Source: Chrysoperla carnea (Eukaryota; Arthropoda; Insecta; Neuroptera; Chrysopidae). Taken from it: a DNA stretch of 64,000 nt. Positions 1-64,000 of this stretch are shown here, one piece after another; position 1 is the stretch's first letter; every line of letters begins with the position of its first letter. Made by a program: the position numbers and the translations under genes. Below the pieces are notes generated by a model that made no database searches, had not been told where the DNA came from, and saw only the letters and a list, made by a program, of their open reading frames with translations. Location of the stretch: the NCBI RefSeq assembly GCF_905475395.1, contig NC_058337.1:139073172-139137171 (forward strand). The letters are read 5' to 3'.

Positions 1-26
1 TATAGTCAATAGTTTAAATTAAAGAA

Positions 27-666
27 TTATTTATATATTTCATTCCATCTTTCAAAATCCTTGTTTGTGGTGATAATGGTAGATTTATTTTCATATCGTT
101 TAGCAATAATATTAAAAAAATCATCTACTGAATGTTTGGGTAATTGCTTAAAACCTAACTCATCAAGAATTCAAGTCAAATGATAAGAGTAATTTAACCT
201 TTTTGTGATAGCTATTATCTGCTCTTGCAATATGTAAATTATAAAGCATATCCGAGACCGTAGTAAAATATACAGAGTATTCTCGTGTTAAAGCTTTTAA
301 TGCTAATCCAATAGCAAGATGAGTTTTGCCAGTTCCAGAATTACCTATGAATATGACATTACTCTTAGTATTAATATAATCACAAGTAGATAAATCACTT
401 ATTACTTTGGTATCAACACTTGGTTGGAATTGAAAATCAAAGTCTTCTAAATTTTTAGTGGCCGGTAATTTAGCAGCACTTTTACGACGATGGTAATTAT
501 TATCTTTACGGTGAGATTTTTCATCTTCACATAATAGTGAAAGCAATTCTTTAAATGCTAGTTTAATATTTTGAGCATAAATAATTCTTTCATTTAAGCT
601 ATTGACTATACCTGATAATCTAAAACTGCGTAGGTCATTAAGCAAGTTCTGCATTCTGACCTCCAA
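27..666 (-). pseudogene. istB: IS21 family helper ATPase IstB, frameshifted and C-terminally truncated
   Basis: IstB is the AAA+ ATPase that assists the IstA transposase of IS21 elements. The 5' part (163-666) reads as an IstB N-terminus with a Walker A motif, GNSGTGKTH, near residue 110. The characteristic continuation (DELGF, then NKDFERWNEIY) lies downstream in another frame, so there is a frameshift near 165-180, and a stop falls at 27-29. The span is not a multiple of three, as one frameshift predicts. The usual C-terminal segment (an IDRVVHH-like block) is missing here. The start overlaps the end of istA by about 29 nt, the normal IS21 arrangement. This is bacterial coding sequence, unlike the adjacent Polinton. 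It is inactive as it stands. Confidence 0.85.
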
Positions 667-1491
667 ACTCTGGCAATGGTAAGTTTACTGCATTACTATT
701 TAAGATGATCTTAATTTTAGAGTAAGAACTTATACCGTTATGTAATGCTCTATGACAGGCTTTATCTATTAAGTCATCATTGTAAACCTTACGTAAAGAA
801 ATAATACCTGTAGCACAACGTTGCCAATCATTTACTCGTGTTTGTTGTAATAACTCTAATAATAAACTGCAATTATTGCCTATCTGCTGCATTTGTTGTT
901 GATAATGTTCGCTATATTCCATAAAACCTGGGCATAGACGTTTATATTTGGCATAATGAGACGGATTAGTGGTAAATATTCCTTTGCCATCTACTCTAAG
1001 GTGTCTTGCTATTAAATCATTTTGTATAGAAAATATTTGAACAAGGTTTGGTGATAATTGTACCAATACTTCACTGTATATATATTTTGCTGGTACGGAA
1101 TAATAATTATTATCTATGGTGATATGACAATCTTTTGCTGCTTTTCGATTATGCCACGATGACAAATCAAACGTTTCTAATGGTAAGGGTATTAAATTAT
1201 TACTTTCTTCTTGCTCAAATAGTTCCTGAGGAATTTTTTTAGAAGTGCCATGTATTCGGTTATTTGCTTTATTTAACCAGTTGGCAAGATCGTGTATTAA
1301 TTCTTCATATCTATGAAATTTACGTCCAGCAAAAAAATTATTTTTGACATACTTTATGCCTGATTCTACTTTGCCTTTTTCTTGAGGTTGATATATACTG
1401 CAAGGAGAAAGTAAAATCCCATAATGATCAGCTAAACGTTTGTATTCCTTCTGATATACAGGCTCATAGAAATTGCTATCTACCACCCCAG
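638..1491 (-). pseudogene. istA: IS21 family transposase IstA, C-terminal half, split by Polinton A
   Basis: This is the C-terminal part of a DDE transposase of the IS21 family. It holds the third catalytic acid, in the context PQEKGKVESGIK, followed by the usual IstA C-terminal domain up to the istB overlap. The N-terminal half, with the HTH and the first two catalytic aspartates, lies 15.7 kb away at 17170-17737 in the same orientation. Polinton A separates the two with a 6-bp duplication, CCCCAG. The frame is open across this fragment, so the gene may have been readable here before the insertion, but the other half carries a stop. The apparent start at 1486 is only the first ATG next to the break. 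Confidence 0.9.
1486..1491. repeat. Target site duplication of Polinton A, left copy (CCCCAG)
   Basis: CCCCAG stands directly before the element's first bases, AGTAGAAGAG, and recurs at 17164-17169 directly after the last bases, CTCTTCTACT. A 6-bp duplication is the known Polinton/Maverick hallmark. Removing the element and one copy restores istA continuity. Confidence 0.95.
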
Positions 1492-1589
1492 AGTAGAAGA
1501 GTCACAGGGATTTCAGCACAGTTGGATGGTACACTTTTCAAAAAAGGGCAAACCTAGGTGAATGTTGGAAACCTCGGAAGTTGGAGGGG

Positions 1590-1965
1590 ATAGATGACGT
1601 CATTGACCAATAGTAAATCAAGATGGCGTCGGGAGGTGTGGTGTTGGGGAATAATGGCTGCCTAAGCATTGATGACGTCATTGGCTTTGACCAATAGTAG
1701 CGCTGTAAAAATCAAGATGGCGTTGGGAGGTGTGGTGGGGTGAGGAATGGCTAAACGGGGGGGTTGGCTTTAACCAATAGTGGCGGAGAGTGAACAGGGG
1801 GCGGGACGTAAGGGCAAACCTAGGTGAATGTTGGAAACCTCGGCATTGGCCAATAGTAAATTAAGATGGCGTCGGGAGGTGTGGTGGAGGAGAATAATGG
1901 CTGCCTAAGCATTGATGACGTCATTGGCTTTAACCAATAGTGGCGGAGAGTGAACGGGGGCGGGA
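1590..1965. promoter_or_regulatory. Outer TIR regulatory module (CRE, CCAAT, GC-box, YY1-like)
   Basis: Perfect CRE palindromes TGACGTCA occur at 1595-1602, 1673-1680 and 1916-1923, each followed at once by TTGACCAATAG or TTGGCTTTRACCAATAG (CCAAT boxes, singly or as an inverted pair). AAGATGGCGTYGGGAGGTG blocks, with a YY1-like core, occur near 1620, 1709 and 1863. GGGGCGGGACGT GC-boxes lie near 1799 and 1958. The same module is in every TIR of the window. Transcription-factor identity is inferred from consensus only. Confidence 0.5.
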
Positions 1966-2073
1966 CGTTGACATTAGTCAGCAATTTTCAAGAATATGTT
2001 AATTTGACCTTGAAAAATATTGTAATTTGACACTTTATACATGATAAAATTCAAGATACGTGACCGGATGTTA

Positions 2074-2104
<31 letters not shown>

Positions 2105-2512
2105 ATTGAATTAGCAATGTAATATGACACTTGAAATTTACATAATAAAAATACATGTTCAAACTTGTTTGAATGGACTTTGATCTTAAAATAATTTTAC
2201 ACGTGTCAGCAATTTTCAAGAATATGTTAATTTGACCTTGAAAAATATGATATCATCATCTTATAACAAGTTCAAACTTGTTTGAAATAATTTTACATGT
2301 GTCAAAACACGTGACCGGATGTTAATATTTTTTTTTTTATGATTAAGCAATGTAATATGACACTTGAAATTTACATAATAAAAATACATGTTCAAACTTG
2401 TTTGAATGGACTTTGATCTTAAAATAATTTTACACGTGTCAGCTATTCTCAAGAATATGTTGAAATTGATTTGACCTTGAAAAATATGATATCATCATCC
2501 TGCTACAAGTTC

Positions 2513-2562
2513 AAACTTGTTTGAACATGTTCAAACTTGTTTGAACATGTTTAAACTTGTCT
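2513..2562. promoter_or_regulatory. Five contiguous p53-half-site-like decamers at the inner TIR edge
   Basis: Five back-to-back 10-mers (2513, 2523, 2533, 2543, 2553) each fit RRRCWWGYYY with no spacer: AAACTTGTTT, GAACATGTTC, AAACTTGTTT, GAACATGTTT, AAACTTGTCT. The mirror TIR has five at 16103-16152. Pairs of such decamers also recur inside the TIR subrepeats, as in the pair around 2155-2174. Binding by p53 family proteins is inference. Confidence 0.45.
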
Positions 2563-2626
2563 GAATTCCAAGAAAAAATAATTAGTTTGAATTACGATTA
2601 TAAAAATATCAAATTACAACTTTTTT

Positions 2627-2650
2627 AGTGGTGGGGGTAATGCTATAAAA
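2627..2650 (+). promoter_or_regulatory. Likely core promoter of pPolB (element A)
   Basis: AGTGGTGGGGGTAATGC is followed by TATAAAA at 2644-2650, with no gene between it and the pPolB start at 2985. The same G-rich block followed by an A-rich or TATA box precedes ORF143 and the cargo ORF122 of element C. A strong 5' splice consensus, GTAAGT at 2929-2934, suggests an intron in the 5' leader. The stretch 2566-2984 holds otherwise only AT-rich leader sequence. Confidence 0.5.
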
Positions 2651-2734
2651 AGTGATGTACGTAGCTGTTGAAGTATCTCTTTTGAAATTCACCTTTGCTT
2701 CAGTTAGTTTTTTCCGCATATATTTTTTACGTTA

Positions 2735-2737
<3 letters not shown>

Positions 2738-2790
<53 letters not shown>
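2738..2790. repeat. (TTA)n microsatellite in the pPolB leader
   Basis: This is a run of TTA/ATT triplets of about 53 bp between the presumed promoter and pPolB. The same microsatellite, of different length, is at the equivalent place in elements C (about 35410-35465) and D (about 63361-63405). Confidence 0.95.
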
Positions 2791-2984
2791 TTTTGTTTTT
2801 GGTATATTTATTATTCTAAACTTAGTCTATATATTTTATACAAAAAACAAATATTACTCAGTTGTAAGTTAACTTTAGTGTTGAACGTTCGGTAACGTAT
2901 ATTTTGCTTAGTATTTGAAAATATAACGGTAAGTGTAAAATTTTTTAAATATTATTGTGAAACTTAAATATAATTTTTTGAAAG

Positions 2985-5900
2985 ATGGACACCTACGAAC
3001 GAAATGTTATGCAGACGCTAAACGTGGTACCTCAAGGTGGTAGCACTGATATGATGAAGAAAGTGGAGAGAGCGTTGAGGCTCATCAAGACGGTGGAGGA
3101 AGCTGAGCGATGGATGATACTTAATAAGCAGAACATCCGCTTATTCAAAAAGATGTTGATGTTAAAGAAAGAAAATCCTCTGCGTCTTGAAGCTAATATT
3201 GGACTTTGTAAATCATACCAGCGGCAACTTCACCGACTGCGATTAGATTTAGTTAAGCAAGGTGGTGGTGTCACCAAAAAACAAAATCGACATCTAATCT
3301 GGGAGACAATTGAAACCCACCACCAGGGCAGGGTGAAGACTGGTATGATTACCAATTTGGATTATAAAGATCCAAATATATTTTTCAACCGGGCATTTCC
3401 AATGTTTAGAAGACACGTTCGGCGTGAGCTAGTGAAGCATCCCCTCAAGGTAAGTAAAATTTAAGATTTATAATTTAAATAGTCTAATGAGATTTTTTTT
3501 CAGGTGTATATTATGTTCACGGGCAATTTCATTAAGCCCACCACCAAAGAGGAGGATTTGAAAACATTTATAACGTCGGCCAAGGAAATGTATCTGACAA
3601 CGGACATGCAGGAGTGGTACAATGATCATGTCAAAAACTATTTGCTGAAAAAATTGGAAGAATTCCAGGAACGCGATAGCGGTTGGGCTCTTGACATGAT
3701 CATAAATATTCGAGTCCACATGAATAAGTACTCTCCGATCACAGCTGGAACATTTTGTGAACTACCACCAGTCATCAAAAATAAATTGGCTGTGATTAAT
3801 GTCCAGAATGATGACCAACATTGCTTTTTATGGTCGATAATGTCAGCACTTTACCCGGTTGAAAGGAATCCTCAACGTTTAACTAAGTACCCGCACTATA
3901 AACATCATTTAAAATGTGATGGATTAAAGTTCCCCATGTCTCTGGATCAAATTAATAAATTTGAAAAGATGAACCCGCAGCTATCGATTAACGTGTACGG
4001 CTACAAAGATACGTTTCTACGTGATTTAGAAATTTTCCCTGTACGCGTTAGTTCGAACACTGTGGGGAAGAAAATTCATCTACTTGCTGTGGAGAATGGG
4101 AACAGTCACCACTTTTGCTGGATAAAAAATTTAGCAAAGTTGAGTCGATCGGGTGTAACAAAATACAAGAATAAAATATTTTTATGTGATCGATGTCTCA
4201 ACTATTTTGCTACAGAAGTCAAACTCCAACAGCATTCAGTAAATTGTGGTGAAAAAGAAGCGGTGCGGGTACGAATGCCTGAAACTGATGACGAGCGGTT
4301 CGTTGAGTTCAAAGATTTCAACAGCAAGGAACGTGTTGAGTATATGGTGTACGCTGACTTTGAGGCGTTATTGGTACCACAACATCATGAAGACATGGAA
4401 ATGGATCATGGGTCTTATACAAAAAATATTCAAAAACATGTACCCTACAGTGTAGGTTACTATGTTCATTGTACCCATGATCCCAACCAATCGTTTTATA
4501 AGGCATACCGTGGTGCTGATTGTGTCAAGTGGTTTGTTCATGAACTGGAACAAGTAGCGTACTCATTAGAGCAAAAAATAAAACACGTTAAACCAATGTA
4601 TCCGCTCACCGTCGAACAAGAACTGGATTTTATGTCAGCAGAGAAGTGTCACATTTGTGATAAAGATTTCGTATCCAATTCCATACGTGTTCGCGACCAT
4701 TCACATCGCACAGGTAATGTAATTTATTTATTTTTTTTTAATTTCATCTAATTTTATATTAATCTATTTTAGGTATCTACCGTGGAGCAGCACACCAATT
4801 TTGTAATCTGCATTATCAAGATTCAAGGGTGATACCTGTTGTGATGCACAACTTAAGTGGATACGATTCGCATTTTATTATTGAAGCTCTGCTGACGGAA
4901 ATCGACGGTCAAGTTGATGTGTTGCCCATCAACAAAGAAAAGTACATCAGTTTCACAAAGCACGTCTCGGACATTCAATTAAGATTCATTGATTCCTTCC
5001 GATTTCTCGCAGACAAGTTGGAAAATCTGGCCTCATATTTAGATAATGATAAAAAATCCATTTTACATAAAGAGGTAAATGATAAAAAATAAATAATTTT
5101 TAATACAGGGTTGTAATTTGTTTTTTAATTTTTTATAGGTCAGTAATGATGAACAATTTCAATTGCTGACGAGAAAAGGTGTATTTCCATATGAATACAT
5201 GAGTAGCTGGGGACGTCTCCAAGAGACAAAATTACCACCAAAGGAGGCGTTCTACAGTGTGTTAACAGATGAACACATAACGGATGAGGATTATAACCAT
5301 GCGATACAGGTATGGAACACATTCAATTTACATACACTAGGTGATTATTCAGACCTGTATATGAAAACTGATGTGTTACTACTTGCGGATATTTTTGAAA
5401 ATTTCCGTAACACTTGTATTCATAGCTATAGTCTCGATCCTAGTCACTATTACACACTTCCTGGCTATACGTGGAGCGCCATGTTGAAATACACCAATAT
5501 CAAATTGGAATTGTTCACGGATATTGATGACTTGTTGTTTATCGAGAAAGGAATCAGAGGCGGTGTAAGTCAATGTTCTAATCGCTATGCTAAGGCAAAC
5601 AATAAGTACATGGAAGAGGGGTATGATAAAACTCAAGAAGATGTCTACCTTATGTATTACGATGTGGTGAACCTATATGGTGCAGCAATGTGTGGATACC
5701 TACCAACAGGAAATTTTAAGTGGGTCGACACACCAAACATCGAGGATGTTGCAGATGATTCACCAGTCGGGTACATTTTAGAAGTAGACCTTGAAATACC
5801 CCAACATCTACATGATAACTTTAGCGATTTACCGCCATGTCCGGAGACAACGAAACCACCTGGATCAAAACAAAAATATCTTCTGTCAACCCTTTACAAT

Positions 5901-6866
5901 AAGACCAACTATGTCGTGCACTACAGGAATTTAAAACTGTATACACAACTCGGTGTTAAGGTAACAAAATACCACCGTGTGTTACAATTCGATCAATCTG
6001 CATGGTTGAAACCATATATTGATTTCAATACCGAGATGCGCAAGAACGCCTCAAATGAGTTTGAAAAAGCATTATTCAAACTCATGATTAATGCCATCTT
6101 CGGTAAAACCATGGAGAATGTGAGGAAACATCGGGTTGTGTACATACGAAAAAATTGGGATGGAAAACATGGTGTGAAGAAATTAATTGCCAATCCCAAT
6201 TTTCACAGTATGATGGTGCTCGACAATGACGTCAGTATTGTTGAAATGAAAAAAACACAGATACGTTTCAACAAACCCATCTACATAGGCTTCACAATTT
6301 TAGACATATCGAAAACGTTTGTGTATGACTTCCACTACAACTACATGTACCAACGGTACAACCCCACAAATGTCAGGTTATTATACACAGACACCGATAG
6401 TCTAATTTATAGCGTGAAAAATACTGACGTCTATGAGGTCATGAAACAGGATATTAATCGTTTTGATACGGCTGACTATGCACCCGACAACATCTATGGT
6501 ATGCCACTACGTAATAAGAAAGTCAAGGGTTTAATGTCCGATGAAAATAATGGTGATGTTATGCTAGAATTTGTCGGATTACGTAGCAAAATGTATGCTA
6601 TTCGGGTGCAAAATAAAAAAGAGACTAAACGATCCAAGGGTCTCAAGAAGTCAGCTATCCGAAAACTTACTTTTGAGGACTATAAGCGGTGTTTGCTTGA
6701 GAACCGTAACTTTTACCATGTTCAGCAAAGCATCCAATCCAAGCGACACCGCTTACATACCATCAAACAGCAGAAAGTGGGCTTATCACCATTTGACCAA
6801 AAACGATACATTACTCACAATTCATGTGAAACAAAACCATGGGGCCACTATAGCATTATTTGTTGA
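2985..6866 (+). CDS. polB: Protein-primed DNA polymerase B of Polinton (4 exons)
   Basis: This family B, protein-primed polymerase would replicate the linear element from its ends. The exons read as 2985-3449, 3504-4713, 4773-5074 and 5139-6866; all three introns (54-64 bp) begin GT and end AG. The product is about 1234 aa. Visible motifs: a C2-type zinc finger (CDRC, near residue 383); Exo I DFE (near 438); a Cys/His cluster, CHIC...VRDHSHRTG, spanning the exon 2/3 junction; Exo II HNLSGYD (near 585); Exo III in YSDLYMKTD (near 730); Pol A YDVVNLYG (near 833); Pol [11 protein letters not shown] (near 973); Pol C YTDTDS (near 1075). The C-terminus ends in the GHYSI block usual for Polintons. 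The start is the first ATG of the exon carrying the N-terminal region; no terminal-protein domain is obvious. The frame is intact. A GTAAGT at 6869 just after the stop, with an acceptor near 6926, suggests a 3' UTR intron. Confidence 0.93.
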
Positions 6867-7020
6867 GTGTAAGTATTTTATATTTTTTGTTTTTAATATT
6901 TAGCTAATTTTTGCTGTTGTTTCAGAAATGTGTCCTGCTGTTGTGATGATCCTCAAAGTGGTTCGGTATTGTGATAGGTGTACAAACAATTGATAGAGTA
7001 GTGCGCATGAACAATTGATA

Positions 7021-7045
7021 GAGTAGTGGTGGGGGTGTAAAAAAA
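7021..7045 (+). promoter_or_regulatory. Likely promoter of ORF143 (element A)
   Basis: AGTGGTGGGGGTGTAAAAAA lies about 65-80 bp upstream of the ORF143 start and shares its G-rich block with the pPolB promoter. Just upstream is a short direct repeat, ACAATTGATAGAGTAGTG, at about 6985-7028. Confidence 0.35.
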
Positions 7046-7105
7046 AACTGATAGTTAGGTGGAATTATTGTAGAAAACAATTTAGTGTTAGTTTAAACAT
7101 ACAAA

Positions 7106-7537
7106 ATGCAAGACTTTGGTAATCATAATAGTGATAACAACTGTATTGTTAATATGATTAAAGATAATTGTAGTTTAAGTACTATAAACAATGTGTTAAC
7201 AAAGTATTTTAAAACATCGGTTAATATGGCAATTAAATGTGGTCGACCGGAAACTTTAAACTACCTTATTGATAAGGTAGAACAAATGGACTTAGAAGTG
7301 AAATTTTCCCCATCGTCAGACGATGAAGACAAACAAATTTGGAACTGGATTTTAAAAAATATCCACTCTGGACAAAAAGATGGAATTGTAGGACTATCCA
7401 TTTTTGAACAATCTTACTACAGTGTATTTACATCAGACGAGTTATCCGACTATGTTAAAGTGAAAGAAATAATTGAAAATTATCTTATGAAGAAAGATAA
7501 TGATGATGATGATGACAATGGACACTTTTCAGAATAA
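7106..7537 (+). CDS. Conserved Polinton protein of unknown function (ORF143)
   Basis: 143 aa, no assigned family. The middle part (LNNVLTKYFKTSVNMAIKCG, then RPETLNYLI) resembles the helix pair of a single ankyrin-type repeat, but one unit is too little to call. The C-terminus is a run of Asp encoded by GAT triplets whose number differs between copies (143 aa here, 141 aa in elements C and D), so the tail changes length by triplet slippage. It lies between pPolB and the 3' end of integrase in all three copies and reads in the pPolB direction, so it probably belongs to the pPolB-side transcription unit. Near identity among three copies supports a real gene. Confidence 0.7.
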   Translation: MQDFGNHNSDNNCIVNMIKDNCSLSTINNVLTKYFKTSVNMAIKCGRPETLNYLIDKVEQMDLEVKFSPSSDDEDKQIWNWILKNIHSGQKDGIVGLSIFEQSYYSVFTSDELSDYVKVKEIIENYLMKKDNDDDDDNGHFSE

Positions 7538-7709
7538 TAATTATAATGTATTTTCGATAATTTATAAATATATATTTTTTAAATATTATTATAATACAAC
7601 TCTGTTTTTATATGTTATAGATAAAATTTTACAATAAAAATAATATTTTTACAATGTGATATGTTTTATTTTTTTTATAAAACACAAATATGTTCACAAA
7701 AACGGTCCA
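7538..7709. terminator. Shared 3' region between convergent ORF143 and integrase
   Basis: A 172-bp AT-rich stretch between two converging genes. It contains an AATAAA (in ACAATAAAAATAATA) on the + strand and TTTATT on the complementary side, consistent with polyadenylation signals for both transcripts. Confidence 0.4.
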
Positions 7710-8633
7710 CTATAAAAGAAGACTTTTTTTATCAATATATGAATCGTGTAAAGAGTCGAACCCTAGCCACCGGACTTTAACTTTGGATCCGCGTTTAGCT
7801 AAGACCTTTTCCACTAAATAAATGTTTCGATCGTGAACTTTTTGTAATTCTTCGGCATAGAAACCACCCTTTATATCTTCGTTGTTATAGTCCTTCAGTA
7901 AATATGTTCTTGGGTTTGTAAGTTTCACCTCGCGAATGGTGAATATTTCTGGTGTCCATGATGGATGAAAACCACGAGCAAACGTCGTTCTAAATTTACT
8001 TATCCTTACATGATCGCCAACTGTAAATTTTTGTTTTGGACCCACCATCTTAATATGATTGTATGAATCTTTTAAAATCCGTTTTTCGTTTCGTGTATTG
8101 ACTTGTGATGGCTTCATCCTGATTGTCCGATGGTATGAATTATTGTACTGTTTAATCAATTCCGGTAATACTTTTATCCATTTATAATTACCATACAAAC
8201 TGAAATGTTTGTACATCATCGATTTCAGTGTGCGTATAAATCTTTCCACAATACACGCCTTTTTAGTTGAATATACAGAATAATGGTTTATGTTGTACTC
8301 TTTCATCAATCTCTTAAATTTTTCATTATAAAATTCCGTACCATTATCAGTTTGAAGGTTTTTCGGTGTACGATCTTTTATAATCTGTTCCATGGCATTA
8401 GTGACATCCACAGCACTCTTGGACTTTAGTGGCATAGCCCAGCTATATTTGGAGAAGCAATCGATGACCACCAAAATATATTTAAAGTTGGTATTTTGTC
8501 TTGCATACGGGATCATTTCTACCAAATCAGCTTGAAATAAATCATTGAGTCCCTTAATGATTACACGCCTTCTTGGATAATTACGTCGAGCTGGTTTATG
8601 TAGCTCATTCACAACAATTCGTCTTTTATCCAT
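7710..8633 (-). CDS. int: Polinton integrase (retroviral-type DDE) with C-terminal chromodomain
   Basis: 307 aa. It would join the element ends to target DNA and create the 6-bp duplication. The RNase H-fold catalytic acids are D36 (in QADLVEM), D96 (in LQTDNGTEF) and E130 (in KACIVERFIRTLK). After the core come an SH3-like region (VGDHVRISKFR) and a chromodomain (YLVEKVLAKRG, then KVRWLGF) at the C-terminus, which may steer integration to marked chromatin. No HHCC zinc-binding domain precedes the core, so the protein is short at the N-terminus compared with retroviral integrases. Its ATG overlaps the end of the upstream fibre-like gene by 8 nt (8626-8633), so it is probably translated from a shared mRNA. 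It is nearly identical to the copy in element D. Confidence 0.93.
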   Translation of the reverse strand: MDKRRIVVNELHKPARRNYPRRRVIIKGLNDLFQADLVEMIPYARQNTNFKYILVVIDCFSKYSWAMPLKSKSAVDVTNAMEQIIKDRTPKNLQTDNGTEFYNEKFKRLMKEYNINHYSVYSTKKACIVERFIRTLKSMMYKHFSLYGNYKWIKVLPELIKQYNNSYHRTIRMKPSQVNTRNEKRILKDSYNHIKMVGPKQKFTVGDHVRISKFRTTFARGFHPSWTPEIFTIREVKLTNPRTYLLKDYNNEDIKGGFYAEELQKVHDRNIYLVEKVLAKRGSKVKVRWLGFDSLHDSYIDKKSLLL

Positions 8634-9321
8634 CTATTAATTTATATTTTATACCAATGTCAACATATAGTAACATGGAATCGGAGTTTGTATTCATGAA
8701 ACTTTTAGGAATACCAAACGTTAAATAATCGTTTGATTTTAATGTATTAAGTTTATTTTCATCTATAATACTATCGTTTTTGAAGACCTCACAGTATGTT
8801 GGTTTAATATCTAAATGATGTATCATCACAGAGATTGGGAATCTAAATACATAAACTCTTGTATTATTTTCCAATATATACCATGCAAAATCAGTAGTTG
8901 GATCAGGATAAAATTGTGTTGGTTGTGTATTACGTATTGATATTCGAAAATAACCATTTAATTTTTTCAGACTCTCGTTAAATATTTCAGTAGTGTTATT
9001 GATTTTATCACTAACATGATTGATAAGGGTGTATAAATCCACAGCATCAGTTGAAAATTCTGGACTTGCTACATTACTTATTTTTTTATTTTTTGCATCA
9101 AAGTATGATTCTTTATCATCTAATGACAAACACTGTCCAAGACTTTCCAAGTTCACAACATCTTGCTTATTTATAGGTTTCCCGACATTCACAATTCGTC
9201 TTTGTTTTGCATCGAAGCAATTATTTCCACCATTACATCGAAGTATTGATTCATTATGTGATGTATATGAATCTTGATAATTTTTGAGGAGAGAACATCC
9301 AAATTTATCTATACCGTTCAT
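8626..9321 (-). CDS. Fibre/attachment-like protein with two phage-tail-type repeats
   Basis: 231 aa, not assigned to a named Polinton family. The N-terminal half holds two copies of a repeat of the form FDAKxxRIxNVxxPxxxxDxVxLxxL (near residues 36-62 and 75-101). This resembles the trimeric stalk repeats of phage tail-fibre proteins. The C-terminal half (about 125-231) is rich in beta-type sequence and could be a globular head. A role as a virion spike or fibre is inference. The last 8 nt overlap the integrase start. A minisatellite lies 90 bp upstream. The gene is conserved at the same place in element D (56775-57470). Confidence 0.65.
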   Translation of the reverse strand: MNGIDKFGCSLLKNYQDSYTSHNESILRCNGGNNCFDAKQRRIVNVGKPINKQDVVNLESLGQCLSLDDKESYFDAKNKKISNVASPEFSTDAVDLYTLINHVSDKINNTTEIFNESLKKLNGYFRISIRNTQPTQFYPDPTTDFAWYILENNTRVYVFRFPISVMIHHLDIKPTYCEVFKNDSIIDENKLNTLKSNDYLTFGIPKSFMNTNSDSMLLYVDIGIKYKLIDG

Positions 9322-9414
9322 ACTGAGTTCTCAATAGGTTATGATGTAATTTTAATAATTACATATAATAAATATAAAATCTAAACAGGTCTAATAAGAA
9401 ACAGCTCGGTTTAA

Positions 9415-10095
9415 TACTGCTCTGTATCTAAACAGGTCTGTTTAATACTGGTCTGTATCTGTTTAATACTGGTTTTGAGCTGTTTAATACTGGTTTTGAC
9501 CTGTTTAATACTGGTTTTGACCTGTTTAATACTGATCTGTATCTGTTTAATACTGGTTTTGACCTGTTTAATACTGGTTTTGACCTGTTTAATACTGGTT
9601 TTAACCTGTTTAATACTGGTCTGTATCTGTTTAATACTGGTTTTGACCTGTTTAATACTGGTCTGTATCTGTTTAATACTGATCTGTATCTGTTTAATAC
9701 TGGTTTTGACCTGTTTAATACTGGTCTGTATCTGTTTAATACTGGTTTTAACCTGTTTAATACTGGTTTTGACCTGTTTAATACTGATCTGTATCTGTTT
9801 AATACTGGTTTTGACCTGTTTAATACTGGTCTGTATCTGTTTAATACTGGTTTTGACCTGTTTAATACTGGTCTGTATCTGTTTAATACTGGTTTTAACC
9901 TGTTTAAAACTGGTTTTGTCCTGTTTAATACTGGTCTGTATCTGTTTAATACTGGTTTTAACCTGTTTAATACTGGTCTGTATCTGTTTAATACTGGTTT
10001 TGATCTGTTTAATACTGGTCTGTATCTGTTTAATACTAGTCTGTTTAGAAACAGGTCTGTTTAATACTGGTTTGACCTGTTTAATACTGGTCTGT
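9415..10095. repeat. 21-bp minisatellite of element A
   Basis: About 30 tandem 21-bp units in two alternating types, CAGTATTAAACAGGTCAAAAC and CAGTATTAAACAGATACAGAC (written on the - strand). Because 21 is a multiple of three, both strands stay open: 9411-10106(-) gives a KTSIKQV heptad repeat and 9475-10161(+) a leucine/cysteine-rich one. The array occupies the same place in element D, but there it is mostly a different, 16-bp unit without an open frame, so coding is unlikely. Confidence 0.92.
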
Positions 10096-10114
10096 TTAGA
10101 AACCAATCTGGTTT

Positions 10115-11089
10115 TCAGTATATTATATTTTCTTCCCTTAACTCTTGTATCAAACTATTGATTTCATTTTGATGACTGAAATTTCCCGCGTCACGTGATG
10201 CGCATAACAGCCGTAATCTGTCGCAAAGTTCGTCGATTGTATTCCAGTACACATAATCTATGGGATTATTAGTTACTCGTGATAATGTTAGACCGCTACC
10301 AGAAGCAGGAGCCGATGGGTATAGATGTTTTTTAATGATTTTTTTATACTTTAAACCTCTAGTTCCTTGAATTTGACCTCGAGAGTCATAATTACGTCTA
10401 TTAGCGTTTGTTGATGTTACAATTTCTAAATAGTTACGCATGTCTTGCTCTGAATAATGTTTTGGTATCTGTTTTACTAAAAGCTCATATAAACCTGATG
10501 TCCCGTCGTACCATTTTTCGTTGACTTGTATATCGTTATGCTCAATGTGAACAACTGAATTACCTACATATAATCTATCAGCAGCATTATCATAACGTAA
10601 TCCGTAAATATTATCGATAAGCTTATCATCTTTATTCGATAATATAAAATAAATGTATTTACCGGCCATATCTCCATAAGTCTTTGTAAAATGCTGAAGT
10701 GCATGCTGATTATTCTCTGGTGATTTTATAATCCCCCTAAATACAACATCTGGAGTGTGTGATGCATCATCCTCATAGGTGTCTGATAGATTTTGTTTTG
10801 TGACTACTGGAGTATCTTCAAATAATTTTCGAGCCTTCATTGGCGTATAATTTAATAGTTCATCTTTATTGTCTTCTAAGGTATCATCTTCCATCTTGCG
10901 TTTTATATTAATTCGAGTAAAATCGTTTTTGTTCTCTTGTTTTTCTACTAGCTTATTCAGCGGATCAGTGATGGGCTTAAATGTTTTTTCTAATGAAATG
11001 GTCGCTCTTTGTTCATCAGCTTTGAGTGCGTTATACTTTTTCTGTATAATATCGCTCAACTTAGCTAGCTGTTTCGTTGTCTGAAGCAT
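10115..11089 (-). CDS. Conserved arthropod/Polinton protein, DUF8207-like
   Basis: 324 aa. The N-terminal third is charged and likely disordered or coiled (KLSDIIQKKYNALKADEQ, then a KRK-containing stretch). The C-terminal half carries a recognisable block (DNIYGLRYD...LYVGNS...WYDGTSGLYELL...DMRNYLEIVTSTNANRRNYD) like the arthropod family annotated DUF8207, followed by DYVYWNTIDELCDRL near the C-terminus. No enzymatic motif is visible. The copy in element D (54825-55799) has the same length, with scattered substitutions mostly in the linker. The promoter side contains TATAATATGCTCTTTATAAG near 11175. The function is unknown; a virion or assembly role is only suggested by its place among structural genes. 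Confidence 0.75.
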   Translation of the reverse strand: MLQTTKQLAKLSDIIQKKYNALKADEQRATISLEKTFKPITDPLNKLVEKQENKNDFTRINIKRKMEDDTLEDNKDELLNYTPMKARKLFEDTPVVTKQNLSDTYEDDASHTPDVVFRGIIKSPENNQHALQHFTKTYGDMAGKYIYFILSNKDDKLIDNIYGLRYDNAADRLYVGNSVVHIEHNDIQVNEKWYDGTSGLYELLVKQIPKHYSEQDMRNYLEIVTSTNANRRNYDSRGQIQGTRGLKYKKIIKKHLYPSAPASGSGLTLSRVTNNPIDYVYWNTIDELCDRLRLLCASRDAGNFSHQNEINSLIQELREENIIY

Positions 11090-11360
11090 GTTATCACATG
11101 AAAGCTCACAAGTTAAATGACCTATACAGTTGATAAACAGCGCTTAATAACCTAACAAGTATCATCAATCAACCTATATAATATGCTCTTTATAAGGAAT
11201 AATAAATCAACTTGTACTACAGATAAGATAAAAAAAATTTTTATTTAAAAAAAATTACAATTTTAGATTAAAACAAAATACAAAATATGAATAAAGACAA
11301 TTATTTTATTTTTTAATATTATTTATTGTTAAAACTTTTTTAATCATTAACACTAATTTA
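11090..11360. promoter_or_regulatory. Intergenic region upstream of the DUF8207-like gene (element A)
   Basis: AT-rich, 271 bp. It contains a TATA-like cluster (TATATAATATGCTCTTTATA) at about 11173-11192, oriented for the leftward gene, and the 3' end of ORF162. The same segment survives in the defective elements B (21260-21400, 38040-38190) and C (27840-27985) although the gene itself is gone there. Confidence 0.4.
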
Positions 11361-11849
11361 TCAACAACAAGCACCTCCGTATAAAGATCTATTAAAAAAA
11401 TAATGTAATAAATACATAATAATATTTGTAGTACAATGTTTATGTTGATAGATGCATAGAGCTTTTGATACACTGTCATTCTTATGAAGTGGTTTTCCAC
11501 CATCCAAATTTTCAATGTGGACTGCCCTTGTTGAATTTCGAATTAATTTTTTAATCCAAATTTTCTTTTCTTCACCTTTGCAGTATATTACATTATGATT
11601 AGCAATATGTGTTAAAATGGTTGATAACTCACAATAATCGGTGGCTCCTTGATTCCAGTATAAGCCATGGTAATTATTTGAGAGCCAAATTGTTTGTTTC
11701 TTATCTGAATCACTTAATGTGTTAAATGGAAATGGTGGTTTGAATACATAATGTCCGAAATGGTTCCCATTTGTATCCACAAAACTAAGTTCTTTAACGA
11801 TGAATTCATTGTTTACTTTGAAACCCTGTACGTCCACTATGTACGCCAT
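11361..11849 (-). CDS. Conserved Polinton protein of unknown function (ORF162)
   Basis: 162 aa beginning MAYIVDVQGFK and containing FIVKELSF, FKPPFPFN, NNYHGLYW and CKGEEKKIWIKKL. I recognise this as a type common in arthropod mobile elements but cannot name its function. The opening aspartate-containing beta strand and later blocks could suggest a degenerate RNase H/exonuclease-like fold, which is speculation. The C-terminus ends in a hydrophobic stretch and GGACC. It starts 1 nt after the MCP stop (11851), suggesting coupled translation with MCP. The same gene and spacing occur in element D (54057-54545). Confidence 0.75.
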   Translation of the reverse strand: MAYIVDVQGFKVNNEFIVKELSFVDTNGNHFGHYVFKPPFPFNTLSDSDKKQTIWLSNNYHGLYWNQGATDYCELSTILTHIANHNVIYCKGEEKKIWIKKLIRNSTRAVHIENLDGGKPLHKNDSVSKALCIYQHKHCTTNIIMYLLHYFFNRSLYGGACC

Positions 11850-11850
11850 T

Positions 11851-13047
11851 TTAAACTACTCTATTCACAATATTCGTAAGTGGATTGTATTTAAATAATC
11901 GATCATGGAACACTATACAATACGCACGCGTTTTAGCTGGGAAATTAACACTAGCTTCAAACTCAACGCGCAAGTCCACTGTTGTAGATTTAAGTGACTC
12001 TGGGTGCTTCGAACAGTCAATGACAAATAGAGGTGATTTATTTATAAACGTTTCTTTATCTAGCAATGGTTCTGTTATAGAGCGTCTATAGTACGATTTT
12101 TGAAAATTGCAATACATTTCATACAGTAACGCTGTTTGATTATTTGTGTAATTTAGATTCAAATTCACATATGGGTAGGCTTCACCATTTAAATAGACTT
12201 TCAAATTTGTTATGTTACAATGGTCAAACTGACTGGAATCTTTTAAAATGTTGCGGTCACGATTTGTTTGGAAACAGATAACAGCGTAGTTAGGACATTC
12301 TACACTAGTTTTAACACTCCATACATGTCTATCAGTTAATGGTAGTTCTGGTATAAGTAGACATTCCATTGATCGAAACCATAACCTCAAATCATCATTT
12401 TGATTGACTAAGTTGTATAATTCGACTCGCATTTTATCAGACACTTTAACGTATGGAACACACCATTCTAATTTGTTGATTTTAATTTTAGGTTTGCTTG
12501 TTGCGACAGTTGAGGTAAAACAATTAATATCATCATTTGCACGAACAATAACGATTTCTTGTTTCATGTTTACGAGAATTTTAGGATAATCTTCAAAAAA
12601 ACCCATATACATTTTCAATGGAATACGAACATTGAAGTAACCAGCAGCATTCTTTTTAAAATTTTCACCAAAGCCAGCATTCTCTAAAGCTTTACTTTGA
12701 TTTTGATTTAGGGATAGATAGTTTTTTATAGTGCTAACGATGCCTACGTTATTAATCACATCAATTACCTTACCACCAATTTCATAACGAATTTCATGAA
12801 ACATAAATGATATAGCATTCGATATGAAGCTGGCTGTATTTGTATCATCATCATCAGTCACTTGACCTTCGATATTTAAAACACTTTCACTTGGTAATGT
12901 GTACAAGTCTTGTGATTGAATGCAAATTCTACTCTCATCGCTTGATTCAAATTTCGATGAATTATAAGCTTGGTGGTTGTGATACTCTAGTCCTGTAATA
13001 ACATTATCGTACTCAGGTACATTGGTCACTTCTAGTATTTCTGCCAT
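11851..13047 (-). CDS. mcp: Polinton major capsid protein (double jelly roll)
   Basis: 398 aa. It matches the Polinton MCP type: N-terminal block MAEILEVTNVPEYDN; a first barrel with FMFHEIRYEIGGKVID and NNVGIVSTIKNYLSL; and a second barrel with VYLNGEAYPYVNLNLNY and a C-terminal RAYCIVFHDRLF. Trimers of such double jelly rolls form the hexagonal capsomers of adeno-like virions. There is no signal peptide or membrane span. It lies between penton plus the 59-aa gene and ORF162. It differs from element D's copy by very few residues (T/V near position 70, Q/E near 118), so the family is under constraint or of recent origin. Confidence 0.9.
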   Translation of the reverse strand: MAEILEVTNVPEYDNVITGLEYHNHQAYNSSKFESSDESRICIQSQDLYTLPSESVLNIEGQVTDDDDTNTASFISNAISFMFHEIRYEIGGKVIDVINNVGIVSTIKNYLSLNQNQSKALENAGFGENFKKNAAGYFNVRIPLKMYMGFFEDYPKILVNMKQEIVIVRANDDINCFTSTVATSKPKIKINKLEWCVPYVKVSDKMRVELYNLVNQNDDLRLWFRSMECLLIPELPLTDRHVWSVKTSVECPNYAVICFQTNRDRNILKDSSQFDHCNITNLKVYLNGEAYPYVNLNLNYTNNQTALLYEMYCNFQKSYYRRSITEPLLDKETFINKSPLFVIDCSKHPESLKSTTVDLRVEFEASVNFPAKTRAYCIVFHDRLFKYNPLTNIVNRVV

Positions 13048-13122
13048 TCTTCTTCTTCTTCTTAATACAATTGAATTTTATTCGTATAACTGATTTCTTT
13101 ATTTTAAACCAGCAACTAAATT

Positions 13123-13302
13123 TTACCCAACAATTGGCCGTTTTAGTTTTAAGCCAATTGATTGAAGAAATTTTCTATTTTCGTATGATAACTGTTTGTG
13201 ATTTTTTATTCTATTGTTGCTCGATTGAGGTTGTTTTATCAGACGGTTTGTAGAAACACTGCCTCCGGCATAACGTGTAGGATGATTAAATACAAAACCC
13301 AT
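13123..13302 (-). CDS. Small basic 59-aa protein between penton and MCP
   Basis: A short gene. Its ATG (13300-13302) shares one nucleotide with the penton stop (TAATG), and it ends at 13123-13125. The 59-aa product begins MGFVFNHPTRYAGGSVS and ends in a basic helix-like segment, SYENRKFLQSIGLKLKRP. The frame is intact and nearly unchanged in element D (52607-52786), where nucleotide differences leave it open. The place between the two capsid genes suggests a minor virion or cement protein, by inference only. No known family was recognised. Confidence 0.65.
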   Translation of the reverse strand: MGFVFNHPTRYAGGSVSTNRLIKQPQSSNNRIKNHKQLSYENRKFLQSIGLKLKRPIVG

Positions 13303-13979
13303 TATATCTTTTTCAAGTGTAATCCAATTGTAATGTTTTCACCTCGAAAGTTAACTAATTTACCAGTTTGGTCCACTAACATGAGCGTAATGTTGCTTAT
13401 AGTTCGACAGTTGATTGGTAAATAAATAACATTCATAGGATGTATCACAATTTTATAACCTGGTGGTAGATTTGGTGAAAAATGAAACAATGTGTGACTG
13501 ATTTCATTGTTATGATACGATCCATTTGTAATATTACATTGAACATAAATTGTTTCTACAGGTAAAATATTAACTGTATTGTCACTTTCATGCCTTTTAT
13601 TTGCATCTAGTTTTCGTTTATTAAATCCCAACATGCGACAAACAGAATCTGATGGTTCACAGTTTATTATCACAGTACACTTTATTTCACATTTTAATGT
13701 ATTTGTATTAGCATTTATTTGTAGTGTCACCTCATCACCTACAGCTTCTTTTAAATAACGTTCAATATCTTCAACTTCATAAGATCCTGGTGGTATTTCT
13801 ATGACTTTATCATCGTAATAAAACATGTTATTGTAGCTGTGTATATTAGGTATGGAATTGTACCCTTGTAAATCTACTAGACCCATTTCATAATTTTCAT
13901 TTTTATCTAATTCAATTGGTGGAGAATAGTCTGTTGTTAAAAAAGAGCTATTCCCTGTAAAAGTAAGCATGTATGACAT
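13302..13979 (-). CDS. penton: Polinton minor capsid (penton) protein, single jelly roll
   Basis: 225 aa. It has the Polinton penton pattern: an N-terminal MSYMLTFTGNSSFLTTDYSP strand followed by YEMGLVDLQGYNSIPNI, the linker IPPGSYEVEDIERYL, and the C-terminal jelly-roll strands LPVETIYVQCNITNGSY, ISHTLFHF and VNFRGENITIGLHLKKI. Pentamers of this protein would close the vertices of the capsid. It starts 37 nt downstream of the protease stop and overlaps the 59-aa gene by one nucleotide. Element D carries the same protein with only a few substitutions. Confidence 0.85.
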   Translation of the reverse strand: MSYMLTFTGNSSFLTTDYSPPIELDKNENYEMGLVDLQGYNSIPNIHSYNNMFYYDDKVIEIPPGSYEVEDIERYLKEAVGDEVTLQINANTNTLKCEIKCTVIINCEPSDSVCRMLGFNKRKLDANKRHESDNTVNILPVETIYVQCNITNGSYHNNEISHTLFHFSPNLPPGYKIVIHPMNVIYLPINCRTISNITLMLVDQTGKLVNFRGENITIGLHLKKI

Positions 13980-14016
13980 CTTGATTTTGAATGAAGTGAA
14001 TACAATACTTGCTGGT

Positions 14017-14379
14017 TTATTTATTTAATAAAAATTGTATACATAGATGTCCACAAATCGGAGTATTAAACTGTTGTTGCCTATCAAAATTATATTGAAT
14101 GTCACATCCGTTAAAATATTTAATGACTTCCACTGGCGGTCTCAAATTTCCAAAACTATCATAATAGATGACACTTCGATTGTACTTTTTATATGCCGTC
14201 CAGTGTGTACCACTATTTTTGGATACATCATGGTTGATAATTCCTGTTTCATATTTATATGGTCTTTTGGGTAGGGTGTCACGCATAAAAACACCACGAA
14301 AATACGGAATTTTAAATTGTTTAGCATACGCACGTAGCTCCGTATCGTAAAGTGCTCTACGTGGTAGCGTTTCAATTAG
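14017..14379 (-). CDS. pro: Adenovirus-type cysteine protease, expressed by -1 frameshift
   Basis: This reading frame has no ATG before conserved protease sequence: KIPYFRGVF lies upstream of the first methionine (MRDTLPK). The frame is open from the slippery site at 14379-14385, where a -1 shift from the PLA2/pVI-like gene would enter it, adding 120 aa. Catalytic residues by the adenain pattern (numbered from the shift) are H59 in GTHW, D74 in YYDSFG and C109 in ICGHLC, with a Gln a few residues before Cys for the oxyanion hole. The role is maturation of capsid precursors. Starting at MRDTLPK (14286) would give only 89 aa without the conserved N-terminal block, a less likely alternative. The arrangement is conserved in element D. 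Confidence 0.8.
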   Translation of the reverse strand, partial: LIETLPRRALYDTELRAYAKQFKIPYFRGVFMRDTLPKRPYKYETGIINHDVSKNSGTHWTAYKKYNRSVIYYDSFGNLRPPVEVIKYFNGCDIQYNFDRQQQFNTPICGHLCIQFLLNK

Positions 14380-15161
14380 TTTTTTGCTAAATATAATCCC
14401 ATGCCTTTGTTGTACGGTCTTAAATACAAGCCTTTACCCATTGCTATAGCTTCCATTGTTTTGTTGTGTCTTTGACTCTCATTAAGTTGATCACGAGCAC
14501 TTTTATAATTTGTAACAGCTTTAGCAATACCCGACGCTCCACCAGCCAAAGCACCTAAAGCAGAGAGTCCTGCGAATATTGGAATTAATGGAAGTACACC
14601 ACCAGACTTCGGAACTGGTATTACACGTGTGGGTGCTTTAATACGTTGACCTCGCACGGCTGCTTTTGCTATTTTTACAGCTGCTTTTAAGTCCGTTGGT
14701 TGTGATTTTTTCAATGCATTTCGTGCCTTTCGCACTGATGCTGTAAAGTTTATAGTTTTCTTTGTCTTTTTCGTCTTTTTCTTTTTTAATCCCATACCAA
14801 GTGAAGTTTTTGTCTTCATGGCGCCTGTAACGAATAAAGCGGATGCTTTTTCACCAATTGTTGAATCAGATGCTTTGGCACGTTTCCAAGCGGCTTCAGC
14901 TAATTGTTTATCTGCTAGATGACGCTCCTTTAAGTCTTTACTTTTTGAATATGCTATATCATGTACCATACAAGCCTGATCCAATGTGTTTTTTGGTTTA
15001 TCACCACGCGCTAATCGTTCTGCCAGCTTAGTTCCAGGTCCACAATATTGATAAGTTGGTATGTGTAACTCAAACGGTAATTTATTTATAAGTGTGTTAA
15101 CAATACCTCTTCCTTTGTGTTGTTGCTTCTGATGTGACATACTACTAAATGATTTAAACAA
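14376..15161 (-). CDS. PLA2-domain / pVI-like membrane-active virion protein
   Basis: 261 aa from the first ATG; the second Met (MSHQKQQ, residue 8) is an equally likely start. Residues 39-71 form a phospholipase A2 core of the parvovirus VP1u type: a YCGPGT calcium loop and the catalytic pair H67-D68 in CMVHDIAY. A Lys-rich stretch follows, including KKKKTKKTKK near 125. Residues about 190-216 are a hydrophobic Ala/Gly/Leu helix (LPLIPIFAGLSALGALAGG), and the C-terminus has GLYLRPYNKGMGLYLAKN, a pattern common in Polinton and adenovirus-pVI-like proteins. LAGG|A fits the adenain-type cleavage rule. The likely job is membrane lysis during entry plus a role in protease packaging (inference). 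The gene ends on a slippery heptamer immediately before its stop. Confidence 0.8.
   Translation of the reverse strand: MFKSFSSMSHQKQQHKGRGIVNTLINKLPFELHIPTYQYCGPGTKLAERLARGDKPKNTLDQACMVHDIAYSKSKDLKERHLADKQLAEAAWKRAKASDSTIGEKASALFVTGAMKTKTSLGMGLKKKKTKKTKKTINFTASVRKARNALKKSQPTDLKAAVKIAKAAVRGQRIKAPTRVIPVPKSGGVLPLIPIFAGLSALGALAGGASGIAKAVTNYKSARDQLNESQRHNKTMEAIAMGKGLYLRPYNKGMGLYLAKN
14379..14385 (-). promoter_or_regulatory. -1 ribosomal frameshift site AAAAAAC (element A)
   Basis: On the - strand the last codons of the PLA2/pVI-like gene read GCA AAA AAC TAA, i.e. the canonical X XXY YYZ heptamer A AAA AAC directly before the stop. A -1 slip continues into the protease frame. Downstream, TACCACGTAG and CTACGTG(C)GTA can form a ~10-bp stem with one bulge, starting 12 nt after the heptamer. 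Confidence 0.75.
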
Positions 15162-15231
15162 TTAAGTTCACATATATTTAAATGTTTATAAAATGGGTTG
15201 TATTGAAATTTTAGTCTTAGTTACATTAAAA
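15141..15231. promoter_or_regulatory. Divergent promoter between PLA2/pVI-like gene and ATPase
   Basis: The two outward-facing frames are only 31 bp apart by first ATGs, or about 90 bp apart if both use the second Met (MSHQ and MRFHKQQ). The interval has TATATTTAAAT and TTTATAAA, TATA-like boxes usable in either direction. It is unchanged in the palindromic copy and in element D. Confidence 0.45.
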
Positions 15232-15915
15232 ATGCGTTTTCATAAACAACAACCCGCTCTGAGTGTTGAAAATTTAATACCAGAAAATACAGACACACAA
15301 ACATATCATGGTCCTCTATTTTCAGATTCACTACGAACAATAATATGTGGCCCTAGTGGCTGTGGTAAAACCAATGTTATGTTGAATTTAATTTATGATG
15401 AAAACGGTTTACGCTTTGAAAACATTTATGTGTACAGTAAATCTCTTTACCAACCGAAATATCAATTACTAGAAGAGACTTTAAAATTAGTGGAAGGGGT
15501 TGGATATTTTCCATTTAGTGATACTAGTGAAATTCTTAGTCCGAATGAAGCTCGAGAAAAAAGTCTTTTCATTTTTGACGATGTGAGCTGTCATTCACAA
15601 CAGAGAATTAGAGAATACTTTAGTATGGGTCGTCATCGAAAAATTGATTGTTTCTACCTATGTCAGAGCTACGCACGTGTTCCAAAGCATAACATAAGGG
15701 ACAATGTTAATTGCTTGGTGTTATTCAAAACGGACGAAATGAATCTAAAACACATATTCTACGATCATGTTGGCTCTGATATGAATTTTCAAAAATTTCA
15801 TGATTTATGTCGACATTGTTGGAGTTCACCAAATGGATTTGTTGTAATAATGAAAAATTTCTCTATGAATGCGGGTCGTTATAGGAATGGATTTGATGAA
15901 TTTATTGAACTGTAG
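15193..15915 (+). CDS. atp: FtsK/HerA-type genome-packaging ATPase
   Basis: 240 aa from the first ATG; Met14 (MRFHKQQPALSVENL) is the more family-like start. It has Walker A GPSGCGKT (53-60), Walker B SLFIFDD (about 124-130), and a downstream polar block LCQSYARVP that serves as sensor in A32-like packaging ATPases. The role is to pump element DNA into the preformed capsid. It reads toward the right TIR, divergent from the PLA2/pVI-like gene. The sequence is nearly identical in elements D and B (palindrome) and decayed in the other copies of B and in C. Confidence 0.92.
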   Translation: MGCIEILVLVTLKMRFHKQQPALSVENLIPENTDTQTYHGPLFSDSLRTIICGPSGCGKTNVMLNLIYDENGLRFENIYVYSKSLYQPKYQLLEETLKLVEGVGYFPFSDTSEILSPNEAREKSLFIFDDVSCHSQQRIREYFSMGRHRKIDCFYLCQSYARVPKHNIRDNVNCLVLFKTDEMNLKHIFYDHVGSDMNFQKFHDLCRHCWSSPNGFVVIMKNFSMNAGRYRNGFDEFIEL

Positions 15916-16098
15916 TGTCACCAATACTTTATGTGTTTTTTCAGATTCATAATAATAATTTTTCTGTAAATTTTTTTTTAATGTAAATTTTAATCATTAA
16001 TAAATAAAAAAAAAAAAAAATATTTATAAGATTTTTATTAAATAAAACCTTTATTCTAATCTCATAACACGTGTAAAATTATTTTAAGATCTAATGCG
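15916..16098. terminator. ATPase 3' region, AT-rich
   Basis: It contains AATAAATAAAAAAA at about 16000-16020 and AATAAAACC at about 16041, plausible polyadenylation signals, then the edge of the TIR. No gene is seen. Confidence 0.4.
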
Positions 16099-17163
16099 AT
16101 TCAAACAAGTTTAAACATGTTCAAACAAGTTTGAACATGTTCAAACAAGTTTGAACTTGTAACAGGATGATGATATCATATTTTTCAAGGTCAAATCTAT
16201 TTCAACATATTCTTGAGAATAGCTGACACGTGTAAAATTATTTTAAGATCAAAGTCCATTCAAACAAGTTTGAACATGTATTTTTATTATGTAAATTTCA
16301 AGTGTCATATTACATTGCTTAATCATAAAAAAAATATTAACATCCGGTCACGTGTTTTGACACATGTTAAATTATTTCAAACAAGTTTGAACTTGTAACA
16401 GGATGATGATATCATATTTTTCAAGGTCAAATTAACATATTCTTGAAAATTGCTGACTTGTGTAAAATTATTTTAAGATCAAAGTCCATTCAAACAAGTT
16501 TGAACATGTATTTTTATTATGTAAATTTCAAGTGTCATATTACATTGCTAATTCAATAAAAAAAAAAAAAAAAAAAATATTAACATCCGGTCACGTATCT
16601 TGAATTTTATCATGTATAAAGTGTCAAATTACAATATTTTTCAAGGTCAAATTAACATATTCTTGAAAATTGCTGACTAATGTCAACGTCCCGCCCCCGT
16701 TCACTCTCCGCCACTATTGGTTAAAGCCAATGACGTCATCAATGCTTAGGCAGCCATTATTCTCCTCCACCACACCTCCCGACGCCATCTTAATTTACTA
16801 TTGGCCAATGCCGAGGTTTCCAACATTCACCTAGGTTTGCCCTTACGTCCCGCCCCCTGTTCACTCTCCGCCACTATTGGTTAAAGCCAACCCCCCCCGT
16901 TTAGCCATTCCTCACCCCACCACACCTCCCAACGCCATCTTGATTTTTACAGCGCTACTATTGGTCAAAGCCAATGACGTCATCAATGCTTAGGCAGCCA
17001 TTATTCCCCAACACCACACCTCCCGACGCCATCTTGATTTACTATTGGTCAATGACGTCATCTATCCCCTCCAACTTCCGAGGTTTCCAACATTCACCTA
17101 GGTTTGCCCTTTTTTGAAAAGTGTACCATCCAACTGTGCTGAAATCCCTGTGACTCTTCTACT
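16099..17163 (-). repeat. Right terminal inverted repeat of element A
   Basis: Reverse complement of 1492-2565 with a few differences in T-tract length. It ends CTCTTCTACT at the CCCCAG duplication. Five contiguous RRRCWWGYYY decamers stand at 16103-16152. Confidence 0.95.
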
Positions 17164-17169
17164 CCCCAG
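17164..17169. repeat. Target site duplication of Polinton A, right copy (CCCCAG)
   Basis: Identical to 1486-1491 and immediately after the TIR end. Confidence 0.95.
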
Positions 17170-17737
17170 CTTTAAGATTATCAAGTTTTATTACTTTTGG
17201 ACTGCCGGCAAAATAATTAAATGCATTGATATGACATTGTATCCATGTTTTACAACTTTGATCAAACACTACTTCATAATAATCAACGCGACTATAGCTT
17301 AAACGCATATTAAACACATATGCTTTAACTCTACGCCCTTGGGCATTATACTGTAAGCCTATGTCACCAAAATCTACTTGTGCTTCCTCTCCTGCTACAG
17401 TATGAAACCGAATGCAACTGTTATTCTGAATCTTATATTTTTTGATATAACGGGTTAGCTAACCATAACTTTTTGTATAACCTTGAATTTTTAACTCTTC
17501 AAAAATTCTTATATAACTTAGATTCTTTTCTAATAACTTAATTATTTGTTCGTGCCAAGAATCCAGTGCTGAAGATCGTTCATATTGTGCAGGATATTCT
17601 GTACCAGACACTACATAACGATTTATTATTTTTCTTACTGTTTTACGGTCTATCCTCGTTAGTTTGGCAATATTTCTTTGACTGTTGCCTTGCTTATAAA
17701 GGGTGATAATTGTTGTGTACATATTTATTCTTATCAT
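17170..17737 (-). pseudogene. istA: IS21 family transposase IstA, N-terminal half
   Basis: It begins at 17737 with MIRINMYTTIITLYKQGNSQ and an HTH (RNIAKLTRIDRKTVRKI). A stop codon at 17459-17461 interrupts the frame, after which the same frame continues through the RNase H-fold core, with the first aspartate in AQVDFGD and the second in VIKLDNLKAG, exactly up to the Polinton duplication. The protein would have continued at 1485 downward. It is a pseudogene both by the internal stop and by the Polinton insertion. Confidence 0.88.
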
Positions 17738-17861
17738 TGTATCACTAGATATTTATTTTAATTAATTATCTAGTGAATATTGCACATTATAACCTTATTA
17801 GGTTACACCAAATTCTCTGGTCTCTTTTTCGTGCAATTTACTGGTCCCTTTTACTTTAGCA

Positions 17862-18008
17862 ATGACATTATTAACTCATGCAATTATTGATCGAGTGGTA
17901 CATCATGCTCATATACTAAACATAAAAGGTAAAAGTTATCGTATTAATAACTATAAATCTGGAGGTAATATGGCACAAAAATTTTTAAATATAGTGGTCC
18001 CTTTTTGA
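17862..18008 (+). pseudogene. IstB C-terminal fragment (second IS21 remnant)
   Basis: A 48-codon frame, MTLLTHAIIDRVVHHAHIL followed by NIKGKSYRINNYKSGG. This is the C-terminal block of IstB that is missing from the istB at 27-666. It lies on the opposite strand, so it comes from another or rearranged IS21 copy. Similar ACTGGTCCCTTT motifs flank it (about 17839 and 18020), perhaps IS ends. Confidence 0.6.
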
Positions 18009-18029
18009 CGTTATGTACTGGTCCCTTTC

Positions 18030-18420
18030 TAATTGACAATGACAACAATAATCCCGTGGTATGTTTGGTGATTGTCGAAACCGGTGCTCTATCATCTACA
18101 TTACCAGGCGTTAGTTTTAGACCTTGAATCTGACTTTTTTCGTTAATAAGCAAATGTAATTTTAGACCAAAAAACCAACTTTTTGTTGTTTTACCCAAAG
18201 CAGCAATACCAGCAAATACTTTATTACGAGAGATTCTTTTTGGATGACAAACTTCTAAAGATGTGGCGTCAATATAAGAAACTCCCGTAGATTTAGCTTT
18301 CTGCGTATACCATTCAAGTAATAAAACTAAATAACTCAAAACTCTTGGTTTTAGAGCTATAAAACGAGTATATGATGGAAGAGTTACAAAGTCTGATTTA
18401 TATAATTGTAGATAGGACAT
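18030..18420 (-). pseudogene. IS982 family transposase fragment
   Basis: Internal part of a DDE transposase of the IS982 type: YTQKAKSTGVSYIDATSLEV, CHPKRISRNKVFAGIAALGK, WFFGLKLHLLINE, LTPGNVDDRAPV. The N-terminal part is missing (cut at 18420 by the IS200 end), and homology stops near 18040, where unrelated sequence continues the frame to 17944. It is bacterial in origin and not functional. Confidence 0.8.
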
Positions 18421-18794
18421 ATCAATTACTACCGTCTAAAGCCGGTAGTTTGGTTTACGCTTGCAAAGCAGATTAAAAGCGTAAACGCTAAAACTCTGAT
18501 ATTCTAAAATCATCTTTTTTATGATATTCTTCTTGTTGCTCTATATACTTCTGTACTGCTTCTGAATTCACATTACCAACTGTAACAACAAAATACCCTC
18601 TAGCCCAAAGATGTTGACCCCAATATCGCTTACGAAGTAGTTCAAATTCCTGTAACAATTTACGACTACTCTTTCCTTTAATATATTGTAACACCTTAGA
18701 TATTGAGATACTCGGTGGAACTGATACTAATATATGAACATGATCAGGACTTATGCTGCCACTAATTATATCTATGTAATTAGCTGCACATATT
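18421..18794 (-). pseudogene. tnpA: IS200/IS605 TnpA, C-terminal part, split by element B
   Basis: A Y1 HUH transposase: the HUH motif is DHVHILVSVPP, and the C-terminal catalytic region reads LWARGYFVVTVGNVNSEAVQKY. Coding ends at 18488; 18421-18487 is the IS right end with a subterminal hairpin (TACCG at 18430-18434, CGGTA at 18443-18447). The N-terminal part is at 44910-45040, and the junction is restored exactly if element B and one CATATT are removed. The apparent start inside the TIR is an artefact. The frame is intact apart from the insertion. Confidence 0.9.
18789..18794. repeat. Target site duplication of element B, left copy (CATATT)
   Basis: Matches CATATT at 44910-44915 directly after the opposite TIR end. 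tnpA is continuous across the pair. Confidence 0.93.
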
Positions 18795-20255
18795 AGTAGA
18801 AGAGTCAGGTCACTCCTGGCGCAAAAGAATGGTACACTTTTCAAAAAAGGGCAAACCTAGGTGAATGTTGGAAACCTCGGTTGAATGCGAAGTTGGAGGG
18901 GATAGATGACGTCATTGACCAATAGTAAATCAAGATGGCGTTGGGAGGTGTGGTGGGGCGTGGCTGACAGAGCGTTAGTGTGTTTCTTGGCGGAAGTGGG
19001 GCTTAAAGTGGTGGGCGCGGTTTTGGAAGTGGGGGTTAAAAGGGGGCGGGAATTGGACGTTAGATAATCGAGCCCACTTTCAACCCCAAAGTATGGTACA
19101 CTTCTCCAAAAAGGGCAAACCTAGGTGAATGTTGGAAACCTCGGAAGTTGGAGGGGATAGATGACGTCATTGACCAATAGTAAATCAAGATGGCGTTGGG
19201 AGGTGTGGTGGGGCGTGGCTGACAGAGCGTTAGTGTGTTTCTTGGCGGAAGTGGGGCTTAAAGTGGTGGGCGTGGTTTTGGAAGTGGGGGTTAAAGGGGG
19301 GCGGGAATTGGACGTTAGATGAGATAATCGAGCCCACTTTCAACCCCAAAGTATGGTACACTTTTCCAAAAAGGGCAAACCTAGGTGAATGTTGGAAACC
19401 TCGGCATTGACCAATAGTAAATCAAGATGGCGTCGGGAGGTGTGGTGTTGGGGAATAATGGCTGCCTAAGCATTGATGACGTCATTGGCTTTGACCAATA
19501 GTAGCACTGTAAAAATCAAGATGGCGTCGGGAGGTGTGGTTGAATTGGTGGGGGGAATGGCTGCCTAAGCATAAACGGGGGGATGACGTCATTGGCTTTG
19601 ACCAATAGTGGTGCTTGACGGGGAGTGAACGGGGGGCGGGACGTTGACATTAGTCAGCAATTTTCAAGAATATGTTAATTTGACCTTGAAAAATATTGTA
19701 ATTTGACACTTTAAATATACATGATAAAATTCAAGATACGTGACCGGATGTTAATATTTTTTTTTTTATTGAGTCAGCGATGTAATATGACACTTGAAAT
19801 TTACATAATAAAAATACATGTTCAAACTTGTTTGAATGGACTTTGATCTTAAAATAATTTTACACGTGTCAGCAATTTTCAAGAATATGTTAATTTGACC
19901 TTGAAAAATATGATATCATCATCTTGTAACAAGTTCAAACTTGTTTGAAATAATTTTACATGTGTCAAAACACGTGACCGGATGCTAATATTTTTTTATG
20001 ATTAAGCAATGTAATATGACACTTGAAATTTACATAATAAAAATACATGTTCAAACTTGTTTGAATGGACTTTGATCTTAAAATAATTTTACACGTGTCA
20101 GCAATTTTCAAGAATATGTTAATTTGACCTTGAAAAATATGATATCATCATCCTGTTACAAGTTCAAACTTGTTTGAATAAAAATACATGTTCAAACTTG
20201 TTTGAATAAAAATACATGTTCAAACTTGTTTGAACATGTTTAAACTTGTTTGAAT
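18795..20255 (+). repeat. Left TIR of element B
   Basis: About 1.46 kb. The outer part has three tandem versions of a ~265-bp unit beginning GGTACACTT(T/C)TCC, at about 18829, 19094 and 19355, where other TIRs have one or two. Inner AT-rich repeats follow. Its tip variant (GTCAGGTCACTCCTGGCGC) matches 38931 onward and 44909. Confidence 0.9.
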
Positions 20256-20436
20256 CGCATTAGATCTTAAAATAATTTTACACGTGTTATGAGATTAGAA
20301 TAAAGGTTTTATTTAATAAAAATCTTATAAATATTTTTTATTTATTTATTAATGATTAAAATTTACATTTTAAAAAAAATTTACGGAAAAAAATTATTAT
20401 TATGAATCTGAAAAAACACACAAAGTATTGGTGACA

Positions 20437-21144
20437 CTACAGTTCAATAAATTCATCAAATCCATTCCTATAACGACCTGCATTCATAGAGAAATTTTTC
20501 ATTATTACAACAAATCCATTTGGTGAACTCCAACAATGTCGACATAAATCATGAAATTTTTGAAAATTCATATCAGAGCCAACATGATCGTAGAATATGT
20601 GTTTTAGATTCATTTCGTCCGTTTTGAATAACACCAAGCAATTAACATTGTCCCTTATGTTATGCTTTGGAACACGTGCGTAGCTCTGACATAGGTAGAA
20701 ACAATCAATTTTTCGATGACGGCCCATACTAAAGTATTCTCTAATTCTCTGTTGTGAATGACAGCTCACATCATCAAAAATGAAAAGGCTTTTTTCTCGA
20801 GCTTCATTCGGACTAAGAATTTCACTAGTATCACTAAATGGAAAATATCCAACCCCTTCCACTAATTTTAAAGTCTCTTCTAGTAATTGATATTTCGGTT
20901 GGTAAAGAGATTTACTGTACACATAAATGTTTTCAAAGCGTAAACCGTTTTCATCATAAATTAAATTCAACATAACATTGGTTTTACCACAACCACTAGG
21001 GCCACATATTATTGTTCGTAGTGAATCTGAAAATAGAGGACCATGATATGTTTGTGTGTCTGTATTTTCTGGGAATAAACACTCAGAGCGGGTTGTTGTT
21101 TATGAAAATGCAATGTAACTAAGACTAAAATTTCAATACAACCC
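20437..21144 (-). pseudogene. Packaging ATPase, 5' end degenerate (element B left)
   Basis: The C-terminal 178 codons from MLNLIYDENG are intact and nearly identical to other copies, and the Walker A region is still readable upstream. A ~10-bp deletion near 21076 shifts the frame before PENTDTQ, and the start-codon region is altered (TGCAATG for CGCATTTTTAATG). The PLA2/pVI-like gene that should follow upstream is absent: the ATPase leader joins a protease remnant at CCC|AGAGCAC. Confidence 0.85.
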
Positions 21145-21250
21145 AGAGCACTTTACGATACAGATCTACATGCGTATGCTAAACAATTTAAAATTCCGTA
21201 TTTTTGTAGTGTTTTTATGTGTGACACCCTACCTAAAAGATCATATAAAT
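21145..21250 (+). pseudogene. Protease remnant (5' part) in element B
   Basis: About 105 bp matching the protease frame from ALYD to about RSYK, ending near 21250. It lacks all catalytic residues. The same junction with the ATPase leader is found at 27581 (element C) and 38292 (element B right), so all three derive from one deletion event. Confidence 0.75.
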
Positions 21251-21397
21251 TAATATTAAAAAATTAGATGATTATGTATTTTGTTTTAATATAAAATTAT
21301 AATTTTTTAAAATAAAATTTTTTTATCTAATCTATAGTACAAGTTCATTTATTATATTCAATATAAAGAGCATATTATATGGGTTGATTGATGATGC
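21251..21397. other. Relic of the DUF8207-gene upstream region
   Basis: AT-rich sequence matching the leader and promoter region of the DUF8207-like gene (compare 54610-54770), including AAAGAGCATATTATATGGGT. The gene itself is absent. Confidence 0.5.
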
Positions 21398-22083
21398 TTG
21401 TTAGATTTGAAAACCAGACCTCTTTCTAAACAGACCAGTATTAAACAGGTCAAAACCAGTATAAAACAGCTACAGACCAGTATTAAACAGATACAGACCA
21501 GTATTAAACAGGTCAAAACCAGTATTAAACAGATACAGACCAGTTTTAAACAGGTTAAAACCAGTATTAAACAGATACAGACCAGTATTAAACAGGTCAA
21601 AACCAGTATTAAACAGATACAGACCAGTATTAAACAGGTCAAAACCAGTATTAAACAGATACAGATCAGTATTAAACAGGTCAAAACCAGTATTAAACAG
21701 GTTAAAACCAGTATTAAACAGATACAGACCAGTATTAAACAGGTCAAAACCAGTATTAAACAGATACAGACCAGTATTAAACAGGACAAAACCAGTATTA
21801 AACAGGTCAAAACCAGTATTAAACAGATACAGACCTGTATTAAACAGGTTAAAACCAGTATTAAACAGGTCAAAACCAGTATTAAACAGGTCAAAACCAG
21901 TATTAAACAGATACAGATCAGTATTAAACAGGTCAAAACCAGTATTAAACAGGTTAAAACCAGTATTAAACAGATACAGACCAGTATTAAACAGGTCAAA
22001 ACCAGTATTAAACAGATACAGACCAGTATTAAACAGGACAAAACCAGTATTAAACAGGTCAAAACCAGTATTAAACAGATACA
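21398..22083. repeat. 21-bp minisatellite of element B, left part
   Basis: Tandem 21-bp units of the CAGTATTAAACAGGTCAAAAC / CAGTATTAAACAGATACAGAC types, about 31 units. It is cut by element C at the 6 bp GATACA inside one unit and resumes at 36925. The open frames on both strands follow from the unit length. Confidence 0.93.
22078..22083. repeat. Target site duplication of element C, left copy (GATACA)
   Basis: GATACA is repeated at 36925-36930 directly after the other end of element C. Both copies are part of minisatellite units. Confidence 0.92.
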
Positions 22084-23813
22084 AGTAGAAGAGTCAGGTC
22101 ACTCCTGGCCCAAAAGAATGGTACACTTTTCAAAAAAGGGCAAACCTAGGTGAATGTTGGAAACCTCGGTTGAATGCGAAGTTGGAGGGGATAGATGACG
22201 TCATTGACCAATAGTAGCGCTGTAAAAATCAAGATGGCGTTGGGAGGTGTGGTGGGGGTGATGAATGACATAAACGGGGGCTTGACCAATAGTGATGGGC
22301 GTGGTTGACAGGAGTGTGTTTCTTGGAAGTGGGGCTTAAAGGGGGCGGGAATTGGACGTTAGATAATCGAGCCCACTTTCAACCCCAAAGAATGGTACAC
22401 TTTTCCAAAAAGGGCAAACCTCGGTTGAATGCGAAGTTGGAGGGGGGACATCATTGACCAATAGTAGCGCTGTAAAAATCAAGATGGCGTCGGGAGGTGT
22501 GGTGGGGGAAGGAATGGCTGCCTAAGCATTGATGACGTCATTGGCTTTGACCAATAGTGGCGGAGAGTGAACAGGGGGCGGGACGTAAGGGCAAACCTAG
22601 GTGAATGTTGGAAACCTCGACATTGGCCAATAGTAAATCAAGATGGCGTCGGGAGGTGTGGTGGAGGAGAATAATGGCTGCCTAAGCATTGATGACGTCA
22701 TTGGCTTTGACCAATAGTGGTGCTTGACGGGGAGTGAACGGGGGGCGGGACGTTGACATTAGTTAGCAATTTTCAAGAATATGTTAATTTGACCTTGAAA
22801 AATATTGTAATTTGACACTTTAAATATACATGATAAAATTCAAGATACGTGACCGGATGTTAATATTTTTTTTTTTTTTTTTATTGAGTCAGCATTGTAA
22901 TATGACACTTGAAATTTACATAATAAAAATACATGTTCAAACTTGTTTGAATGGACTTTGATCTTAAAATAATTTCACACGTGTCAGCAATTTTCAAGAA
23001 TATGTTAATTTGACCTTGAAAAATATGATATCATCATCTTGTAACAAGTTCAAACTTGTTTGAAATAATGTTACATGTGTCAAAACACGTGACCGGATGC
23101 TAATATTTTTTTATGATTAAGCAATGTAATATGACACTTGAAATTTACATAATAAAAATACATGTTCAAACTTGTTTGAATGGACTTTGATCTTAAAATA
23201 ATTTTACACGTGTCAGCAATTTTCAAGAATATGTTAATTTGACCTTGAAAAATATGATATCATCATCTTGTTACAAGTTCAAACTTGTTTGAAATAATTT
23301 TACATGTGTCAAAACACGTGACCGGATGTTAATATTTTTTTTTATTGAATTAGCAATGTAATATGACACTTGAAATTTACATAATAAAAATACATGTTCA
23401 AACTTGTTTGAATGGACTTTGATCTTAAAATAATTTTACACGTGTCAGCAATTTTCAAGAATATGTTAATTTGACCTTGAAAAATATGATATCATCATCT
23501 TGTTACAAGTTCAAACTTGTTTGAAATAATTTTACATGTGTCAAAACACGTGACCGGATGTTAATATTTTTTTTTTTATGATTAAGCAATGTAATATGAC
23601 ACTTGAAATTTACATAATAAAAATACATGTTCAAACTTGTTTGAATGGACTTTGATCTTAAAATAATTTTACACGTGTCAGCTATTCTCAAAAATATGTT
23701 GAAATAGATTTGACCTTGAAAAATATGATATCATCATCCTGTTACAAGTTCAAACTTGTTTGAATAAAAATACATGTTCAAACTTGTTTGAACATGTTTA
23801 AACTTGTTTGAAT
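22084..23813 (+). repeat. Left TIR of element C
   Basis: About 1.73 kb, longer than in A because the inner AT-rich repeat (about 240 bp, ending GATATCATCATCTTG) is present in extra copies. Three contiguous RRRCWWGYYY decamers stand at 23780-23809. Confidence 0.9.
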
Positions 23814-23881
23814 CGCATTAGATCTTAAAATAATTTTACGCATGTTAGATAATAATTTCTGCTGGTGGGGGGGATTTTTGG

Positions 23882-23903
23882 AGTGGTGGTAATCATATAA
23901 AAA
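23882..23903 (+). promoter_or_regulatory. Likely promoter of cargo ORF122
   Basis: AGTGGTGGTAATCATATAAAAA closely parallels the pPolB promoter (AGTGGTGG, then TAAT, two bases and TATAAAA). It lies about 60-80 bp upstream of the ORF122 ATG. Confidence 0.5.
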
Positions 23904-23961
23904 AGGCGCTCGACATTACGGTAACATCAGTTTTCATTAAATATTCATAATATTAATCAAA

Positions 23962-24330
23962 ATGAATAGAGCAGAATTAAAATTATTAGATAGTTGTTTA
24001 GTGCGACCATGCATAAAAATGGACGACTTGCCACTGAAAAAAAAATTAAAAATACTAAAAATGGAGCGGATTCTAACGATACATGGGCCATCAATAAAAG
24101 TTTTACTGGATATAAGCCTAGATGGTACAGAAAACGAGGGAGTTTTTCTACCATCTAGGTTTGCAGTGTTGACGGACAACATGATTAAATTATTTAACAC
24201 AAAACCGGGGTATTTGAGGTTGGAGGAGAAAATTGGAAGAAGTCACCAACTGAGACTGCGCCTATTCGAAGACGATGGTGATGATGATGATGATGATGAT
24301 GACTATGTTCAAGAACATCAAAATTTTTAA
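23962..24330 (+). CDS. Cargo protein ORF122, unknown function
   Basis: 122 aa, unique to element C in this window and not recognised. The N-terminal part is basic (PLKKKLKILKMERI), the middle is hydrophobic/beta-like (ILTIHGPSIKVLLDISLDG, FLPSRFAVLTDNM), and the C-terminus is an Asp run encoded by GAT triplets followed by YVQEHQNF. The acidic triplet tail is like that of ORF143, though the rest is unrelated. A Polinton-type promoter stands upstream, in the position pPolB would take at the opposite end. Single-copy evidence only. Confidence 0.55.
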   Translation: MNRAELKLLDSCLVRPCIKMDDLPLKKKLKILKMERILTIHGPSIKVLLDISLDGTENEGVFLPSRFAVLTDNMIKLFNTKPGYLRLEEKIGRSHQLRLRLFEDDGDDDDDDDDYVQEHQNF

Positions 24331-24454
24331 CAAATCATTCCTATATTGAATTTTATTACTGCAAGATATATATATTTTATTGTTATTGTTATAAAAAAAT
24401 TGTAAAGTTTATGTTTTTGATATTTAAAAAAAAAAAAATAATACTAAATAAATT

Positions 24455-25127
24455 ATGGATATTTTTGTAAAAAATGGCGTTTATTTTAATTCATTACAAT
24501 TATGGGGTACAATGTCGCTACAAAATCATATTGATCTGTTTCAAAATTCGGAGATGATTTACCCAGAATATTTTAATGTGAGTATTGTTTGATAAGATCT
24601 GTTTAGAAAATTGTAGCCAAATATTTTTATAGATGGAATTTTATCAACTTATGGAGGCATGTCGTTGGAGTATACCTACAAAGTTAATCGACACATTACG
24701 GTATTCTTATTTAGAAGTTGATGATTGCTTTCATATTGCTGCATTCATAGTAAGAAATTGTTTGGATGCAATCTTATTTGTAAATTATGCGAAAAAGTTC
24801 AACTACTTTAAAAGAGATTTCAATCAGTTTGAAATATTACTAAATGAATGTTGTGATGATCTTACTCATGGAAGTAACTTGAGAAAAAATTGGGGTACAT
24901 ACGATATTCGCCGAAAACAATGGATTGGTGATAGTGCTAGACATGATGAGAGAATGTTTTTATGGTATGAACAAATAGATCCTAAAATTCTCTGTAGAAT
25001 GCTATACCAACAAATGGATGGTGGAAATATACCGAAATGGTTCGAGCCATGGATATGTGCTACAAATTGTAATGAAATTGACAGATGTGATTGTGGAAGA
25101 AATAGTGATGATCATGATTGTATATAG
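24455..25127 (+). CDS. Cargo protein, two exons, unknown function (about 204 aa)
   Basis: Exon 1 is 24455-24577 (41 codons starting MDIFVKNGVYFNSLQLWG) and exon 2 is 24633-25127. The 55-bp intron has GTGAGT and TTTTATAG borders and is phase 0. The product is rich in Cys/Asp/Trp, with EACRWSIPTKLIDTLRYSYL, KNWGTYDIRRKQWIGDSARH and a C-terminal cysteine cluster (CATNCNEIDRCDCGR) that could bind metal. I do not recognise the family. It follows ORF122 in the same direction and is not present in elements A, B or D. It may be host-derived or anti-host cargo. If the intron is not used, exon 2 alone starts with ATG and gives 164 aa. Confidence 0.55.
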
Positions 25128-25536
25128 AAATAAAAACATGAATGTAATTGTCTATGATAAGTTTTTTTTAAAAATGTGTTTGTATTTACAATAAAAAACA
25201 CCTATAATTTAATTAATCATTGTTTTGTTTTATCTATGAAATGACCTCACCACCTTATTTTCAGGTTATAAATACACCTTGTTTGTGATAATTATATTCG
25301 CACCATCAAGTAATTTTGAGTAATAAACATGAATCAAAAAACATTTGTATTACAACAATATTTTTATATTGTTTTGTGTTAGTTAAAAATTGCTTCAATA
25401 AAATTTCATGAACCTAGTCTAATATATATTCATATTTAAAAATACATTTCCTTTTTTAAAACACAAATATGTTCACAAAAGCGGTCCACTATGACAAAAT
25501 TTTTTTTGTTACAAGTATGTTCACAAAAACTTTCCA
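25128..25536. other. Intergenic stretch after the cargo genes
   Basis: AT-rich, with AATAAAAAACACC at about 25190 (possible poly(A) signal). A TATA-like box with the flanking ACCTCACCACC (25243-25275, GGTTATAAATACACC) could be the relic promoter of another gene. No open frame follows before the integrase relic. Confidence 0.35.
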
Positions 25537-25781
25537 CTATAAAAGGAGACTTTTTTTATCAATATATGAATCATGTAAAGAGTCGAACCCTAACCACCTG
25601 ACTTTAACGTTAGATCCATGTTTAGCTAAGACCTTTTCCACTAAATAAATGTTTGGATCGTGAACTTTTTGTAATTCTTCAGCATAGAAACCACCCTTTA
25701 TATCTTCGTTGTTGTAATCCTTCAATAAATATGTTCTTGGGTTTGTAAGTTTCACCTCGTGAATGGTGAATATTTCTGGTA
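25537..25781 (-). pseudogene. Integrase C-terminal fragment (chromodomain part), element C left
   Basis: It encodes the last ~80 residues of the Polinton integrase, from the end of the SH3-like region (TIREVKLTNPRTYLL; here HEVKLTNP) through the chromodomain (YLVEKVLAKHG) to the stop. The catalytic core is absent: homology ends at about 25781, where an unrelated tandem repeat begins. Confidence 0.8.
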
Positions 25782-25972
25782 ACTACTCCGATTTTATAAG
25801 TTTTTGTTAAAAACTACTCCGATTTTATAAGTTTTTTAACAAAATTGATTTGATAACTGCTTTAATACTCTGATTTTTTCAATTTTTTTAATAAAATTGT
25901 TTTTATATCTGCTTTAATACTCTGATTTCTCAGTTCATATCTGGTTCATATCCAAATCTAACGGGACAGGAG
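25782..25972. repeat. Short tandem duplications after the integrase relic
   Basis: AACTACTCCGATTTTATAAG occurs twice (about 25780 and 25811), and TGCTTTAATACTCTGATTT twice (about 25858 and 25909). The origin is not recognised. Confidence 0.6.
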
Positions 25973-26695
25973 AAAGAGAATTCTCAAGAATATGTTGAAA
26001 TAGATAACATCTAACCTTGAAAAATATTGTAATTTGACACTTTAAATATACATGATAAAATTCAAGACACGTGACCGGATGTTTTTTTTTTTTTTTATGT
26101 TGAAATAGATAACATCTAACCTTGAAAAATATGATATCATCATCCTGTTACAAGTTCAAACTTGTTTTAATCGACTTAAAATAATTTTACACGTGACCGG
26201 ATGCTAATATTTTTTTATGATTAAGCAATGTAATATGACACTTGAACGTGTTAGATAATAATTTGCAAATCTGAATTCCAAGAAAAGAATATTATGAGTC
26301 AGCAATTTTCAAGAATATGTTGAAATAGATTTGACCTTGAAAAATATAATATCATCATCTTGTAACAAGTTCAAACTTGTTTGAAATAATTTTATATGTG
26401 TCAAAACACGTGATCGGATATTAATATTTTTTTATGATTAAGCAATGTAATATGACACTTGAAATTTACATAATAAAAATACATGTTCAAACTTGTTTGA
26501 ATGGACTTTGATCTTAAAATAATTTTACACGTGTCAGCTATTTTCAAAAATATGTTGAAATAGATTTGACCTTGAAAAATATGATATCATCATCCTGTTA
26601 CAAGTTCAAACTTGTTTGAATAAAAATACATGTTCAAACTTGTTTGAACATGTTTAAACTTGTTTGAATCGCATTAGATCTTAAAATAATTTTAC
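25973..26695. repeat. Internal TIR-derived AT-rich repeats in element C
   Basis: Segments of the inner TIR module (CAAGAATATGTTGAAATAGAT, CACGTGACCGGATG, TTCAAACTTGTTTGAA) in shortened, rearranged order, leading into the ATPase 3' flank. This is the inner end of a former Polinton terminus now inside element C, so C is a composite. Confidence 0.75.
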
Positions 26696-26744
26696 ACGTG
26701 TTATGAGATTAGAATAAAGGTTTTATTTAATAAAAATCTTATAA

Positions 26745-26786
<42 letters not shown>

Positions 26787-26869
26787 GATTAAAATTTACA
26801 TTTTAAAAAAAATTTACAGAAAAAAATTATTATTATGAATCTGAAAAAACACACCAAGTATTGGTGACA

Positions 26870-27575
26870 CTACAGTTCAATAAATTCATCAAATCCATTC
26901 CTATAACGACCTGCATTCATAGAGAAATTTTTCATTATTACAACAAATCCATTTGGTGAACTCCAACAATGTCGATATAAATCATGAAATTTTTGAAAAT
27001 TCATATCAGAGCCAACATGATTGTAGAATATGTGTTTTAGATTCATTTCATCCGTTTTGAATAGCACCAAGCAATTAACATTGCCCCTTATGTTATGCTT
27101 TAGAACACGTGCGTAGCTCTGACATAGGTAGAAACAATCAATTTTTCGATGACGATCCATACTAAAGTATTCTCTACTTCTCTGTTGTGAATGACAGCTC
27201 ACATCATCAAAAATGAAAAGACTTTTTTTTATCGAGCTTCATTCAGACTAGGAATTTCACTAGTATCACTAAGTGGAAAAATAGCCAACCCCTTCCACTA
27301 ATTTTAAAGTCTCTTCTAGTAATTGATATTTCGGTTAGTAAACAGATTTACTGTAAACATAAATGTTTTCAAAGTGTAAACCATTTTCATCTTAAATTAA
27401 ATTCAACATAACATTGGTTTTACCACAACCACTAGGGCCACATATTATTGTTCATAGTGAATCTGAAAATAGACGACCATGATATGTTTGTGTGTCTGTA
27501 TTTTCTGGTAATAAACACCCAGAGCGGGTTGTTGTTTATGAAAATGCAATGTAACTAAGACTAAAATTTCAATAC
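26870..27575 (-). pseudogene. Packaging ATPase relic (element C)
   Basis: The last 110 codons are open (from MSCHSQQRSREYFSMD) with several substitutions. Upstream, a Lys-Lys/frameshift at the Walker B region (TTTTTTTATCGAG near 27225), stop codons and lost bases break the frame, and the Walker A region near 27425 is still recognisable. It is more decayed than the relic at 20437. It shares the PLA2-deletion junction at 27580. Confidence 0.85.
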
Positions 27576-27580
27576 AACCC

Positions 27581-27770
27581 AGAGCACTTTACGATACAGA
27601 TCTACATGCGTATGCTAAACAATTTAAAATTCCGTATTTTTGTAGTGTTTTTATGTGTGACACCCTACCTAAAAGATCATATAAATATGAAACAGGAATT
27701 ATCAACCATGATGTATCCAAAAATAGTGTTGCACACTGTACGGTATATAAAAAGTATAAACTGCAAGCTT
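27581..27770 (+). pseudogene. Protease relic (element C)
   Basis: About 190 bp from the ALYD region through a damaged GTHW region (here GTTGCACACTGT) to KKYK. Catalytic Asp and Cys regions are missing. It is followed by an unrecognised 70 bp and then the relic DUF8207-gene leader (27840-27985). Confidence 0.7.
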
Positions 27771-28004
27771 TGGTAACTTAAGAATTTCTAACACAATCCT
27801 GAATAAATTCTTTCTCAAGATGATTTTTTGCATGATTGCAGTTTATAAATGTATTTTGTTTTAATATAAAATTATAATTTTTTTAAATAAAATTTTTTTA
27901 TCTAATCTATAGTACAAGTTGATTTATTATATTCAATATAAAGAGCATATTATATGGGTTGATTGATGATGCTTGTTAGATTTGAAAATCAGACCTCTTT
28001 CTAA

Positions 28005-28390
28005 ACAGGTCTGTATCTAAACAGGTCTCTTTCTAAACAGGTCTGTATCTAAACAGGTCTCTTTCTAAACAGGTCTCTTTCTAAACAGGTCTCTTTCTAA
28101 ACAGGTCTGTTTCGAAACAGGTCTCTTTCTAACAGGTCTGTTTCTAAACAGGTCTCTTTCTAAACAGGTCTGTTTCTAAACAGGTCTCTTTCTAAACAGG
28201 TCTGTTTCTAAACAGGTCTGTTTCTAAACAGGTCTCTTTCTAAACAGGTCTGTATCTAAACAGGTCTCTTTCTAAACAGGTCTCTTTCTAAACAGGTATG
28301 TTTCTAAACAGGTCTCTTTCTAAACAGGTCTGTTTCTAAACAGGTCTCTTTCTAAACAGGTCTGTATCTAAACAGATACAGGTCTGTTTC
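28005..28390. repeat. 16-bp minisatellite (TCTAAACAGGTCTCTT type)
   Basis: About 24 tandem units of 16 bp in three flavours (CTCTTTC, CTGTTTC, CTGTATC before TAAACAGGT). This is the reverse complement of the CCTGTTTAGAAAGAGA units in 29385-30113 and in element D. Confidence 0.92.
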
Positions 28391-28820
28391 TAAACAGGTC
28401 AAAACCAGTATTAAACATGTTAAAACCAGTATTAAACAGGTTAAAACCAGTATTAAACAGGTTAAAACCAGTATTAAACAGATACAGACCAGTATTAAAC
28501 AGGTTGAAACCAGTATTAAACAGGTCAAAACCAGTATTAAACAGGTCAAAACCAGTATTAAACAGGTTAAAACCAGTATTAAACAGATACAGACCAGTAT
28601 TAAACAGGTCAAAACCAGTATTAAACAGGTTAAAACCAGTATTAAACAGGTCAAAACCAGTATTAAACAGGTTAAAACCAGTATTAAACAGATACAGACC
28701 AGTATTAAACAGGTCAAAACCAGTATTAAACAGATACAGACCAGTATTAAACAGATACAGACCAGTATTAAACAGCTACAGACCAGTATTAAACAGATAC
28801 AGACCAGTATTAAACAGGTT
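28391..28820. repeat. 21-bp minisatellite (CAGTATTAAACAGGTTAAAAC type), element C
   Basis: About 20 tandem 21-bp units, directly abutting the 16-bp array on one side and the TTTCACCGA array on the other. Confidence 0.92.
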
Positions 28821-29142
28821 TTCACCGATTTTACTCCGACTTTCGCCGATTTTACTCCGGTTTTACTCCAGTTTTCACCGATTTTGCTCCGACTTTCGCC
28901 GATTTTACTCCGGTTTTACTCCGGCTTTCACCGATTTTACTCCGACTTTCGCCGATTTTACTCCGGTTTTCACCGATTTTGCTCCGACTTTCGCCGATTT
29001 TACTCCGGCTTTCACCGATTTTACTCCGACTTTCGCCGATTTTACTCTGGTTTTACTCCAGTTTTCACCGATTTTGCTCCGACTTTCGCCGATTTTACTC
29101 CGGTTTTACTCCGGCTTTCACCGATTTTACTCCGGCTTTTTA
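28821..29142. repeat. 21-bp minisatellite (TTTTACTCCGACTTTCGCCGA type)
   Basis: About 15 units alternating TTTCACCGA and TTTCGCCGA with ACTCCGG, ACTCCGA or GCTCCGA. The mirror image is at 37621-37945 in element B. Open frames here are artefacts of the 21-bp period. Confidence 0.92.
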
Positions 29143-29332
29143 ATTTTTGATAAAGTTATTATAAACTTGTTATTTAATTATATTTGTTTTCCTCAAGTAA
29201 TGGATTATAGATAGTATTTCTCTTCTGATGTTTGTAGAATGTAGTCTTCTTAATTTATCAATTATTATATTACGATCACTATTGGAATCAATTTTTTTTT
29301 TTTCATAAGTTTTCAATACTAGGTTGAAAAAA
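29143..29332. other. 190-bp linker shared by elements B and C
   Basis: Non-repetitive AT-rich sequence. Its reverse complement is at 37430-37620 in element B, also flanked by the same two minisatellites. No coding potential seen. Confidence 0.7.
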
Positions 29333-30113
29333 ACTGTTTAATACTGGTTTTGACCTGTTTAATACTGGTTTTGACCTGTTTAGAAACAGACCTGTTTAGA
29401 AAGAGACCTGTTTAGATACAGACCTGCTTAGAAAGAGACCTGTTTAGAAAGAGACCTGTTTAGAAAGAGACCTGTTTAGTAAGAGACCTGTTTAGATACA
29501 GACCTGTTTAGAAAGAGACCTGTTTAGAAACAGACCTGCTTAGAAAGAGACCTGTTTAGAAAGAGACCTGTTTAGAAAGAGACCTGTTTAGATACAGACC
29601 TGTTTAGAAAGAGACCTGTTTAGAAAGAGACCTGTTTAGAAACAGACCTGTTTAGAAAGAGACCTGTTTAGAAAGAGACCTGTTTAGAAAGAGACCTGTT
29701 TAGATACAGACCTGTTTAGAAAGAGACCTGTTTAGAAAGAGACCTGTTTAGAAACAGACCTGTTTAGAAAGAGACCTGTTTAGAAAGAGACCTGTTTAGA
29801 AAGAGACCTGTTTAGAAAGAGACCTGTTTAGATACAGACCTGTTTAGAAAGAGACCTGTTTAGAAACAGACCTGTTTAGAAAGAGACCTGTTTAGAAACA
29901 GACCTGTTTAGAAAGAGACCTGTTTAGAAACAGACCTGTTTAGAAAGAGACCTGTTTAGAAAGAGACCTGTTTAGAAACAGACCTGTTTAGAAAGAGACC
30001 TGTTTAGAAACAGACCTGTTTAGAAAGAGACCTGTTTAGAAACAGACCTGTTTAGAAAGAGACCTGTTTAGAAAGAGACCTGTTTAGAAACAGACCTGTT
30101 TAGAAAGAGACCT
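29333..30113. repeat. Mixed 21-bp and 16-bp minisatellite, element C
   Basis: Two 21-bp units, then about 45 tandem 16-bp units of CCTGTTTAGAAAGAGA, CCTGTTTAGAAACAGA and CCTGTTTAGATACAGA. The order of variants is irregular. Confidence 0.93.
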
Positions 30114-30120
30114 GTATATT

Positions 30121-30311
30121 TATTGAAGGATAACAGCAACGAAGATATAAAGGGTGGTTTCTAAGCCGAAGAATTACAAAAAGTTCACGATCCAAACATT
30201 TATTTAGTGGAAAAGGTCTTAGCTAAACGTGGATCCAAAGTTAAAGTCCGGTGGTTAGTGTTCGACTCTTTACACAATTCATATATTGATAAAAAAAGTC
30301 TCCTTTTATAG
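30121..30311 (+). pseudogene. Integrase C-terminal fragment with stop, element C right
   Basis: It encodes the last ~62 codons of integrase (DIKGGF...YLVEKVLAKRG...KKSLLL). A TAA replaces the Tyr codon after GGF, and the minisatellite cuts the 5' side. It sits in the normal place relative to ORF141 and pPolB, so this is the relic of element C's own integrase. Confidence 0.8.
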
Positions 30312-30666
30312 TGGAACGTTTTTGCGAACATACTTGTAACAAACAAAAATTTGTTATAGTGGACCGCTTTTGTGAACATATTTGTGTTTTATAAAAAAAA
30401 AAAAATAAAGAATATCACATTGTAAAAATATTATTTTTATTGTAAGTTTCTTATTTAAAAAAACAGTGTTGTATTATAATAATATTAAAAAAAAAAAAAA
30501 ATATATATTTATAAATTATCGAAAATACATTAAAAAAAATATATATATTTATAAATTATCGAAAATACATTATAATTATTATTCTGAAAAGTATAAAAAC
30601 AGAGTTGTATTATAATAATATTTAAAAAATATATATTTATAAATTATCGAAAATACATTATAATTA
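30312..30666. other. Integrase/ORF141 shared 3' region with tandem duplication
   Basis: The AT-rich 3' block ATATATTTATAAATTATCGA is present three times (about 30500, 30540, 30627). The middle part also duplicates the end of ORF141 (ATTATTCTGAAAAGT at 30577-30591). Elsewhere the block is single. Confidence 0.7.
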
Positions 30667-31092
30667 TTATTCTGAAAAGTGTCCATTGTCATCATCATCA
30701 TCTTTCTTCATAAGATAATTTTCAATTATTTCTTTCACTTGAACATAGTCGGATAACTCGTCTGATGTAAATACACTGTAGTAAGATTGTTCAAAAATGG
30801 ATAGTCCTACAATTCCATCTGTTTGTCCAGAGTGGATATTTTTTAAAATCCAGTTCCAAATTTGTTTGTCTTCATCGTCTGACGATGGGGAAAATTTCAC
30901 TTCTAAGTCCATTTGTTCTACCTTATCAATAAGGTAGTTTAAAGTTTCCGGTCGACCACATTTAATTGCCATATTAACTAATGTTTTAAAATACTTTGTT
31001 AACACATTGTTTAAAGTACTTAAACTACAATTATCTTTAATCATATTAACAATACAGTTGTTATCACTATTATGATTACCAAAGTCTTGCAT
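30667..31092 (-). CDS. Conserved Polinton protein ORF141 (element C)
   Basis: 141 aa, equivalent to ORF143 of element A. The Asp tail is shorter (DDDDDNGHFSE), and there are a few substitutions (L for I near residue 30, T for K at SGQTDG). It is intact although most of element C is decayed. The promoter block GTAGTGGTGGGGGTGT lies upstream (about 31150-31170, - strand). Confidence 0.7.
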   Translation of the reverse strand: MQDFGNHNSDNNCIVNMIKDNCSLSTLNNVLTKYFKTLVNMAIKCGRPETLNYLIDKVEQMDLEVKFSPSSDDEDKQIWNWILKNIHSGQTDGIVGLSIFEQSYYSVFTSDELSDYVQVKEIIENYLMKKDDDDDNGHFSE

Positions 31093-31335
31093 TTTGTATG
31101 TTTAAACTAACACTAAATTGTTTTCTACAATAATTCTACCTAACTATCAGTTTTTTGACACCCCCACCACTACTCTATCAATTGTTCATGCGCACTACTA
31201 TATCAATTGTTTGTACACCTATCACAATACCGAACCACTTTGAGGATCATCACAACAACAACAGCAGGACACATTTCTGAAACAACAGCAAAAATTAGCT
31301 AAATATTAAAAACATAAAATATAAAATACTTACAC

Positions 31336-34300
31336 TCAACAAATAATGCTATAGTGGCCCCATGGTTTTGTTTCACATGAATTGTGAGTAATGTATCGTT
31401 TTTGGTCAAATGGTGATAAGCCCACTTTCTGCTGTTTGATGGTATGTAAGCGGTGTCGCTTGGATTGGATGCTTTGCTGAACACGGTAAAAGTTACGGTT
31501 CTCAAGCAAACACCGCTTATAGTCCTCAAAAGTAAGTTTTCGGATAGCTGACTTCTTGAGACCCTTGGATCGTTTAGTCTCTTTTTTATTTTGCACCCGA
31601 ATAGCATACATTTTGCTACGTAATCCGACAAATTCTAGCATAACATCACCATTATTTTCATCGGACATTAAACCCTTGACTTTCTTATTACGTAGTGGCA
31701 TACCATAGATGTTGTCGGGTGCATAGTCAGCCGTATCAAAACGATTAATATCCTGTTTCATGACCTCATAGACGTCAGTATTTCTCACGCTATAAATTAG
31801 ACTATCGGTGTCTGTGTATAATAACCTGACATTTGTGGGGTTGTACCGTTGGTACATGTAGTTGTAGTGGAAGTCATACACAAACGTTTTCGATATGTCT
31901 AAAATTGTGAAGCCTATGTAGATGGGTTTGTTGAAACGTATCTGTGATTTTTTCATTTCAACAATACTGACGTCATTGTCGAGCACCATCATACTGTGAA
32001 AATTGGGTTTGGCAATTAATTTCTTCACACCATGTTTTCCATCCCAATTTTTTCGTATGTACACAACCCGATGTTTCCTCACATTCTCCATGGTTTTACC
32101 GAAGATGGCATTAATCATGAGTTTGAATAATGCTTTTTCAAACTCATTTGAGGCGTTCTTGCGCATCTCGGTATTGAAATCAATATATGGTTTCAACCAT
32201 GCAGATTGATCGAATTGTAACACACGGTGGTATTTTGTTACCTTAACACCGAGTTGTGTATACAGTTTTAAATTCCTGTAGTGCAGGACATAGTTGGTCT
32301 TATTGTAAAGGGTTGACAGAAGATATTTTTGTTTTGATCCAGGTGGTTTCGTTGTCTCCGGACATGGCGGTAAATCGCTAAAGTTATCATGTAGATGTTG
32401 GGGTATTTCAAGGTCTACTTCTAAAATGTACCCGACCGGTGAATCATCTGCAACATCCTCGATGTTTGGTGTGTCGACCCACTTAAAATTTCCTGTTGGT
32501 AGGTATCCACACATTGCTGCACCATATAGGTTCACCACATCGTAATACATAAGGTAGACATCTTCTTGAGTTTTATCATACCCCTCTTCCATGTACTTAT
32601 TGTTTGCCTTAGCATAGCGATTAGAACATTGACTTACACCGCCTCTGATTCCTTTCTCGATAAACAACAAGTCATCAATATCCGTGAACAATTCCAATTT
32701 GATATTGGTGTATTTCAACATGGCGCTCCACGTGTAGCCAGGAAGTGTGTAATAGTGACTAGGATCGAGACTATAGCTATGAATACAAGTGTTACGGAAA
32801 TTTTCAAAAATATCCGCAAGTAGTAACACATCAGTTTTCATATACAGGTCTGAATAATCACCTAGTGTATGTAAATTGAATGTGTTCCATACCTGTATCG
32901 CATGGTTATAATCCTCATCCGTTATGTGTTCATCTGTTAACACACTGTAGAACGCCTCCTTTGGTGGTAATTTTGTCTCTTGGAGACGTCCCCAGCTACT
33001 CATGTATTCATATGGAAATACACCTTTTCTCGTTAGCAATTGAAATTGTTCATCATTACTGACCTATAAAAAATTAAAAAACAAATTACAACCCTGTATT
33101 AAAAATTAATTATATTTTATCATTTACCTCTTTATGTAAAATGGATTTTTTATCATTATCTAAATATGAGGCCAGATTTTCCAACTTGTCTGCGAGAAAT
33201 CGGAAGGAATCAATGAATCTTAATTGAATGTCCGAGACGTGCTTTGTGAAACTGATGTACTTTTCTTTGTTGATGGGCAACACATCAACTTGACCGTCGA
33301 TTTCCGTCAGCAGAGCTTCAATAATAAAATGCGAATCGTATCCACTTAAGTTGTGCATCACAACAGGTATCACCCTTGAATCTTGATAATGCAGATTACA
33401 AAATTGGTGTGCTGCTCCACGGTAGATACCTAAAATAGATTAATATAAAATTAGATGAAATTAAAAAATAATAAATAACCTGCATTACCTGTGCGATGTG
33501 AATGGTCGCGAACACGTATGGAATTGGATACGAAATCTTTACCACAAATGTGACACTTCTCTGCTGACATAAAATCCAGTTCTTGTTCGACGGTGAGCGG
33601 ATACATTGGTTTAACGTGTTTTATTTTTTGCTCTAATGAGTACGCTACTTGTTCCAGTTCATGAACAAACCACTTGACACAATCAGCACCACGGTATGCC
33701 TTATAAAACGATTGGTTGGGATCATGGGTACAATGAACATAGTAACCTACACTGTAGGGTACATGTTTTTGAATATTTTTTGTATAAGACCCATGATCCA
33801 TTTCCATGTCTTCATGATGTTGTGGTACCAATAACGCCTCAAAGTCAGCGTACACCATATACTCAACACGTTCCTTGCTGTTGAAATCTTTGAACTCAAC
33901 GAACCGCTCATCATCAGTTTCAGGCATTCGTACCCGCACTGCTTCTTTCTCACCACAATTTACTGAATGCTGTTGGAGTTTGACTTCTGTAGCAAAATAG
34001 TTGAGACATCGATCACATAAATAAATTTTATGTCTATTACTCTTTACACCCGATCGACTCAACTTTGCTAAATTTTTTATCCAGCAAAAGTGGTGACTGT
34101 TCCCATTCTCCACAGCCAATAGATGAATTTTCTGCCCCGCAGTGTTCGAACTAACGCGTACAGGGAAAATTTCCAAACCATGTAGAAACGTATCTTTGTA
34201 GCCGTACACGTTAATCGATAAATGCGGGTTCATCTTTTCAAATTTAATAATTTGATCTAGAGACATGGGAAACTTTAATCCATCAAATTTTAAATAATGA

Positions 34301-35224
34301 CTATAGTGCGGGTACTTATTTATACGTTGAGGATGCTTTTCAACCGGGTAAAGTGCTGACATTATCGACCATAAAAAGCAATGTTGGTCATCATTCTGGA
34401 CATTAATCACAGCTTTTCTACATTTAATTGCAGATGGTAGTTCGCAAAATGTTCCAGCTGTGATCGGAGAGTACTTATTCATGTGGACTCGAATATTTAT
34501 GATCATGTCAAGAGCCCAACCGCTATCGCGTTCCTGGAATTCTTCCAATTTTTTTAGCAAATAGTTTTTGACATGATCATTGTACCACTCCTGCATGTCC
34601 GTAGTCAGATACATTTCCTTGGCCGGCGTTATAAAAGTTTTCAAATCCTCCTCTTTGGTGATGGGCTTAATGAAATTACCCGTGAACATAATATACACCT
34701 GAAATAAAATTCAAGATCTCATTAGACTATTTAAATTATAAATCTTAAATTTTATTTACCTTGAGGGGATGCTTCACTAGCTCACGCCGAACGTGTCTTC
34801 TAAACATTGGAAATGCCCGGTTGAAAAATATATTTGGATCTTTATAATCCAAATTTGTAATCATACCAGTCTTCACCCTGCCCTGATGGTGGGTTTCAAT
34901 TGTCTCCCAGATTAGATGTCGATTTTGTTTTTTGGTGACACCACCACCTTGTTTAACTAAATCTAATCGCAGTCGGTGAAGTTGCCGCTGGTATGATTTA
35001 CAAAGTCCAATATTAGCTTCAAGACGCAGAGGATTTTCTTTCTTTAACATCAACATCTTTTTGAATAAGCGGATGTTCTGCTTATTAAGTATCATCCATC
35101 GCTCAGCTTCCTCCACCGTCTTGATGAGCCTCAACGCTCTCTCCACTTTCTTCATCATATCAGTGCTACCACCTTGAGGTACCACGTTTAGTGTCTGCAT
35201 AACATTTTGTTCGTAGGTGTCCAT
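31336..35224 (-). CDS. polB: Protein-primed DNA polymerase B (element C, 4 exons)
   Basis: Exons on the - strand: 35224-34760, 34698-33489, 33429-33128, 33063-31336. Each has the same length as in element A (465, 1210, 302, 1728 nt), and all splice borders are conserved. All exonuclease and polymerase motifs ([24 protein letters not shown]) are present, and no stop or frameshift is seen. Most differences from the other copies are clustered in the zone of residues 235-380 (for example [21 protein letters not shown]). The first intron starts GTAAAT instead of GTAAGT. It is intact while the element's capsid and integrase genes are lost. Confidence 0.92.
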
Positions 35225-35409
35225 CTTTCAAAAAAATTATATTTAAGTTTCACAATAATATTTAAAAAATTTTACACTTACCGTTATATTTTCAAATACT
35301 AAGCAAAATATACGTTACCGAACGTTCAACACTAAAGTTAACTTACAACTGAGTAATATTTGTTTTTTGTATAAAATATATAGACTAAGTTTAGAATAAT
35401 AAATATACC

Positions 35410-35422
35410 AAAAACAAAAAAA

Positions 35423-35465
<43 letters not shown>
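35410..35465. repeat. (AAT)n microsatellite in pPolB leader, element C
   Basis: Same position as 2738-2790 of element A. The promoter block GTGGTGGGGATAATGCTATAAAAAG follows at about 35551-35574 on the - strand, with GGGGA in place of GGGGG. Confidence 0.9.
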
Positions 35466-35466
<1 letters not shown>

Positions 35467-35635
35467 TAACGTAAAAAATATATGCGGAAAAAACTAACTG
35501 AAGCAAAGGTGAATTTCAAAAGAGATACTTCAACAGCTACGTACATCACTTTTTATAGCATTATCCCCACCACTAAAAAAGTTGTAATTTGATATTTTTA
35601 TAATCGTAAAACAAACTAATTATTTTTTCTTGGAA

Positions 35636-36924
35636 TTCAGACAAGTTTAAACATGTTCAAACAAGTTTGAACATGTTCAAACAAGTTTGAACATGTTCAA
35701 ACAAGTTTGAACTTGTAGCAGGATGATGATATCATATTTTTCAAGGTCAAATCTATTTCAACATATTGTTGAGAATAGCTGACACGTGTAAAATTATTTT
35801 AAGATCAAAGTCCATTCAAACAAGTTTGAACATGTATTTTTATAATGTAAATTTCAAGTGTCATATTACATTGCTTAATCATAAAAAAAAAAAAAAAAAA
35901 AAAAAATATTAACATCCGGTCACGTGTTTTGACACATGTAAAATTATTTCAAACAAGTTTGAACTTGTTACAAGATGATGATATCATATTTTTCAAGGTC
36001 AAATTAACATATTCTTGAAAATTGCTGACACGTGTGAAATTATTTTAAGATCAAAGTCCATTCAAACAAGTTTGAACATGTATTTTTATTATGTAAATTT
36101 CAAGTGTCATATTACAATGCTGACTCAATAAAAAAAAAAAAATATTAACATCCGGTCACGTATCTTGAATTTTATCATGTATATTTAAAGTGTCAAATTA
36201 CAATATTTTTCAAGGTCAAATTAACATATTCTTGAAAATTGCTAACTAATGTCAACGTCCCGCCCCCCGTTCACTCCCCGTCAAGCACCACTATTGGTCA
36301 AAGCCAATGACGTCATCAATGCTTAGGCAGCCATTATTCTCCTCCACCACACCTCCCCGACGCCATCTTCATTTACTATTGGCCAATGTCGAGGTTTCCA
36401 ACATTCACCTAGGTTTGCCCTTACGTCCCGCCCCCTGTTCACTCTCCGCCACTATTGGTCAAAGCCAATGACGTCATCAATGCTTAGGCAGCCATTCCTT
36501 CCCCCACCACACCTCCCGACGCCATCTTGATTTTTACAGCGCTACTATTGGTCAATGATGTCCCCCCTCCAACTTCGCATTCAACCGAGGTTTGCCCTTT
36601 TTGGAAAAGTGTACCATTCTTTGGGGTTGAAAGTGGGCTCGATTATCTAACGTCCAATTCCCGCCCCCTTTAAGCCCCACTTCCAAGAAACACACTCCTG
36701 TCAACCACGCCCATCACTATTGGTCAAGCCCCGTTTATGTCATTCCTCACCCCCACCACACCTCCCAACGCCATCTTGATTTTTACAGCGCTACTATTGG
36801 TCAATGACGTCATCTATCCCCTCCAACTTCGCATTCAACCGAGGTTTCCAACATTCACCTAGGTTTGCCCTTTTTTGAAAAGTGTACCATTCTTTTGGGC
36901 CAGGAGTGACCTGACTCTTCTACT
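35636..36924 (-). repeat. Right TIR of element C
   Basis: About 1.29 kb, ending CTCTTCTACT at the GATACA duplication. Seven contiguous RRRCWWGYYY decamers stand at 35639-35708, the longest such run in the window. Confidence 0.92.
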
Positions 36925-37429
36925 GATACAGACCAGTTTTAAACAGGTTAAAACCAGTATTAAACAGATACAGACCAGTATTAAACAGGTCAAAACCAGT
37001 ATTAAACAGATACAGACCAGTATTAAACAGGTCAATACCAGTATTAAACAGATACAGACCAGTATTAAACAGGTTAAAACCAGTATTAAACAGATACAGA
37101 CCAGTATTAAACAGGTCAAAACCAGTATTAAACAGATACAGATCAGTATTAAACAGGTCAAAACCAGTATTAAACAGGTTAAAACCAGTATTAAACAGAT
37201 ACAGACCAGTATTAAACAGGTCAAAACCAGTATTAAACAGATACAGACCAGTATTAAACAGGACAAAACCAGTATTAAACAGGTCAAAACCAGTATTAAA
37301 CAGATACAGACCTGTATTAAACAGATACAGACCAGTATTAAACAGGTCAAAACCAGTATTAAACAGATACAGACCAGTATTAAACAGGACAAAACCAGTA
37401 TTAAACAGGTCAAAACCAGTATTAAACAG
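36925..37429. repeat. 21-bp minisatellite of element B, right part
   Basis: Continuation, after the GATACA duplication, of the array cut at 22083. About 24 units. Confidence 0.93.
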
Positions 37430-37620
37430 TTTTTTTCAACCTAGTATTGAAAACTTATGAAAAAAAAAAAATATTGATTCCAATAGTGATCGTAATATAT
37501 TAATTGATAAATTAAGAAGGCTACATTCTACAAACATCGGAAGAGAAATACTATCTATAATCCATTACTTGAGGAAAACAAATATAATTAATTAACAAGT
37601 TTATAATAACTTTATCAAAA
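37430..37620. other. Linker, reverse complement of 29143-29332
   Basis: Same non-coding linker as in element C in opposite orientation, between two minisatellites. Confidence 0.7.
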
Positions 37621-38020
37621 ATTAAAAAGCCGGAGTAAAATCGGTGAAAGCCGGAGTAAAACCAGAGTAAAATCGGCGAAAGTCGGAGTAAAATCGGTGA
37701 AAGCCGGAGTAAAACCGGAGTAAAATCGACGAAAGTCGGAGCAAAATCGGTGAAAACCGGAGTAAAATCGGCGAAAGTCGGAGTAAAATCGGTGAAAGCC
37801 GGAGTAAAACCGGAGTAAAATCAGCGAAAGTCGGAGTAAAATCGGTGAAAGCCGGAGTAAAACCGGAGTAAAATCGACGAAAGTCGGAGCAAAATCGGTG
37901 AAAACCGGAGTAAATTCGGCGAAAGTCGGAGCAAAATCGGTGAAAACCTGTTTAATACTGGTCTGTAGCTGTTTAATACTGGTTTTGACCTGTTTAATAC
38001 TGGTCTGTTTAGAAAGAGGT
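37621..38020. repeat. CGGAGTAAAATCGGTGAAAGC minisatellite and short 21-bp array, element B
   Basis: About 15 units of the 21-bp TCGGCGAAAGTCGGAGTAAAA type to 37947, then three units of the CAGTATTAAACAG type (reverse orientation) to about 38020. Confidence 0.9.
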
Positions 38021-38199
38021 CTGGTTTTTAAATCTAACAAGCATCATCAATCAACCCATATAATATGCTCTTTATATTGAATATAATAAATGAACTTGTA
38101 CTATAGATTAGATAAAAATATTTTATTTTAAAAAATTATAATTTTATATTAAAACAAAATACATAATCATCTAATTTTTTAATATTAATTTATATGATC

Positions 38200-38292
38200 T
38201 TTTAGGTAGGGTGTCACACATAAAAACACTACAAAAATACGGAATTTTAAATTGTTTAGCATACGCATGTAGATCTGTATCGTAAAGTGCTC
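38200..38292 (-). pseudogene. Protease relic, element B right arm
   Basis: Mirror image of 21145-21250 with the same PLA2-deletion junction (GTGCTCT|GGGTTG). It is preceded by the mirrored DUF8207-gene leader relic (38040-38190). No catalytic residue remains. Confidence 0.7.
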
Positions 38293-38930
38293 TGGGTTGT
38301 ATTGAAATTTTAGTCTTAGTTACATTGCATTTTCATAAACAACAACCCGCTCTGAGTGTTTATTCCCAGAAAATACAGACACACAAACATATCATGGTCC
38401 TCTATTTTCAGATTCACTACGAACAATAATATGTGGCCCTAGTGGTTGTGGTAAAACCAATGTTATGTTGAATTTAATTTAAGATGAAAATGGTTTACAC
38501 TTTGAAAACATTTATGTGTACAGTAAATCTGTTTACTAACCGAAATATCAATTACTAGAAGAGACTTTAAAATTAGTGGAAGGAGTTGGCTATTTTTCCA
38601 CTTAGTGATACTAGTGAAATTCCTAGTCTGAATGAAGCTCGATAAAAAAGTCTTTTCATTTTTGATGATGTGAGCTGTCATTCACAACAGAGAAGTAGAG
38701 AATACTTTAGTATGGGTCGTCATCGAAAAATTGATTGTTTCTACCTATGTCAGAGCTACGCATGTGTTCCAAAGCATAACATAAGGGACAATGTTAATTG
38801 CTTGGTGTTATTCAAAACGGACGAAATGAATCTAAAACACATATTCTACGATCATGTTGGCTCTGATATGAATTTTCAAAAATTTCATGATTTATATCGA
38901 CATTGTTGGAGTTCACCAAATGGATTTGTT
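38293..38930 (+). pseudogene. Packaging ATPase relic, truncated by a TIR (element B right arm)
   Basis: Walker A is readable near 38434 (GPSGCGKTN), but a stop (TAA for TAT after NLI), a lost frame near 38595 (TATTTTTCCACTT) and a stop at the Walker B flank (CGATAAAAAAG) break it. The last part from 38670 is open. The sequence stops at GGATTTGTT, 29 codons before the normal end, and runs straight into a Polinton TIR lacking its first A. Confidence 0.85.
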
Positions 38931-39890
38931 GTAGAAGAGTCAGGTCACTCCTGGCGCAAAAGAATGGTACACTTTTCAAAAAAGGGCAAACCTAGGTGAA
39001 TGTTGGAAACCTCGGTTGAATGCGAAGTTGGAGGGGATAGATGACGTCATTGACCAATAGTAAATCAAGATGGCGTTGGGAGGTGTGGTGGGGCGTGGCT
39101 GACAGAGCGTTAGTGTGTTTCTTGGCGGAAGTGGGGCTTAAAGTGGTGGGCGCGGTTTTGGAAGTGGGGGTTAAAAGGGGGCGGGAATTGGACGTTAGAT
39201 AATCGAGCCCACTTTCAACCCCAAAGTATGGTACACTTTTCCAAAAAGGGCAAACCTAGGTGAATGTTGGAAACCTCGGCATTGACCAATAGTAAATCAA
39301 GATGGCGTCGGGAGGTGTGGTGTTGGGGAATAATGGCTGCCTAAGCATTGATGACGTCATTGGCTTTGACCAATAGTAGCACTGTAAAAATCAAGATGGC
39401 GTCGGGAGGTGTGGTTGAATTGGTGGGGAGGAATGGCTGCCTAAGCATAAACGGGAAATTACCAGGTGACGTCATTGGCTTTGACCAATAGTGGTGCTTG
39501 ACGGGGGGTGAACGGGGGGCGGGACGTTGACATTAGTCAGCAATTTTCAAGAATATGTTAATTTGACCTTGAAAAATATTGTAATTTGACACTTTAAATA
39601 TACATGATAAAATTCAAGATACGTGACCGGATGTTAATATTTTTTTATGATTAAGCAATGTAATATGACACTTGAAATTTACATAATAAAAATACATGTT
39701 CAAACTTGTTTGAATGGACTTTGATCTTAAAATAATTTTACACGTGTCAGCTATTCTCAAGAATATGTTAATTTGACCTTGAAAAATATGATATCATCAT
39801 CCTGTTACAAGTTCAAACTTGTTTGAATAAAAATACATGTTCAAACTTGTTTGAACATGTTTAAACTTGTTTGAATCGCATTAGATCTTA
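38931..39890 (+). repeat. TIR at left of the palindromic unit
   Basis: It starts GTAGAAGAGTCAGG, lacking the leading A, directly after truncated ATPase sequence. Two outer units and one fewer inner subrepeat than its partner at 43734-44909. Confidence 0.9.
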
Positions 39891-40057
39891 AAATAATTTT
39901 ACACGTGTTATGAGATTAGAATAAAGGTTTTATTTAATAAAAATCTTATAAATATTTTTTTTTTATTTATTAATGATTAAAATTTACATTTTAAAAAAAA
40001 TTTACAGAAAAAAATTATTATTATGAATCTGAAAAAACACACAAAGTATTGCTGACA

Positions 40058-40780
40058 CTACAGTTCAATAAATTCATCAAATCCATTCCTATAACGACCT
40101 GCATTCATAGAGAAATTTTTCATTATTACAACAAATCCATTTGGTGAACTCCAACAATGTCGACATAAATCATGAAATTTTTGAAAATTCATATCAGAGC
40201 CAACATGATCGTAGAATATGTGTTTTAGATTCATTTCGTCTGTTTTGAATAACACCAAGCAATTAACATTGTCCCTTATGTTATGCTTTGGAACACGTGC
40301 GTAGCTCTGACATAGATAGAAACAATCAATTTTTCGATGACGGCCCATACTAAAGTATTCTCTAATTCTCTGTTGTGAATGACAGCTCACATCATCAAAA
40401 ATGAAAAGACTTTTTTCTCGAGCTTCATTCGGACTAAGAATTTCACTAGTATCACTAAATGGAAAATATCCAACCCCTTCCACTAATTTTAAAGTCTCTT
40501 CTAGTAATTGATATTTCGGTTGGTAAAGAGATTTACTGTACACATAAATGTTTTCAAAGCGTAAACCGTTTTCATCATAAATTAAATTCAACATAACATT
40601 GGTTTTACCACAACCACTAGGGCCACATATTATTGTTCGTAGTGAATCTGAAAATAGAGGACCATGATATGTTTGTGTGTCTGTATTTTCTGGTATTAAA
40701 TTTTCAACACTCAGAGCGGGTTGTTGTTTATGAAAACGCATTTTTAATGTAACTAAGACTAAAATTTCAATACAACCCAT
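40058..40780 (-). CDS. atp: Packaging ATPase, intact (palindrome left arm)
   Basis: 240 aa, same protein as 15193-15915, with intact Walker A GPSGCGKT and Walker B FIFDD. It is flanked by TIR on one side and the divergent promoter (40781-40811 and around) on the other. The only silent differences from other copies (for example TCTGTTTTG at 40238) are shared with the copy at 42830-43552, showing that the arms have a common recent origin. Confidence 0.9.
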   Translation of the reverse strand: MGCIEILVLVTLKMRFHKQQPALSVENLIPENTDTQTYHGPLFSDSLRTIICGPSGCGKTNVMLNLIYDENGLRFENIYVYSKSLYQPKYQLLEETLKLVEGVGYFPFSDTSEILSPNEAREKSLFIFDDVSCHSQQRIREYFSMGRHRKIDCFYLCQSYARVPKHNIRDNVNCLVLFKTDEMNLKHIFYDHVGSDMNFQKFHDLCRHCWSSPNGFVVIMKNFSMNAGRYRNGFDEFIEL

Positions 40781-40811
40781 TTTATAAACATTTAAATATA
40801 TGTGAACTTAA

Positions 40812-41597
40812 TTGTTTAAATCATTTAGTAGTATGTCACATCAGAAGCAACAACACAAAGGAAGAGGTATTGTTAACACACTTATAAATAAATTACCGTT
40901 TGAGTTACACATACCAACTTATCAATATTGTGGACCTGGAACTAAGCTGGCAGAACGATTAGCGCGTGGTGATAAACCAAAAAACGCATTGGATCAGGCT
41001 TGTATGGTACATGATATAGCATATTCAAAAAGTAAAGACTTAAAGGAGCGTCATCTAGCAGATAAACAATTAGCTGAAGCCGCTTGGAAACGTGCCAAAG
41101 CATCTGATTCAACAATTGGTGAAAAAGCATCCGCTTTATTCGTTACAAGCGCCATGAAGGCAAAAACTTCACTTGGTATGGGATTAAAAAAGAAAAAGAT
41201 GAAAAAGACAAAGAAAACTATAAACTTTACAGTATCAGTGCGAAAGGCACGAAATGCATTGAAAAAATCACAACCAACGGACTTAAAAGCAGCAGTAAAA
41301 ATAGCAAAAGCAGCCGTGCGAGGTCAACGTATTAAAGCACCCACACGTGTAATACCAGTTCCAAAGTCTGGTGGTATACTTCCATTAATTCCAATATTCG
41401 CAGGACTCTCTGCTTTAGGTGCTTTGGCTGGCGGAGCGTCGGGTATTGCTAAAGCTGTTACAAATTATAAAAGTGCTCGTGATCAACTTAATGAGAGTCA
41501 AAGACACAACAAAACAATGGAAGCTATAGCAATGGGTAAAGGCTTGTATTTAAGACCGTACAACAAAGGCATGGGATTATATTTAGCAAAAAACTAA
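40812..41597 (+). CDS. PLA2-domain / pVI-like protein (palindrome left arm)
   Basis: 261 aa; the YCGPGT calcium loop and HDIAY catalytic dyad are kept. Arm-specific changes relative to element A: T/A in KPKNALDQ, S for G in TSAMKAK, M in KKKKMKK, V in FTVSVRK, I in SGGILP. All are shared with 42013-42798. The slippery heptamer AAAAAAC is at 41588-41594 before the TAA. Confidence 0.85.
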   Translation: MFKSFSSMSHQKQQHKGRGIVNTLINKLPFELHIPTYQYCGPGTKLAERLARGDKPKNALDQACMVHDIAYSKSKDLKERHLADKQLAEAAWKRAKASDSTIGEKASALFVTSAMKAKTSLGMGLKKKKMKKTKKTINFTVSVRKARNALKKSQPTDLKAAVKIAKAAVRGQRIKAPTRVIPVPKSGGILPLIPIFAGLSALGALAGGASGIAKAVTNYKSARDQLNESQRHNKTMEAIAMGKGLYLRPYNKGMGLYLAKN

Positions 41598-41842
41598 TTG
41601 AAACGCTACCACGTAGAGCACTTTACGATACGGAGCTACGTGCGTATGCTAAACAATTTAAAATTCCGTATTTTCGTGGTGTTTTTATGCGTGACACCCT
41701 ACCCAAAAGACCATATAAATATGAAACAGGAATTATCAACCATGATGTATCCAAAAATAGTGGTACACACTGGAGGGCATATAAAAAGTACAATCGAAGT
41801 GTCATCTATTATGATAGTTTTGGAAATTTGAGACCGCCAGTG
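41594..41842 (+). pseudogene. Protease, truncated at the palindrome centre (left copy)
   Basis: The -1 frame is open from the slippery site through FRGVFMRD, GTHW (His) and YYDSFG (Asp), up to LRPP. There the sequence turns back on itself at CCAGTG, and the Cys-containing C-terminus is lost. One substitution, R for T, follows GTHW. Confidence 0.85.
41774..41836. other. Centre of the palindrome (63-bp spacer)
   Basis: Single-copy protease sequence between the inverted arms. CCAGTG at 41837-41842 is present in the normal gene just after GAGACCG, and its inverse CACTGG stands at 41768-41773. The turn thus occurs at a 6-bp inverted microhomology. Confidence 0.85.
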
Positions 41843-42016
41843 TGTACCACTATTTTTGGATACATCATGGTTGATAATTCCTGTTTCATATTTATATGGT
41901 CTTTTGGGTAGGGTGTCACGCATAAAAACACCACGAAAATACGGAATTTTAAATTGTTTAGCATACGCACGTAGCTCCGTATCGTAAAGTGCTCTACGTG
42001 GTAGCGTTTCAATTAG
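41837..42016 (-). pseudogene. Protease, truncated at the palindrome centre (right copy)
   Basis: Mirror copy of the first ~60 codons of the protease frame, ending at GTHW. It is shorter than the left copy because the spacer belongs to the other orientation. The slippery heptamer is at 42016-42022 (- strand). Confidence 0.8.
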
Positions 42017-42798
42017 TTTTTTGCTAAATATAATCCCATGCCTTTGTTGTACGGTCTTAAATACAAGCCTTTACCCATTGCTATAGCTTCCATTGTTTTG
42101 TTGTGTCTTTGACTCTCATTAAGTTGATCACGAGCACTTTTATAATTTGTAACAGCTTTAGCAATACCCGACGCTCCGCCAGCCAAAGCACCTAAAGCAG
42201 AGAGTCCTGCGAATATTGGAATTAATGGAAGTATACCACCAGACTTTGGAACTGGTATTACACGTGTGGGTGCTTTAATACGTTGACCTCGCACGGCTGC
42301 TTTTGCTATTTTTACTGCTGCTTTTAAGTCCGTTGGTTGTGATTTTTTCAATGCATTTCGTGCCTTTCGCACTGATACTGTAAAGTTTATAGTTTTCTTT
42401 GTCTTTTTCATCTTTTTCTTTTTTAATCCCATACCAAGTGAAGTTTTTGCCTTCATGGCGCTTGTAACGAATAAAGCGGATGCTTTTTCACCAATTGTTG
42501 AATCAGATGCTTTGGCACGTTTCCAAGCGGCTTCAGCTAATTGTTTATCTGCTAGATGACGCTCCTTTAAGTCTTTACTTTTTGAATATGCTATATCATG
42601 TACCATACAAGCCTGATCCAATGCGTTTTTTGGTTTATCACCACGCGCTAATCGTTCTGCCAGCTTAGTTCCAGGTCCACAATATTGATAAGTTGGTATG
42701 TGTAACTCAAACGGTAATTTATTTATAAGTGTGTTAACAATACCTCTTCCTTTGTGTTGTTGCTTCTGATGTGACATACTACTAAATGATTTAAACAA
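42013..42798 (-). CDS. PLA2-domain / pVI-like protein (palindrome right arm)
   Basis: Protein identical to 40812-41597, including arm-specific substitutions. Frame intact, ending in GCA AAA AAC TAA. Confidence 0.85.
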   Translation of the reverse strand: MFKSFSSMSHQKQQHKGRGIVNTLINKLPFELHIPTYQYCGPGTKLAERLARGDKPKNALDQACMVHDIAYSKSKDLKERHLADKQLAEAAWKRAKASDSTIGEKASALFVTSAMKAKTSLGMGLKKKKMKKTKKTINFTVSVRKARNALKKSQPTDLKAAVKIAKAAVRGQRIKAPTRVIPVPKSGGILPLIPIFAGLSALGALAGGASGIAKAVTNYKSARDQLNESQRHNKTMEAIAMGKGLYLRPYNKGMGLYLAKN

Positions 42799-42829
42799 TT
42801 AAGTTCACATATATTTAAATGTTTATAAA

Positions 42830-43552
42830 ATGGGTTGTATTGAAATTTTAGTCTTAGTTACATTAAAAATGCGTTTTCATAAACAACAACCCGCTCTGAG
42901 TGTTGAAAATTTAATACCAGAAAATACAGACACACAAACATATCATGGTCCTCTATTTTCAGATTCACTACGAACAATAATATGTGGCCCTAGTGGTTGT
43001 GGTAAAACCAATGTTATGTTGAATTTAATTTATGATGAAAACGGTTTACGCTTTGAAAACATTTATGTGTACAGTAAATCTCTTTACCAACCGAAATATC
43101 AATTACTAGAAGAGACTTTAAAATTAGTGGAAGGGGTTGGATATTTTCCATTTAGTGATACTAGTGAAATTCTTAGTCCGAATGAAGCTCGAGAAAAAAG
43201 TCTTTTCATTTTTGATGATGTGAGCTGTCATTCACAACAGAGAATTAGAGAATACTTTAGTATGGGCCGTCATCGAAAAATTGATTGTTTCTATCTATGT
43301 CAGAGCTACGCACGTGTTCCAAAGCATAACATAAGGGACAATGTTAATTGCTTGGTGTTATTCAAAACAGACGAAATGAATCTAAAACACATATTCTACG
43401 ATCATGTTGGCTCTGATATGAATTTTCAAAAATTTCATGATTTATGTCGACATTGTTGGAGTTCACCAAATGGATTTGTTGTAATAATGAAAAATTTCTC
43501 TATGAATGCAGGTCGTTATAGGAATGGATTTGATGAATTTATTGAACTGTAG
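42830..43552 (+). CDS. atp: Packaging ATPase, intact (palindrome right arm)
   Basis: 240 aa, identical protein to 40058-40780, reading toward the right TIR as in element A. Walker A and B intact. Confidence 0.9.
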   Translation: MGCIEILVLVTLKMRFHKQQPALSVENLIPENTDTQTYHGPLFSDSLRTIICGPSGCGKTNVMLNLIYDENGLRFENIYVYSKSLYQPKYQLLEETLKLVEGVGYFPFSDTSEILSPNEAREKSLFIFDDVSCHSQQRIREYFSMGRHRKIDCFYLCQSYARVPKHNIRDNVNCLVLFKTDEMNLKHIFYDHVGSDMNFQKFHDLCRHCWSSPNGFVVIMKNFSMNAGRYRNGFDEFIEL

Positions 43553-43733
43553 TGTCAGCAATACTTTGTGTGTTTTTTCAGATTCATAATAATAATTTTT
43601 TTCTGTAAATTTTTTTTAAAATGTAAATTTTAATCATTAATAAATAAAAAAAAAATATTTATAAGATTTTTATTAAATAAAACCTTTATTCTAATCTCAT
43701 AACACGTGTAAAATTATTTTAAGATCTAATGCG

Positions 43734-44909
43734 ATTCAAACAAGTTTAAACATGTTCAAACAAGTTTGAACATGTATTTTTATTCAAACAAGTTTGAACT
43801 TGTAACAGGATGATGATATCATATTTTTCAAGGTCAAATTAACATATTCTTGAGAATAGCTGACACGTGTAAAATTATTTTAAGATCAAAGTCCATTCAA
43901 ACAAGTTTGAACATGTATTTTTATTATGTAAATTTCAAGTGTCATATTACATTGCTTAATCATAAAAAAATATTAATATCCGGTCACGTGTTTTGACACA
44001 TGTAAAATTATTTCAAACAAGTTTGAACTTGTTACAAGATGATGATATCATATTTTTCAAGGTCAAATTAACATATTCTTGAAAATTGCTGACACGTGTA
44101 AAATTATTTTAAGATCAAAGTCCATTCAAACAAGTTTGAACATGTATTTTTATTATGTAAATTTCAAGTGTCATATTACATTGCTTAATCATAAAAAAAT
44201 ATTAACATCCGGTCACGTATCTTGAATTTTATCATGTATATTTAAAGTGTCAAATTACAATATTTTTCAAGGTCAAATTAACATATTCTTGAAAATTGCT
44301 GACTAATGTCAACGTCCCGCCCCCCGTTCACCCCCCGTCAAGCACCACTATTGGTCAAAGCCAATGACGTCACCTGGTAATTTCCCGTTTATGCTTAGGC
44401 AGCCATTCCTCCCCACCAATTCAACCACACCTCCCGACGCCATCTTGATTTTTACAGTGCTACTATTGGTCAAAGCCAATGACGTCATCAATGCTTAGGC
44501 AGCCATTATTCCCCAACACCACACCTCCCGACGCCATCTTGATTTACTATTGGTCAATGCCGAGGTTTCCAACATTCACCTAGGTTTGCCCTTTTTGGAA
44601 AAGTGTACCATACTTTGGGGTTGAAAGTGGGCTCGATTATCTAACGTCCAATTCCCGCCCCCTTTTAACCCCCACTTCCAAAACCGCGCCCACCACTTTA
44701 AGCCCCACTTCCGCCAAGAAACACACTAACGCTCTGTCAGCCACGCCCCACCACACCTCCCAACGCCATCTTGATTTACTATTGGTCAATGACGTCATCT
44801 ATCCCCTCCAACTTCGCATTCAACCGAGGTTTCCAACATTCACCTAGGTTTGCCCTTTTTTGAAAAGTGTACCATTCTTTTGCGCCAGGAGTGACCTGAC
44901 TCTTCTACT
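43734..44909 (-). repeat. Right TIR of element B / palindromic unit
   Basis: About 1.18 kb, ending CTCTTCTACT at the CATATT duplication. It has the GTTTTGACACATG-containing subrepeat (about 43990-44090) that the partner TIR at 38931 lacks. Confidence 0.93.
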
Positions 44910-45040
44910 CATATTTCCTGAATTACTTCCCTTGCTCTACTTGCTATTTGCCCAGTTAAAACTCTATACCTGTACTTTGTACAAAACACTATATGATACT
45001 TTAAATAATACAGGCTATGAGACCCTCTCCTATAATCCAT
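44910..45040 (-). pseudogene. tnpA: IS200/IS605 TnpA, N-terminal part
   Basis: ATG at 45038-45040. It encodes MDYRRGSHSLYYLKYHIVFC followed by TKYRYRVL, the typical TnpA N-terminus, running without a break into the CATATT duplication; it continues at 18794 downward. Upstream, 45084-45095 (CGCC TAAA GGCG) with GAGGGTGTTAACCCT is a typical IS200/IS605 left-end hairpin. Confidence 0.88.
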
Positions 45041-45125
45041 CTCTTCCTCTAGTAACCTATTAGATAGATTATACTAAAGTGTTCGCCTAAAGGCGAGGGT
45101 GTTAACCCTATCCCACCTAACTACA
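45041..45125. mobile_element. IS200/IS605 left end
   Basis: Non-coding end of the IS with the hairpin CGCC-TAAA-GGCG at 45084-45095 and GTGTTAACCCT after it, in the usual place upstream of tnpA. Confidence 0.65.
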
Positions 45126-45437
45126 TAAAAATATTTAAAGTTTTTACAGGTTTAAAGGAGCAAAGGTTGCATGCAAAAGAAAAGACACGCTTAACTATAA
45201 ATTTTTTGCTAAACCACAAATCATAGATTTTGGAGCGGAGCATCCTGATTCAATTTAAATGCTTGAATACTGTAAAACTTATGGTATGGGTTTAATTAGT
45301 AACAAAGCTTATATAGATAAATCTAAAAAATAATAAGTTACTATATTTGTTAGGTTTAATGTGTGAGCGTTTACGGTGTTATAATTTTAAGCATCATAAA
45401 TTTAAAAAAACGTGAATGTTCACAAGCCAATAATTTG
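45126..45437 (+). pseudogene. Bacterial coding relic, unidentified
   Basis: One + frame reads FKGAKVACKRKDTLNYKFFA and IIDFGAEHPDSI, then a TAA (about 45257), then MLEYCKTYGMGLISNKAYID up to a stop near 45333. It looks like a decayed bacterial gene end; family not recognised. The rest to 45437 is AT-rich with no frame. Confidence 0.4.
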
Positions 45438-46497
45438 CTATTTTAAAGCAGGGCAATGGTCAGGTCGTTTATAGATAATTTCCTTTCTATCACATTGAGT
45501 TTGGCCAGGTTCACAGCGGCTTGGGTCTAGATATATAATTGCTTGATAAGTAACGCCATAATGTCTGTCATATCCTTCTTCTGGGATACAATCACTTTCA
45601 TTATCTATTAAAGAAAATACTCCCTCTCCTATGAAGAAAGGTTCGTGCTGAAGTACATATTCACCGTACCATTGAAATTCAATAGGTATTAAAAAAATAA
45701 GAGTTGCAAAATTATATCCTTTATTTTTAATAAAATTTTTCATTCTATTAATAGCATCGGAACTAAAAAACTGATGTGTAGTAACAAAAATATAATTCTC
45801 ATCAATTTTATTGCCTCCAGAGAACTGTTTCATAAAAGTTAATGAATCGTACCAAGTTAATTTAGTATCTATTGCTATACCTTGATTACGCTTACAGCTC
45901 ATGGTAGGAAAATACCATTTATACTTCTTATCTGATTCTATTTTTTCCGAAGTTTTTTTTAAAGCCCAAGTTTTAATTGTATCACCATGAAATAAAACAG
46001 ATTTATCAAATTTTTTAGTAAAGTAAGTATCTGAATCTATAGTTATATAATTTTTTGCTATTCCTAAAGTACCAAAACATAATTTACAAACTTGTTGTGT
46101 CCAATTGCCTTGAATAGTCACATCAGGCTCACCGCATTTTTCTAACACTTCATTTTCTGTCATAAAATTAGGCATTCGTTGTATAGTACCTTTATTTTTA
46201 AGATCAACAAAAGCGTTTTTGAATAGGTCAAGTTCATCCTTACCGACTACAACATAAAAGGGTGTATTTTCAGCATCGACAAAATATTTTTCAAATGATT
46301 CTTATAGATGTAAGCTTCTATTTAAATCTCTAGTAAAAGATTTATTTAGTACCGCAAAATCATATTGGTATTTATATTTTTCTTGTACTATATTATTAAA
46401 ATTATATTGCTTATAATATTTTTTTGTATAAAAAGCTAAAGAAATGACTAATGCTATAAAAAATACAGCAGATATAAATTTTTTTTTTGTTTTTCAT
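45438..46497 (-). pseudogene. DUF6492-like (glycosyltransferase-like) protein, broken
   Basis: The main open part (45438-46175, extended in frame to 46304) has YITIDSDTYFTKKFD, a DxD-like motif, and a Trp/Tyr/His-rich C-terminus (FQWYGEYVLQHEPFFIGEG, DRHYGVTYQAI). This matches bacterial proteins annotated DUF6492, often near cell-surface glycan genes. A TAA at 46302-46304 interrupts it after RSLHL. Upstream, an N-terminal membrane segment (FISAVFFIALVISLAFYT) is out of frame at an A-run near 46484. So it has at least two defects. Its neighbours, a GT10 and a DegT aminotransferase, support a surface-polysaccharide locus. The family assignment is moderately sure. Confidence 0.65.
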
Positions 46498-46502
46498 ACA
46501 TT

Positions 46503-46672
46503 TACTTTTTAAGTTTTTGATCTAACAATTGTAATATTTTAGTACGTAATTTATCTTTTACTACCGACCAATCCTTACTTGGATCTATTAACAGGTTTTT
46601 ATTCCAAATGTCACAATATAATGAATCATCATTATCTACTTTTTTAATATAATCAACCACTTTCATCTGAGA
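46503..46672 (-). pseudogene. GT10 fucosyltransferase, C-terminal fragment
   Basis: It encodes VVDYIKKVDNDDSLYCDIWN and DPSKDWSVVKDKL up to LLDQKLKK and a stop at 46506-46508. It continues the gene at 47226-48071, from which it is separated by an IS200 insertion at the shared GTTGAT. Confidence 0.75.
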
Positions 46673-47225
46673 GATAAAAGTTTGATTATAGCGACTAGAA
46701 GTCGCATATCAAGCTAAAGCTTATTCGAGTCTTATGTTAGAAATCATGTCTGATTCATGAGCATCAGTATGCTTATTAATATATTCATTAATTATATCAT
46801 CAGTCACATTACCACTAGTAGCACTAATGTAACCCCGTGCCCACAAATGTCTACCCAAGTATTTTTGTTTTAATATTGGAAATTCCTCTTGCATCTTCTT
46901 TGAAGATCTGACTTTCGCTTTTTGTACAAATTCACAGATTTTTATATGAGGTGGAATATTAGCAAAAATGTGTATATGATCGCTTGATACTACTCCAGTT
47001 TCTATTTTAATACCTAATTCTGTTGCTACCTGTGCAATAATTTCTCGAACCCTCTTTTTTATATCGTAAGGTAATACCTTATATCGATACTTTGTAATCC
47101 ACACTATGTGATAGCGATGATAGTAAACTGTATGTGATTTCCTGCTGTATCATCGTGCTAACGCATCATCGTGCACATGGCAAGCTAAAGCTTCTCCATC
47201 TGGAAGATGGAGGTTAAAGGGACTA
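46673..47225 (-). mobile_element. Second IS200/IS605 element, inside the GT10 gene
   Basis: About 550 bp with subterminal hairpins: GCGACT-AGA-AGTCGC (46691-46705) at one end and CTCCATC-TGGA-AGATGGAG (about 47197-47214) at the other. It carries one tnpA. It splits the GT10 frame between EDDLVD and VDYIKKV. Exact borders are approximate. Confidence 0.75.
46721..47144 (-). CDS. tnpA: IS200/IS605 transposase TnpA
   Basis: A Y1 HUH transposase cutting single-stranded IS ends. Open frame with HUH motif DHIHIFANIPP, LWARGYISATSGNVTDDIIN with the catalytic-Tyr region, and an N-terminal YHRYHIVWITKYRYKVLP. The frame extends upstream of the first ATG (47104) to about 47144 (SHTVYYHRYHIV), so the true start is probably a non-ATG codon, or the ATG is lost. 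It is a different lineage from the tnpA split by element B. Confidence 0.8.
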
Positions 47226-48071
47226 TCAACTAAATCATCTTCCGTATTAAAATCGCCTGCATAAATTATAGCATCCTTATTTATATCTTGTAATACCGCA
47301 GTTTTATCACCATAATATATTGGTATAGCACCGGCGAAATATGCTTGAAATAGCTTTTCAGTCATATACCCATTATGTGTTTGATTTTCATAAGCAATAA
47401 CAAATTTACAATTAGATAACTACTCCATAGTTTCGCTAATTTCCAGATTTCTACCAATATTATTTAAATGTCTTCCACCACTAAGAACTTTTTTATTATA
47501 AGAAGAAGATAATTTATGAAATAAACGATCCCTTGCCTTATCTCCATCTAAAGGGTTATTAGTACGTGTATCATTTGTATATCCATTACTCACGAGAAAA
47601 CAAGCAAAGTTCTTTTTAGTAGGTACAAGTTCCATTAGTTAGTCTCGTGTTGCTGTTTGCTACTAATTTATCAGCCCAAAGTCCACTTAAATAATAATAT
47701 GGTAATCTAAAATACCTTGGATCATCATTATAATCAAATCCGAGAGTTAAATCATAATCTTTTAAATCTGGTAAAATTGCTTCTGCCGTATAATACATTT
47801 TTATAGCTTTTTCATTAGGCTTCATCGGAGCATTGCCATATACACCATCAATTATTAGGTCATATTTTTCACTACTTTTTTCAGCATTAACGACTATTAC
47901 TTCATATTTTTCATTTAATATATCATAAATAGGGGATATAATTCCTGATCCTGGGTAGCTATTAAGTAATTTTACTTTTAATATGGGTTTATTAACAGTA
48001 GCGTTTTTTGCTCCGAAAGACTCCATACCAAATCCTATAGTCAGTATTAATATTATTGCTAACTTCTTCAT
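47226..48071 (-). pseudogene. GT10 alpha-1,3-fucosyltransferase, frameshifted and interrupted
   Basis: A bacterial glycosyltransferase family 10 enzyme (GDP-fucose donor). N-terminus MKKLAIILILTIGFGMESFG looks like a signal peptide/anchor. MYYTAEAILPDLKDYDLTLG and DPRYFRLPYY are the family's acceptor-side block. NFACFLVSNG, SGGRHLNNIG and CKFVIAYENQ-like sequence, then GYMTEKLFQAYFAGAIPIYY, form the donor-binding region. Defects: a frameshift near 47620-47640, a stop near 47418-47420 after SETME, and the IS200 insertion at 47225. It would modify lipopolysaccharide or capsule. Confidence 0.8.
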
Positions 48072-48102
48072 TTTATATCCATTTATATTTAATTAATAAA
48101 CT

Positions 48103-48560
48103 TTAACCAATCCTATTAAAAAACTCTTTAATTTTTTTTGTACATAATATAGCCTCTTCTTCAGTCAAATGAGGTCCTATTGGTAAACTAAGAATTTCTG
48201 AGCTAATTTTTTCAGTTAATTCAAAAGAAACAACTTTTAAATTCATATTTTGATAAGCAGGTTGTAAGTATATTGGGGTAGGGTAGTGAATTATAACTTG
48301 TACCCCCTGACTAACAAGATAATCTTTTAATTGATCTCGTTTTTTAGTCATTATAGGAAATATATGCCATACATTACCGTCATCATATTGAGGTAAAACT
48401 ATATCATTAATATTTAATTCTTGTAAATAAATTTTAGCAATTCTTTGTCTTTTTTTATTCCATTCATTAAGATATCTTAATTTAATAGAAAGTATTCCTG
48501 CTTGCAAATCATCTAATCTACTGTTTTTGCCAATTATTTCATGACTATAGCGTACTTTAA
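48103..48560 (-). pseudogene. DegT/DnrJ/EryC1-type sugar aminotransferase, cut by element D
   Basis: C-terminal ~152 residues of a PLP-dependent aminotransferase of nucleotide-sugar synthesis: GKNSRLDDLQAGILSIKLRY (substrate/active-site loop), NDIVLPQYDDGNVWHIFPIM and LSLPIGPHLTEEEA. The N-terminus with the PLP lysine must lie beyond the other end of element D, outside the window. The frame is open up to the TIR. With GT10 it suggests an LPS/O-antigen operon reading leftward (31 nt between the two genes). Confidence 0.85.
48555..48560. repeat. Presumed target site duplication of element D, left copy (ACTTTA)
   Basis: The six bases before AGTAGAAGAG. The partner would lie beyond 64000. Confidence 0.6.
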
Positions 48561-49813
48561 GTAGAAGAGTCAAGCCGGTTTCAGCACAGTTTGACCTCAA
48601 GTAACCCCACTTTGATGGTACACTTTTCCAAAAAGGGCAAACCTAGGTGAATGTTGGAAACCTCGTAAGTTGGAGGGGATAGATGACGTCATTGACCAAT
48701 AGTAAATCAAGATGGCGTTGGGAGGTGTGGTGGGGCGTGGCTGACAGAGCGTTAGTGTGTTTCTTGGCGGAAGTGGGGCTTAAAGTGGTGGGCGTGGTTT
48801 TGGAAGTGGGGCTTAAAGGGGGGCGGGAATTGGACGTTAGATAATCGAGCCCACTTTCAACCCCAAAGAATGGTACACTTTTCCAAAAAGGGCAAACCTC
48901 GGTTGAATGCGAAGTTGGAGGGGGGGACATCATTGACCAATAGTAGCGCTGTAAAAATCAAGATGGCGTCGGGAGGTGTGGTGGGGGAAGGAATGGCTGC
49001 CTAAGCATTGATGACGTCATTGGCTTTGACCAATAGTGGCGGAGAGTGAACAGGGGGCGGGACGTAAGGGCAAACCTAGGTGAATGTTGGAAACCTCGAC
49101 ATTGGCCAATAGTAAATCAAGATGGCGTCGGGAGGTGTGGTGGAGGAGAATAATGGCTGCCTAAGCATTGATGACGTCATTGGCTTTGACCAATAGTGGT
49201 GCTTGACGGGGAGTGAACGGGGGGCGGGACGTTGACATTAGTTAGCAATTTTCAAGAATATGTTAATTTGACCTTGAAAAATATTGTAATTTGACACTTT
49301 AAATATACATGATAAAATTCAAGATACGTGACCGGATGTTAATATTTTTTTTTATTGAGTCAGCGATGTAATATGACACTTGAAATTTACATAATAAAAA
49401 TACATGTTCAAACTTGTTTGAATGGACTTTGATCTTAAAATAATTTCACACGTGTCAGCAATTTTCAAGAATATGTTAATTTGACCTTGAAAAATATGAT
49501 ATCATCATCTTGTAACAAGTTCAAACTTGTTTGAAATAATTTTACATGTGTCAAAACACGTGACCGGATGTTAATATTTTTTTTTTTTTTATTGAATTAG
49601 CAATGTAATATGACACTTGAAATTTACATAATAAAAATACATGTTCAAACTTGTTTGAATGGACTTTGATCTTAAAATAATTTTACACGTGTCAGCTATT
49701 TTCAATAATATGTTAATTTGACCTTGAAAAATATGATATCATCATCCTGCTACAAGTTCAAACTTGTTTGAACATGTTCAAACTTGTTTGAACATGTTTA
49801 AACTTGTTTGAAT
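48561..49813 (+). repeat. Left TIR of element D
   Basis: About 1.25 kb with the outer CRE/CCAAT module and inner AT-rich repeats. Five contiguous RRRCWWGYYY decamers at 49760-49809. Confidence 0.93.
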
Positions 49814-49993
49814 CGCATTAGATCTTAAAATAATTTTACACGTGTTATGAGATTAGAATAAAGGTTTTATTTAATAAAAATCTTATAAATATTTTTTTTT
49901 ATTTATTAATGATTAAAATTTACATTTTAAAAAAAATTTACAGAAAAAAATTATTATTATGAATCTGAAAAAACACACAAAGTATTGGTGACA

Positions 49994-50716
49994 CTACAGT
50001 TCAATAAATTCATCAAATCCATTCCTATAACGACCTGCATTCATAGAGAAATTTTTCATTATTACAACAAATCCATTTGGTGAACTCCAACAATGTCGAC
50101 ATAAATCATGAAATTTTTGAAAATTCATATCAGAGCCAACATGATCGTAGAATATGTGTTTTAGATTCATTTCGTCCGTTTTGAATAAAACCAAGCAATT
50201 AACATTGTCCCTTATGTTATGCTTTGGAACACGTGCGTAGCTTTGACATAGATAGAAACAATCAATTTTTCGATGACGGCCCATACTAAAGTATTCTCTA
50301 ATTCTCTGTTGTGAATGACAGCTCACATCATCAAAAATGAAAAGACTTTTTTCTCGAGCTTCATTCGGACTAAGAATTTCACTAGTATCACTAAATGGAA
50401 AATATCCAACCCCTTCCACTAATTTTAAAGTCTCTTCTAGTAATTGATATTTCGGTTGGTAAAGAGATTTACTATACACATAAATGTTTTCAAAGCGTAA
50501 ACCGTTTTCATCATAAATTAAATTCAACATAACATTGGTTTTACCACAACCACTAGGGCCACATATTATTGTTCGTAGTGAATCTGAAAATAGAGGACCA
50601 TGATATGTTTGTGTGTCTGTATTTTCTGGTATTAAATTTTCAACACTCAGAGCGGGTTGTTGTTTATGAAAACGCATTTTTAATGTAACTAAGACTAAAA
50701 TTTCAATACAACCCAT
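49994..50716 (-). CDS. atp: Packaging ATPase (element D)
   Basis: 240 aa, same protein as in element A; Walker A GPSGCGKT at residues 53-60 and Walker B at about 124-130. Reads toward the left TIR. Confidence 0.92.
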   Translation of the reverse strand: MGCIEILVLVTLKMRFHKQQPALSVENLIPENTDTQTYHGPLFSDSLRTIICGPSGCGKTNVMLNLIYDENGLRFENIYVYSKSLYQPKYQLLEETLKLVEGVGYFPFSDTSEILSPNEAREKSLFIFDDVSCHSQQRIREYFSMGRHRKIDCFYLCQSYARVPKHNIRDNVNCLVLFKTDEMNLKHIFYDHVGSDMNFQKFHDLCRHCWSSPNGFVVIMKNFSMNAGRYRNGFDEFIEL

Positions 50717-50747
50717 TTTATAAACATTTAAATATATGTGAACTTAA

Positions 50748-51533
50748 TTGTTTAAATCATTTAGTAGTATGTCACATCAGAAGCAACAACACAAAGGAAG
50801 AGGTATTGTTAACACACTTATAAATAAATTACCGTTTGAGTTACACATACCAACTTATCAATATTGTGGACCTGGAACTAAGCTGGCTGAACGATTAGCG
50901 CGTGGTGATAAACCAAAAAACGCATTGGATCAGGCTTGTATGGTACATGATATAGCATATTCAAAAAGTAAAGACTTAAAGGAGCGTCATCTAGCAGATA
51001 AACAATTAGCTGAAGCCGCTTGGAAACGTGCCAAAGCATCTGATTCAACAATTGGTGAAAAAGCATCCGCTTTATTCGTTACAGGCGCCATGAAGACAAA
51101 AACTTCACTTGGTATGGGATTAAAAAAGAAAAAGACGAAAAAGACAAAGAAAACTATAAACTTTACAGCATCAGTGCGAAAGGCACGAAATGCATTGAAA
51201 AAATCACAACCAACGGACTTAAAAGCAGCTGTAAAAATAGCAAAAGCAGCCGTGCGAGGTCAACGTATTAAAGCACCCACACGTGTAATACCAGTTCCAA
51301 AGTCTGGTGGTGTACTTCCATTAATTCCAATATTCGCAGGACTCTCTGCTTTAGGTGCTTTGGCTGGTGGAGCGTCGGGTATTGCTAAAGCCGTTACAAA
51401 TTATAAAAGTGCTCGTGATCAACTTAATGAGAGTCAAAGACACAACAAAACAATGGAAGCTATAGCAATGGGTAAAGGCTTGTATTTAAGACCGTACAAC
51501 AAAGGCATGGGGTTATATTTAGCAAAAAACTAA
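50748..51533 (+). CDS. PLA2-domain / pVI-like protein (element D)
   Basis: 261 aa, one residue (A for T in KPKNALDQ) different from element A. PLA2 motifs YCGPGT and HDIAY, basic stretch, hydrophobic helix and GLYL-containing tail all present. Ends GCA AAA AAC TAA. Confidence 0.85.
   Translation: MFKSFSSMSHQKQQHKGRGIVNTLINKLPFELHIPTYQYCGPGTKLAERLARGDKPKNALDQACMVHDIAYSKSKDLKERHLADKQLAEAAWKRAKASDSTIGEKASALFVTGAMKTKTSLGMGLKKKKTKKTKKTINFTASVRKARNALKKSQPTDLKAAVKIAKAAVRGQRIKAPTRVIPVPKSGGVLPLIPIFAGLSALGALAGGASGIAKAVTNYKSARDQLNESQRHNKTMEAIAMGKGLYLRPYNKGMGLYLAKN
51524..51530 (+). promoter_or_regulatory. -1 ribosomal frameshift site AAAAAAC (element D)
   Basis: Heptamer directly before the TAA at 51531-51533. 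Downstream stem: 51543-51552 with 51572-51582 (one bulged C at 51579), 12 nt after the heptamer; the loop is 19 nt. Confidence 0.75.
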
Positions 51534-51892
51534 TTGAAACGCTACCACGTAGAGCACTTTACGATACGGAGCTACGTGCGTATGCTAAACAATTTAAAAT
51601 TCCGTATTTTCGTGGTGTTTTTATGCGTGACACCCTACCCAAAAGACCATATAAATATGAAACAGGAATTATCAACCATGATGTATCCAAAAATAGTGGT
51701 ACACACTGGACGGCATATAAAAAGTACAATCGAAGTGTCATCTATTATGATAGTTTTGGAAATTTGAGACCGCCAGTGGAAGTCATTAAATATTTTAACG
51801 GATGTGACATTCAATATAATTTTGATAGACAACAACAGTTTAATACTCCGATTTGTGGACATCTATGTATACAATTTTTATTAAATAAATAA
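51530..51892 (+). CDS. pro: Adenovirus-type cysteine protease by -1 frameshift (element D)
   Basis: 120 codons after the shift, ending at TAA 51890-51892. His in GTHW, Asp in YYDSFG, Cys in ICGHLC. There is no ATG upstream of the conserved KIPYFRGVF block: the frame is closed by a TAA about 48 nt before the slippery site, and none of the codons between is ATG. The fusion would be about 380 aa. Confidence 0.8.
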   Translation, partial: LIETLPRRALYDTELRAYAKQFKIPYFRGVFMRDTLPKRPYKYETGIINHDVSKNSGTHWTAYKKYNRSVIYYDSFGNLRPPVEVIKYFNGCDIQYNFDRQQQFNTPICGHLCIQFLLNK

Positions 51893-51929
51893 ACCAGCAA
51901 ATCTTGTATTCACTTCATTCAAAATCAAG

Positions 51930-52607
51930 ATGTCATACATGCTTACATTTACAGGGAATAGCTCTTTTTTAACAACAGACTATTCTCCACCAATTGAATT
52001 AGATAAAAATGAAAATTATGAAATGGGTCTAGTAGATTTACAAGGGTACAATTCCATACCTAATATACACAGCCACAATAACATGTTTTATTACGATGAT
52101 AAAGTTATAGAAATACCACCAGGGTCTTATGAAGTTGAAGATATTGAACGTTATTTAAAAGAAGCTGTAGGCGATGAGGTGACACTACAAATAAATGCTA
52201 ATACAAATACATTAAAATGTGAAATAAAGTGTACCGTGATAATAAACTGTGAACCATCAGATTCTGTTTGTCGCATGTTGGGATTTAATAAACGAAAACT
52301 AGATGCAAATAAAAGACATGAAAGTGACAATACAGTTAATATTTTACCTGTAGAAACAATTTATGTTCAATGTAATATTACAAATGGATCGTATCATAAC
52401 AATGAAATCAGTCACACATTGTTTCATTTTTCACCAAATCTACCACCAGGTTATAAAATTGTGATACATCCTATGAATGTTATTTATTTACCAATCAACT
52501 GTCAAACTATAAGCAACATTACGCTCACGTTAGTGGACCAAACTGGTAAATTAGTTAACTTTCGAGGTGAAAACATTACAATTGGATTACACTTGAAAAA
52601 GATATAA
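51930..52607 (+). CDS. penton: Penton protein (element D)
   Basis: 225 aa, matching element A's penton except for a few residues (H for Y in NIHSHNN, Q for R and T for M near the C-terminus). Stop TAA shares its last A with the next ATG. Confidence 0.85.
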   Translation: MSYMLTFTGNSSFLTTDYSPPIELDKNENYEMGLVDLQGYNSIPNIHSHNNMFYYDDKVIEIPPGSYEVEDIERYLKEAVGDEVTLQINANTNTLKCEIKCTVIINCEPSDSVCRMLGFNKRKLDANKRHESDNTVNILPVETIYVQCNITNGSYHNNEISHTLFHFSPNLPPGYKIVIHPMNVIYLPINCQTISNITLTLVDQTGKLVNFRGENITIGLHLKKI

Positions 52608-52786
52608 TGGGTTTTGTATTTAATCATCCTACACGTTATGCTGGAGGCAGTGTTTCTACAAACCGTCTCATAAAACAACCTCAATCGAGCAACAATAGAA
52701 TAAATAATCACAAACAGTTATCATACGAAAATAGAAAATTTCTTCAATCAATTGGCTTAAAACTAAAACGGCCAATTGTTGGGTAA
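52607..52786 (+). CDS. Small basic 59-aa protein (element D)
   Basis: Equivalent of 13123-13302, with TAATG overlap with penton and stop at 52784-52786. One residue changes (N for K in RINNHK), and the frame is kept, as expected of a real gene. It ends 72 nt before the MCP start. Confidence 0.65.
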   Translation: MGFVFNHPTRYAGGSVSTNRLIKQPQSSNNRINNHKQLSYENRKFLQSIGLKLKRPIVG

Positions 52787-52858
52787 AATTTAGTTGCTGG
52801 TTTAAAATAAAGAAATCAGTTATACGAATAAAATTCAATTGTATTAAGAAGAAGAAGA

Positions 52859-54055
52859 ATGGCAGAAATACTAGAAGTGACCAATGTACCTGAGTACGAT
52901 AATGTTATTACAGGATTAGAGTATCACAACCACCAAGCTTATAATTCATCGAAATTTGAATCAAGCGATGAGAGTAGAATTTGCATTCAATCACAAGACT
53001 TGTACACATTACCAAGTGAAAGTGTTTTAAATATCGAAGGTCAAGTGACTGATGATGATGATACAAATGTAGCCAGCTTCATATCGAATGCTATATCATT
53101 TATGTTTCATGAAATTCGTTATGAAATTGGTGGTAAGGTAATTGATGTGATTAATAACGTAGGCATCGTTAGCACTATAAAAAACTATCTATCCCTAAAC
53201 GAAAATCAAAGTAAAGCTTTAGAGAATGCTGGCTTTGGTGAAAATTTTAAAAAGAATGCTGCTGGTTACTTCAATGTTCGTATTCCGTTGAAAATGTATA
53301 TGGGTTTTTTTGAAGATTATCCTAAAATTCTCGTAAACATGAAACAAGAAATCGTTATTGTTCGTGCAAATGATGATATTAATTGTTTTACCTCAACTGT
53401 CGCAACAAGCAAACCTAAAATTAAAATCAACAAATTAGAATGGTGTGTTCCATACGTTAAAGTGTCTGATAAAATGCGAGTCGAATTATACAACTTAGTC
53501 AATCAAAATGATGATTTGAGGTTATGGTTTCGATCAATGGAATGTCTACTTATACCAGAACTACCATTAACTGATAGACATGTGTGGAGTGTTAAAACTA
53601 GTGTAGAATGTCCTAACTACGCTGTTATCTGTTTCCAAACAAATCGTGACCGCAACATTTTAAAAGATTCCAGTCAGTTCGACCATTGTAACATAACAAA
53701 TTTGAAAGTCTATTTAAATGGTGAAGCCTACCCATATGTGAATTTGAATCTAAATTACACAAATAATCAAACAGCGTTACTGTATGAAATGTATTGCAAT
53801 TTTCAAAAATCGTACTATAGACGCTCTATAACAGAACCATTGCTAGATAAAGAAACGTTTATAAATAAATCACCTCTATTTGTCATTGACTGTTCGAAGC
53901 ACCCAGAGTCACTTAAATCTACAACAGTGGACTTGCGCGTTGAGTTTGAAGCTAGTGTTAATTTCCCAGCTAAAACGCGTGCGTATTGTATAGTGTTCCA
54001 TGATCGATTATTTAAATACAATCCACTCACGAATATTGTGAATAGAGTGGTTTAA
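52859..54055 (+). CDS. mcp: Major capsid protein, double jelly roll (element D)
   Basis: 398 aa, as in element A with two or three substitutions. It is preceded by GAAGAAGAAGA directly before the ATG. Confidence 0.9.
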   Translation: MAEILEVTNVPEYDNVITGLEYHNHQAYNSSKFESSDESRICIQSQDLYTLPSESVLNIEGQVTDDDDTNVASFISNAISFMFHEIRYEIGGKVIDVINNVGIVSTIKNYLSLNENQSKALENAGFGENFKKNAAGYFNVRIPLKMYMGFFEDYPKILVNMKQEIVIVRANDDINCFTSTVATSKPKIKINKLEWCVPYVKVSDKMRVELYNLVNQNDDLRLWFRSMECLLIPELPLTDRHVWSVKTSVECPNYAVICFQTNRDRNILKDSSQFDHCNITNLKVYLNGEAYPYVNLNLNYTNNQTALLYEMYCNFQKSYYRRSITEPLLDKETFINKSPLFVIDCSKHPESLKSTTVDLRVEFEASVNFPAKTRAYCIVFHDRLFKYNPLTNIVNRVV

Positions 54056-54056
54056 A

Positions 54057-54545
54057 ATGGCGTACATAGTGGACGTACAGGGTTTCAAAGTAAACAATGA
54101 ATTCATCGTTAAAGAACTTAGTTTTGTGGATACAAATGGGAACCATTTTGGACATTATGTATTCAAACCACCATTTCCATTTAACACATTAAGTGATTCA
54201 GATAAGAAACAAACAATTTGGCTCTCAAATAATTACCATGGCTTATACTGGAATCAAGGAGCCACCGATTATTGTGAGTTATCAACCATTTTAACACATA
54301 TTGCTAATCATAATGTAATATACTGCAAAGGTGAAGAAAAGAAAATTTGGATTAAAAAATTAATTCGAAATTCAACAAGGGCAGTCCACATTGAAAATTT
54401 GGATGGTGGAAAACCACTTCATAGGAATGACAGTGTATCAAAAGCTATATGCATCTATCAACATAAACATTGTACCACAAATATTATTATGTATTTATTA
54501 CATTATTTTTTTAATAGATCTTTATACGGAGGTGCTTGTTGTTGA
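54057..54545 (+). CDS. Conserved Polinton protein ORF162 (element D)
   Basis: 162 aa, starting 1 nt after the MCP stop (TAAAATGG). Same protein as 11361-11849 with changes near the C-terminus (R for K in PLHRND, I for L in SKAICI). Confidence 0.75.
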   Translation: MAYIVDVQGFKVNNEFIVKELSFVDTNGNHFGHYVFKPPFPFNTLSDSDKKQTIWLSNNYHGLYWNQGATDYCELSTILTHIANHNVIYCKGEEKKIWIKKLIRNSTRAVHIENLDGGKPLHRNDSVSKAICIYQHKHCTTNIIMYLLHYFFNRSLYGGACC

Positions 54546-54824
54546 TAAATTAGTGTTAATGATTAAAAAAGTTTTAACAATAAATAATATTAAAAATAAA
54601 ATAATTGTCTTTATTCATATTTTGTATTTTGTTTTAATCTAAAATTGTAATTTTTTTTAAATAAAATCTTATCTGTAATTTTAAATCTTATCTGTAGTAC
54701 AAGTTGATTTATTATTCCTTATAAAGAGCATATTATATAGGTTGATTGATGATGCTTGTTAGGTTATTAAGCGCTGTTTATTAACTGTATAGATCATTTA
54801 ACTTGTGAGCTTTCATGTGATAAC
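54546..54824. promoter_or_regulatory. Intergenic region upstream of the DUF8207-like gene (element D)
   Basis: AT-rich with AATAAAATAATTG (poly(A)-like) at about 54595 and the TATA-like TTATAAAGAGCATATTATATAGG at about 54718-54740. Contains a short duplication, AAATCTTATCTGTA. Confidence 0.4.
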
Positions 54825-55799
54825 ATGCTTCAGACAACGAAACAGCTAGCTAAGTTGAGCGATATTATACAGAAAAAGTATAACGCACTCAAAGCTGATG
54901 AACAAAGAGCGACCATTTCATTAGAAAAAACATTTAAGCCCATCACTGATCCGCTGAATCAGCTAGTAGAAAAACAAGAGAACGAAAACGATTTTACTCG
55001 AATTAATATAAAACGCAAGATAGAAGATGATACCTTAGAAGACAATAAAGATGAACTATTAAATTATACGCCAATGAAGGCTCGAAAATTATTTGAAGAT
55101 ACTCCAGTAGTCACAAAACAAAATCTATCAGACACCTATGAGGATGAGGCATTACACACTCCTGATGTTGTATTTAGGGAGGTTATAAAATCACAAGAGA
55201 ATAATCATCATGCACTTCAACATTTTACAAAGACTTATGGAGATGTGGCTGGTAAATACATTTATTTTATATTATCGAATAAAGATGATAAGCTTATCGA
55301 TAATATTTACGGATTACGTTATGATAATGCTGCTGATAGATTATATGTAGGTAATTCAGTTGTTTACATTAAGCATAACAATATACAAGTCAACGAAAAA
55401 TGGTATGACGGAACATCAGGTTTATATGAGCTTTTAGTAAAACAGATACCAAAAAATTATTCAGAGCAAGACATGCGTAACTATTTGGAAATTGTAACAT
55501 CAACAAACGCTAATAGACGGAATTATGACTCTCAGGGTCAAATTCAAGGAACTAAAAGTTTTAAGTATAAAAATATCATTAAGAAACATCTATACCCATC
55601 GGCTCCTGCTTCTGGTAGCGGTCTAACATTATCACGAGTAACTAATAATCCCATAGACTATGTGTACTGGAATACAATCGATGAACTTTGTGACAGATTA
55701 CGGCTGTTATGCGCATCACGTGACGCGGGAAATTTCAGCCATCAAAATGAAATCAATAGTTTGATACAAGAGTTAAGGGAAGAAAATATAATATACTGA
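54825..55799 (+). CDS. DUF8207-like conserved protein (element D)
   Basis: 324 aa. About 20 substitutions from element A's copy, more than in the capsid genes, mostly in the central linker (EALHTPDVVFREVIKS) and around GQIQGTKSFKYKN. The conserved C-terminal block is unchanged. Confidence 0.75.
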   Translation: MLQTTKQLAKLSDIIQKKYNALKADEQRATISLEKTFKPITDPLNQLVEKQENENDFTRINIKRKIEDDTLEDNKDELLNYTPMKARKLFEDTPVVTKQNLSDTYEDEALHTPDVVFREVIKSQENNHHALQHFTKTYGDVAGKYIYFILSNKDDKLIDNIYGLRYDNAADRLYVGNSVVYIKHNNIQVNEKWYDGTSGLYELLVKQIPKNYSEQDMRNYLEIVTSTNANRRNYDSQGQIQGTKSFKYKNIIKKHLYPSAPASGSGLTLSRVTNNPIDYVYWNTIDELCDRLRLLCASRDAGNFSHQNEINSLIQELREENIIY

Positions 55800-56708
55800 A
55801 AACCATACCGGTTTCTAAACAGACCAGTATTAAACAGGTCAAAACCTGTATTAAACAGATACAGACCAGTATTAAACAGGTTAAAACCAGTATTAAACAG
55901 GTACAGGCCAGTATTAAACAGACCTGTTTACATACAGACCTGTTTAGATACAGATCTGTTTAGATACAGACCTGTTTAGAAAGAGACCTGTTTAGATACA
56001 GACCTGTTTAGAAACAGACCTGTTTAGAAACAGACCTGTTTAGAAAGAGACCTGTTTAGAAAGAGACCTGTTTAGATACAGACCTGTTTAGAAAGAGACC
56101 TGTTTAGAAAGAGACCTGTTTAGAAAGAGACCTGTTTAGAAACAGACCTGTTTAGAAAGAGACCTGTTTAGAAAGAGACCTGTTTAGATACAGACCTGTT
56201 TAGAAACAGACCTGTTTAGAAAGAGACCTGTTTAGAAAGAGACCTGTTTAGAAAGAGACCTGTTTAGAAAGAGACCTGTTTAGAAACAGACCTGTTTAGA
56301 AACAGACCTGTTTAGAAAGAGACCTGTTTAGAAAGAGACCTGTTTAGAAAGAGACCTGTTTAGAAAGAGACCTGTTTAGAAAGAGACCTGTTTAGAAAGA
56401 GACCTGTTTAGAAAGAGACCTGTTTAGAAACAGACCTGTTTAGAAACAGACCTGTTTAGAAAGAGACCTGTTTAGAAAGAGACCTGTTTAGAAAGAGACC
56501 TGTTTAGAAAGAGACCTGTTTAGAAACAGACCTGTTTAGAAACAGACCTGTTTAGATACAGACCTGTTTAGAAAGAGACCTGTTTAGATACAGACCTGTT
56601 TAGAAAGAGACCTGTTTAGATACAGACCTGTTTAGATACAGACCTGTTTAGAAACAGACCTGTTTAGAAACAGACCTGTTTAGAAAGAGACCTGTTTCTT
56701 ATTAGACC
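55800..56708. repeat. Minisatellite of element D (few 21-bp, then ~48 16-bp units)
   Basis: Five 21-bp units (CAGTATTAAACAGGTCAAAAC type) followed by tandem CCTGTTTAGAAAGAGA / ...AAACAGA / ...ATACAGA 16-mers. Same location as the all-21-bp array of element A. Confidence 0.93.
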
Positions 56709-56774
56709 TGTTTAGATTTTATATTTATTATATGTAATTATTTAAATTACATCATAACCTATTGAGAACTCATT

Positions 56775-57470
56775 ATGAATGGTATAGATAAATTTGGAAG
56801 TCCTCTCTTCAAAAATTATCAAGATTCATATACATCACATAATGAATCAATACTTCGATGTAATGGCGGAAATAATTGCTTCGATGCAAAACAAAGACGA
56901 ATTGTGAATGTTGGGAAACCTATAAATAAGCAAGATGTTGTGAACTTGGAAAGTCTTGGGCAGTGTTTGTCATTAGATGATGAAGAATCATACTTTGACG
57001 CAAAAAATAAAAAAATAAGTAATGTAGCAAGTCCAGAATTTTCAACTGATGCTGTGGATTTATACACCCTTATCAATCATGTTAGTGATAAAATCAATAA
57101 CACTACTGAAATATTTAACGAGAGTCTGAAAAAATTAAATGGTTATTTTCGAATATCAATACGTAATACACAACCAACAAAATTTTATTCAGATCCAACT
57201 GCTGATTTTGCATGGTATATATTGGAAAATAATACAAGAGTTTATGTATTTAGATTCCCAATCTCTGTGATGATACATCATTTAGATATTAAACCAACAT
57301 ACTGTGAGGTCTTCAAAAACGATACTATTATAGATAAAAATAAACTTAATACATTAAAATCAAACGATTATTTAACGTTTGGTATTCCTAAAAGTTTCAT
57401 GACTACAAACTCTGATTCCATGTTATTATATGTTGACATTGGTATAAAATATAAATTAATAGATGGATAA
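56775..57470 (+). CDS. Fibre/attachment-like protein (element D)
   Basis: 231 aa with the two FDAK...NV...P...D.V.L..L repeats. It differs from element A at about ten positions (for example SPLFKNY for CSLLKNY, DDEES for DDKES). Ends overlapping the integrase ATG by 8 nt. Confidence 0.65.
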   Translation: MNGIDKFGSPLFKNYQDSYTSHNESILRCNGGNNCFDAKQRRIVNVGKPINKQDVVNLESLGQCLSLDDEESYFDAKNKKISNVASPEFSTDAVDLYTLINHVSDKINNTTEIFNESLKKLNGYFRISIRNTQPTKFYSDPTADFAWYILENNTRVYVFRFPISVMIHHLDIKPTYCEVFKNDTIIDKNKLNTLKSNDYLTFGIPKSFMTTNSDSMLLYVDIGIKYKLIDG

Positions 57471-58386
57471 AAGACGAATTGTTGTGAATGAGCTACATAA
57501 ACCAGCTCGACGTAATTATCCAAGAAGGCGTGTAATCATTAAGGGGCTCAATGATTTATTTCAAGCTGATTTGGTAGAAATGATCCCGTATGCAAGACAA
57601 AATACCAACTTTAAATATATTTTGGTGGTCATCGATTGCTTCTCCAAATATAGCTGGGCTATGCCACTAAAGTCCAAGAGTGCTGTGGATGTCACTAATG
57701 CCATGGAACAGATTATAAAAGATCGTACACCTAAAAACCTTCAAACTGATAATGGTACGGAATTCTATAATGAAAAATTTAAGAGATTGATGAAAGAGTA
57801 CAACATAAACCATTATTCTGTATATTCAACTAAAAAGGCGTGTATTGTGGAAAGATTTATACGCACACTGAAATCGATGATGTACAAACATTTCAGTTTG
57901 TATGGTAATTATAAATGGATAAAAGTATTACCGGAATTGATTAAACAGTACAATAATTCATACCATCGGACAATCAGGATGAAGCCATCACAAGTCAATA
58001 CACGAAACGAAAAACGGATTTTAAAAGATTCATACAATCATATTAAGATGGTGGGTCCAAAACAAAAATTTACAGTTGGCGATCATGTAAGGATAAGTAA
58101 ATTTAGAACGACGTTTGCTCGTGGTTTTCATCCATCATGGACACCAGAAATATTCACCATTCGCGAGGTGAAACTTACAAACCCAAGAACATATTTACTG
58201 AAGGACTACAACAACGAAGATATAAAGGGTGGTTTCTATGCCGAAGAATTACAAAAAGTTCACGATCCAAACATTTATTTAGTGGAAAAGGTCTTAGCTA
58301 AACATGGATCCAAAGTTAAAGTCCGGTGGTTAGGGTTCGACTCTTTACACGATTCATATATTGATAAAAAAAGTCTCCTTTTATAG
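57463..58386 (+). CDS. int: Polinton integrase with chromodomain (element D)
   Basis: 307 aa, catalytic D36, D96, E130 and C-terminal chromodomain present. Differs from element A in two residues (P for R before NIYLVEK, H for R in LAKHGSK). Confidence 0.93.
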   Translation: MDKRRIVVNELHKPARRNYPRRRVIIKGLNDLFQADLVEMIPYARQNTNFKYILVVIDCFSKYSWAMPLKSKSAVDVTNAMEQIIKDRTPKNLQTDNGTEFYNEKFKRLMKEYNINHYSVYSTKKACIVERFIRTLKSMMYKHFSLYGNYKWIKVLPELIKQYNNSYHRTIRMKPSQVNTRNEKRILKDSYNHIKMVGPKQKFTVGDHVRISKFRTTFARGFHPSWTPEIFTIREVKLTNPRTYLLKDYNNEDIKGGFYAEELQKVHDPNIYLVEKVLAKHGSKVKVRWLGFDSLHDSYIDKKSLLL

Positions 58387-58609
58387 TGGAACGTTTTTAT
58401 GAACATACTTGTAACAATAAAAAATTTGTTATAGTGGACCGTTTTTGTGAACATATTTGTGTTTTATAAAAAAATAAATAAAAAATATCACATTGTAAAA
58501 ATATTATTTTTATTGTAAAATTTTATCTATAACATATAAAAACAGAGTTGTATTATAATAATATTTAAAAAATATATATTTATAAATTATCGAAAATACA
58601 TTATAATTA
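58387..58609. terminator. Shared 3' region of integrase and ORF141 (element D)
   Basis: AT-rich, convergent gene ends, AATAAA (AATAAATAAAAAAT near 58474) on the + strand and TTTATT on the other. Includes GTGGA(A/C)CGTTTTT(A/G)TGAACATA repeated twice (58386-58406, 58435-58455). Confidence 0.4.
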
Positions 58610-59035
58610 TTATTCTGAAAAGTGTCCATTGTCACCATCATCATCTTTCTTCATAAGATAATTTTCAATTATTTCTTTCACTTGAACATAGTCGGATAAC
58701 TCGTCTGATGTAAATACACTGTAGTAAGATTGTTCAAAAATGGATAGTCCTACAATTCCATCTTTTTGTCCAGAGTGGATATTTTTTAAAATCCAGTTCC
58801 AAATTTGTTTGTCTTCATCGTCTGACGATGGGGAAAATTTCACTTCTAAGTCCATTTGTTCTACCTTATCAATAAGGTAGTTTAAAGTTTCCGGTCGACC
58901 ACATTTAATTGCCATATTAACTAATGTTTTAAAATACTTTGTTAACACATTGTTTAAAGTACTTAAACTACAATTTTCTTTAATCATATTAACAATACAG
59001 TTGTTATCACTAGTATGATTACCAAAGTCTTGCAT
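58610..59035 (-). CDS. Conserved Polinton protein ORF141 (element D)
   Basis: 141 aa, as in elements A and C, with a Gly in the acidic tail (KKDDDGDNGHFSE). Promoter block GTGGTGGGGGTGTC upstream at about 59100-59115 (- strand). Confidence 0.7.
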   Translation of the reverse strand: MQDFGNHTSDNNCIVNMIKENCSLSTLNNVLTKYFKTLVNMAIKCGRPETLNYLIDKVEQMDLEVKFSPSSDDEDKQIWNWILKNIHSGQKDGIVGLSIFEQSYYSVFTSDELSDYVQVKEIIENYLMKKDDDGDNGHFSE

Positions 59036-59275
59036 TTTGTATGTTTAAACTAACACTAAATTGTTTTCTATAATAATTCTACCTAACTATCAATTTTTTG
59101 ACACCCCCACCACTACTCTATCAATTGTTCATGCGCACTACTCTATCAATTGTTTGTACACCTATCACAATACCGAACCACTTTGAGGATCATCACAACA
59201 ACAGCAGGACACATTTCTGAAACAACAGCAAAAATTAGCTAAATATTAAAAACATAAAATATAAAATACTTACAC

Positions 59276-62200
59276 TCAACAAATAATGCTATAGTGGCCC
59301 CATGGTTTTGTTTCACATGAATTGTGAGTAATGTGTCGTTTTTGGTCAAATGGTGATAAGCCCACTTTCTGCTGTTTGATGGTATGTAAGCGGTGTCGCT
59401 TGGATTGGATGCTTTGCTGAACACGGTAAAAGTTACGGTTCTCAAGCAAACACCGCTTATAGTCCTCAAAAGTAAGTTTTCGGATAGCTGACTTCTTGAG
59501 ACCCTTGGATCGTTTAGTCTCTTTTTTATTTTGCACCCGAATAGCATACATTTTGCTACGTAATCCGACAAATTCTAGCATAACATCACCATTATTTTCA
59601 TCGGACATTAAACCCTTGACTTTCTTATTACGTAGTGGCATACCATAGATGTTGTCGGGTGCATAGTCAGCCGTATCAAAACGATTAATATCCTGTTTCA
59701 TGACCTCATAGACGTCAGTATTTTTCACGCTATAAATTAGACTATCGGTGTCTGTGTATAATAACCTGACATTTGTGGGGTTGTACCGTTGGTACATGTA
59801 GTTGTAGTGGAAGTCATACACAAACGTTTTCGATATGTCTAAAATTGTGAAGCCTATGTAGATGGGTTTGTTGAAACGTATCTGTGATTTTTTCATTTCA
59901 ACAATACTGACGTCATTGTCGAGCACCATCATACTGTGAAAATTGGGATTGGCAATTAATTTCTTCACACCATGTTTTCCATCCCAATTTTTTCGTATGT
60001 ACACAACCCGATGTTTCCTCACATTCTCCATGGTTTTACCGAAGATGGCATTAATCATGAGTTTGAATAATGCTTTTTCAAACTCATTTGAGGCGTTCTT
60101 GCGCATCTCGGTATTGAAATCAATATATGGTTTCAACCATGCAGATTGATCGAATTGTAACACACGGTGGTATTTTGTTACCTTAACACCGAGTTGTGTA
60201 TACAGTTTTAAATTCCTGTAGTGCACGACATAGTTGGTCTTATTGTAAAGGGTTGACAGAAGATATTTTTGTTTTGATCCAGGTGGTTTCGTTGTCTCCG
60301 GACATGGCGGTAAATCGCTAAAGTTATCATGTAGATGTTGGGGTATTTCAAGGTCTACTTCTAAAATGTACCCGACTGGTGAATCATCTGCAACATCCTC
60401 GATGTTTGGTGTGTCGACCCACTTAAAATTTCCTGTTGGTAGGTATCCACACATTGCTGCACCATATAGGTTCACCACATCATAATACATAAGGTAGACA
60501 TCTTCTTGAGTTTTATCATACCCCTCTTCCATGTACTTATTGTTTGCCTTAGCATAGCGATTAGAACATTGACTTACACCGCCTCTGATTCCTTTCTCGA
60601 TAAACAACAAGTCATCAATATCCGTGAACAATTCCAATTTGATATTGGTGTATTTCAACATGGCGCTCCACGTATAGCCAGGAAGTGTGTAATAGTGACT
60701 AGGATCGAGATTATAGCTATGAATACAAGTGTTACGGAAATTTTCAAAAATATCCGCAAGTAGTAACACATCAGTTTTCATATACAGGTCTGAATAATCA
60801 CCTAGTGTATGTAAATTGAATGTGTTCCATACCTGTATCGCATGGTTATAATCCTCATCCGTTATGTGTTCATCTGTTAAGACACTGTAGAACGCCTCCT
60901 TTGGTGGTAATTTTGTCTCTTGGAGACGTCCCCAGCTACTCATGTATTCATATGGAAATACACCTTTTCTCGTTAGCAATTGAAATTGTTCATCATTACT
61001 GACCTATAAAAAATTAAAAAACAAATTACAACCCTGTATTAAAAATTAATTATTTTTTATCATTTACCTCTTTATGTAAAATGGATTTTTTATCATTATC
61101 TAAATATGAGGCCAGATTTTCCAACTTGTCTGCGAGAAATCGGAAGGAATCAATGAATCTTAATTGAATGTCCGAGACGTGCTTTGTGAAACTGATGTAC
61201 TTTTCTTTGTTGATGGGCAACACATCAACTTGACCGTCGATTTCCGTCAGCAGAGCTTCAATAATAAAATGCGAATCGTATCCACTTAAGTTGTGCATCA
61301 CAACAGGTATCACCCTTGAATCTTGATAATGCAGATTACAAAATTGGTGTGCTGCTCCACGGTAGATACCTAAAATAGATTAATATAAAATTAGATGAAA
61401 TTAAAAAATAATAAATAACCTGCATTACCTGTGCGATGTGAATGGTCGCGAACACGTATGGAATTGGATACGAAATCTTTACCACAAATGTGACACTTCT
61501 CTGCTGACATAAAATCCAGTTCTTGTTCGACGGTGAGCGGATACATTGGTTTAACGTGTTTTATTTTTTGCTCTAATGAGTACGCTACTTGTTCCAGTTC
61601 ATGAACAAACCACTTGACACAATCAGCACCACGGTATGCCTTATAAAACGATTGGTTGGGATCATGGGTACAATGAACATAGTAACCTACACTGTAGGGT
61701 ACATGTTTTTGAATATTTTTTGTATAAGACCCATGATCCATTTCCATGTCTTCATGATGTTGTGGTACCAATAACGCCTCAAAGTCAGCGTACACCATAT
61801 ACTCAACACGTTCCTTGCTGTTGAAATCTTTGAACTCAACGAACCGCTCGTCATCAGTTTCAGGCATTCGTACCCGCACTGCTTCTTTCTCACCACAATT
61901 TACTGAATGCTGTTGGAGTTTGACTTCTGTAGCAAAATAGTTGAGACATCGATCACATAAATAAATTTTATGCTCGCGTTTTGTTACACCCGATTGACTC
62001 AACTTTGCTAAATTTTTTATCCAGCAAAAGTGGTGACTGTTCCCATTCTCCACAGCCAATAGATGAATTTTCTTCCCCGCAGTGTTCGAACTAACGCGTA
62101 CAGGGAAAATTTCCAAACCATGTATAAACGTATCTTTGTAGCCGTACACATTAATCGATAGCTGCGGGTTCATCTTTTCAAATTTATTAATTTGATCCAG

Positions 62201-63164
62201 AGACATGGGGAACTTTAATCCATCACATTTTAAATGATGTTTATAGTGCGGGTACTTAGTTAAACGTTGAGGATTCCTTTCAACCGGGTAAAGTGCTGAC
62301 ATTATCGACCATAGAAAACAATGTTGGTCTTTATTCTGGACATTAACCACAGCCAATTTATTTTTGATGACTGGTGGTAGTTCACAAAAAGTCCCAGCTG
62401 TGATCGGAGAGTACTTATTCATGTGGACTCGAATATTTATGATCATGTCAAGAGCCCAACCGCTATCGCGTTCCTGGAATTCTTCCAATTTTTTCAGCAA
62501 ATAGTTTTTGACATGATCAATGTACCACTCCTGCATGTCCGTTGTCAGATACATTTCCTTGGCCGGCGTTATAAAAGTTTTCAAATCCTCCTCTTTGGTG
62601 GTGGGCTTAATGAAATTGCCCGTGAACATAATATACACCTGAAATAAAATTCAAGATCTCATTAGACTATTTAAATTATAAATCTTAAATTTTACTTACC
62701 TTGAGGGGATGCTTCACTAGCTCACGCCGAACGTGTCTTCTAAACATTGGAAATGCCCGGTTGAAAAATATATTTGGATCTTTATAATCCAAATTTGTAA
62801 TCATACCAGTCTTCACCCTGCCCTGGTGGTGGGTTTCAATTGTCTCCCAGATTAGATGTCGATTTTGTTTTTTGGTGACTCCACCACCTTGTTTAACTAA
62901 ATCTAATCGCAGTCGGTGAAGTTGCCGCTGGTATGATTTACAAAGTCCAATATTAGCTTCAAGACGCAGAGGATTTTCTTTCTTTAACATCAACATCTTT
63001 TTGAATAAGCGGATGTTCTGCTTATTAAGTATCATCCATCGCTCAGCTTCCTCCACCGTCTTGATGAGCCTCAACGCTCTCTCCACTTTCTTCATCATAT
63101 CAGTGCTACCACCTTGAGGTACCGCGTTTAGCGTTTGCATAACATTTTGTTCGTAGGTGTCCAT
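59276..63164 (-). CDS. polB: Protein-primed DNA polymerase B (element D, 4 exons)
   Basis: Exons on the - strand: 63164-62700, 62638-61429, 61369-61068, 61003-59276, with the same lengths as in A and C. All catalytic motifs present, no defect seen. First intron begins GTAAGT. Residue-level differences from A are few (for example [19 protein letters not shown]). Confidence 0.93.
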
Positions 63165-63364
63165 CTTTCAAAAAAATTATATTTAAGTTTCACAATATTA
63201 TTTAAAAAATTTTACACTTACCGTTATATTTTCAAATACTAAGCAAAATATACGTTACCGAACGTTCAACACTAAAGTTAACTTACAACTGAGTAATATT
63301 TGTTTTTTGTATAAAATATATAGACTAAGTTTAGAATAATAAATATACCAAAAACAAAAAAAAA

Positions 63365-63405
<41 letters not shown>

Positions 63406-63551
63406 GAAAAAACTAACTGAAGCAAAGGTGAATTTCAAAAGAGATACTTCAACAGCTACGTACATCACTTTTTATAGCATTATCCCCACCACTAAAAAGT
63501 TGTAATTTGATATTTTTATAATCGTAATTCAAACTAATTATTTTTTCTTGG
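63165..63551. promoter_or_regulatory. pPolB leader and promoter (element D)
   Basis: Contains an ACTTAC splice-donor complement (63216-63221), an (AAT)n microsatellite (about 63361-63405) and, at about 63465-63495 on the - strand, GTGGTGGGGATAATGCTATAAAAAG. Relative to A and C, about 15-20 bp next to the microsatellite are missing. Confidence 0.5.
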
Positions 63552-64000
63552 AATTCAGACAAGTTTAAACATGTTCAAACAAGTTTGAACTTGTAGCAGG
63601 ATGATGATATCATATTTTTCAAGGTCAAATTAACATATTATTGAAAATAGCTGACACGTGTAAAATTATTTTAAGATCAAAGTCCATTCAAACAAGTTTG
63701 AACATGTATTTTTATTATGTAAATTTCAAGTGTCATATTACATTGCTAATTCAATAAAAAAAAAAAATATTAACATCCGGTCACGTGTTTTGACACATGT
63801 AAAATTATTTCAAACAAGTTTGAACTTGTTACAAGATGATGATATCATATTTTTCAAGGTCAAATTAACATATTCTTGAAAATTGCTGACACGTGTGAAA
63901 TTATTTTAAGATCAAAGTCCATTCAAACAAGTTTGAACATGTATTTTTATTATGTAAATTTCAAGTGTCATATTACATCGCTGACTCAATAAAAAAAAAT
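63552..64000 (-). repeat. Right TIR of element D, partial
   Basis: Inner AT-rich part of the TIR with decamers at 63555-63594. It runs off the window at an A tract. Confidence 0.92.

Follow-up and report, generated by a model that had tools for sequence, protein, structure and literature searches.

Programmed -1 ribosomal frameshifting very probably expresses the protease (PRO) of the Polintons studied here. Ribosomes on the PLA2/pVI-like mRNA would arrive at nnA AAA AAC, or at GGGTTTT or AAATTTT in sister clades, and a minority would slip back by one base, in the AAAAAAC clades thereby passing a stop codon that lies 0-2 codons further on. Slipped ribosomes would produce a fusion protein (PLA2-PRO, about 370 aa) and the others would stop, leaving PLA2 alone. 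Slippage should, on this reading, take place at some rate; the fusion could be packaged via its membrane-active part, after which the protease would free itself. Programmed -1 frameshifting would account at once for the -1 relation, the heptamers, the invariant codons and the absence of an ATG.

The PLA2-PRO junction of the window element

The window, i.e. the whole stretch of 64,000 nt that was analysed, is part of a 559-Mb assembly. Its predicted gene set of POLB, retroviral-type integrase, A32/FtsK-type ATPase, jelly-roll capsid and adenain-type protease, the latter counted by homology, identifies the element under study as a Polinton/Maverick (Table 1). POLB matched DNA_pol_B_2 with an E-value of 1e-8 on 4763-5089, and no match was found for the adjoining 5139-6863, in NCBIfam and PDB either. 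The gene is seemingly split by two GT-AG introns of 59 nt (4714-4772) and 64 nt (5075-5138) inferred from the sequence; the stretch between both putative introns is the part that matched DNA_pol_B_2. The window further contained, on the minus strand at 163-1501, an IS21-type pair, i.e. of a bacterial insertion-sequence type, located on a 140-Mb contig of the 559-Mb genome. It consists of IstB (PF01695, E 3e-40) and an ORF with a Mu-transposase C-terminal domain (PF22483) that is IstA-like by position. From about 29224 onward a 16-bp unit forms a tandem array (97 overlapping 300-nt register copies were reported).

Table 1. Coordinates of features in the window
Feature	Position	Strand	Basis
rve (integrase) domain	7710-8633		Pfam match
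DJR-like capsid	11851-13047		Pfam match
PRO, -1 frame, 120 codons LIETLPRRALYD...LLNK + stop, no ATG before FRGVFM	14017..14379	-	homology, AlphaFold
Hairpin, arms 14357-14366 and 14327-14337, 12 nt past the heptamer, window family only	14327..14366	-	folding
ACG codon before LPRRALYD (Met in P0002), near-cognate start of the rival reading	14368..14370	-	homologue comparison
Overlap of PLA2 frame with open -1 frame	14376..14433	-	18 open -1 codons upstream of heptamer exit
PLA2/pVI-like ORF, 254 aa, ATG at 15140, C-terminus ...GLYLAKN*	14376..15140	-	PF08398 Phospholip_A2_4
Slippery heptamer A AAA AAC, final two sense codons of PLA2 ORF	14379..14385	-	sequence read
Pox_A32 ATPase	15193-15915		Pfam match
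Heptamer copy, PRO truncated (residues 1-84 matched)	41588..41594	+	sequence match
Heptamer copy, PRO truncated (residues 1-74 matched)	42016..42022	-	sequence match
Heptamer copy, full PRO at 51530-51889	51524..51530	+	sequence match

The upstream ORF matched Phospholip_A2_4 with an E-value of 9e-15 in a run on 14376-15125. The PF08398 match together with YCGPGT and HD in the translation, which we take to be the Ca-loop and the HD motif, marks it as a putative PLA2-like virion protein. The initial annotation had the gene end in GCA AAA AAC TAA and the protease frame lack an ATG ahead of its conserved block. Both were borne out: AAAAAAC at 14379-14385 is in the PLA2 frame, and a scan of the -1 frame from its upstream stop to the ATG of FRGVF-M yielded neither ATG nor GTG nor TTG. 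Yet the -1 frame is not open precisely from the heptamer, as had been stated, but from 18 codons upstream of it, which makes an overlap of 58 nt.

PRO is predicted to be an adenain-type cysteine protease. Searched as a single sequence against Pfam it gave no match, and the best solved-structure match of the family profile in the PDB was the adenovirus proteinase 1avp (E 7e-5). In this alignment H59, D74, Q102 and C109 of PRO match, in the order H, D/E, Q, C, the adenain positions that we presume to be catalytic. AlphaFold modelled PRO as a confident single domain with a pLDDT of 92.9. The database entry P0001, listed as the PRO encoded in the window, begins only at the internal Met of FRGVF-M. 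The block ahead of this Met (LPRRALYDTELRAYAKQFKIPYF) is conserved across the PRO family, and its second half aligns with the start of adenain.

The layout had been reported to recur at 14379, 41588, 42016 and 51524. It does recur, in copies of one element, with PRO being truncated at 41588 and 42016. Upstream of the heptamer the four copies differ at 12 positions over 830 nt; the heptamer itself and the ~185 nt after it are invariant. Because these are near-identical copies of one element the four sites are not independent, and recurrence within the window was rejected as independent evidence. So was the abundance of the heptamer, which is at chance level with 51 AAAAAAC in the window compared to 54 ± 8 by chance. 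Upon synonymous re-drawing of the PLA2 gene 20% of the draws ended in AAAAAAC and 56% carried some slippery heptamer in the overlap. An in-frame slippery heptamer was located in the last four codons of 6 out of 55 window ATG ORFs of at least 80 aa, i.e. the four PLA2 copies and two unrelated ORFs. The window alone is weak evidence for a frameshift; the excess over chance stems from the relatives of its element. Two Polinton pieces, the protease truncated in both, are arranged head-to-head in a near-perfect palindrome at 39614-43996 (arms of 2163 nt at 100%, 57 nt between).

Conservation of frame and slip site in relatives

At least 150 protease matches were found in the same genome (G000). We paired 97 PLA2 matches by hand with 101 of the 150 listed PRO matches, leaving out neighbourless fragments. 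Judged by coordinates, PRO was in -1 in 92 of the 97 pairs, in frame in 5 and in +1 in none; the spacing differs among the pairs, yet the -1 relation holds. For reading the junctions, 60 of the 150 listed protease matches were chosen to cover the families. Of the first 40 loci 30 retained a PLA2 junction, as did all of a further 20, giving 50 junctions. The ten loci dropped from the first set had no intact PLA2 junction (L022, L041-L045, L047, L048, L051, L052); L051 is a decayed copy of the GGGTTTT clade with stops in PRO and the heptamer lost. At 48 of the 50 junctions (28/30 in the first and 20/20 in the second set) a canonical X XXY YYZ heptamer of conserved codons stood in register with PRO in -1, as is characteristic of a programmed -1 site. 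The remaining two were L016, the only junction in frame (49/50 were in -1), and L029, which is without a canonical heptamer. AAAAAAC was present 24 times, GGGTTTT 20 times and AAATTTT followed by TTTTTTT five times, one junction having none, and the type goes by clade. At 23 of its 24 junctions AAAAAAC was in register, L016 being the exception.

Clustering of 30 junction loci gave 13 clusters at 90% and 5 at 70% identity. Not counting as clusters of their own the short L033, which is cut by a stop, and at 90% the truncated L046, we arrived at about 11 families and four clades. Protease identity between clades was 44-55% in the six between-clade pairs compared. The expectation that homologous Polintons keep both the heptamer and the -1 overlap held in four diverged clades of the genome and, at the protein level, in 107 of the 119 homologues from elsewhere that are described below. 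An ATG just after the slip site occurred in 2 of the 11 families (L014/L019; L017, L018, L021, L025, L033). Both families retain AAAAAAC, and the heptamer-free L029 has no ATG; homologues combining an ATG with the loss of the slip site, named beforehand as evidence against a frameshift, were encountered at 0 of 50 junctions. Decay is seen in many of the genome copies, and in some of these (e.g. L013, L021, L030) PLA2 is broken further upstream. Many of the protease matches crowd near contig ends, at 138.2-139.9 of 140 Mb on C1, 65-74 of 76 Mb on C5 and 0.5-13 of 39 Mb on C6.

The nucleotide sequence of the slip site was compared at distances where synonymous positions are near saturation, the pS of PLA2 among five AAAAAAC families being 0.54-0.75. 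The last ~50 PLA2 codons of six families contain 15 degenerate columns with an invariant residue. Thirteen of them vary in codon; AAA and AAC of the slip site alone stay constant. In these PLA2 genes Asn is more often encoded by AAT (69) than by AAC (32). The codon ahead of AAA AAC is GCA, CCA or TCA depending on the family and ends in A at all 14 loci listed. Ahead of GGT TTT the four loci printed have AGG or CGG, and upstream 1 of 36 Arg codons ends in G. Given the residues, the chance of AAAAAAC was 0.066-0.11 per locus, with a product over seven loci of 6e-8 if these are independent, two of the seven sharing one family; for GGGTTTT the chance was 0.013 per lineage. The codon pattern indicates that nucleotides rather than residues are selected at the slip site. 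A crude dN/dS of 0.03-0.43 for the whole of PRO (pairs with finite dS) and of 0.06-0.62 for the 21-25 codons before FRGVF indicates that the PRO frame is under constraint.

A stimulatory stem or pseudoknot about 5-9 nt downstream is usual, albeit not universal, at -1 sites. The downstream stem described in the initial annotation is present as written, 12 nt after the heptamer, but a role as a stimulator conserved across families found no support. Folding of the window-family hairpin (copy L046) gave an unremarkable -11.5 kcal/mol with a z-score of -1.3. RNAalifold yielded -1.8 kcal/mol on eight loci, i.e. no consensus structure across families. The z-scores of 18 loci folded at 50 and 80 nt were between -1.3 and 1.05 in 28 of 36 cases, and the low scores (L020/L024, L039, L001) came with differing structures. 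With a hairpin at 12 nt and no cross-family consensus among the nested folds searched, no conserved stimulatory structure was seen at the junctions. We rejected the stem as a conserved frameshift stimulator because no structure common to the families emerged. In the AAAAAAC clades it may instead be the stop codon shortly after the heptamer that counts.

The PLA2 family was also examined outside this genome. The best 120 of 2217 PLA2 homologues were inspected, and after removal of the window's own P0066 the remaining 119 were compared at the protein level. Among these matches KN is positioned 0-2 residues from the C-terminus in 107 of 119. The residue before the terminal KN can be coded by nnA in 107/107 cases vs 137/181 for KN elsewhere in the same proteins. 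Of the other 12, P0093, P0111, P0154 and P0182 have KN at a distance of five residues from the C-terminus, and P0072, P0105, P0144, P0149 and P0162 have a run of KKK close to it. The rest are P0086, P0164 and P0104, the last of which stops short of the conserved end. One viral contig from IMG/VR (IMGVR_UViG_3300046323_000841; L001) has A AAA AAC in register, PRO in -1 and no ATG before FRGVFM. Its protease is 39% identical and its upstream ORF of 207 aa ends in VVTKKKNPEF. The upstream protein had no match in Pfam, and an hhalign probability of 10.5% to the PLA2 family, in a hydrophobic GG-rich stretch, is suggestive only. Searches of viral contigs by protease, PLA2 and ATPase revealed no DNA relative beyond L001 (L002-L004 are the same contig); none was confirmed in genome contigs and none was found in phages.

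A length-restricted search returned 30 matches, nine of which combine PRO with PLA2 or with the C-terminal domain of PLA2 within a single ORF or gene model (P0186-P0192, P0195, P0212). P0186 of Aphis craccivora and P0187 of Aquatica leii are gene models from genomes, whose frames may have been bridged by the placing of an intron; P0212 is apparently frame-shifted mid-protein, and P0189, P0191 and P0192 are partial. The genomic copy L016 likewise has PLA2 and PRO in frame. P0195 contains no PLA2 and shares the C-terminal domain (48% over 54 residues, E 3e-12), therefore what constantly accompanies PRO may be this domain and not the PLA2 fold. In 17 of the 30 matches the protease is accompanied by an integrase domain (PF00665) and in many of them also by a chromo domain, the protease motif being N-terminal where located (P0194, P0197, P0199-P0202, P0204-P0211, P0213-P0215). 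Four show neither integrase nor PLA2. A separate group of proteases (P0043, P0046, P0048, P0054, P0055, P0062) has a near-constant MPxGxTTN-like start and may possess its own ATG; P0065 suggests that this group still follows a GLYLGPY-type tail.

Alternative explanations

PRO might be translated from its own start, a near-cognate ACG in the window family and an ATG in others, either on a transcript that begins internally or through reinitiation past the stop of PLA2. In P0002, the nearest homologue, LPRRALYD is preceded by Met exactly where it is preceded by ACG in the window, two genome families carry the ATG after the slip site, e.g. TAACAATG, and near-cognate codons were present in 11/11 loci scanned. 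The near-cognates are scattered, however, with no start codon at a conserved place across the 11 loci, and P0186 of Aphis craccivora has Thr at the position in question (ISTLPKRALYD). An ACG start, considered on account of the Met in P0002, was rejected since the position is not conserved. An own start would leave the invariant slip-site codons, the nearly constant -1 frame and the KN ends unexplained and, with an ATG in 2/11 families, would cover some families at most; we regard it as unlikely. Very unlikely in our view is a spliceosomal intron that joins the PLA2 and PRO frames or supplies PRO with a leader ATG. Splicing of PLA2-PRO is conceivable because POLB appears to have introns, two of the GT-AG type going by the sequence, and splicing probably does occur in this element. 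Splice sites were scanned on DNA by a simple consensus count, the stricter threshold of which misses a POLB donor and the looser one of which passes the POLB donors. Even with the looser threshold no frame-joining intron was found in the window or in 6/11 representatives (L015, L019, L020, L023, L031, L049); the other five contained a frame-joining GT-AG pair (L013, L018, L028, L039, L040). Yet the acceptor of L028/L040 is missing from the sister L023, no site is common to the clades, and splicing would not preserve AAA AAC at the end of PLA2.

Slippage on the homopolymer could also be transcriptional instead of ribosomal and restore the frame in the mRNA. Long runs do exist, A11 in L001 and 4-6 A followed by 7-8 T in three printed third-clade loci. 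On the other hand, at the 14 listed AAAAAAC loci the run is always A6 followed by C, its length showing no drift, and GGGTTTT allows tandem slippage on short runs, all of which renders transcriptional slippage highly improbable. A mere chance overlap in dead transposon copies would agree with the heptamer count in the window and with the 20% of synonymous re-draws that keep the heptamer. It is already contradicted by the comparative data, namely by a layout kept across four clades and among homologues from elsewhere, together with the constraint on the PRO frame, and we give it practically no credence.

Relation to known systems

In the literature on frameshifting in Polintons, Mavericks and adintoviruses, as far as it was covered, we found no account of PLA2-PRO. 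The accessible part of a 2024 preprint (PMC11071296), the only source consulted that speaks of a programmed frameshift in the group, predicts -1 frameshifts for hexon-adenain ('Hexain') and penton in adintoviruses, hexon-adenain being dealt with in one sentence. Adintoviruses are Polinton kin, and the predicted -1 shift into adenain follows the same proposed principle. The partner there is the hexon and that part of the preprint contains no conservation test, in contrast to the PLA2/pVI-like partner and the conservation tested here. The initial remark that no description of such frameshifting in Polintons was known is nearly right, the exception being the hexon-adenain prediction. The Sf Maverick of Spodoptera cells is likewise an insect Maverick with a PLA2-domain protein and an adenain-like PRO; CAP and PRO are described as separate ORFs (PMC5803895). 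The part of that paper available to us mentions neither an overlap nor a start codon, and frameshifting appears only in its errantivirus section.

As a tentative generalization, which we consider possible rather than probable, the ancestral state in Polintons and their protist relatives might be a maturation protease that extends a membrane-active, pVI-like virion protein at its C-terminus. It would be made via -1 frameshifting, the slip sites being interchangeable, or in derived cases as an in-frame fusion. The shift would then set the dose of the protease and tie it to the pVI-type C-terminal tail, so that the protease-pVIc pairing of adenovirus would have a covalent counterpart. Most known cases of programmed -1 frameshifting come from RNA viruses, retroelements, bacterial insertion sequences and phages. 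If true, the PLA2-PRO shift would be a rare addition, i.e. conserved -1 frameshifting in a eukaryotic dsDNA virus-like transposon, and would account for the protease gene of these elements often being without a start. It would make Polinton virion biology testable through the ratio of PLA2 to PLA2-PRO, the packaging of the protease and its activation. A protease tied to a pVI-type partner would also bear on the origin of the adenovirus protease-pVI system.

The -1 frameshifting of retroviral gag-pro takes place on A AAA AAC in MMTV and HTLV-2. The Polinton junctions resemble it in the class of heptamer, in a -1 shift close to where a structural ORF ends, in a start-less downstream virion protease and in the expected excess of the structural protein. 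They differ in that the element is a dsDNA Polinton, the protease an adenain-like cysteine instead of an aspartic protease, the partner PLA2/pVI-like, and in that no conserved stimulatory structure was found in the Polinton junctions. PLA2-PRO of Polintons would work like retroviral Gag-Pro expression, to which it is not related.

In adenovirus, the pairing of protease and pVIc forms in trans after cleavage. The adenovirus protease with its pVIc cofactor, as described in the available parts of PMC4246237 and PMC4740752, belongs to the adenain family too, and there, as proposed here, the protease is paired with the C-terminal end of a pVI-type protein. Unlike that pairing, the one in Polintons would be covalent, since the shift would tie the protease and the pVI-type tail together in cis.
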